The position numbers and the translations under genes were made by a program. Under the pieces are notes generated by a model. It was not told the DNA's origin. It saw only the letters and a program-made list of their open reading frames with translations, and ran no database searches. 33,259 bases of DNA from an uncultured Acidobacteriia bacterium (lineage in GTDB: Bacteria; Acidobacteriota; Terriglobia; Bryobacterales; Bryobacteraceae), in contig CAINNJ010000037.1 in assembly GCA_903851195.1 (NCBI GenBank), forward strand, positions 1-33,259, read 5' to 3'. Shown one piece after another: positions 1 to 33,259 of the stretch (position 1 is its first letter; every line of letters begins with the position of its first letter).

Positions 1-4
1 AAGA

Positions 5-25
5 CCTATTTCCCGGAGAAATAGG
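5..25 (-). terminator. Hairpin after the receiver-only gene, possible intrinsic terminator
   Basis: Eight-base perfect inverted repeat (CCTATTTC and GAAATAGG) around a 5-nt loop, lying 15 nt past the stop codon of the minus-strand receiver gene. On the minus strand it is followed by TCTT, after which the window ends, so the length of the T-tract cannot be judged. The position fits the end of the two-component operon. Confidence 0.45.
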
Positions 26-40
26 CCCCGCCCAAAACGC

Positions 41-340
41 TTACGCACCCTCACCGAAAGCACACTCTTCTCGCGCCGTAATCAGAATGACCGGGAACTT
101 TGCGTCCATCGTTTGTGCCAGCTTCAGCAAGTTCCATCCTTTCATTGCAGGCATCCCAATATCCGAAATCAGACAGTCCACCTGATGGAAACCATTCGCA
201 GCAAGGAAGGCTTCCGCGGATGAGAAGAGCAAAACCTTGTATCCAGCAGAAGCGAGAAGTTCATCGAGGGACTCCAGAATCCTGGAGTCGTCATCCACTA
301 CTCCGATTACAAAGCGACTGCACGTGGTCCCTTTAATCAA
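41..340 (-). CDS. Truncated receiver-domain (CheY/FixJ-type) protein
   Basis: A 99-residue protein that is almost only a response-regulator receiver domain. Visible are the acidic pocket (VVDDD, residues 14-18), the phospho-acceptor Asp60 in CLISDIGMP, and the switch residue Thr88 in LITAR. The reading frame stops soon after this, so beta5 with its conserved lysine and helix alpha5 are missing; receiver domains usually span about 115-120 residues. No output domain follows, and the bases beyond the stop show no continuation in frame. It may be a decayed FixJ-like regulator or a minimal phosphate sink. The start is a TTG; no better start is seen upstream. It lies 112 nt downstream of the histidine kinase on the same strand and may share its transcript. 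The product probably cannot fold or signal as a normal receiver. Confidence 0.7.
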   Translation of the reverse strand: MIKGTTCSRFVIGVVDDDSRILESLDELLASAGYKVLLFSSAEAFLAANGFHQVDCLISDIGMPAMKGWNLLKLAQTMDAKFPVILITAREECAFGEGA

Positions 341-452
341 CGTCTCATAGTAACCCGATCTGCGCTCGTATCACATTATAGGTTTCTATAATGGGCTGAG
401 CTGGCGCAGGGATGCCGGGTTTCCAGTCATCCCGATCAGGTCCGCCCACGCT

Positions 453-3389
453 TCATGGCTGCGTACCCAAAGGTAAGGGAAGAGTAAATCCGAACGTGGT
501 ACCATCCTGGCTGTTTGGAGTGGCCCAGAGACGCCCTCCATGCGTTTCGATAATAGAGCGGCAAATGGCCAGCCCCATTCCCATGCCGTTCTCTTTTGTC
601 GTAAAGAACGGGTCGAAAACTGACTTCGGATGGGCAAGCCCGCGCCCTCTGTCCCGGACCTCGAACCGGATGTCAGGGGCGTCGCACTGGGAGAGCAGTA
701 GCAGTTCCTTCGGCCGATCCGCTATGCCTTCCATCGCCTCGATGGCGTTGTGCACCAGATTGACCAACACTTGTTGTAGTTGGACGCGATCGATCGGGAT
801 CATCGGCACATCCGCCGCGAGATCTGTGGCAACGAAAATTCCGTGATCGCGCGTTTCGTCGGCCATCAACGTGAGCACTTCCACGGCAATGTCGTTGATG
901 GAAGCCAGGACCAATTCCGGCGCATTCTGTTTGAACAACGCGCGGATTCTTCGGACAACTTCGGCCGCAGAGTTGCCGTTGGTGATGATGCGTTCCGCTG
1001 TCAAACGGGCCCTAATAAGGTTGGGCGGATCATTGGATAACCAGGCGTGGCAAGCGTGGCCATTTGCGACGATGGCGGCCAATGGCTGATTGATCTCGTG
1101 AGCGATCGAAGCGGATAATTCGGCTACGGTCGCAATTTGTGAGGCTTGCGACAACTTTGCCTGCGTATGGCGCAGTTCTTCAGCGATCTTCCTACTATCG
1201 TCAACATCGATGTGAACCGTATACCAACTCGCCACTTGGTTTTCCGTATCACGCAACGGTTCGATCCGGACGAAAAACCAGCGATACTCCCCATCTATCC
1301 GTCGGAGTCGATATGTAGCTTCACATGGCTGTCCTGTCTCCAGGCAATTTGACCATTTCTTAAGATAGGTGTCGCGATCCTCCGGATGGATAGCCGCGGA
1401 CCCAATCTCTTCCACATTGCCCCCCAGGAAATCCACGACGCGCCGATTTACATACTCAAGGCGCCCTTCCGAGGTCGTTCGCGTAACCAGGGCGGGAACG
1501 GTCTCCAGCACGCCGCGCAGCTGAGCTTCTCGCTCTCGCAAAGCTTGCTCCGCCCGCCTGCGATCATCAATGTCAAGCATCAAACCATACCAATTGAGGA
1601 TTTGTCCGGCGGTATCACGCAAGGGTTCGCCGATCATTTGGACCCACCGATATTCACCGTCGGCCCGCCGCAACCGGAACATCGTGTCGTAGGATGATCC
1701 TGCTCGGCACGACTGTTTCCATCTTTCGAGTGTCACATCGACGTCTTCAGGATGAAGTTCAGCAATCCATTCATCGCCCTTCACGAAGTTCCGGGGCGAT
1801 CCAAGGTATTCTCCAAGCCGCCCGTTCGCGTAGTCGATCGAGCCATCCTTGGTAGCACGCCACACTACAGCCGGTAGCGTCTCTACCAGCAACCTTAGGT
1901 GTTGCTCACTGTTGCGTAACGCCTCCTCGGCCTGCATCTGATCGTCGATATCCGTGAGCAGGCCATACCATCGAACAATCTCGCCCTTCTCATTGACTCG
2001 CGGGTGTACCCTTACGCGGAACCAGCGGTAAACTCCGTCGAATCGGCGCCATCGATGATTGATCTCCATCGGCTGCCCGAGTGTAACGCTCCGTATCCAC
2101 ATCTGTTTCACCAGTTCCTGGTCGTCCGGATGAATGGTATTGACGAATCCAAGCCCACTCGCTTCTTCAGTCGACGTACCGGTATAATCCAGAGTGCGCT
2201 TGCTGGCGTAATCGTGCTCACCTTTGGCGTTCGCGGTTGCAATCATGCCTGGCACGCTATCTACGATCTGGCGGAGTTCACGCTCACTGATCCGGACGGC
2301 CTCTTCGGATCGGACCCGGTCGTCAACATCAGTAAGTACCACGTACCAGCGGATGATGCGGCCTTCAGGACTCCTGAGAGGAAGCCCGCGGACATGGAAC
2401 CATCGGAATACCCCGTCGAACCGGCGAATACGCTGTTCGATATCGAATGGGCTTCCACCAGCGATCGAGTGCTGCCAGTGCGTGACCACACCATTCATGT
2501 CATCAGGATGAACCGCACCACTGAACGCCCAGTTCTTCAACTCTTCAAGAGTGTTCCCGAAATAATCGAGTATCTGCCGGTTGACGTATTCCACCTCTCC
2601 CGCAGCCGTCGTGGTGAACACGAGCGCTGGAATGGAGTCAATGATTAAGCGAAGCTGGAACTCGCTGTCGCGAACAGCTTCCTCGGCGCGCTTACGATCT
2701 TCGATATCGGTGTTCGTGCCGTACCACTTGACAACCACACCGTCGGCGTCCGTGAGAGGCTTTGCACGGACGAGAAACCACCTGTATTCTCCGTCGAACC
2801 GGCGCATGCGGGCTTCGATTTCTCCCGCCTCGCCGGAAGACCGAAGAGCATGCCAATAAGCCAGCACGGCGTCGATATCATCCGGATGAAAACTTGTGCT
2901 CCAGCCCCACCCTGATGCCTCGTCCACGGTAAGCCCGGTATACTCCAGCCACGTGCGGTTACTGAAATCACACGTGCCATCCGGTCCAGTAGACCAGGCT
3001 AACGCCGGGATTAAGTCGATCGCCTGTTCCGGAGGGTGCTGTACTGCCCTTTGTGCTTGATGCACAGAAATTTCGGTAGCCGAGCCGATAATTTCCGTGA
3101 CATCGCCCGCCCCGCCGCAGATCGGCTGGCCGATCATTCTCAGTTCGCGCACAACTCCGTCCGGAAGCGCCAACCTGCAACTGAAATCGAGTTCCTTTCT
3201 GTTCCGACGGACATGCTCCACGGCGGCCAACCAGCCAGCCCAGGTATCTGCTTTGTAGAGGGCGCCGAACTCGACGCGGGTAGGCGGTCCGTCGGAAGTG
3301 TGGCGTCCATGCAGGCGGCACATTTCCTCCGACCAGTAGACCGGCGCCTCGCGCTGAATATCCCATACCCAACTGCCCGTGTGGAACAC
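453..3389 (-). CDS. Sensor histidine kinase with six tandem PAS domains
   Basis: A 978-residue kinase without transmembrane segments, so probably cytoplasmic. Six PAS/PAC modules of about 125 residues follow one another (roughly 1-110, 120-240, 245-370, 372-497, 499-624, 626-745). Modules 2-6 repeat a core of HPDD or HPED, then RxRRxDGxYRWF, then a WY...DIDD end typical of PAC motifs. A HisKA domain follows, with the phospho-acceptor His in SIAHEINQPLAA, the FixL-like H-box. The HATPase domain has an N box (LVHNAIEAM), a G1 box (DRGRGL), an F box (FDPFFTTK) and a G2 box (GMGMGLAI). The chosen start is GTG, with AAGGAGG about 5 nt upstream. The gene lies 110 nt downstream of a FixJ-like regulator on the same strand, its likely partner. 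The sensed signal is unknown; no heme-binding or flavin-binding signature was recognised. Confidence 0.93.
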   Translation of the reverse strand: MFHTGSWVWDIQREAPVYWSEEMCRLHGRHTSDGPPTRVEFGALYKADTWAGWLAAVEHVRRNRKELDFSCRLALPDGVVRELRMIGQPICGGAGDVTEIIGSATEISVHQAQRAVQHPPEQAIDLIPALAWSTGPDGTCDFSNRTWLEYTGLTVDEASGWGWSTSFHPDDIDAVLAYWHALRSSGEAGEIEARMRRFDGEYRWFLVRAKPLTDADGVVVKWYGTNTDIEDRKRAEEAVRDSEFQLRLIIDSIPALVFTTTAAGEVEYVNRQILDYFGNTLEELKNWAFSGAVHPDDMNGVVTHWQHSIAGGSPFDIEQRIRRFDGVFRWFHVRGLPLRSPEGRIIRWYVVLTDVDDRVRSEEAVRISERELRQIVDSVPGMIATANAKGEHDYASKRTLDYTGTSTEEASGLGFVNTIHPDDQELVKQMWIRSVTLGQPMEINHRWRRFDGVYRWFRVRVHPRVNEKGEIVRWYGLLTDIDDQMQAEEALRNSEQHLRLLVETLPAVVWRATKDGSIDYANGRLGEYLGSPRNFVKGDEWIAELHPEDVDVTLERWKQSCRAGSSYDTMFRLRRADGEYRWVQMIGEPLRDTAGQILNWYGLMLDIDDRRRAEQALREREAQLRGVLETVPALVTRTTSEGRLEYVNRRVVDFLGGNVEEIGSAAIHPEDRDTYLKKWSNCLETGQPCEATYRLRRIDGEYRWFFVRIEPLRDTENQVASWYTVHIDVDDSRKIAEELRHTQAKLSQASQIATVAELSASIAHEINQPLAAIVANGHACHAWLSNDPPNLIRARLTAERIITNGNSAAEVVRRIRALFKQNAPELVLASINDIAVEVLTLMADETRDHGIFVATDLAADVPMIPIDRVQLQQVLVNLVHNAIEAMEGIADRPKELLLLSQCDAPDIRFEVRDRGRGLAHPKSVFDPFFTTKENGMGMGLAICRSIIETHGGRLWATPNSQDGTTFGFTLPLPLGTQP

Positions 3390-3499
3390 TTTGCCTCCTT
3401 CACGCCCATTGGGGTTCGCGACAGGAATGGCGACCTCATCATTCCCGGCTCACATTAGTAGTTTAGCGTTTGGAAAGTTGGATGTGGTCCGGCCACAAC

Positions 3500-4138
3500 T
3501 CAGTTCGGTTGAGGGATGCCGATTTTCTCTGCCGTGCGGACCAGTTCCGCAAAAGACGGCACAGCCATCTTCCGCATGATCTGCCCACGATGAACCTGCA
3601 GCGTCGCCTCGCTGATGCCTAGAATAGCCGCTGCCTGTTTGTTCAGCATGCCCTCCGCGATCAGGGGGAGGACTTGTCGCTCACGAGGAGTTAAAGTGGC
3701 CAACCGCTGCCGTATCCGAGACAGCTCCGCCTGAGTCTGTCGCCCCTGTCTATCCTGCGCAAATGCAATATCCACGGCTGCCCGTAGGGCGTTCGGGTTC
3801 ACGGGCTTGGTCAGGAATTCAAGGGCGCCGGCTTTCATCGCAAGCACCGTACCCGCAATGCTAGCCCGGCCACTCACGAATATGATCGGAGGGCGGTTGT
3901 CGGATGACAGACGGCTTTGCAGATCCAGTCCGCACATACCCGGGAGCATCATGTCCAGAATCAGGCATGCCGCTGTATCCGTCCTGCGCCACTTCAAGTA
4001 TTCGGCTCCCGTGCCAAAGCTGACTACTTCCTTGCCGAAGGCCCTCAGAAGCTCTGCGAGCCCCTCCCGTACACTGCAGTCGTCATCTATCAGGTAAACG
4101 ATCTCTCGTTGATGCGAAATCTCGTTCTCCGAGGGCAT
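3500..4138 (-). CDS. FixJ/NarL-type response regulator (receiver plus LuxR HTH)
   Basis: A DNA-binding response regulator of 212 residues. The receiver has the acidic pair in YLIDDD, phospho-acceptor Asp in LILDMMLPG, switch Ser in FVSG and the beta5 lysine in LTKP. After a linker with LSRIRQRLATLTPRERQVL comes a LuxR-type helix-turn-helix (ITPREREVL-like signature, then NKQAAAILGISEATLQVHRGQIMRKM). It lies directly upstream of the six-PAS kinase on the same strand and is probably its output partner. I chose the ATG at 4138, close to the receiver domain. An in-frame TTG at 4177 would add 13 residues. Neither start has a clear Shine-Dalgarno sequence, so the start is uncertain. Target genes are unknown. 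Confidence 0.9.
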   Translation of the reverse strand: MPSENEISHQREIVYLIDDDCSVREGLAELLRAFGKEVVSFGTGAEYLKWRRTDTAACLILDMMLPGMCGLDLQSRLSSDNRPPIIFVSGRASIAGTVLAMKAGALEFLTKPVNPNALRAAVDIAFAQDRQGRQTQAELSRIRQRLATLTPRERQVLPLIAEGMLNKQAAAILGISEATLQVHRGQIMRKMAVPSFAELVRTAEKIGIPQPN

Positions 4139-4177
4139 TCGGGCTTCGAACGTTTGCCGGCTTTCTTGTAACTTCAA

Positions 4178-5112
4178 GATTCTGCATGGATTTATCCTCT
4201 CGTCAGATGGTGCAGTTCTTTAATCGAACCTGCTCTTCCAACAGTGTCGACGCGTTTGACTCGGGACGGAATCCCCCTTCGAGTCGAAATCGGATGCCCA
4301 TTTCGGGTAGTGCCGGGCGTCCGAATCGCGGCGGACGAGACCTATGGAAACCTAAAATGGCTCCGGCCGGTGTTCCAGGTTAATCTTTCAGTGAGAGGAT
4401 TGCCATGAGCCAATCGCCCCACGCTCGTGTGGCTTTTGAAGAGGCGAGGCGCCACCTATCGGCTCTGAAACATCCCCGTGCCCAAGACAGCCGATGAGCA
4501 GGATGTACTAACGGCGGTGGGGCAACCTGAGGACGCGCCTCCCGAAAAAACGAGCGTCGACAGAATAAGCTCCAGGGCCGAGTCCGGCCAACGCTCCCCT
4601 GTTTAAACGAGAAGGCAGGCGGTGAAGCCGGTCCGGGTTGCCGCCGGAGGCGAAGAGAACGCCTTGAAGTAGTGCAATCGGTGCCGCGCCTCCCTCCCTG
4701 TGAGAAGAAGCGAAAAGCATCCTTCTATGACTCCCGCCTCTGCTCTCAATCCGGACCGGAAAATCGGACAATACGCTTACATCGGCTGGCGCATATAAAA
4801 CGAATGCTAAAACTCGCCGACGCCAGCCCGAGCCGCTGGGTCGGTACGTCAATATGAACGCCCTTTCTTGAAGTGGGCGGCTGCGCTCGAAGCAGGTTCG
4901 CGGATGAGTCAAGATCCCTTGCAATTCCAATCACTTACGGCTCGCCTCGTCGCACCGGTGTCGGGGCTGCGGGAGCCGATGCCGATTTCGGCCAGTTTCC
5001 CCCCTAACCGCTGCCTGTAAGTTGTTGATTCTATTTGGCCGGAGTTTCAGCACGGTTCTCGGCTGCGGTCAGAGTTTTAGCACGGTTTCGACACGGTCGG
5101 CTTGAAAAGCAG
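4178..5112. other. Long non-coding stretch upstream of the tRNA
   Basis: No convincing protein gene is seen on either strand; the open frames here have random composition. The one item with a ribosome-binding-like GAGAGGA is a 30-codon frame at 4405-4497 (starts MSQSPHARVAFEEARRHL). It may be a small gene or the broken head of a longer one, but I cannot support it further. The region contains the promoter of the two-component operon by position, plus the short repeats at 5042-5087. Confidence 0.5.
5042..5087. repeat. Pair of 16-bp direct repeats, possible IS-end remnant
   Basis: GAGTTTCAGCACGGTT at 5042-5057 and GAGTTTTAGCACGGTT at 5072-5087 differ at one base and start 30 nt apart. Paired short repeats of this sort occur inside the ends of IS21-type elements, and a tRNA gene lies just downstream. 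No transposase is present, so the origin is a guess. Confidence 0.4.
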
Positions 5113-5141
5113 TTGCTCTAGCTCAGAAAGTGGTTTAGAAT
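5113..5141 (+). promoter_or_regulatory. Sigma-70-like promoter of tRNA-Pro
   Basis: TTGCTC (-35) and TAGAAT (-10) are separated by exactly 17 nt. The -10 box ends 16 nt before the first base of the mature tRNA. Spacing and position fit a housekeeping promoter. Confidence 0.6.
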
Positions 5142-5157
5142 CAGGTGAGTAGAATGT

Positions 5158-5234
5158 CGGGGCGTAGCGCAGTCTGGTAGCGCACCTGCCTTGGGCGCAG
5201 GGAGTCGCAGGTTCAAATCCTGCCGCCCCGACCA
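5158..5234 (+). tRNA. tRNA-Pro (anticodon TGG)
   Basis: A 77-nt cloverleaf. The acceptor stem CGGGGCG pairs with CGCCCCG, followed by discriminator A and an encoded CCA. The D arm contains AGTCTGGTAGCGC, and the anticodon stem CCTGC/GCAGG encloses the loop CTTGGGC, giving anticodon TGG. The T arm has GCAGG-TTCAAAT-CCTGC. All stems pair. It reads proline CCA, and others of the CCN box by wobble. The encoded CCA and downstream repeats make it a possible integration target, but no integrase is in the window. Confidence 0.97.
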
Positions 5235-5269
5235 TTTACTATCAATGATTTACAGGTGCATTGTGACAC

Positions 5270-5308
5270 AAAAAGCAGGGGCTGTGTCAAAATGAGCACC
5301 TGCTTTTT
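5270..5308 (+). terminator. Hairpin terminator downstream of tRNA-Pro
   Basis: AAAAAGCAGG (5270-5279) and CCTGCTTTTT (5299-5308) form a perfect 10-bp stem with a 19-nt loop, 35 nt past the tRNA. The A/T ends of the stem could make it work in both directions. The loop includes one copy of a 12-nt sequence GCTGTGTCAAAA (5281-5292) that recurs at 5324-5335. Sequences of this sort are also seen at IS ends, so an IS-derived origin is possible. Confidence 0.55.
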
Positions 5309-5571
5309 CGTCGGGTTTGGGCTGCTGTGTCAAAACTCGTCGTGGGGGTGGGTACCGCATCGGGTCGGCTCGGCAGGATTGTGTTAATGACCGTCCCTAT
5401 GACTCGCGTGCTTCTGAAGTCGCGGTAATGGTGGGCTCCAAGAGTCGCTTCCTCATAAGGTGGCGTTCATTGTTCCCGCCTTCGAAGCAACTGGCCCGGT
5501 TTCAAGGTATATGCGGTGATCAACGCTTCCGGCGACCCGATTTGCCCGTACTTCCTCAGCAACTCCCTCTC
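5309..5571. other. Intergenic stretch with no recognised gene
   Basis: Apart from the second copy of the 12-nt repeat (5324-5335) I see nothing supported here. Short open frames lack family resemblance and ribosome-binding sites. Confidence 0.4.
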
Positions 5572-5592
5572 TAGTAGATTCCCATTATTGAA
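5572..5592 (+). promoter_or_regulatory. Copy of the shared TART-N9-YTATTG box, upstream of a CMD remnant
   Basis: TAGT at positions 1-4 and TTATTG at 14-19 match the shared box. It matches the copy upstream of TonB receptor 1 at 16 of the first 19 bases. It lies 66 nt before the ATG of the degraded CMD-like start at 5659 and 279 nt before CMD1. It may drive CMD1 through the remnant. Confidence 0.5.
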
Positions 5593-5658
5593 GCCTCACC
5601 CCGGCCCCAGGTATACTCGCCAGCATTCGAAGTAGGTCGCTCTACTCAGAGAGCCGCG

Positions 5659-5705
5659 ATGCCGCACATCCCTTTTGCCGAAGGTCCGCCTCGAATTTGC
5701 CCGTG
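5659..5705 (+). pseudogene. 5' remnant of an AhpD/CMD-like gene
   Basis: The bases from ATG at 5659 resemble the start of the CMD genes in this window: the translation begins MPHIPFAEGPPRI, against MPHISLPEGLPGI in CMD4. Similarity ends within about 45 nt, and the rest of the 200 nt before CMD1 does not look like this family. I read it as the head of a deleted duplicate copy. It could instead be a short leader peptide. Confidence 0.4.
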
Positions 5706-5871
5706 TCCTCGAAGATGCGCCGCCGATGTGTGGACGCGCAGCCCTTCTCGTGAGAAGGTCCGGTTTGCTCATTGCCGGCGCACCCGAAAGGGTTGCTGCA
5801 CACCTCGCCGTGCCGAACAATCGGGAAATCCTGGCCGGGCCCGCTACATCCCAAAGAGGGACAGATAGAAC

Positions 5872-6402
5872 ATGCCTCATATCGACTTGCTGAACGATCT
5901 GCCGGGTATCCGCGGGCTCTTGCAGTTCCGTCCCGAGACGGCCAAACCGATCAACGACCTGGTAAACGTTCTGCTGCACCACGCCAACTCACTCTCGATG
6001 GGCGAGCGTGAGTTGATCGCTACCTACGTTTCCGCGCGCAACGATTGCCACTTCTGCCAGACCATTCACGGCGCCATCGCGGCGCACCATCTCGCCGGCG
6101 ACGAAGACCTGGTGCGCAGCGTCAAACAAGATTTCGGTCAAGCGCCGATTTCGGACAAGCTGAAAGCGTTGCTCGCCATCGCCGGGCAGGTGCAGCAGGG
6201 CGGCAAGCAGGTTACCGCGGAAGCCATCGAAAGTGCGCGAAAAGAAGGAGCGACTGACCTCGAAATTCACGACACCGTGCTCATTGCCGCCGTGTTTTGC
6301 ATGTGCAACCGGTACGTGGATGGACTCGCCACATGGGCCCCCGAGAGTCCCGAATATTACCGGGAGCGGGCGCCGAATGTGGCGGCCAATGGGTACTTCT
6401 AG
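5872..6402 (+). CDS. AhpD-like / carboxymuconolactone decarboxylase-family protein (CMD1)
   Basis: A 176-residue all-helical thiol redox protein, or peroxidase-related enzyme, of the CMD/AhpD superfamily. It has the AhpD-type catalytic pattern E-x11-C-x2-C-x3-H within ERELIATYVSARNDC and the following HFCQTIH. In AhpD these residues carry out peroxide reduction through the CxxC pair, with Glu and His as a proton relay. The start ATG begins MPHIDLLNDLPGIRG, a head shared by all copies here; GAGGGA lies upstream. The C-terminal half shares EIHDTVLIAAVFCM and NRYVDGLATWAP with the other copies. It is followed after 3 nt by MFS1, so the two are probably translationally coupled. The true substrate is unknown; gamma-carboxymuconolactone decarboxylation is unlikely given the CxxC motif. 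Confidence 0.9.
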   Translation: MPHIDLLNDLPGIRGLLQFRPETAKPINDLVNVLLHHANSLSMGERELIATYVSARNDCHFCQTIHGAIAAHHLAGDEDLVRSVKQDFGQAPISDKLKALLAIAGQVQQGGKQVTAEAIESARKEGATDLEIHDTVLIAAVFCMCNRYVDGLATWAPESPEYYRERAPNVAANGYF

Positions 6403-6405
6403 CGT

Positions 6406-7653
6406 ATGACTCCGGCGACGAAGCCCAGGTCCGCGTGGCTGGTGGTGGTGGCCGCATTCTTTGGCGTGATGGCCGGATTCGGCTCGCTCGTGGTCTTCAC
6501 CTTCTCGGTTTTTCTCAAGCCCGTGGGCACGGAGTTTGGATGGAGCCGGGAGGCAGTCTCGAGCGCCTTCGGTTTCGCCGCGCTTTCAGTCGCCATCGCT
6601 TCGCCCAAACTGGGGCAACTTCTGGACCGTCTGGGTCCACGCCGCGTAATCATTCCGTGTTACACGATCTACGGCCTGGCGCTGGGCTCCCTCGCCTTTC
6701 TCACGCCGCAGATCTGGCAGTTTTACTTGACATTCGTGGTCATCGGCCTGGTGGGCAATGCCACCACGCAGATGGGGTATTCACGGGCCGTTTCCACGTG
6801 GTTCGATGAACATCGCGGGCTGGCGCTCGCGCTGGTGATGTCGGGTACGGGCGTGGGCTCTATCGTACTTCCGGCCGCGGCACAGTGGATGATCGAAGTA
6901 GAAGGCTGGCGCAACGCTTACCTGACCCTGGGAGCCGTTTCCCTGGTCTGCGGCATTCCCCTCACCGTGATCTTCGTGCGCGAGCGGCCGACCACTCGCG
7001 CCGCGGAGCGGGCGACCGCGACGGCCAGTGTCACCACCGGCGACGGCCTGCGGTCGCGCGCCTTCTGGACGCTGGTCGCGATCCTGTTTCTGAATTCCAT
7101 CAGCGTGAATGGAGCGATCACCCACCTCTCTCCCCTGCTCACCGACCGCGGGATCTCCGGACGAGAGGCCGCTCTCGCGCTCTCGGTCCTGGGAGCGGCC
7201 AGCCTAGCCGGGCGCCTGTTGACAGGACTGCTGCTCGACCGGTTTTTCGGCCCGCGCGTGTCGTTCGTCCTGCTGCTTGGGGTGGCCGCCGGAATTCAAC
7301 TGCTGTCCACCGCGCACACACCGGTAACGGCCGTTGCGGCAGCGGCGCTGATCGGTTTCGGCCTGGGTGGTGAAGCGGATATTACGCCCTACCTCCTGAC
7401 TCGCTATTTCGGACTCCGCTCGTTTTCCACGCTCTACGGATTCACCTGGACCGCGTACGCGATCGCGGGCGCCATCGGCCCCGTGGTAATGGGACGTGCC
7501 TTCGACCTGACCGGCTCATACGCGTTGTTTCTTTCCGTGCTCGCCGTCAGCGGGCTGATTTCGGCTATCTTGATGCTCACTATGCCAGCTTACGACCGTG
7601 GGGTTCCCCGAATAGCGGTGGCCATGGTGGCCACCTGCGCTGAGGAGATTTAA
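6406..7653 (+). CDS. Major facilitator superfamily transporter (MFS1)
   Basis: A 415-residue inner-membrane protein with about 12 hydrophobic helices. The N-terminal half has the MFS motif A-like loop between helices 2 and 3 (GQLLDRLGPRRVI). The second half has the matching loop GLLLDRFFGPRVS. It looks like the monocarboxylate/oxalate-formate-type MFS group with the FGWSR signature after helix 1. The substrate cannot be assigned. It starts 3 nt after the CMD1 stop and ends 1 nt before the DUF3179 start, so all three are probably one transcript. A close homologue of identical predicted length (MFS2) lies on the minus strand near 23 kb, also next to a CMD gene. Confidence 0.92.
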   Translation: MTPATKPRSAWLVVVAAFFGVMAGFGSLVVFTFSVFLKPVGTEFGWSREAVSSAFGFAALSVAIASPKLGQLLDRLGPRRVIIPCYTIYGLALGSLAFLTPQIWQFYLTFVVIGLVGNATTQMGYSRAVSTWFDEHRGLALALVMSGTGVGSIVLPAAAQWMIEVEGWRNAYLTLGAVSLVCGIPLTVIFVRERPTTRAAERATATASVTTGDGLRSRAFWTLVAILFLNSISVNGAITHLSPLLTDRGISGREAALALSVLGAASLAGRLLTGLLLDRFFGPRVSFVLLLGVAAGIQLLSTAHTPVTAVAAAALIGFGLGGEADITPYLLTRYFGLRSFSTLYGFTWTAYAIAGAIGPVVMGRAFDLTGSYALFLSVLAVSGLISAILMLTMPAYDRGVPRIAVAMVATCAEEI

Positions 7654-7654
7654 A

Positions 7655-8890
7655 TTGAAGACGTCTACGCCGCGCACCGGCGCCTATTCGCTGCTGATCG
7701 CCGCCAGTCTGCTGGCTGCGCTGTTCTGCCTGATCTATCCCATCTACGTCATTCGGCCGTTCCGCGCACAGGGCGTGCGGGAGTTGGCCGCTGCTCTGGT
7801 GGTGATGCGCTTCCGCCCCTTCGCGGTGGCTGTGTGCGTGCTCGCCGCGATCTTTTCGATGGTGCGTTACTGGCGGCTGCAACCGCGGCGTTGGCGCCGC
7901 GCGGGTGCCGTAACGGGCACACTCACGGTCTGCGCGGCCGCCGCTCTGACGCGCATTAATGTGTATGAGCTGATGTTTCATCCCCTGGGTGCACCCAGCT
8001 TTGAAACCGCGGCGGAAACAAAACTCGACAAGGACGAAAAAGTAATTGCCGTCCAGGTGAATGGCGCCGCCCGCGCCTACCCGATTCGCGGCATGTCCTA
8101 TCACCATATCGTCAATGACGTGGTGGGGGGCGTCCCCATCGTCGCCACGTATTGAACGCTCTGTCACACCGGTCTGGTGTGGAGACGCGATGTGGAGGGC
8201 TTGAAGTTGACCTTCCACCTGGCGGGAATTAACAATCAGAACTTCCTCATGCGGGATGAGGAGACCGGTACGTTCTGGCAGCAGATCAGTGGCGCTGCCG
8301 TCTCCGGACCACTGAAGGGAAAAAAACTGGTACTGGTGCATTCCGACGAGCTCACACTCCAGCTTTGGAAAACCGAGCAGCCTGCCGGCACGGTGGTAAA
8401 AGACGCCGCGCTTTACACCGCGGAATATGCTCGGAAGGATTGGGATGTGCAGATGGCCAAGGCGCCAACGGTCATCCGTTATGCGCAGGCTGGAATGACC
8501 CAGCGCACTATCGTTATGGGCATTCGGGCGTTTGGGACGTCGCGCGCCTATCCGTACGATCTGCTTCTGGCGGAGAAACTGGTCAAGGACCGGCTGGGCG
8601 GCGTGCCGATTGTGATCGTCGTCGGTCCCGACGGACAATCGGTGCGCGCCTTCCGCGCCGCGGTGCCCGGCTCCAGCGCCGAGCCGGACTTTTATCGGAT
8701 GTCGGATAGCGGCGCCATGATGATGGACGATGCTACCGGCAGTCGTTGGAATTTCCAGGGATGCGCCGTCGAAGGCAAAGCCCTGGGAGCGTGCCTGACC
8801 CGCGTGGACATCATCAAAGACTATTGGTTCGACTGGCGGCACTACAACGCCGACACCTCGGTGTTCGCAAGAGGGCAACCTCCCCACTAG
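7655..8890 (+). CDS. DUF3179 membrane-anchored protein, probable selenoprotein (Sec at codon 167)
   Basis: Read through an in-frame TGA at 8153-8155 this gives 411 residues. Three hydrophobic helices (about 11-33, 55-72, 83-99) are followed by a DUF3179 domain. The positive loop between helices 2 and 3 suggests that the domain faces the periplasm. The family's usual TYCPLC-like motif is here ATY-U-TLCHTGLVW: the TGA sits exactly at the first cysteine, giving U167-x2-C170. Codons on both sides are in one frame, and family features continue past the TGA (NNQNFLMRDEETGTFWQQ, a second lobe RAYPYDLLL...GGVPIVIVV repeating the first lobe, a final WFDWRHYNADT). A SECIS-like hairpin follows at once. 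The start is TTG, preceded by GAGGAG. It follows MFS1 after 1 nt. The biochemical role of DUF3179 is unknown to me; the U-x-x-C suggests thiol/selenol redox chemistry. The alternative is a nonsense mutation or sequencing error of TGC/TGT. Confidence 0.85.
8156..8187 (+). promoter_or_regulatory. Predicted bacterial SECIS element in the DUF3179 mRNA
   Basis: Directly after the TGA, CACACC (8165-8170) pairs perfectly with GGTGTG (8176-8181) around the 5-nt loop GGTCT. The stem extends by CGCTC (8157-8161) pairing with GAG (8182-8184) and CG (8186-8187), with a 5'-side bulge TGT and a bulged A. The loop GGUCU equals the core of the E. coli fdhF SECIS apical loop, where the G and U are bound by SelB. 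The apical loop starts 16 nt after the TGA, close to the spacing in known bacterial elements. All of it is in translated sequence, as expected for bacteria. Confidence 0.8.
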
Positions 8891-8908
8891 TAGCTTTCGA
8901 TTATTGCC
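8888..8908 (+). promoter_or_regulatory. Shared TART-N9-YTATTG box upstream of TonB receptor 1
   Basis: The box starts on the TAG stop codon of the DUF3179 gene. The core TAGTAGCTTTCGATTATTG differs from the copy before TonB receptor 2 at only two bases. It ends 33 nt before the receptor's ATG. The box may be a promoter element or an operator; it could start a separate transcript within the gene train. Confidence 0.65.
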
Positions 8909-8941
8909 CGCTCTCCGGTTTGTCGGTACTCTCGACAGAAT

Positions 8942-11900
8942 ATGAGAGGACTGGGATTGGGGCTGGTATTCGCACTTTGCAGTGCGGCCTTCGCACAAGA
9001 AACTACCGCGGTGCTGGAGGGCCAAATTACGGATGCGTCCGGAGGCGTCATTAGCGGCGCCATCGTGCAAGCCGTGAACGGGAAGACTGGTTACCGGCGT
9101 TCCCAGACCACTACGTCGGTGGGAGCGTATCACTTCGCGCTGCCCATTGGCGAATATGAATTGCGCGTTTCCACGGCGGGTTTCGCGGAACACCTGCAGA
9201 CCGGCATTCCCTTGAATGTGGGCCAGACCGCGCGTCTCGACATTCAGCTTCGCCTGGCCAAAGAGAAAGACGCCGTGACCGTGACGGCGGAAGTGCTGTT
9301 GGTGGACGCGGGCTCCAACGTCATTGGAGACGTAGTGACCGGCCGGCAACTGGTGGAACTTCCGCTTAACGGCCGGAACTTCACCCAGTTGGGTCTGCTC
9401 CAGCCCGGCGTGGCCCCCCTTACCCAAGGCGTGGCCACGGCGGGAGGCTCGCTCCGCGGAGGCCAGGCCTATGCGGTGAATGGCCAACGGCCGGAGTCCA
9501 ATTCGTATCTACTGGATGGCGTTTCCAATGTGAACCGCGTGGATGGCGGTTACGCGCTGAAGACGCCGGTGGATGCGATTTCTGAATTCCGCATTCTCAC
9601 CGGGACCGCACCGGCCGAATACGGCGGCACCAGCGGAGCCACCACTACCGTGGTCACGCGGGCCGGCAGCAACCAGTTCCACGGCAACGTGTACGAGTTC
9701 TTGCGCAATGACCATCTGGATGCCCGCAACTTCCTGGCCACCGCGGTGGAGCCCCTGAAGCAAAATCAGTTTGGCGTCACCATCGGCGGGCCTGTCCGGA
9801 AGAACAAGGACTTCTTCTTCGGCTACTACGAAGGGTTCCGCAACCGCCAGGGCGTCACGCAGAGCGCCACCGTACCCAGCGATGCCGAACGCAACGGCGA
9901 TTTCTCCGGACTGCGCGACCCGCAAACCGGCCAGCCCGCGCCCTTGATCAACTACTTCACCGGGCAGCCGTTCCCCGGCAACCAGGTTCCGGTGCCGGCG
10001 CAGGACCCCGTGGCGCGGAGTCTGGTCAACTTCTATCCGCACGCCAACGCCGGACCCAACCTGTACGTCACCACGCAGACCAAACGCAACACCGCCGACC
10101 AGGGTGGTTTGCGCTTCGATCATTCGTTCAATGAGCGCGACCAACTCGCCTTCCGCTATACGCGCGCGGTGAATTCCGGTGTGGACCCGCTCTCCATTGC
10201 CGGCGCCAATGTTCCAGGCTTCCCCGTGGGCGAAGACATCGGCACGCATAGCGCTACAGTCTCCGAAACTCACCTGTTCAGCGGCACCACTTCCAATGTT
10301 CTTCGCTTCGGCTTCTTTCGCAATGCCTTCGATACCGATAAGCCGCTCAACAAGACTTCGCCGCGCGCGCTCGGTTTCAACTACGACAGTACGCTGGCCG
10401 CCGCCAGCGGACCGCCGTTTCTGATCGTCAGCGGATACGCCAGCATCGGCGACCCGATCACCGGCCCGCGCGATACCGCGCAGAACACCTTCGAGGTGTA
10501 CGAATCGCTCTCGCACGTCGCGGGCGCGCACAGCTTTAAGTTCGGCGGCGAACTGCGGCGCACGCAGATCAATATGTCGGAGGGCATCGCGTCTAACGGC
10601 TTCTTCGTGTTTGCGCCCTTTCCGGCGAGCGATGCATTTGCCAGTTTTCTGCTCGGCTTTCCGGTGGTCTTCTTCCAGGGCGGCGGCGATATGAACCGCG
10701 GCCTGCGCAACCTCGATACCGCCCTTTATGCCCAGGACGAATGGCGCGTCACCCCGCGCCTCACGCTCAATTACGGTCTGCGATGGGAAGTGAGCACACC
10801 GTTCGTCGATATCCGGAACCGCATGAATTCCTGGTCGCCAGGCAAGCAGTCCACGGTCTACCCCAACGCCCCGAAAGGGCTGCTGTTCCCCGGCGACCCA
10901 GGCATTCCCGACGGTATCGCGCCGGTATATTGGAAAGGCCTGATGCCGCGTCTGGGCCTGGCGTGGGATCCCACCGGCTCCGGAAAGACCTCCATTCGCG
11001 CGGCCTATGGAATCTACTACGATTCGTTTACCAACGGCGTCGGCGGCCCGCTGCAGGCCCCGTTGAGCGCGCTTCCTTGGACCCAGGCGCGGCAGTTGTC
11101 GGCGCCCATCAACTTCACCAGCCCCTGGAACGGACAATACCCGTTCGCCGCCAACACCTTTCCCCAGCCCACCACGGTTCTCACTGTCGAGAACGGGATG
11201 CGTCCTCCGTATTCGCAAAACTGGAACTTCTCGATCCAGCGCGCGCTGGCCCCGGACCTGCTCGTTGACCTCCGCTACATCGGAAATAAGGGCACCAGGC
11301 TGCCCCGCATGATCGAAGCCAATCCGGCGATCTACGGCCCCGGCGCAACCTCCGATAACGCCGACCAGCGCCGCCTGTACGCGGGCTGTAGGGGGCCGCA
11401 GGGGCCGTGCGACTTCGCCTCGGTGGGGCTTATCACAGACTCCACCAGTTCCACCTACCATGCCGCGCAGGCGGCCCTCACGCGCCGTTTCCGTCGCGGA
11501 CTGGCCTTCCTGGCTTCCTACACCTTCTCCAAGACGCTGGATTACGTGTCCACGTTTAATGTGGCCGGATCGGCGCCGCGGCTCGTTGCCGGAGAGAACG
11601 ATCTGGCGCAAGATCCGTTCAACCTCAAAGCCGAGCATGGTCCGTCATTGTTCGATGCCCGGCACCGTTTCGTTTTCAGCGGCAGCTACGAGATTCCTCT
11701 TGCCCGCACCCGCTCGGCGGTTGCGAACACGCTGCTTTCCGGCTGGCAGTTGAATACCATCGCGGTGTTCACATCGGGCACACCGTTCACGGTATACGAC
11801 AGTGCGAACGCGGCTCTGCAAGGCAGTTCGCCCGAAATCACGGGCTTCTATTCCAGCCGTCCGGATTCGATTGCGGATCCCAACCAGGGGCCGCATACGC

Positions 11901-12205
11901 CCGACCAGTGGGTGAGCCGCACTGCCTTCTCGCGCCTCAGCCCGGTGACCCGCGCCGGCCAGTTCGGCAGCGAGGGGCGTAATGCGGTGCGCGGCCCCGG
12001 AATGGGGAACGTCGACCTGTCGTTGCTGAAGACATTCGCATTGAGCGAGCGAACCCGCCTCCAGTTCCGCGCCGAGTGTTTCAACATTGCCAACCACGCC
12101 AATTTCGGGCTGCCGGAGAACGACATCGCTTCGCCCAACTTCGGCCGCGTGCTCCAGGCGGGGCCGCCGCGACTGGTGCAATTCGGCTTGAAGCTGGCTT
12201 TCTGA
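8942..12205 (+). CDS. Oar-like TonB-dependent receptor with carboxypeptidase-regulatory-like domain (TonB receptor 1)
   Basis: A 1,087-residue outer-membrane protein. A signal peptide (MRGLGLGLVFALCSAAFAQ) is followed by a carboxypeptidase-regulatory-like beta-sandwich at about 25-110 (LEGQITDASGGVISGA, then YHFALPIGEYELRV). Next come a plug domain (PLNGRNFTQLGLLQPGV, NGQRPESNSYLLDGV) and a long beta-barrel that ends in a C-terminal aromatic (FGLKLAF), as outer-membrane beta-barrels do. This architecture is abundant in Acidobacteria. TonB-dependent receptors import large or scarce ligands such as glycans, metal chelates or cofactors; the ligand here is unknown. The gene has a copy of the shared box upstream and is followed after 3 nt by CMD2, so the receptor and CMD enzyme are probably made together. 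A homologue lies at 24620-27874. Confidence 0.93.
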   Translation: MRGLGLGLVFALCSAAFAQETTAVLEGQITDASGGVISGAIVQAVNGKTGYRRSQTTTSVGAYHFALPIGEYELRVSTAGFAEHLQTGIPLNVGQTARLDIQLRLAKEKDAVTVTAEVLLVDAGSNVIGDVVTGRQLVELPLNGRNFTQLGLLQPGVAPLTQGVATAGGSLRGGQAYAVNGQRPESNSYLLDGVSNVNRVDGGYALKTPVDAISEFRILTGTAPAEYGGTSGATTTVVTRAGSNQFHGNVYEFLRNDHLDARNFLATAVEPLKQNQFGVTIGGPVRKNKDFFFGYYEGFRNRQGVTQSATVPSDAERNGDFSGLRDPQTGQPAPLINYFTGQPFPGNQVPVPAQDPVARSLVNFYPHANAGPNLYVTTQTKRNTADQGGLRFDHSFNERDQLAFRYTRAVNSGVDPLSIAGANVPGFPVGEDIGTHSATVSETHLFSGTTSNVLRFGFFRNAFDTDKPLNKTSPRALGFNYDSTLAAASGPPFLIVSGYASIGDPITGPRDTAQNTFEVYESLSHVAGAHSFKFGGELRRTQINMSEGIASNGFFVFAPFPASDAFASFLLGFPVVFFQGGGDMNRGLRNLDTALYAQDEWRVTPRLTLNYGLRWEVSTPFVDIRNRMNSWSPGKQSTVYPNAPKGLLFPGDPGIPDGIAPVYWKGLMPRLGLAWDPTGSGKTSIRAAYGIYYDSFTNGVGGPLQAPLSALPWTQARQLSAPINFTSPWNGQYPFAANTFPQPTTVLTVENGMRPPYSQNWNFSIQRALAPDLLVDLRYIGNKGTRLPRMIEANPAIYGPGATSDNADQRRLYAGCRGPQGPCDFASVGLITDSTSSTYHAAQAALTRRFRRGLAFLASYTFSKTLDYVSTFNVAGSAPRLVAGENDLAQDPFNLKAEHGPSLFDARHRFVFSGSYEIPLARTRSAVANTLLSGWQLNTIAVFTSGTPFTVYDSANAALQGSSPEITGFYSSRPDSIADPNQGPHTPDQWVSRTAFSRLSPVTRAGQFGSEGRNAVRGPGMGNVDLSLLKTFALSERTRLQFRAECFNIANHANFGLPENDIASPNFGRVLQAGPPRLVQFGLKLAF

Positions 12206-12208
12206 CCC

Positions 12209-12784
12209 ATGCCACACATCACACTGCCCGAAGGGCTGCCCGGAATTCGCGGCCCGTTTGCTTTCCGGCCGGAAACGGCCAAACCGCTCAGCGAGCTTGC
12301 CGAAGTCCTATTGCGCGGGCGCGGCACCCTCGCGCCGGCGGAGAGGGAACTGATCGCGACCTATGTTTCCTCCCAAAACGACTGCCACTACTGCCAGACG
12401 TCTCATGGAGCGATCGCCGCCCATCAACTGGGCGAAAATGAGCAACTGGTCGCGGACGTGAAGCGCGATTTCGAGCAGGCCGGCATTTCAGAAAAGCTGA
12501 AGGCGCTGATCGCCATCGCGGGCAAGGTGCAGCGCGGCGGCAAGAACGTCGAACGCGCCGACATCGAGCGCGCCCGGCAACACGGCGCCACAGATCTGGA
12601 GATTCACGACACCGTGCTGATCGCGGCCGCCTTCTGTATGTACAACCGCTACGTGGACGGCCTGGCGACCGTGGCCCCTCAGGATCCAGCGGGCTACCGG
12701 GAGCGCGCCGTGAAAGTGGCGCGTGACGGCTACCTCTGCGTCCAGCGCGACATCGCCGCATCGCAAGGGACAGGCGGGGACTAG
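12209..12784 (+). CDS. AhpD-like / CMD-family protein (CMD2)
   Basis: A 191-residue paralogue of CMD1. The head is MPHITLPEGLPGIRGPFAF. The AhpD-type pattern E-x11-C-x2-C-x3-H is intact (ERELIATYVSSQNDC, then HYCQTSH). The C-terminal part has EIHDTVLIAAAFCM and NRYVDGLATVAP, with a tail of about 25 extra residues. It begins 3 nt after the TonB receptor 1 stop, with no room for its own promoter, so it is co-transcribed with the receptor. It is probably a thiol-dependent peroxidase or redox enzyme acting on what the receptor brings in, but the substrate is not known. The stop codon overlaps the next copy of the shared box. Confidence 0.92.
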   Translation: MPHITLPEGLPGIRGPFAFRPETAKPLSELAEVLLRGRGTLAPAERELIATYVSSQNDCHYCQTSHGAIAAHQLGENEQLVADVKRDFEQAGISEKLKALIAIAGKVQRGGKNVERADIERARQHGATDLEIHDTVLIAAAFCMYNRYVDGLATVAPQDPAGYRERAVKVARDGYLCVQRDIAASQGTGGD

Positions 12785-12802
12785 TACAAAGAGATTATTG
12801 AC
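12782..12802 (+). promoter_or_regulatory. Shared TART-N9-YTATTG box upstream of the coiled-coil gene
   Basis: TAGTA, six variable bases, then GATTATTG, with the same internal spacing as the copy before TonB receptor 1. It again starts on a TAG stop codon (CMD2). It ends 47 nt before the ATG of the 64-residue gene. The middle six bases do not match the other copies. Confidence 0.5.
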
Positions 12803-12849
12803 CTGGTAGAAGGCCAATTGAAAGAATCCAACGTAAGGGAGGCACCACC

Positions 12850-13044
12850 ATGGAAGAGCAGGATGTTCTGTCCAACCAAAAGCTCATTCTGGACAACCAG
12901 ACCACCATCATCTCCAACCAGGAGACCATCAAGAACAACCAGGCGACGCTTCTGGCTAATCAGGAACTGATCAAGAAAAATCAGGAAAGTCTCGATCTCA
13001 TTCTGAAGAACCAGGACCGGATCCTCTCCCTGCTGGAGAAGTAG
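12850..13044 (+). CDS. Small all-heptad coiled-coil protein with Asn-Gln repeats
   Basis: A 64-residue protein with no signal peptide and no membrane segment. Asn-Gln pairs recur at residues 9, 16, 23, 30, 37 and 44, exactly every seven residues. Ile or Leu lies three residues before each Asn from 16 on (I13, I20, I27, L34, I41). With Ile/Leu at heptad position a and Asn at d, nearly the whole chain would be one coiled coil; residues 45-64 change to a normal hydrophobic heptad (LDLIL, RILSLL). GGGAGG lies about 8 nt before the ATG, so it is surely translated. The gene has its own copy of the shared box and lies between CMD2 and the CRTAC1-like gene. I do not recognise a named family. It could be an oligomerisation or scaffold peptide; the function is unknown. 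Confidence 0.8.
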   Translation: MEEQDVLSNQKLILDNQTTIISNQETIKNNQATLLANQELIKKNQESLDLILKNQDRILSLLEK

Positions 13045-13097
13045 TCGGGTTGCGGCCTTGCCGGCCCGCCGGTGCCGTCTGACGGCTCAACAACGGA

Positions 13098-14885
13098 ATG
13101 GAGCGTCGAATCCCAAGGGTCGTGGTCACTGTTATCTTTGCCGGGCTTCTGGCTACGCCCGTCCTGTACCGCCACGTGCGCGCGGGCCGGACCGAGGCGC
13201 CGGGCGCGGCGGCCCCCGCGACGCTGCTCAGCCGCTACGGCTTCGGCTTTCGCGAGTCATCCCAGGAATCTGGCATCGCGTTCCGTCATACCTCCCCCAA
13301 CCTCGATCCGAAGCTAAATCACATCATGCAGCAGGTGGCGTCCATGGGCGCCGCGGTGTCGGTAGCCGATTACGATCACGACGGCTGGCCGGATATCTAC
13401 GTCACCAACAGCGGCGAAGGCAGCCGGAACGCGCTCTACCGCAATCTGGGTGACGGAACCTTTCGCGATGTGGCGGCGGAGGTTGGGCTGGCGGATGTGA
13501 ATGGGCCGGGCACCGGTGTGTCGACCGGAGCCGTATGGGGTGACTACGACAACGACGGTTTCGAGGACGTGCTGCTGTATAAGTGGGGGCGTCCGGAGCT
13601 GTTTCACAATGACGCCGGCAAGCATTTCACGCGCGTCAGCGAGCAGGCAGGGTTGCCGGCCTGGGTCAATGCGAACACCGCGGTCTGGCTCGACTACGAT
13701 GGCGACGGAAAGCTAGATCTGTTCGTGGGCGGATACTACCCGGAAGATGTGGACCTCTGGCATCTCAAAACCACGAAGATCATGCCCGAGAGTTTCGAGT
13801 ACGCCGCTAACGGCGGGCGCAAGTACCTGTTCCACAACCTGGGCGGCGGGCGCTTTGAAGAAGTTTCCGCGCAAATGGGAATCCAGTCGCGCCGCTGGGC
13901 GCTGGCAGCGGTGGCTGCCGACCTGCGTGGCACCGGCTATCCCGATCTCTTCGTGGCCAACGATTACGGCGTCTCGGAACTGTATCTCAATCAGGGAGGC
14001 CACGGCTTCGTGGAGGCCGGCAAGCAGGCAGGCGTGGGCGCCGCACCGAAGAGCGGGATGAACGCCAGCATCGGAGACGTGATGAACCAGGGCCGCTTCG
14101 GGGTTTACGTTTCGAACATTTCCGAAGAGGGTGTGCTGGTGCAGGGAAATAATCTGTGGATGCCGCGCACCGGCGACGGCGTCCGATACGAGAACATGGC
14201 CAATGCCATGGGTGTGGAAATGGGCGGGTGGAGTTTCGGCGCGCAGTTCGGCGACCTCAACAACGATGGCTTCCTCGACCTCTACCTGACGAACGGAAAC
14301 GTGTCGCTCGACCGCAAGCGTAGCTATTGGTACGACTACTCGAAGGTGGCGGGCGGCAACCGGACCATCATTTCCGACGCGGCCAACTGGCCTCCGTTCG
14401 ACGGACGGAGCCTTTCCGGATACCAGCAGAAGCGGGTGTGGCGGAACGATGGCGCCGGCCAGTTTCAGGAAGTCGCCCAACTGGTCGGGGTGACCGATGT
14501 GTACGACGGCCGCTCGGTCGCGCTGGCGGATTTCGGAAATCGCGGCGTCCTGGATGCGGTGGTGGCCAACCAGAACGGGCCGCTTTTGTTCTACAGGAAT
14601 ACCGCCTCGCCGGAGAACCGGTGGATCGAGTTCGATCTGGAGGGCAGCGCCAGCAACCGCAGCGCGATAGGAGCGGAGATCCGCCTGTATTGGAATGGCC
14701 AGCAGCAAGTGCAGGAGGTTCTGGGCGGCAGCGGCTTCTGCGCGCAAAACGATCGGCGGCTGCATTTCGGATTGGGCAAGCTTTCGGATGTCGAGCGCGT
14801 CGAGATCCGCTGGCCATCGGGCAGGAAACAGACGCTGGCGGCGCCGGCAACCGGACAGATCCATCATTTGAAAGAACCCATATGA
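13098..14885 (+). CDS. CRTAC1-like FG-GAP/VCBS repeat protein with ASPIC/UnbV domain
   Basis: A 595-residue exported protein. The N-terminus has a short positive head and one hydrophobic helix (VVVTVIFAGLLATPVL), a signal peptide or anchor. Several FG-GAP/VCBS beta-propeller blades follow, with calcium-type loops DYDHDGWPD, DYDNDGFED, DYDGDGKLD and DLNNDGFLD. The last 90 residues form an ASPIC/UnbV domain (NRWIEFDLEG, SNRSAIGAEIRL, LHFGLGKL, VEIRWPSGRKQ). Such proteins are thought to act as extracytoplasmic binding or scaffold proteins; no enzymatic role is established. The stop codon overlaps the next gene's start by ATGA, so the RnfD-like protein is translationally coupled. The start ATG at 13098 has only a weak ribosome-binding site. 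Confidence 0.9.
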   Translation: MERRIPRVVVTVIFAGLLATPVLYRHVRAGRTEAPGAAAPATLLSRYGFGFRESSQESGIAFRHTSPNLDPKLNHIMQQVASMGAAVSVADYDHDGWPDIYVTNSGEGSRNALYRNLGDGTFRDVAAEVGLADVNGPGTGVSTGAVWGDYDNDGFEDVLLYKWGRPELFHNDAGKHFTRVSEQAGLPAWVNANTAVWLDYDGDGKLDLFVGGYYPEDVDLWHLKTTKIMPESFEYAANGGRKYLFHNLGGGRFEEVSAQMGIQSRRWALAAVAADLRGTGYPDLFVANDYGVSELYLNQGGHGFVEAGKQAGVGAAPKSGMNASIGDVMNQGRFGVYVSNISEEGVLVQGNNLWMPRTGDGVRYENMANAMGVEMGGWSFGAQFGDLNNDGFLDLYLTNGNVSLDRKRSYWYDYSKVAGGNRTIISDAANWPPFDGRSLSGYQQKRVWRNDGAGQFQEVAQLVGVTDVYDGRSVALADFGNRGVLDAVVANQNGPLLFYRNTASPENRWIEFDLEGSASNRSAIGAEIRLYWNGQQQVQEVLGGSGFCAQNDRRLHFGLGKLSDVERVEIRWPSGRKQTLAAPATGQIHHLKEPI

Positions 14886-15733
14886 CGCCGGTGACGACTC
14901 AAGCAGCGGCGGACCATCGTCCCCAAACGGGCTCGGCACTGGGGCGATTCTTTAGCCTGGAGAACCGCTACCTTCCGCCCCTGTTGATCACCACCATCCT
15001 GCTGGTGGGACAGTTCGGCTTCGGGCTGTTGGAGAGTTTCTCGCGCACCCTGTTGGCCATCGGCACCGCTATCCTGCTCGAAATGGTCCTGGGCCGCTGG
15101 TTTTACGGCAAAGTCCCGAATCTCGCCAGCGCCTACATCACGGGCATCAGTGTGGGCATTCTGGACCGCTCGCCCGAGTTCTGGCCATACGCACTCACCA
15201 GCGCCCTGGCCATCACCTCCAAATACGTGCTGCGCTGGCGCGGGCGGCACCTGTGGAATCCTTCGAACTTCGCGATCTGCGCCATGCTGCTGCTGGCGCC
15301 GGAGTATGTCGCCACGCTCAGCATTCAGTGGGGCAACACGCTTTGGCCCATGATGATTGTGTGGGTACTCGGCGCGCTGATCGTGTACCGTGTGCGGCGG
15401 TTCCACATTACAGCCACGTATGTCGTCTCATTTGTGGTGCTGTCGGCATTGCGTTCGGCGATTACCGGCCACCCGTTTCTGGCCGAAGTCGCGCCCATTA
15501 CCGGGCCCATGTATCAGCTCTTCATTTTCTTCATGATCACGGACCCCAAAACCACGGTCACACCAAAATGGGGGCAATGTGTGGTGGCGGTGGTGGTGGC
15601 AGTGGTGGAAAGCGTTCTCCGCCTGGCGCAGAACGTGGACGCGGCCTTCTACGCGCTGACCATCGTGGGCCCCGCGGCACTGGTGATCGACATCTGGTGG
15701 AAGACACGTAAACAGGCGCGGGTGCGCACCTAA
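14882..15733 (+). CDS. RnfD/NqrB-family membrane protein
   Basis: A 283-residue integral membrane protein with about ten hydrophobic helices. It resembles the NQR2/RnfD/RnfE family: the HLWNPSNFAICAMLLL helix start and FFMITDPKTT near the end match conserved places in RnfD/NqrB (NPxAxG and TDPxT-type). In Rnf and Nqr complexes these subunits hold a covalent FMN on a threonine; I do not see a clear SGAT-type site here, so flavin binding is uncertain. No other rnf or nqr subunit is in the window, so this is a stand-alone member. The ATG overlaps the CRTAC1-like stop (ATGA) and the ABC permease starts 3 nt after it. It may move electrons across the membrane for the redox proteins of this locus, or be a transporter-like offshoot. 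Confidence 0.8.
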   Translation: MTPVTTQAAADHRPQTGSALGRFFSLENRYLPPLLITTILLVGQFGFGLLESFSRTLLAIGTAILLEMVLGRWFYGKVPNLASAYITGISVGILDRSPEFWPYALTSALAITSKYVLRWRGRHLWNPSNFAICAMLLLAPEYVATLSIQWGNTLWPMMIVWVLGALIVYRVRRFHITATYVVSFVVLSALRSAITGHPFLAEVAPITGPMYQLFIFFMITDPKTTVTPKWGQCVVAVVVAVVESVLRLAQNVDAAFYALTIVGPAALVIDIWWKTRKQARVRT

Positions 15734-15736
15734 GCC

Positions 15737-16510
15737 ATGTCCCAAAGGAGGCTCAATGTCCGGTCGATTCTGCTGCCCGTAGCGGTTTTCGCCGCCGCGC
15801 TGGCGCTCTGGGATGGCGTGTCGCGGGCCGGCTTCTTTGATAAGAGCGCGCTTCCCGCGCCCGCGGCGGTGATCCTGGCGTTCGGGCAGGAAATCCGCAG
15901 CGGACGGATGTTCAACGATCTGGTTACGTCCCTGTTTCGCGTCACGGTGGGCTTTCTGATTGCCGTCCTGCTGGGCATTCCCCTGGGCCTCTGGATGGGC
16001 CAGAAACTGGCGGCGCGCACCGCCTTCCTGCCGCTGTTGAACTTCCTGCGCAATCTTTCTCCGCTGGCGTGGATGCCCTTCGCGATCCTCTGGTTCGGAG
16101 TGGGGGACGCGTCAGCGATTTTTCTGATTTGCCTCTCGGCGTTCTTCCCGGTAGTGCTGGCCACCATGGCCGCCGTGGCCAATATTCCAGCCGTATATTT
16201 TCGCGTGGCGGAGACCTACGGGTTGCGCGGGTTCGAGAAGCTGGTGCAGGTAACCATCCCGGCAATCATGCCGCAGCTCATCACCATGCTGCGTGTCAGC
16301 GCGGGCCTCTGTTGGCTGGTGGTGGTGGCGGCGGAGATGATCGCCGGCCGCGACGGCCTCGGCTTCGCCGTGATGGATTCGCGCAACGGCCTGCGCATGG
16401 ACTTGCTGGTGGCGGAGATGGTGGTGATCGGCGTCATCGGCGTGGTGCTGGACCGCGTCCTGGAGCGGCTTAGCAGAATTCCCAGCGTCCGGTGGGGATA
16501 TGAGCGGTAG
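15737..16510 (+). CDS. ABC transporter permease, SsuC/TauC-like
   Basis: A 257-residue inner-membrane permease of the binding-protein-dependent type (NitT/TauT group). An N-terminal helix is followed by the LPAPAAVILAF segment typical of this family. About six helices follow. The EAA coupling loop is seen as VAETYGLRGFEKLVQVTIPAIMPQL, which contacts the ATPase. Its 3' end overlaps the ATPase gene by 11 nt, so the two are produced together. The family imports sulfonates, nitrate, pyrimidine precursors and others; the substrate here is not predictable from the permease. Confidence 0.93.
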   Translation: MSQRRLNVRSILLPVAVFAAALALWDGVSRAGFFDKSALPAPAAVILAFGQEIRSGRMFNDLVTSLFRVTVGFLIAVLLGIPLGLWMGQKLAARTAFLPLLNFLRNLSPLAWMPFAILWFGVGDASAIFLICLSAFFPVVLATMAAVANIPAVYFRVAETYGLRGFEKLVQVTIPAIMPQLITMLRVSAGLCWLVVVAAEMIAGRDGLGFAVMDSRNGLRMDLLVAEMVVIGVIGVVLDRVLERLSRIPSVRWGYER

Positions 16511-17252
16511 GGCCTTTCGCCTGGAGCGGGTCTCGCGGCGGTTCGGTGAGGTGGAGGTGCTCCGCGAACTGTCGCTCGACATCGCCTGTGGCGAGTTCGT
16601 GGCCGTCGTCGGTCCGTCGGGCTGCGGCAAGACCACCCTGCTCAACCTGCTTTCCGGGCACGACCGGTCTTCCTCCGGCAGCATCGCCCGCGAGGGGCGC
16701 GAACGCATGGTCTATCAGCAGGACGGGTTGTTTCCCTGGCAGACAGTGCGGGAGAATATCGCGCTCGGCCTGCGCGATTTGAAGGACCCGGCGGAACGGG
16801 CGCGGCAGTTGAGCGATTTGATCGAGCTGATCCGGCTGGAGGGTTTTGAGAACCACTATCCGCACCAGCTTTCGGGAGGCATGCGCCAGCGCGTGGAACT
16901 GGCGCGTGCGCTGGCGGGCAATTCCGAGACGCTCCTGATGGACGAGCCATTTTCGGCGCTGGATTACCTGGCGCGCATCCGCATGCGGCACGAACTGGCG
17001 CGCATCCTGCATCACCGGCCGCGCACGGTGGTCCTGGTCACGCATGATATCGAGGAAGCCGCGCAGCTCGCCGACCGCGTGGTGGTGCTGACCGAACGCC
17101 CCGCGCAAATCCGCTGCGAGCTGGCCATTCACCAACCCCGTCCGCGCGGCTTGACCGACCCGGAGGTGGTGCGGGCCACCGACCGGCTGCTGGTGGAGCT
17201 GGGCATTGACGGCGATGCCTCCCGCCAGACCTCGACGAACTACAAGGAGTAA
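16500..17252 (+). CDS. ABC transporter ATP-binding protein, SsuB/TauB-like
   Basis: A 250-residue ATPase with all key motifs: Walker A GPSGCGKTT, Q-loop VYQQDGLFPW, signature LSGGMRQRVELARAL, Walker B LLMDEPFSALD, and H-loop LVTHDIEEA. It powers the permease encoded just upstream; the two genes overlap by 11 nt. The length is normal for the family. The start ATG overlaps the permease end (GATATGAGCGG). The substrate-binding protein follows after 5 nt, with AAGGAGTAAGGAAA acting as its ribosome-binding region. Confidence 0.95.
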   Translation: MSGRAFRLERVSRRFGEVEVLRELSLDIACGEFVAVVGPSGCGKTTLLNLLSGHDRSSSGSIAREGRERMVYQQDGLFPWQTVRENIALGLRDLKDPAERARQLSDLIELIRLEGFENHYPHQLSGGMRQRVELARALAGNSETLLMDEPFSALDYLARIRMRHELARILHHRPRTVVLVTHDIEEAAQLADRVVVLTERPAQIRCELAIHQPRPRGLTDPEVVRATDRLLVELGIDGDASRQTSTNYKE

Positions 17253-17257
17253 GGAAA

Positions 17258-18286
17258 ATGTTTCGGTCGTCCGCGACACGATGGATTCTGGGCACGGCTA
17301 TATTTGTGACGGGCATCACCCTGCTGCGTTACCGGCCCTGGCATCCACCAACCCGCGAAGCCGTGGCCACCGAGGGCGTCGTGCGCGACAGCCTGACCGT
17401 AGGTTTTCTGCCGGTGACCTGTCACCTGACCTGTCCGGTGACGGACTTTGCCACGCGCCATAGCGCCAACACCAGGTTCGATTCGCAGCGCTTCACCGAT
17501 TTCCCCACCATCGTGGAATCCATGAAGGGGGGGCGGCTGGAGGCATCCTTCATGATCGCGCCGCTGGCCATGAAACTCCGCGAGCAAGGCATGCCCGTGA
17601 AGATTCTCTATCTGGGCCACCGCGACGGTTCCACTGTCATGGTGCGCAAAGACCTTCCGGCCAGGGATCTGCGGGATCTTCGCGGCAAGACGTTGGCGGT
17701 TCCCAGCAAGTACAGCAACCAATACCTCGTCATTCACAAGCTGATGGACGACCAGGGAGTTAAGCCGGACGAAATCAGGTTCGTCGAACTGCCGCCGCCG
17801 GACATGCCTGGCGCGCTGGCGGCCAAGGCGATCGATGCCTACTTCGTGGGCGAGCCGTTTGCGGCCAAGGCGGAGTTGGATGGCAGCGGGCGTGTGCTCT
17901 ACTACGCCAAAGATATTTGGCCGCACTTCATTTCCTGCGTCCTGGTGGCGCATGAGAAGCTGATCCGGGAACGCCCTTCGGTGGTTCGCGACCTGGTGCG
18001 CGGCATCGCCGAGAGCGGCGAGTGGGCGGAAACCCACCGCCTGGGCGCAGCCAAGGTCGCGGCGCCATACTTCCGGCAGGACGAAGCGCTGGTTCGGTTC
18101 GTGCTGACCCAGCCGCCGGACCGCGTGAGCTACCGCATGCTGACTCCGACCGATGAAGACCTGGGCCAGATCCGCGACATGGGAATCAAGGCGGGCATTC
18201 TGGAAAGACGCATCGACATCAGGGACCTGGTGGATCGTTCGTTCATCCCCACGGATATCAAGGCGGCGAATATCGATGCACAGTAA
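17258..18286 (+). CDS. ABC transporter substrate-binding protein (NMT1/TauA-like) with C-x3-C motif
   Basis: A 342-residue protein with one N-terminal hydrophobic helix (about 8-24), then a periplasmic type II binding fold of the NMT1/SsuA kind. Family signs are VGFLPVTC at the first strand, FPTIVESMKGGRLEASFMIAPLAM, LRGKTLAVPSKYSNQYL and AIDAYFVGEPFA. An unusual feature is Cys55-His-Leu-Thr-Cys59 in the loop after the first strand, which in this fold lines the ligand pocket. The pair could bind a metal or cofactor, or form a disulfide. It belongs with the permease and ATPase just upstream. The 3' end overlaps the next gene's start by 11 nt. The ligand is unknown. Confidence 0.9.
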   Translation: MFRSSATRWILGTAIFVTGITLLRYRPWHPPTREAVATEGVVRDSLTVGFLPVTCHLTCPVTDFATRHSANTRFDSQRFTDFPTIVESMKGGRLEASFMIAPLAMKLREQGMPVKILYLGHRDGSTVMVRKDLPARDLRDLRGKTLAVPSKYSNQYLVIHKLMDDQGVKPDEIRFVELPPPDMPGALAAKAIDAYFVGEPFAAKAELDGSGRVLYYAKDIWPHFISCVLVAHEKLIRERPSVVRDLVRGIAESGEWAETHRLGAAKVAAPYFRQDEALVRFVLTQPPDRVSYRMLTPTDEDLGQIRDMGIKAGILERRIDIRDLVDRSFIPTDIKAANIDAQ

Positions 18287-21200
18287 TTCATCGCGGCTCC
18301 GATTGCTCCTGACCGGCAGCGTGCTGACCGGCATGTTGCTGTACTGCGCCGGCTGCAGCCGGGCGCCAGCCGTCCCTTCGGCGGGATCGAAGGAGTATCG
18401 CGAGCTGTGCTCCGCCTTCTACCTGGGTCTGGCCGCGCTCCAATCGGGCGAAGACGTGCGTGCCGGCTCGGGCTTGACGCGCGCCACGGAAATTGCGCCC
18501 GGCGAGCCGGCCGGCTGGGTGGATTTAGGCCTGCTGCAAGTGCGCCAGCAGGAGTATGATGCCGCCTACCAGAGTTTCGAGAAGGGCCGGCAACTGGCTC
18601 CGGACAATGGCCGCATCGAGGGATTCTTAGGGTTGGTGGAAGGCAAGCGCGGCAAGCTCCCCGAAGCCGTCGCGCACTATCGCCGGGCTGCGTCGCTGGA
18701 CGCCGCGGATCTGCGGTCGCGCTATGCCCTGGCGATGGAGACGGAGCGGCAGCAGAACCAGAACAGCGATGTCGAAGCCGTAAAACTGCTCGACGAAATC
18801 CTCAAGCTGCGGCCGCACAACGAGCCGGTCCTGCTGGACGTGATTCGCCTCGCCGGGAAACTGCACGATGCGGCGCGCCTGCGCCAGGCGGTGGCTGTCA
18901 TCGCGGGCGGCTCCGAGTCGTGGCCCCTGCCGGCCCGTGAACAACTGGCGCGCCTGCAACAGGCGAGCCAGGCCTCGGACTTCCGCGATGCCGCCGTGCA
19001 GGTGCAATTCCTCCGGAATACCCTGGTGCGGACGCTGAACTACCGGCAGAGTCTGGACGCCGTGAAAGCACCCTCTACCTCGGCTGGCGAGCCCTTCATG
19101 CGGTTCGTGAAGTTGCCCTCCCCTGGCTCGCAACCTGCGCCGTCCGATACCGCGCTCCAGTTTGATCAACGGCCGCTGCAACTGGCCGCTTCGGGGCCAA
19201 TCACGTGGATCGGCTCCTTGCCCCTGGATGGCGAAGGCGGCTCCACCACGATTTGGGCGGACACGAAGGGCGTGCATGTGGAAGGCGGCGCCACGCTGCC
19301 CGTGAATGCGACGAAGATCGCGATTGCCGGCGCCGATCTGAACTACGACTTCAAGACGGATCTGGTAGTCGCTTCGGAGAACGGCGTCAGAATATATCGG
19401 CAGGACACCCCGCAGCGCTTCCAGGATGTGACCACGGCGACCAAATTGCCGGACGCGGTTTTGTGCGGTTCCTACACCGGAGTCTGGGCGGCCGACTTCG
19501 ACCTGGACGGCGACCTCGATATCGTTCTCGGTTCGGCCCAGGGCGAACCGCTGGTCCTGCGGAATAACGGCGATGGCACGTTCGCGCCCGTGCGGCCCTT
19601 TCCGGGGGTGAATGGTACGAGCGCCTTCGTCACTGCCGACATGGACGGCGACGGCGCGCCCGACGCCGCGCTGATCGACGCAAGCGGCAGGCTGCTGGTC
19701 TTCCGCAATGAGCGCCTGGGCTCTTACAAGCGATGGGATGTGCATCCCAAGGCGGCGCAGCACAACCTCGCAGTCGCGGCCGGCGACGTCAATGGAGACG
19801 GCCGCCTCGATCTCGTCCTGTTGCAAAGCGACGGCAGCATCGCCCGGCTCTCCGCCCGGGAAGATGGCGCCTGGGACTTGGCTCCGATCGCGATCTTCAG
19901 CCCTGCCCCCGATCCGCCAGCCCTGTTGCTGGCCGACCTGGACAACAACGGCTCCCTCGATATTGTCGCCGGCAATCAGGTCTTCCTGGGCGACGGCAAG
20001 AGCTTCCTCCCGCTTGCCCACAAACTGCCGGCGAGTCTTCGCGCGATCGCGGACTTGAACCAGGATGGACGGCTGGATGGGATCGCGCTCTCCGACCCGC
20101 AAACGCCCGTTCAACTCATCAGCCGCGGGTCGAAGAACTATCGATGGCAGGCTATCCGCACCAGGGCGGCGACCGTGATGGGCGATCAGCGGATGAACTC
20201 TTTCGGCATCGGCGGCGAGATCGAAATCCGGTCTGAACTGCTGACTCAGAAACAGGTCATCACGTCGCCGGTTCTGCACTTCGGACTGGGCGAACATCCC
20301 GGCGTGCAGTTCGCCCGAATCGTGTGGCCCAACGGCCTGATTCAGGCCGAATTTGAGCTGAAGGCCGACCAGTCCGTACTGGCCGCACAGCGTCTCAAGG
20401 GCTCCTGCCCGTTCCTCTACACGTGGGACGGCAAACAGATGCAGTTCCTCAAAGACGTCGCGCCCATGTCCGCGCCGCTGGGCGCCCACATCGACGGCAA
20501 GTCGCTGGAGAAACTCAACCAGACCGAACAGTGGTTCAAAATTGAGGGCCGCCAGCTTGCCCCGCGCGACGGTTACTACGACCTGCGCCTTACAGACGAA
20601 TATTGGGAGACCTACTATATCGACCACTACTCCCTACTCGCGGTCGATCATCCGCAAGGCTCCTATCTCTTCGTGGACGAGCGCGTGGCCGATCCTCCCG
20701 CGCCGCTCAAATACTACATCACCGGGGAGCCGCGCCCCTTTGCCGGCGCCACGGACGATACCGGGCGCGACGTCGCCGGCGTGGTGCGCGACCTGGACGC
20801 GAAGTACCTGGACGGCTTCGGCGTCGGACAATACCAGGGGCTGACGCGCGACCATTGGGTCGAGCTGGAACTGCCCGCCAATGCTCCGCAAAGCGGCGCG
20901 ATCTATCTGCTCGGCGACGGGTTCCTCCACCCTTGGGACGACACCATCACCATCGCGCGCAGTCAGGGAAGCAGTCCCGAACCGCGGGACTTGCACATCG
21001 AAGTCCCCGATCATACAGGGCACTGGGTAACCGTAAAAGATCACCTGGGGATTCCGGCCGGCCGGCTGAAGACTGTAGTGCTGGACCTGACCGGCATCTT
21101 CCGTCCCGGCACGCCGCGCCGGCTTCGCCTGCGCACCACCATGGAAGTGTACTGGGACCGGCTGGCATGGGCCGCGGGCCTTCCCGAACCCTCTATCAAG

Positions 21201-21701
21201 GCCCAACGCCTCAACCTGTCTGAGGCGGAGCTTCGTTACCGGGGCTTTTCCCTGCTGACCCAAGCCGACTCGTCCTCTCCCGAACTGGCGCACTACGGCG
21301 TGCTGGCGCGCACCGGTCCGCAATGGCGCAACCTGGAGGGCTACCACACGCGCTACGGCGATGTTCGCGAACTGCTGGAAAAGACGGACGACCGCATCGT
21401 CATCGCCAGCACCGGCGACGAGCTGCGCATGCGCTTTCCCGCGTTGGTCGCCGCCCAGGCGGGCTGGGCGCGCGACTTCGTCTTCATCGGCGATGGTTGG
21501 ATGAAAGAGGGCGACTACAATTTCCGGCTCTCCCGCACCGTCCTGCCGCTGCCTTCGCACGCGATGCGATTGTACAATGCGCCCCTCCTGCCACTCGAAC
21601 AGGATGCGGCCTACCTGCTTCACTCATCCGACTGGCAGCAGTTCCACACGCGCTATGTGACGCCGGAGCCGTTTGTGCGAGCGTTATGGAATCGGGATTG
21701 A
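18276..21701 (+). CDS. TPR / FG-GAP / ASPIC-UnbV lipoprotein
   Basis: A protein of 1,141 residues. The start is the ATG at 18276, inside the end of the binding-protein gene; the frame is open further upstream but that part overlaps coding sequence and looks random. A signal sequence (LLLTGSVLTGMLLYCAGC) with a lipobox-like AGC suggests a lipoprotein. Tetratricopeptide-like helices follow at about 45-210 (WVDLGLLQVRQQEYDAAYQ, then ALMETERQ-type repeats). FG-GAP blades at about 300-620 have calcium loops (DFDLDGDLD, DMDGDGAPD, DVNGDGRLD). An ASPIC/UnbV-type segment lies at about 650-710 (HFGLGEHPGVQFARIVWPNG). A long C-terminal region of some 420 residues is rich in aromatic residues and has no name I can give. 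It may be the surface or periplasmic scaffold for the ABC importer. It closes the gene train. Confidence 0.9.
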   Translation: MHSNSSRLRLLLTGSVLTGMLLYCAGCSRAPAVPSAGSKEYRELCSAFYLGLAALQSGEDVRAGSGLTRATEIAPGEPAGWVDLGLLQVRQQEYDAAYQSFEKGRQLAPDNGRIEGFLGLVEGKRGKLPEAVAHYRRAASLDAADLRSRYALAMETERQQNQNSDVEAVKLLDEILKLRPHNEPVLLDVIRLAGKLHDAARLRQAVAVIAGGSESWPLPAREQLARLQQASQASDFRDAAVQVQFLRNTLVRTLNYRQSLDAVKAPSTSAGEPFMRFVKLPSPGSQPAPSDTALQFDQRPLQLAASGPITWIGSLPLDGEGGSTTIWADTKGVHVEGGATLPVNATKIAIAGADLNYDFKTDLVVASENGVRIYRQDTPQRFQDVTTATKLPDAVLCGSYTGVWAADFDLDGDLDIVLGSAQGEPLVLRNNGDGTFAPVRPFPGVNGTSAFVTADMDGDGAPDAALIDASGRLLVFRNERLGSYKRWDVHPKAAQHNLAVAAGDVNGDGRLDLVLLQSDGSIARLSAREDGAWDLAPIAIFSPAPDPPALLLADLDNNGSLDIVAGNQVFLGDGKSFLPLAHKLPASLRAIADLNQDGRLDGIALSDPQTPVQLISRGSKNYRWQAIRTRAATVMGDQRMNSFGIGGEIEIRSELLTQKQVITSPVLHFGLGEHPGVQFARIVWPNGLIQAEFELKADQSVLAAQRLKGSCPFLYTWDGKQMQFLKDVAPMSAPLGAHIDGKSLEKLNQTEQWFKIEGRQLAPRDGYYDLRLTDEYWETYYIDHYSLLAVDHPQGSYLFVDERVADPPAPLKYYITGEPRPFAGATDDTGRDVAGVVRDLDAKYLDGFGVGQYQGLTRDHWVELELPANAPQSGAIYLLGDGFLHPWDDTITIARSQGSSPEPRDLHIEVPDHTGHWVTVKDHLGIPAGRLKTVVLDLTGIFRPGTPRRLRLRTTMEVYWDRLAWAAGLPEPSIKAQRLNLSEAELRYRGFSLLTQADSSSPELAHYGVLARTGPQWRNLEGYHTRYGDVRELLEKTDDRIVIASTGDELRMRFPALVAAQAGWARDFVFIGDGWMKEGDYNFRLSRTVLPLPSHAMRLYNAPLLPLEQDAAYLLHSSDWQQFHTRYVTPEPFVRALWNRD

Positions 21702-22149
21702 GTTCCGGCGGCTGCATCCGGCATGTCCTGAAAGTCGTTACGACTCCGAAGCGGTGCTTCAGTACTTTCATCGGCGCGTCTGATTTCGGTGACGACGCAG
21801 GAGTTTGGCATATGGACAGCCCTTGCTGGCGCGTTGTTCGTTGCGCGGTTACCTTCGTTGCTTCCTGATGCCAGACCAGCGACATCTACCGTTCGCCGTT
21901 CCCTTTGCAATGGTGCCGCTGCTGGTTGGGTGGCGGTGAAAACGCGTGGACGGCGATGCGCTCGGTTCATGGCCGGTAAAAGGAGCTGGGCTCCTCGCGG
22001 ACTGCAAACGCGTTGGGCGCTCCTGGGGAGTGCTGCTCGGTTCGATTCCGAGACCGGTCTCGTAAAATGCACTAGTTTGTCGCGGCTCGTGGCGGCGCCG
22101 AGGATACCTACAGTCGTAAACCCCGTAACATCATAGGAAGGATGAAGCC
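21702..22149. other. Intergenic region between convergent genes
   Basis: It separates the end of the long plus-strand gene train from the end of the minus-strand DUF296 gene. No supported gene is seen. A weak inverted pair near 21709-21730 (CCGGCGG, then ATCCGG) could help termination, but there is no T-run and I do not call it. Confidence 0.45.
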
Positions 22150-22647
22150 TCACTTGACTGGGTCTATTTTCAGTTCTGCGTAACCGCTCTCGGGATCTGT
22201 TTCGCGGGAGAATCTCAGATCCGCCAACTCTCCGATTGCCACCTCTGCCGTCGTGTAGACGCGGCAGCCTTTGACTAGATGACCTCCCACCGTCCTGCCT
22301 CGACCGTCGGACACTGAAAGGTGCAGGTGGGCCGAGCCGGCGTCAATGGTGCCAACCAGAGACACGATTTCCATCTTTCCTTTGTAGGCCGTTTCAACAG
22401 ACCGATCTGCCAATCGCAGGCGCGCTTCTTCAAGACTTCCAACGGTGGTCAATACAATGCCCGCCCTGATCTCGTGGCGCTTTGCGTAGTCCTGCAAGCT
22501 CGAAAAGAGATCCTGGCCGGGACGAAGTCTCAGCACGTGGACACGCATATTCGGTGAAGTCCCGGCCTCTCGCCGCTCGTCTGCAACGTCGTCTGCGACG
22601 GCATTGATCCCGCTGAGACACATCACCATGAACAGCAGTATTCGCAT
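22150..22647 (-). CDS. Secreted PPC/DUF296-domain protein
   Basis: A 165-residue protein with a signal peptide (MRILLFMVMCLSGINAVA) and one PPC (DUF296) domain. Family signs are RVHVLRLRPGQDLFSSLQDYAK, GIVLTTVGSL, and the metal-binding pattern of H-L-H followed by VGGHL. In plants this domain follows AT-hooks; bacterial stand-alone members form trimers, and some bind zinc. Here the signal peptide puts it outside the cytoplasm, so a DNA-binding role is unlikely. It starts 24 nt after the MFS2 stop on the same strand and is probably in one operon with it. The function is unknown. Confidence 0.88.
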   Translation of the reverse strand: MRILLFMVMCLSGINAVADDVADERREAGTSPNMRVHVLRLRPGQDLFSSLQDYAKRHEIRAGIVLTTVGSLEEARLRLADRSVETAYKGKMEIVSLVGTIDAGSAHLHLSVSDGRGRTVGGHLVKGCRVYTTAEVAIGELADLRFSRETDPESGYAELKIDPVK

Positions 22648-22671
22648 CTTTCGAGGATAGCGGGTTATTCC

Positions 22672-23919
22672 TTATCCGGGATTCTCAGCTGACTGGGGCG
22701 CAGGATACCGTGGCAGAGCGATCATCAGCAAACCCGCAATCAGCGTGAGGAAGGATAGTTGAATCAACAGTCCTGCATAAGAGCCGGTGGCATCGAAGGC
22801 CCTTCCCAGCAGTATTGACCCTAGCGCCGCAGCGGTCGCGTATGCGGTCCATGTAAAGCCATAAAGCGTGCTCAGACGGCGAAGGCCGAAATCTCGCGCC
22901 AGCATATACGGCGTCACATCCACCTCGCCTCCCATACTGAATCCCAGCAGAGCACCCGCTACCAGACACTCCGCAAGAGTGCGTGAATAAGACAGGAGTA
23001 GCAGACTGAGCGCTGTGATGAACAGGAGGATCATTCCCACTCGCGGTCCGAAGTACCGATCCAGCAGCCATCCGGTAACGAAGCGGCCGATGATTCCGCA
23101 GGCCCCGACGATCGAGGCGCCTAATGCCGCCTGATTGCTGTCAACGCCCTTATCGGAAAGCATCGCTGTGAAATGAGTGACGGTTCCGGTTGTACTCATG
23201 GCCGTCAAAAGCAGCGTGACGGCCAGAATCCAAAACGTCCGGACACGCAAGGCGGCGCTCACCTCCATTCCCGGCAAGGTCCGCGCTGTGTCGACTGCCC
23301 GGGTCCCTGCCCGCTCTTTTACGAACAGTGCAACCAATGGCAAGGCGATAAGCAACGGTGCGGCGCCAAGAATTGCATAAGTCGCCCTCCACCCGAATGC
23401 TGTGATGGCGCCCTGTGTGATGACCGGCACCGCGATGGAGCCGAGACCGGAACCGCCCATGAGCGCCGCGAGAGCTAAGCCTCGATGCAAGGAAAACCAA
23501 GTGGAGATGGTGCGCGCGAATCCCATCTGCGCGGTTGCGTTGCCGACTGCTCCGATCAGAATGAACGTTACGTAAAACCGCACCAGGCTGCCGGAGAGAA
23601 ATGCAAGAGAGCCCAGCGCAATCCCGAATATGGCCACGCACGGCAGAATCACGCGGCGCGGACCATACCTGTCCAGCAGGAGGCCCAGCACCGGTGAACA
23701 GAGGCCTAGTGTGAAAGATGCGCACGCGAAGGCAACGGAGATGGTGGCGCGCGACCAACCGAACTCAACGCCAAGCGGCTTCAACAGGACACCGAAGCTG
23801 TAAACGAGGACGGATCCGAAGCCGGCCATCGCCGCCAGCGCGGACATGATCACCACGCGCCAACCCGGGTAGCGCCAACTCGATTCATCCCATTCGCTTC
23901 GCGTGCTGCTTGACTCCAC
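22672..23919 (-). CDS. Major facilitator superfamily transporter (MFS2)
   Basis: A homologue of MFS1 with about 12 hydrophobic helices. The loops GLLLDRYGPRRVI and GWLLDRYFGPRVG sit at the same places, and FGWSRATIS follows helix 1. The frame stays open to 24051, but I favour the GTG at 23919. It has GTGGAG about 6 nt upstream, gives 415 residues (the same predicted length as MFS1), and leaves a free divergent region holding a copy of the shared box and the CMD3 start. An ATG at 23991 would start inside that region, 7 nt from the CMD3 ATG. The substrate is unknown. It is followed by DUF296 on the same strand. Confidence 0.88.
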   Translation of the reverse strand: MESSSTRSEWDESSWRYPGWRVVIMSALAAMAGFGSVLVYSFGVLLKPLGVEFGWSRATISVAFACASFTLGLCSPVLGLLLDRYGPRRVILPCVAIFGIALGSLAFLSGSLVRFYVTFILIGAVGNATAQMGFARTISTWFSLHRGLALAALMGGSGLGSIAVPVITQGAITAFGWRATYAILGAAPLLIALPLVALFVKERAGTRAVDTARTLPGMEVSAALRVRTFWILAVTLLLTAMSTTGTVTHFTAMLSDKGVDSNQAALGASIVGACGIIGRFVTGWLLDRYFGPRVGMILLFITALSLLLLSYSRTLAECLVAGALLGFSMGGEVDVTPYMLARDFGLRRLSTLYGFTWTAYATAAALGSILLGRAFDATGSYAGLLIQLSFLTLIAGLLMIALPRYPAPQSAENPG

Positions 23920-23931
23920 GGCCGCTCCACT

Positions 23932-23952
23932 TAATGCGAATCCACTATTGAC
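23932..23952 (+). promoter_or_regulatory. Shared TART-N9-YTATTG box between MFS2 and CMD3
   Basis: TAAT, nine bases, then CTATTG. It ends exactly 44 nt before the CMD3 ATG, the same distance as the copies before CMD4 and TonB receptor 2. It also lies 12 nt upstream of the preferred GTG of MFS2. As the box is partly dyadic it could act on both genes. Confidence 0.55.
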
Positions 23953-23996
23953 GGCCACCGTCAGAGTGCGTGTATTCTTGTTTCGAAACATCGCCC

Positions 23997-24562
23997 ATGC
24001 CTCACATTCACATCCCCGATGAACTGCCGGGTATTCGCGGCTTAATGGCATTTCGCCCGGAAGCTTCGAAACCCTTGAACGAACTGGTGGACGTCTTACT
24101 GCGTCAGCTCAACTCGCTGACCTCTGCCGAGCGAGAACTGATCGCGACCTTCGTTTCTTCTCGGAACGATTGCCGGTACTGCCAGACCATCCACGGTGCC
24201 ATCGCCGCGCACGACCTCGGCGGCAATGAAGAACTCGTCCTTAACGTGAAGAACGACTTTGAGTCCTCTCCCGTTTCGGCCAAACTGAAGGCGTTGCTCA
24301 GAATCGCCGGCAAGATCCAACAAAGCGGAAAGAGCGTCACCTCCGATGATGTCGAGAACGCCAGGCAGCGGGGCGCCACGGACAATGAGATTCACGACAC
24401 CGTGCTTATCGCGGCCGCCTTTTGCATGTACAACCGCTATGTGACGGCCTCGCTACGGTGGCTCCCGATGATCCCGATTTCTATCGGGCACGCGCAGCGA
24501 AGGTTTGCCGCGATGGCTACTCGCAGGTCAACAAAGAGTTTCAGAACAGGCAGTCCCGCTGA
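23997..24562 (+). pseudogene. AhpD-like / CMD-family gene with a C-terminal frameshift (CMD3)
   Basis: The start MPHIHIPDELPGIRGLMAF and the AhpD-type pattern (ERELIATFVSSRNDC, then RYCQTIH) are intact up to NRYV at about 24443. There the sequence reads GTGACGG where the paralogues need GTGGACGG; one G is missing. Restoring it gives the family tail (DGLATVAPDDPDFYRARA, ending NRQSR) and a stop at 24560-24562. As written the frame runs on to 24602 with an unrelated tail. The catalytic part is whole, so the product might still fold in part. A single-base loss could also be an assembly error. It is transcribed away from MFS2 and has a shared box 44 nt upstream. Confidence 0.8.
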
Positions 24563-24619
24563 TCCTGCGAACCTACTTCCGCGCGTTAGCCTCCTTTCGT
24601 GACGCCTGAAACCGAGTCA

Positions 24620-27600
24620 TTAAAAAATCAGTTTCAACGCCAACTGCGTCAGGCGCGCCTGGCCCGCCGAGAGAATGCGCCCGAAGTTCGGGGACGCTAA
24701 ATCGGAGATCGGCAGCCCGAAGTTCGGGTGATTGGCCACGTTAAAAGCTTCGGCGCGGAATTGCAACCGTACATTCTCCTTGAGAACAAAATTCTTCATC
24801 AGCGAAAGATCGACATTTATGAAACCCGGTCCGGTGGCAATATTTCGGCCGGCATTACCGAACTTGCCGGCTTCCGTCGCAGCCGAAAGGCGCCGGAATC
24901 CGGAGCGATTCAACCAGGCCTCAACCGTTCGTGGACCGGCATTCGGATCGCCGATGAGATCCGGCCTGCTGGCGGCATAGCCGGTGATGGGCGGGCTACT
25001 CGCCTGCAGTGCTACGTTGGCCGTATCGTACACGGTGAACGGTGTTCCCGTATTCGCTGTAATAATGCCATTGACTTGCCAGCCTCGCAGCAGTGTCGCC
25101 GTAAGGTCGCTCGACTTCCGAGCGAAGGGTAGTTGCCAGAGTCCGCTCCCGACAAACCGGTGGCGGGCGTCAAAGAGCGAAAGGCCGCGTTCGGCCCGCA
25201 GGTCGAATGGATTCTGGGCGAGGTCGTTTTCGCCGGCCAGCGCCTGCGCCGATGTCAGGTTCAGGTTCATGCCGGATAGGTAGTCGATGGATTTCGAATA
25301 CCAGTAGGAAACATTGAAGGTAAAGCCGGCCGCGTACCGGCGCGCCAAGCTGATCTGGGCGGAATTATAGCTGGAGTTTGAACCGTAGACGAGCGTTGCC
25401 GCTGTGGCGAGGCGGCAGGGCGTGCCGTCCGCGGGACAGTCGGCGTAGATTCGTCGGCGATCCGCATTCCCCGACGTAGCTCCGGGGCCGTAGACCGCGG
25501 GATTCTTCTCGACGGTCCGGGGCAATTTTGTCCCCTTGGTCCCGACGTATCTTGCTTCGAGTACATAGCTCTTGAGCAAGGACCGCTGGATGGAGAAATT
25601 CCAATCCTGGGCGTAAGCCGGCCGGGCACTGGGGTCCATCGCAAGCATCGTAGACGGGCGTGCAAACGAATTCGCGACCTGCGCCGGCGAACCGGCGTAA
25701 GGATTTGCGAAGTTGATGTTTCCGGCGAACTGGTTGAACCGGACCCAAGGGGTCGCACTCACCGCGAAGGAGGCACCGATATTTGCTCCATTGGAAAACG
25801 GATCGTAGAACATTCCGTAACCCGCCCGAATCGACCATTGGCCGGCGCCGCTGGGGTCGAATGCAAACCCGACTCTCGGCATGAAAGCTTTGTAGTAGTT
25901 CTGAGCGATTCCGGAGCCTACGCCTGGATCGCCAGGAAAGACGACTCCTACCGGGGCCTCGGGTCTGATCTTTGATTGCACACCGGGTAGAAATCCATTC
26001 AGCCGGTCGCGGATCTCCGACATGGGGTTAACCGCCTCCCAGCGGACGCCATAGTTGACGGTTAACCGCTTTCCTGCCCGCCATTCGTCCTGGGCATAGA
26101 TCGTTGTTCCCCAATTTCTCAGCCCTCGGTAGAAGTCGCCCAACCCCTGAAAAAAGATCTGCGGCGAGCCAATCAGCAGGTTGGCAAACGCATCGTTGAT
26201 GGGTCCACCCGGAGTGAAGATCAGGAGTCCATTTGGGACCGTAGCTTGAAATACGTTGATCTGATTGCGCCGGAAACTGACTCCAAACTTGAGCGAATGC
26301 GCGCCACGCAACCACGACAAGGAATCCGCCGCTTCATAGGTGTTCTGAGTGGAAAGGCGAGGTCCGCTCTGCGCGCCACCGATTGGCGAGTATCCGCTGA
26401 CATTGAAAAAGGGTGGGCCTTGGCCCAGCGCCGAGGCGGAATCGAAAGCAAAGCCGAGATCCCGGGGCGACGTCTGATTCAGCCGCTGATCGAATTGGAA
26501 TTCATAACGGAAGAACGACACCCGCAGCGAATTGGTCATCGCCGGCGACAGGATGCGAGTATTGGAAAGCATTGCCGAATTTCCGGTGAGATCGTCTCTA
26601 GTGGGAAAGCCGGGAACGGGAGCGCCGCGCACGGAAATGGGGTTGATGTTGTCTCCCTTCGAAAACGAATAGCGGACAAAGTAGAGATCCGCGGGCGTCC
26701 GGTTAAAATCCACGCGTCCGCCGGCCTGATTGCTCTCATTGGCGGTGACGACCGTCTCCGCGTGCACCGATGGTGAAACATTTCCGTCGGGATAGAACTG
26801 AATGATTCTCTGTCCAAGAGAGCTGACCATGCTCGAAGGAACCTTGTTGTCGGGAAACGGTGCGCCGCCCGCAGCGTTATTTCTAAGCACGAGGGGCACG
26901 GCGGAGTAATCGCCAGTCTTCTGCGCCGCGGTGGGCACCGCGGCGGACTGCGTGAAGCCCTGACGGTTACGGAAGCCCTCGTAGTAGCCAAAAAAGAACA
27001 ACCGGTCTTTGACAATGGCGCCGCCAGCATTTCCACCGAACTGGTTCTGCTTCAGAGGCTCAACGCTCCTCGAAAAGAAGTTCCGCGTATCCAGATGATC
27101 ATTTCGGAGAAATTCATAGAGAGTGCCGTTGAAGCGGTTGCCGCCGCCTTTGGTTACGACACTGGTGGTTGAACCGCTATACCCTCCGAACTCGGGCGGT
27201 GCTGTATGTGTCAGGATTCGGAACTCTACGATGGAATCTACCGGTATCTTCAGGGCGAATCCGCCATCCACGCGGTTGTTGTTTTCCGTTCCATCTAACA
27301 GGTAGTTGTTGGATTCAGGACGTTGACCGTTAACCGAGTAGGCCTGGCCTTCGCGCAGTGTCCCGCCGATCTTCACTACGCCCGCGGTTACCGGCGCCAC
27401 TCCGGTTTGCAGCAGGCCAAGCTGGCTGAAATTGCGCCCGTTTAATGGCAGGTCCAATACTTCGCGCCCGCTAATGGTGTTGCCGAGAGTATTCGTCGCG
27501 GTGTCTACTTGCTGAGCATCTCCGATCACTATAACCGACTCACTACCTGTCGCCAGTTGCAGTCGCACATCAGTACGTGCCGTCTGACTTGCCAGGATGT

Positions 27601-27874
27601 TGATCGGTTCCTGAACGAATTTCGAGAAACTTGGGGCTTCCACGGTCAGGGAATATTGGCCCGCCGGCAACGACGCAAGCTTGTAGAACCCCGTAGGCCC
27701 GGTGATTTGGGTGTGCTTGAGGTCTGTCTGGAAATTCTTGACGGACACCATCGCCCCTGTGATGGCTCCACCGGATGCGTCTGTAATTTGTCCCTCCAGG
27801 GAGCCCGTAGGGTCCTGTGACCATGAGAACGATGCCAAGAAAATGGCAAGAACGATAGCACGGCGGCTGTTCAT
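24620..27874 (-). CDS. Oar-like TonB-dependent receptor with carboxypeptidase-regulatory-like domain (TonB receptor 2)
   Basis: A 1,084-residue homologue of TonB receptor 1 with the same order of parts. A signal peptide (MNSRRAIVLAIFLASFSWSQ) is followed by a regulatory-like beta-sandwich (LEGQITDASGGAITGAMV, then GQYSLTV). Next come the plug (LPLNGRNFSQLGLLQTGV, NGQRPESNNYLLDGT) and the barrel ending LALKLIF. The frame is open to 27949, but that would translate the shared box and spoil the signal peptide, so I start at the ATG at 27874. The ligand is unknown. It is divergent from CMD4; the two starts are 402 nt apart with a box for each direction. It lacks a CMD gene directly behind it on its own strand; CMD3 converges on its 3' end. 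Confidence 0.93.
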   Translation of the reverse strand: MNSRRAIVLAIFLASFSWSQDPTGSLEGQITDASGGAITGAMVSVKNFQTDLKHTQITGPTGFYKLASLPAGQYSLTVEAPSFSKFVQEPINILASQTARTDVRLQLATGSESVIVIGDAQQVDTATNTLGNTISGREVLDLPLNGRNFSQLGLLQTGVAPVTAGVVKIGGTLREGQAYSVNGQRPESNNYLLDGTENNNRVDGGFALKIPVDSIVEFRILTHTAPPEFGGYSGSTTSVVTKGGGNRFNGTLYEFLRNDHLDTRNFFSRSVEPLKQNQFGGNAGGAIVKDRLFFFGYYEGFRNRQGFTQSAAVPTAAQKTGDYSAVPLVLRNNAAGGAPFPDNKVPSSMVSSLGQRIIQFYPDGNVSPSVHAETVVTANESNQAGGRVDFNRTPADLYFVRYSFSKGDNINPISVRGAPVPGFPTRDDLTGNSAMLSNTRILSPAMTNSLRVSFFRYEFQFDQRLNQTSPRDLGFAFDSASALGQGPPFFNVSGYSPIGGAQSGPRLSTQNTYEAADSLSWLRGAHSLKFGVSFRRNQINVFQATVPNGLLIFTPGGPINDAFANLLIGSPQIFFQGLGDFYRGLRNWGTTIYAQDEWRAGKRLTVNYGVRWEAVNPMSEIRDRLNGFLPGVQSKIRPEAPVGVVFPGDPGVGSGIAQNYYKAFMPRVGFAFDPSGAGQWSIRAGYGMFYDPFSNGANIGASFAVSATPWVRFNQFAGNINFANPYAGSPAQVANSFARPSTMLAMDPSARPAYAQDWNFSIQRSLLKSYVLEARYVGTKGTKLPRTVEKNPAVYGPGATSGNADRRRIYADCPADGTPCRLATAATLVYGSNSSYNSAQISLARRYAAGFTFNVSYWYSKSIDYLSGMNLNLTSAQALAGENDLAQNPFDLRAERGLSLFDARHRFVGSGLWQLPFARKSSDLTATLLRGWQVNGIITANTGTPFTVYDTANVALQASSPPITGYAASRPDLIGDPNAGPRTVEAWLNRSGFRRLSAATEAGKFGNAGRNIATGPGFINVDLSLMKNFVLKENVRLQFRAEAFNVANHPNFGLPISDLASPNFGRILSAGQARLTQLALKLIF

Positions 27875-27918
27875 AGTGGAGAGTGTGTTAAAACAAGCTA
27901 TCAGTGTCGCTGTTCCTC

Positions 27919-27939
27919 GGCAATAGTCGAAAGCTATTA
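27919..27939 (-). promoter_or_regulatory. Shared TART-N9-YTATTG box upstream of TonB receptor 2
   Basis: On the minus strand this reads TAATAGCTTTCGACTATTG plus CC. It ends 44 nt before the ATG at 27874. This copy has the best dyad symmetry: AATAG and CTATT around the 7-nt spacer CTTTCGA, taken with the flanking bases. It differs at two positions from the copy before TonB receptor 1. Confidence 0.65.
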
Positions 27940-28211
27940 GTCGTCTCATGCCGGTCGCTTTCTAAGGTGAAGTCCGACATTGGCCCGCCCTCGATTCGAG
28001 AGCGGTGCGAAACACGGCATCGTCGCGTGGCCATCGTTCGGATCAGCGGACGGGGTTCAGGATTGGTGCATTGGCTCATCTAAGCGCTTTTGCGCGAATG
28101 ACGCGTGCGCGAGTGCATTCTGCCGCTTTAAGCCGCTTGAGGAATGCGGCCAAATCGGTGAGGCCCGTCGTTCGGCTGTATCGAGCGGCGACTGCACCCT
28201 CGGTAGAGCTC

Positions 28212-28232
28212 TAATTACTTTCGGTTATTGCT
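28212..28232 (+). promoter_or_regulatory. Shared TART-N9-YTATTG box upstream of CMD4
   Basis: TAAT, nine bases with CTTTCG in the middle, then TTATTG. It ends 44 nt before the CMD4 ATG. It faces away from the copy that serves TonB receptor 2; the two lie about 270 nt apart in the divergent region 27875-28276, which otherwise shows no gene. Confidence 0.6.
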
Positions 28233-28276
28233 TGCTTTCGTCGCATGACCGAGGCTACAGGATGGAGGATCCACGC

Positions 28277-28837
28277 ATGCCGCACATTTCGCTACCTGAA
28301 GGTCTGCCGGGAATTCTCGGGCCCATGGCTTTTCGTCCCGAGACGGCAAAGCCGTTGAATGAACTGGCCGACGTTCTGCTCCGTGGACCGGGCACGCTGA
28401 CGTCGGGTGAGCGCGAACTGATCGCCACGTACGTCTCATCACAGAACGACTGCTTTTTCTGCCAGACGATTCACGGCGCCGTCGCTGCTCATCACCTTGG
28501 CGGGAACGAACAACTCGTCGTCGACGTGAAGCTGAACCCCTTCGAAGCAAACGTGTCCGACAAGCTGAAAGCCTTGCTCGCAATTGCAGGCAAAGTGCAG
28601 GGCGGCGGGAAGAACGTCACGACCGCAGAGATCGAGCGGGCTCGCGAACACGGCGCCACCGACCTCGAACTTCACGACACCGTGCTGATTGCCGCTGCTT
28701 TTTGCATGTACAACCGGTACGTGGATGGCCTCGCGACATGGGCTCCGACAGACTTTCAGGCCTATCGCGAGTCGGGCGCTCGACTGGCCGAGGAAGGCTA
28801 CCAGGCAACGACGGTCGGACTGGCCGGCGCTCGATAG
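28277..28837 (+). CDS. AhpD-like / CMD-family protein (CMD4)
   Basis: A 186-residue paralogue of CMD1 and CMD2. I start at the ATG at 28277, which has GGAGGA 8 nt upstream and begins MPHISLPEGLPGILG. The frame is open further upstream, but that part holds the shared box and looks non-coding. The AhpD-type pattern is intact (ERELIATYVSSQNDC, then FFCQTIH). There is one extra residue near VKLNPFEANVSDKL compared with the other copies. EIERAREHGATDLELHD and NRYVDGLATWAP follow. CMD5 starts 11 nt after the stop, so the two were a tandem pair. It is probably a thiol-dependent peroxidase-type enzyme; the substrate is unknown. Confidence 0.92.
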   Translation: MPHISLPEGLPGILGPMAFRPETAKPLNELADVLLRGPGTLTSGERELIATYVSSQNDCFFCQTIHGAVAAHHLGGNEQLVVDVKLNPFEANVSDKLKALLAIAGKVQGGGKNVTTAEIERAREHGATDLELHDTVLIAAAFCMYNRYVDGLATWAPTDFQAYRESGARLAEEGYQATTVGLAGAR

Positions 28838-28848
28838 GATTTCCCAAC

Positions 28849-29427
28849 ATGGCACACATCAAACTTCCAGAAGAATTGCCCGGAATTCGCGGACTCTTCG
28901 CGTTTCGTCCCGAAGTGGCGAAGCCCATGTCCGAACTGGCGGAAATATTGCTACACACCCAGGGATCGCTCTCGATGGGTGAGCGGGAACTGATCGCGAC
29001 GTACGTTTCGGCGCGGAACGATTGCCACTACTGCCAGACGTCGCACGGCGCAATCGCCGCTCACCATCTCGGCGGGGAGGAGCAACTGGTGCTTGAGGTG
29101 AAACGCGATTTCGAGAAAGCCGAGATATCGGACAAACTCAAAGCGCTGATCAACATCGCAGGCTAGGTCCAGCAGAGCGGCAAACTGGTCGGCAGAAGGA
29201 CGTCGAGCGGGCTCGCAATCTCGGCGCTACCGAGTTCGAGATCCACGACACGGTGCTCATCGCAGCGGCTTTCTGCATGTACAACCGATATGTCGACGGT
29301 CTCGCGACGTGGGCACCGGAGGACCTGGAATCATATCGCCAGCGAGCGGCGACCGTCGCTGAGAAAGGCTATCTGGGCATCCCGGCGGCGGTTGCGGCGC
29401 AGGCGGCTAGCACGAGGAGCGAGTAGC
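28849..29427 (+). pseudogene. AhpD-like / CMD-family gene broken by a nonsense codon and a frameshift (CMD5)
   Basis: The first 105 codons are a normal CMD copy (MAHIKLPEELPGIRGLFAF; ERELIATYVSARNDC, then HYCQTSH). A TAG at 29164-29166 stands where the paralogues have a lysine (IAGKVQ). Some 25 nt on, near 29190-29205, the frame shifts. After that the family sequence returns in another frame (DVERARNLGATEFEIHD, then NRYVDGLATWAP) and ends at a TAG at 29425-29427. Two separate lesions make a true pseudogene more likely than a single error. It follows CMD4 by 11 nt. Confidence 0.85.
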
Positions 29428-29796
29428 GGCGTTGGCAATTCTCGCCGGAAAACTTGAGACCGAAAAATACGCCGACCCGCCGTCATTCGCGTGGAATTAT
29501 TTTTTTGGCCAGTTTTGGGCGCGGCGTCGTAAACTGGCCGGAGGTGAGTCACATGGTCTGCAGAGCAATCATTCAAAGCATTGCCACTGGCGCGGGTCGC
29601 GGTGGAGCCAAGATCTGTTGCCGGCAGGATAACGACTACGTACCGTTAACCCGGGTTCACATACGTAAACGTGCGCAACTGGCCTTCACACGATGCTGCG
29701 CGATTAAAGAAGGGGAATGACGGATTGAATTCGTCGTGTGGGCACCTGACGGTCGTAGTTGCGTGCAACGCAGTCCAGCGAAGCTAGAGGAGGGCT
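29428..29796. other. Intergenic region with a perfect inverted repeat
   Basis: GGCCAGTTT (29507-29515) and AAACTGGCC (29531-29539) form a perfect 9-bp stem with a 15-nt loop. A run of seven T's lies before it on the plus strand rather than after it, so it does not look like a standard terminator for either side. No protein gene is supported. The ribosome-binding site of the next gene (GAGGAGGGCT) lies at the right end. Confidence 0.5.
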
Positions 29797-30837
29797 ATGT
29801 CGGATCAACCTGTTATGGCGCGGGGCGAACGGCGGGGCTATATTCCCAAACCGGAAATTGTTTCACTGCTGAAGGTGTCGGGCAATCCGATCAACGGACT
29901 GGGCGAAACGGAGATCCGCAGGCCCTCTCCACATTTCTGGCATCCCCCCGAACTGCACCCGTGGGGCGAGTTGCAGATTGTCGCGCGGACGAATTCACGT
30001 AAGTGTCCCGGCTCGACGGAGGCCTTCGCCGCGGCCTATCAGCGTGCGGAACTCATTCCGGTCGCATCGCGCCGGAATAACGCAGCTGCCGGCGAACTGT
30101 CCGCTGAAGCAATGAAGTTCGCGCTAGAGCATGAAGCCGATGACGTCGGCATCGCTGCCATGGACCCACTCTATGTATTCGAGGGTTACCGGATTGATGA
30201 ACCGTGGGTGATCGTGCTGGCGGTGGCGCATAATTACGAACGCCTCAAACAGGTCCCTTCGGACGAGACCAACGGCGTCGGTGTTTGCGACGTGGGGGAT
30301 CAGTACGCGCGCGGCACGAGATCCTCATATGCGCTTGCCAACTGGATTCGCGCGCAAGGCTATAACGCCCATCCGTATCCCGGCCCATCAGCAGACGCGC
30401 TACTACTCATCCCACCAGCGATCGCCTCCGGCCTGGGCGAACTCGGAAAACACGGGTCCATAATCAGCCGTCATTTCGGATCAGGCGTGCGACTCGCCGC
30501 CGTCACAACCGACATGCCGCTCACGGCCACCGGACCCGACCGCTTCGGTGCCGACGATTTCTGCAAGACCTGCCAGATCTGTACGCGGGAGTGTCCTCCT
30601 GGCGCCATTGTCGAACAAAAGCAGATGGTGCGCGGGGTCCAGCGCTGGTACGTAGATTTCGACAAGTGCATCCCGTACTTCGCGGAAGCTGCGTCCTGCG
30701 GAATCTGCATCGCCGTGTGCCCGTGGACCCGGCCACAGGTGCGCCCGAAGCTGCTCGCCACAATGGCGCGCCGCCTCAGTCAGACAACGGAGCATCAGCG
30801 GTGTTCGGAACCGTCTACGCCCCCTCTCGAATCGTAG
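29797..30837 (+). CDS. Reductive-dehalogenase-like (RdhA/QueG-related) iron-sulfur protein
   Basis: A 346-residue protein related to the cobalamin-dependent RdhA/QueG group. The central segment (IASGLGELGKHGSIISRHFG, then GVRLAAVTTDMPL) matches the conserved cobalamin-side region of these enzymes. Two [4Fe-4S] motifs follow: C-x2-C-x2-C-x3-CP in FCKTCQICTRECPPGAI, and C-x10-C-x2-C-x3-CP ending CGICIAVCPW. The second motif has the RdhA-like form (W.VDFDKC, then SCGICIAVCPW) rather than that of QueG. There is no twin-arginine signal, and no RdhB anchor gene beside it, so it is probably cytoplasmic. The start ATG has AGGAGG just upstream. It stands alone between the broken CMD5 and the IS. Dehalogenation is not shown; such soluble homologues may reduce other substrates. 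Confidence 0.82.
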   Translation: MSDQPVMARGERRGYIPKPEIVSLLKVSGNPINGLGETEIRRPSPHFWHPPELHPWGELQIVARTNSRKCPGSTEAFAAAYQRAELIPVASRRNNAAAGELSAEAMKFALEHEADDVGIAAMDPLYVFEGYRIDEPWVIVLAVAHNYERLKQVPSDETNGVGVCDVGDQYARGTRSSYALANWIRAQGYNAHPYPGPSADALLLIPPAIASGLGELGKHGSIISRHFGSGVRLAAVTTDMPLTATGPDRFGADDFCKTCQICTRECPPGAIVEQKQMVRGVQRWYVDFDKCIPYFAEAASCGICIAVCPWTRPQVRPKLLATMARRLSQTTEHQRCSEPSTPPLES

Positions 30838-31250
30838 CGCAAGGAGACGGCCACGCCTGAATCCGTGGACGCGATCGAGCGATCAAGGGCCGTAGAAACG
30901 GGCCGATGCGATCATGGCGATAACGCCTGCGAGGTTTCTCCGGCAAGATACTGTCCCGCCGGAAACCACCTACACGGCTCTACTGCTTGCGGGGAAATCG
31001 TCTCAATCGTGTCGCCCTCTCCACTTACCTGCGATCGCGCGTCGCGCTCCCTCGCCGCGGCGCCGGATCTTGCCGCAGACGCGAACACTGCTCGCGGCTT
31101 ACACCAAGCGGCCACTAGCTAATAGCTAGACGACGAATCTCCTCCGCCGTGAGCGGTAGGTTTCCGGGAAAGTCACGGTGCGAACGTCCCGCGCGACAGC
31201 GGGGCTCGCACTGCGGCAGTTTCAGAAGCTGCTCCGCCCGTGCTCCATCG
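30838..31250. other. Intergenic region left of the insertion sequence
   Basis: No supported gene on either strand. The short open frames seen here lack ribosome-binding sites and family resemblance. The right end runs into the target duplication of the IS (31251-31259). Confidence 0.45.
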
Positions 31251-31377
31251 AAATCATAAGGGTGCGGCTACTTTAGAACGACGGCCAAGTAGGCATAAAT
31301 TCAAGAGGTTGGGCGCATTTGGCCGGTCTTCGGCAAGCGCTTAAACCGGGGATATCGGAATAACCCCTGTTTTTGGA

Positions 31378-31773
31378 TCAATCCTGGCGCATGGATTCTG
31401 CGAGTTTGGCTTGGTGACGGAGGATGGTTTTCGAGAGTTTGTCGAGACGGTTGAGCAGGGTTTTCAACTTGCGGTATTGCTGCGCCGCGGCTCTATACAG
31501 CGGTGCCGCTTCCGGTGAAAGTTTAACGTTGACCGTTTTACCGTTGGTTTTGTAGGTAAGCTCGAAGTACGGCCCGTGGCGCTTGGTGGCATCGGAGGCA
31601 CAGGCACACTGGGCTTTGCCGCACTTCATCATCCGCTTCAGAACTGTACCTTTGCAGAAATAGTCGATCTGCTCCAGCCCTCGTCTGAGTTCCAGAAAGC
31701 GTTGCGTGTGGCGCTCCAGGGAGGCACGCGCAGCGGGGCGGACTTTGCTCTTCGAAACAGAAACGCGTGACAT
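31378..31773 (-). CDS. DUF6788-like small protein carried by the IS
   Basis: A 131-residue basic protein. It has a cysteine cluster (FCKGTVLKRMMKCGKAQCACA), then RHGPYFELTYKTNGKTVNVKL, a small beta part, and a C-terminal helix rich in Leu, Lys and Arg (LKTLLNRLDKLSKTILRHQAKL). This resembles the DUF6788 proteins that I recall as frequent neighbours of ISKra4-type transposases; the name is from memory. It lies wholly within the IS inverted repeats, divergent from the transposase with 28 nt between the starts. The cysteines may bind a metal. It could be a regulator or accessory factor of transposition; no function is established. Confidence 0.75.
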   Translation of the reverse strand: MSRVSVSKSKVRPAARASLERHTQRFLELRRGLEQIDYFCKGTVLKRMMKCGKAQCACASDATKRHGPYFELTYKTNGKTVNVKLSPEAAPLYRAAAQQYRKLKTLLNRLDKLSKTILRHQAKLAESMRQD

Positions 31774-31775
31774 TG

Positions 31776-31799
31776 TCTTACGGTGATATTACCGTAAGA
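31776..31799. promoter_or_regulatory. Palindromic operator-like site between DUF6788 and transposase
   Basis: TCTTACGGT (31776-31784) and ACCGTAAGA (31791-31799) form perfect 9-bp arms around the 6-nt spacer GATATT. The palindrome fills nearly the whole 28-nt gap between the two divergent start codons, so a bound protein would block both. This is a classic layout for autoregulation. Confidence 0.6.
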
Positions 31800-31801
31800 A
31801 C

Positions 31802-33102
31802 ATGGTAACTGCAACTTGTTTCCCTGCTGATACCAGATCGGCATTTGTTGAGTTCTCGCTACTGGAGTCCTGGCTGGCATCTGCCACTGCCCTCCAACTC
31901 CCTCTCCACCAGATCGAATCCCAACAGCAGGTAAAAGGCCGCGAGGTCCAACGACTACTCCTCCAAGCCCATTTGCAGCTTCGCGGCAACGGAGATATCG
32001 GGCCGGCCTTGCAACTGGAACAGACCGACGGAACGGCGCTCTACTCTCACCGCCGTCTAAGTACCCGATCCCTGACCACCGTCTTTGGAACCGTGGAACT
32101 CGTCCGCATGGGCTATTCCCGCCCCGGCGCGCCCGGCATCTTTCCCCTGGACCGGGCACTGACGCTGCCTGCCCGTTCGTTCTCCTACGAACTCCAGCGG
32201 CGCCTGGTCAAAGCCGCCGTGCAGAATCCTTTCCTCGATTCGGTCCAAACCATAGCCGACCTGACCGGCGTTTCCGTCTCCAAACGCAGCCTGGAGCAGA
32301 TCCTACCGGACGCGGCGCAAGACTTTGACGCTTTCTACCGGCAGCGTTCGCCCGTACGCCTTGGGTGCGTACTCCACAACAGGTCGTGGAAAGCTTGTTC
32401 CGCATCTCCCACCCGACTCCGAAGGATGCACCCATTCCGCCGCGTCCGGAGAACAAACGTGTATGGGCGAGTCTGCTCAAGGGCAAGAATGCTGTCATTC
32501 AGGAGGTGGCCGAAGAGATGGAACGTCGTGATCCATCCGCATTAAAAACCCGCGTCGCCCTGACCGATGGTGAGCGAGCGCTACAGATTCGAGTCGACCG
32601 CAAGCTGAGAGTCACCCTGATTTTGGACTTGATGCACGCTCTGGAGAAACTGTGGAAAGCCTATGTCTTCCATGCCGAGGGCAGCCTTCAGGCCGAACTC
32701 TGGGTCCTGGACCGCGCTCTACGAATCCTGCTCGGTGACGTCGGTCAGGTCGTCAAGGGGATTCGTCAAAGTATCACCAAACGCGGCCTGTCCGGGGCCG
32801 GGAGCAAAACACTGCGGGGAGTCGCCGACTACCTTTACCGAAACCGCACCCGCATGCGCTATGACGAATACCTCGCCAACGGCTGGCCGATCGCCAGTGG
32901 CCCGGTCGAAGGCGCGTGCAAAAACCTGATCAAAGACCGGATGGAGCGTTCCGGCATGCGCTGGACCGAGCAGATGGCTGAAGCCATCGTTCAGTTGAGA
33001 GCCATCTGCCTCTCCGGCGACTTTGATCACTACTGGCAATTCCACATCGCACAGGATCAGCGCCGTCTATACCCCGCCCCATGGAGCGTCGTTCCAAAGT
33101 AG
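31802..33102 (+). pseudogene. ISKra4-family transposase, internally deleted
   Basis: The N-terminal part (from ATG 31802) has ISKra4-type sequence: DGTALYSHRRLSTRSLTTVFG, VELVRMGYSRPG, then SKRSLEQILPDAAQDFDAFY up to about 32357. The C-terminal part, in another frame, resumes at about 32362 with WVRTPQQVVESLF and runs through RVALTDGERALQ, LILDLMHALEKLW and GPVEGACKNLIKDRMERSG to a stop at 33100-33102. The segment normally between these parts, with the first catalytic aspartate (VDCKGxP-type) and a conserved basic stretch, is missing; from memory of the family about 40-60 codons are gone. The deletion also shifts the frame. The product cannot be an active transposase. Confidence 0.88.
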
Positions 33103-33110
33103 CCACACCC

Positions 33111-33204
33111 AAATCATAGTGAGTTTCCGGCAAGCGTGCATGAAACCCAGCGCGGATAACTGTTAAGGTCGTTCTGCCGCCGGACCCCGGCGGGGAGGAA
33201 GACC
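33111..33204. other. Short spacer right of the IS
   Basis: It begins with the right copy of the target duplication (AAATCATAG). No gene is seen before the ATG at 33205. A strong ribosome-binding site (GGGGAGGAAG) lies at its end. Confidence 0.4.
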
Positions 33205-33259
33205 ATGACGCGAAGCAAGGCACCAGCCCTCAGCCTTGAAGAAGTCAAAGCGCGATTTG
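33205..33259 (+). CDS. 5' end of a gene, possibly an IS66-type accessory protein
   Basis: An ATG with GGGGAGGAAG 4 nt upstream begins MTRSKAPALSLEEVKARF and the window ends. The ALSLEEVKARF head resembles small proteins that precede IS66-type transposases (SLxxLxxxFExWR), but only 18 residues are visible. That it is a gene is likely from the ribosome-binding site; its family is a guess. Confidence 0.45.
   Translation, partial: MTRSKAPALSLEEVKARF

What the first reader, a model, noticed from the sequence alone, without database searches (positions are those of the whole stretch)
7655..8890. DUF3179 gene with TGA at the catalytic-type cysteine: probable selenoprotein
Seen: a TGA at 8153-8155 splits one continuous reading frame. 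It lies where DUF3179 proteins carry the first Cys of TYCxLC, giving ATY-U-TLC. The following 32 nt fold into a long stem with the apical loop GGTCT. Known: the E. coli fdhF SECIS has AGGUCU in its loop, and U-x-x-C motifs are typical of redox selenoproteins. An ordinary annotation would split it into two hypothetical genes or call it a pseudogene. The second lobe of the protein repeats the first and is intact, which argues against decay. I cannot tell if Sec-containing DUF3179 proteins have already been catalogued.
Basis: partly seen in the sequence, partly recalled or inferred. Interest (0 to 1): 0.93.

Follow-up and report, generated by a model that had tools for sequence, protein, structure and literature searches.

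The report
Selenocysteine-containing DUF3179 membrane protein gene
A bacterium of the acidobacterial phylum appears to read a UGA 'stop' codon as the rare amino acid selenocysteine in a membrane-anchored protein of unknown function; the protein family was already listed as a selenoprotein family, but its spread in this phylum and its likely fold add something new.

Summary
The gene 7655-8890 is one DUF3179 frame (PF11376, 207.9 bits) with a single in-frame TGA at 8153-8155. The genome holds tRNA-Sec(UCA), selA, selB and selD. Of 104 close homologous stretches, window included, 97 have TGA at this column and 7 TGC. Synonymous positions of the hairpin CACACC-GGTCT-GGTGTG are frozen in the TGA forms only (GGT 96/97 versus 0/7). 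Of the sampled genomes, 19 of 19 with the TGA form have selA over cut-off, 0 of 6 with the Cys form. A different, covarying hairpin serves distant TGA-bearing DUF3179 genes. The family is not new as a selenoprotein: two reviews list it (UxxC/T), citing a 2007 study. Not found in the papers searched: its wide occurrence in Acidobacteriota, the apparent Sec-to-Cys reversions, and the fold. The model shows three membrane helices and two duplicated lobes, probably Rieske-like but without iron-sulphur ligands, with U-x-x-C in lobe 1 only. Function is inferred, not shown: probably a periplasmic selenol/thiol oxidoreductase.

The parts
7642..7647 (+). GAGGAG, probable ribosome-binding site seven bases before TTG 7655
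   Evidence: letters; inference
7655..8890 (+). DUF3179 selenoprotein gene, 411 codons with TGA as Sec, stop TAG
7676..7948 (+). three long helices, read as membrane helices (residues 8-32, 41-75, 79-98); the R-rich stretch between the second and third suggests a periplasmic C-terminal domain
   Evidence: AlphaFold2 model, pLDDT 96.8; membrane and topology are inference from the letters
7988..8389 (+). lobe 1 (residues 112-245), carries U167-x-x-C170-H171
8153..8155 (+). TGA codon read as selenocysteine (U167)
8162..8164 (+). codon of C170, the possible resolving cysteine of U-x-x-C
8165..8181 (+). SECIS upper hairpin: arms CACACC (8165-8170) and GGTGTG (8176-8181), apical loop GGTCT (8171-8175); 15 nt between TGA and loop
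8438..8869 (+). lobe 2 (residues 262-405), duplicate of lobe 1 without U-x-x-C; matches a Rieske profile
5872..6402 (+). CMD/AhpD-like protein (TIGR01926, PF02627), possibly same transcript (not tested)
6406..7653 (+). MFS transporter, ends one base before the DUF3179 start
8942..12205 (+). outer membrane beta-barrel protein with plug and CarboxypepD_reg domains; ends with an ordinary TGA stop
12209..12784 (+). second CMD/AhpD-like protein

Best explanation
The gene encodes a selenoprotein of the DUF3179 family. Supported by comparison: the genome has what is needed to insert selenocysteine at UGA 8153-8155 (tRNA-Sec, SelA, SelD, SelB), and a hairpin just after the UGA, conserved as RNA rather than only as protein, fits the SECIS that SelB binds. 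Predicted: three membrane helices and two duplicated beta lobes. Inferred: the lobes face the periplasm, and U167 with C170 in lobe 1 forms a selenol/thiol redox pair (reversible Se-S bond) acting on a substrate not yet known; lobe 2 is structural or binds a partner. In lineages that lost the Sec machinery the UGA became a Cys codon and the synonymous hairpin positions drifted.
For: Machinery: tRNA-Sec 69 bits, anticodon tca; selB 347 bits; selA 491 bits; selD 356 bits, itself with a U in KAAGUASKL (15, 80). Recoding: in 297 genomes of the phylum 60 of 139 DUF3179 matches carry exactly one TGA and none a TAA or TAG (counted by eye). Of 182 distinct aligned stretches 137 have U at this column and 39 C (24). 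Further TGAs in the 104 subfamily rows lie at the C-terminal end, residues 406-411, where they look like ordinary stops (24 of 25; the other is at residue 4). SECIS: top-codon share of residues 171-175 is 0.94-1.00 in 97 Sec forms; GGT 96/97 versus 0/7, CAC 96/97 versus 2/7 in Cys forms. Three sequences with a compensatory CG-to-GC change; in the distant Sec class 92.5% of cells pair and 0 of 1000 shuffles reach this, versus 47.1% in 30 distinct Cys forms. Co-occurrence: selA over cut-off in 19 of 19 subfamily Sec genomes and 0 of 6 Cys genomes of the sample; none of these 6 has selB over cut-off. TGA ends the next gene (12203-12205).
Against: No protein or selenium measurement. UGA-to-loop spacing is 15 nt as I count it; the published model says 16-37. 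The 50-nt fold prefers another structure. Hairpin energy alone does not discriminate: 5 of 7 and 26 of 32 Cys forms also reach -7.5, and the 7 close Cys forms still pair at 83.7% in the upper stem. The distant Cys forms show a weak pairing signal (26 of 1000 shuffles reach it; 69). Three of 46 genomes with a TGA form show no selA over cut-off: G046 and G140 have selB over cut-off, G080 (75% complete) neither. The two same-family genomes in the sample, G187 and G289, have no DUF3179, no selA match and no selB over cut-off. One of 104 homologues, L104, has an in-frame TAG near residue 120. Rows are related, so Fisher tests overstate independence. Redox function and periplasmic side are inference; C170 is not universal (88 of 95).
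Confidence: 0.95

Rival explanations
1. Pseudogene or sequencing error: the TGA is a chance stop and the frame is decaying.
For: By standard code the frame splits into ORFs of 166 and 237 aa.
Against: TGA at the same column in 97 of 104 close stretches; of 139 matches in the phylum 60 have one TGA and none TAA or TAG; frame conserved on both sides; synonymous sites frozen.
Confidence: 0.01
2. UGA is read as another residue (suppression or changed code), or a regulated truncation is the product.
For: A regulated stop could also conserve a downstream RNA structure.
Against: The non-Sec forms of the subfamily have Cys at the column; the TGA form tracks with selA and selB; TGA ends the next gene and, by position, homologues of this gene; residues after the TGA are conserved as protein.
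Confidence: 0.03
3. The Sec protein is made, but Y-U-x-x-C-H is a metal-binding or peroxidase site rather than a thiol-disulphide exchange site.
For: H171 is in 73 of 95 rows and H150 in 91 of 95; some Sec forms lack the second Cys, so an Se-S bond cannot be universal; AhpD-like genes occur in the stretches of 8 of 104 subfamily loci, window included.
Against: I recognised no metal-specific gene among the commonest neighbour clusters; nothing tested directly.
Confidence: 0.35

Closest known systems
DUF3179 selenoprotein family (PF11376, UxxC/T), listed in PMC9312934 and PMC13188914, citing Zhang and Gladyshev 2007 on the Olavius algarvensis deltaproteobacterial symbiont
   Same: Same Pfam family and same U-x-x-C motif.
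   Different: This one is acidobacterial with three predicted membrane helices; the word Acidobacteri does not occur in the main text of either review. The 2007 paper is not held, so its sequences could not be compared.
E. coli fdhF SECIS (recalled, from no call)
   Same: A G-G-U-C-U apical loop just after the UGA.
   Different: Here the loop seems nearer to the UGA, and the lower stem is not conserved.
Rieske [2Fe-2S] domain (PF00355)
   Same: 39 of the first 50 Foldseek hits of lobe 1 are Rieske-domain proteins by my reading of their titles (probability 0.57-1.00); lobe 2 matches a Rieske profile at 90.3%.
   Different: The CxH...CxxH cluster ligands are missing; no Foldseek E-value is below 0.03; by the profile alignments U-x-x-C falls in a strand-turn-strand part, not in a cluster loop (my reading).

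Membership tests
DUF3179 (PF11376) | Match over the curated cut-off (27 bits) | tested here: met
   207.9 bits, residues 113-401 of 411
Bacterial selenoprotein | In-frame UGA with Cys or Sec homologues at the same column | tested here: met
   137 U and 39 C of 182
Bacterial selenoprotein | selA, selB, selC and selD in the genome | tested here: met
Bacterial selenoprotein | Selenium shown in the protein | not testable with these tools
   needs 75Se labelling or mass spectrometry
bSECIS model (passage of PMC13188914) | 3-9 nt loop with G in its first two bases, 4-16 bp upper stem, energy at most -7.5 | tested here: met
   loop GGUCU, 6-7 bp, -7.7 for the 17-mer and -16.4 for 39 nt; bSECISearch itself was not run
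bSECIS model (passage of PMC13188914) | 16-37 nt between UGA and apical loop | tested here: inconclusive
   15 nt lie between them (8156-8170); one short, or met if counted as a distance
Rieske protein | Rieske fold | tested here: inconclusive
   structure search (best E 0.034 and 0.051); lobe 2 by profile 90.3%; lobe 1 by profile 0.8%
Rieske protein | CxH...CxxH [2Fe-2S] ligands | tested here: not met
   no such pattern among the conserved residues of 95 sequences

The most novel reading that the evidence does not exclude
DUF3179 is a duplicated Rieske-type fold that lost its iron-sulphur cluster in both lobes and gained a selenocysteine/cysteine redox site in one of them: a redox scaffold that swapped a metal cluster for a selenol. 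It uses at least two unlike SECIS hairpins in different subfamilies and is a widespread selenoprotein of Acidobacteriota.
Probability: 0.5. Interest if true: 0.6.

Novelty: new member of a known kind. Interest (0 to 1): 0.45.

Why it matters
By the standard code such a gene reads as two fragments, and no NCBIfam model catches it, so it is easily lost in annotation. In the 297 sampled genomes of the phylum 46 carry a TGA form. The fold hypothesis gives a family of unknown function a testable redox role, and the Sec-to-Cys reversions paired with absence of selA and selB are a natural experiment on why bacteria keep or drop selenocysteine.

Tried and rejected
A conserved operon partner: none found. 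Among 104 subfamily loci (75 with at least 2.5 kb on both sides) the commonest neighbour cluster is in 17 loci, a pilin-type gene upstream (my reading of its letters); a HAD-type gene (my reading) is downstream in 15. CMD/AhpD-like genes occur in 8 and the MFS transporter in 6 of 104, window included; both kinds are common in such genomes, and no background rate was measured.

A solved relative by sequence: none significant (profile, best E 0.092; Rieske domains of biphenyl dioxygenase at 0.17). Lobe 1 against the Rieske profile gave 0.8%, and single own-genome Rieske sequences gave at most 4.9%, so lobe 1 as Rieske-like rests on structure and on its kinship with lobe 2. Controls for the lobe 2 match: reversed lobe 0.4% (68), two unrelated families at most 0.2%, 60 column shuffles at most 0.6% (84). 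The control profiles used 14 and 12 of 30 loci each (those with one open frame), the Rieske profile 33 of 35.

Pfam scan of the 95 rows of A1 at E up to 10: no Rieske model among the 25 of 99 families shown.

A script meant to read SelD picked the wrong frame (76); done correctly. A tree script stopped at saving (44); the tree is.

Rows dropped: A1 holds 95 of 115 stretches chosen under 72% identity from 182; the tree holds 181 of 182 (one under 140 aa). Some of the 182 are the same gene fetched twice (for example L038 and L138). The reading pieces were cut at TAA and TAG before alignment, so could not show these codons at the column; that none of the 104 is cut there was checked.

Full report
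Observation. The frame 7655-8890 is open from a TTG behind GAGGAG to a TAG, broken once by TGA at 8153-8155. It matches DUF3179 at 207.9 bits over residues 113-401, on both sides of the TGA. NCBIfam has no model that matches it at E 0.001.

Machinery. The window lies in a 7.72-Mb genome, 99.66% complete. It holds tRNA-Sec over the gathering score (69 versus 47 bits), confirmed by ARAGORN with anticodon tca, selB (347 bits, cut-off 242), selA (491, cut-off 268) and selD (356, cut-off 125). selD itself has one TGA, in KAAGUASKL.

Homologues. In 297 genomes of the same phylum 91 have a DUF3179 match; 60 of 139 matches (counted by eye, and again from the per-genome totals) carry one TGA and none a TAA or TAG. 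A scan of named genomes kept the best 80 of 116 relatives; by my reading all 80 titles name acidobacterial taxa. Its search peptides did not include the U site. With 80 fetched stretches and the other loci held, I aligned 182 distinct stretches: U 137, C 39, N 2, H 2, D 1, gap 1. The 104 in the window's subfamily (phmmer 260 bits or more, one per locus) are 97 TGA and 7 TGC. None of the 104 is cut by TAA or TAG at this column; one, L104, has a TAG near residue 120.

SECIS. In the 97 Sec forms the codons after the TGA are frozen at synonymous positions: CAC 96, ACC 91, GGT 96, CTG 93, GTG 95. In the 7 Cys forms: 2, 2, 0, 6, 4. Residues outside 168-175 that are at least 90% conserved show top-codon shares from 0.33 to 0.92. 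The frozen stretch is the hairpin CACACC-GGTCT-GGTGTG, 8165-8181. In 97 Sec forms its upper stem pairs in 98.5% of cells (shuffles 97.5% on average, 0 of 1000 as high; slid versions at most 55.8%), with a compensatory CG-to-GC change in three related sequences; the Cys forms, held by the coded residues, still pair at 83.7%. The lower stem is not conserved. The 40 more distant Sec stretches (38 distinct) have another hairpin at about the same place, for example CGGGCGT-CGTGT-ACGCCCG; 92.5% of its cells pair, with 16 further pair types, 0 of 1000 shuffles reach this, slid versions reach at most 46.2%, and the same columns in 30 distinct Cys forms pair at 47.1% (shuffles 42.8%, 26 of 1000 as high). 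So the family uses two unlike hairpins.

Machinery follows the codon. Of 46 genomes with a TGA form 43 have selA over cut-off (judged by E-value, read), against 148 of the other 251 (Fisher p 1.4e-6). Of the three exceptions two have selB over cut-off and the third is 75% complete. In the window's subfamily selA is over cut-off in 19 of 19 Sec genomes and 0 of 6 Cys genomes of this sample (p 5.6e-6; related genomes, so this overstates the evidence). The seventh Cys form, L103, and the named genomes were not tested for selA. On the tree the six Cys rows form one group (support 100) and L103 stands apart, both nested among Sec rows, which suggests at least two Sec-to-Cys changes (quick tree, root at the midpoint).

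Structure. The AlphaFold2 model has mean pLDDT 96.8 and pTM 0.93: helices 8-32, 41-75 and 79-98, then two beta lobes. The R-rich stretch between helices 2 and 3 suggests a periplasmic C-terminal domain (inference). The lobes are duplicates (hhalign 99.7%); U-x-x-C is only in lobe 1. Foldseek of the whole model ranks a Rieske ferredoxin first (3gce, E 0.034, probability 1.00; no E below 0.001). With lobe 1 alone 39 of the first 50 hits are Rieske-domain proteins by my reading of their titles (probability 0.57-1.00, TM by target up to 0.59), but no E-value is below 0.05. Lobe 2 matches a 33-sequence Rieske profile at 90.3%, E 1.5e-6, with controls at most 0.6%. The cluster ligands are absent. 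I take the Rieske-like fold as likely, not proved.

Literature. Two reviews list DUF3179 as a selenoprotein family with UxxC/T (tables seen as passages: PMC9312934; PMC13188914), citing Zhang and Gladyshev 2007 (reference lists), which is not held. The word Acidobacteri is in neither main text. That Acidobacteria have selenoproteins is long known: a 2006 study counts 3 families and 4 selenoproteins there (PMC1794560, passages; no mention of DUF3179). Only three held papers contain the word DUF3179 and two the Pfam number. The third, PMC9230427, lists a DUF3179 protein of Idiomarina as a cytoplasmic-membrane protein (passage). Searches for Acidobacteri with selenoprotein and selenocysteine (16 papers, listing; passages of two read) and for Rieske with selenocysteine and fold (10 of 30 listed) brought no paper on acidobacterial Sec-DUF3179 or a Rieske-like DUF3179. 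Most subscription papers and all bioRxiv preprints are outside this library. deep-Sep (PMC12013277, passages) counts three known selenoprotein genes in the acidobacterium Occallatibacter riparius, not named in the passages I saw.

Verdict. In all likelihood a genuine selenoprotein, a new member of a catalogued family. Its interest lies in its spread in Acidobacteriota, its two hairpin types and the fold hypothesis.

Noticed in passing
window 5872-6402, 12209-12784, about 23997-24515, 28277-28804, 28849-29375: Five CMD/AhpD-like copies in one window; the last is split over two frames. The first stands in a row CMD-MFS-DUF3179, and the same row occurs in L197, a Cys form.
   Followed up: partly
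window 22687-23883: A second MFS transporter similar to the one upstream of DUF3179, on the other strand beside another CMD copy.
   Followed up: no
L020 (own genome C23:19353-20273): selD is itself a TGA-bearing form, KAAGUASKL.
   Followed up: yes
L092, L105, L113, L128 and others (17 loci): In these loci the DUF3179 gene follows a pilin-like gene; 9 of the 17 also have a HAD-type gene downstream (both names are my reading of letters).
   Followed up: partly
G026 contig C362, 7892-8662 and 9579-9809: A Rieske-domain match lies about 0.9 kb from a TGA-bearing DUF3179 match.
   Followed up: no
G046 and G140: TGA-bearing DUF3179 and selB over cut-off but no selA match; selA may be missing from the assembly or diverged.
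   Followed up: no
L104 position 564-566: In-frame TAG near residue 120 of a DUF3179 homologue whose near relatives L100 and L108 are open there: pseudogene or assembly error.
   Followed up: no
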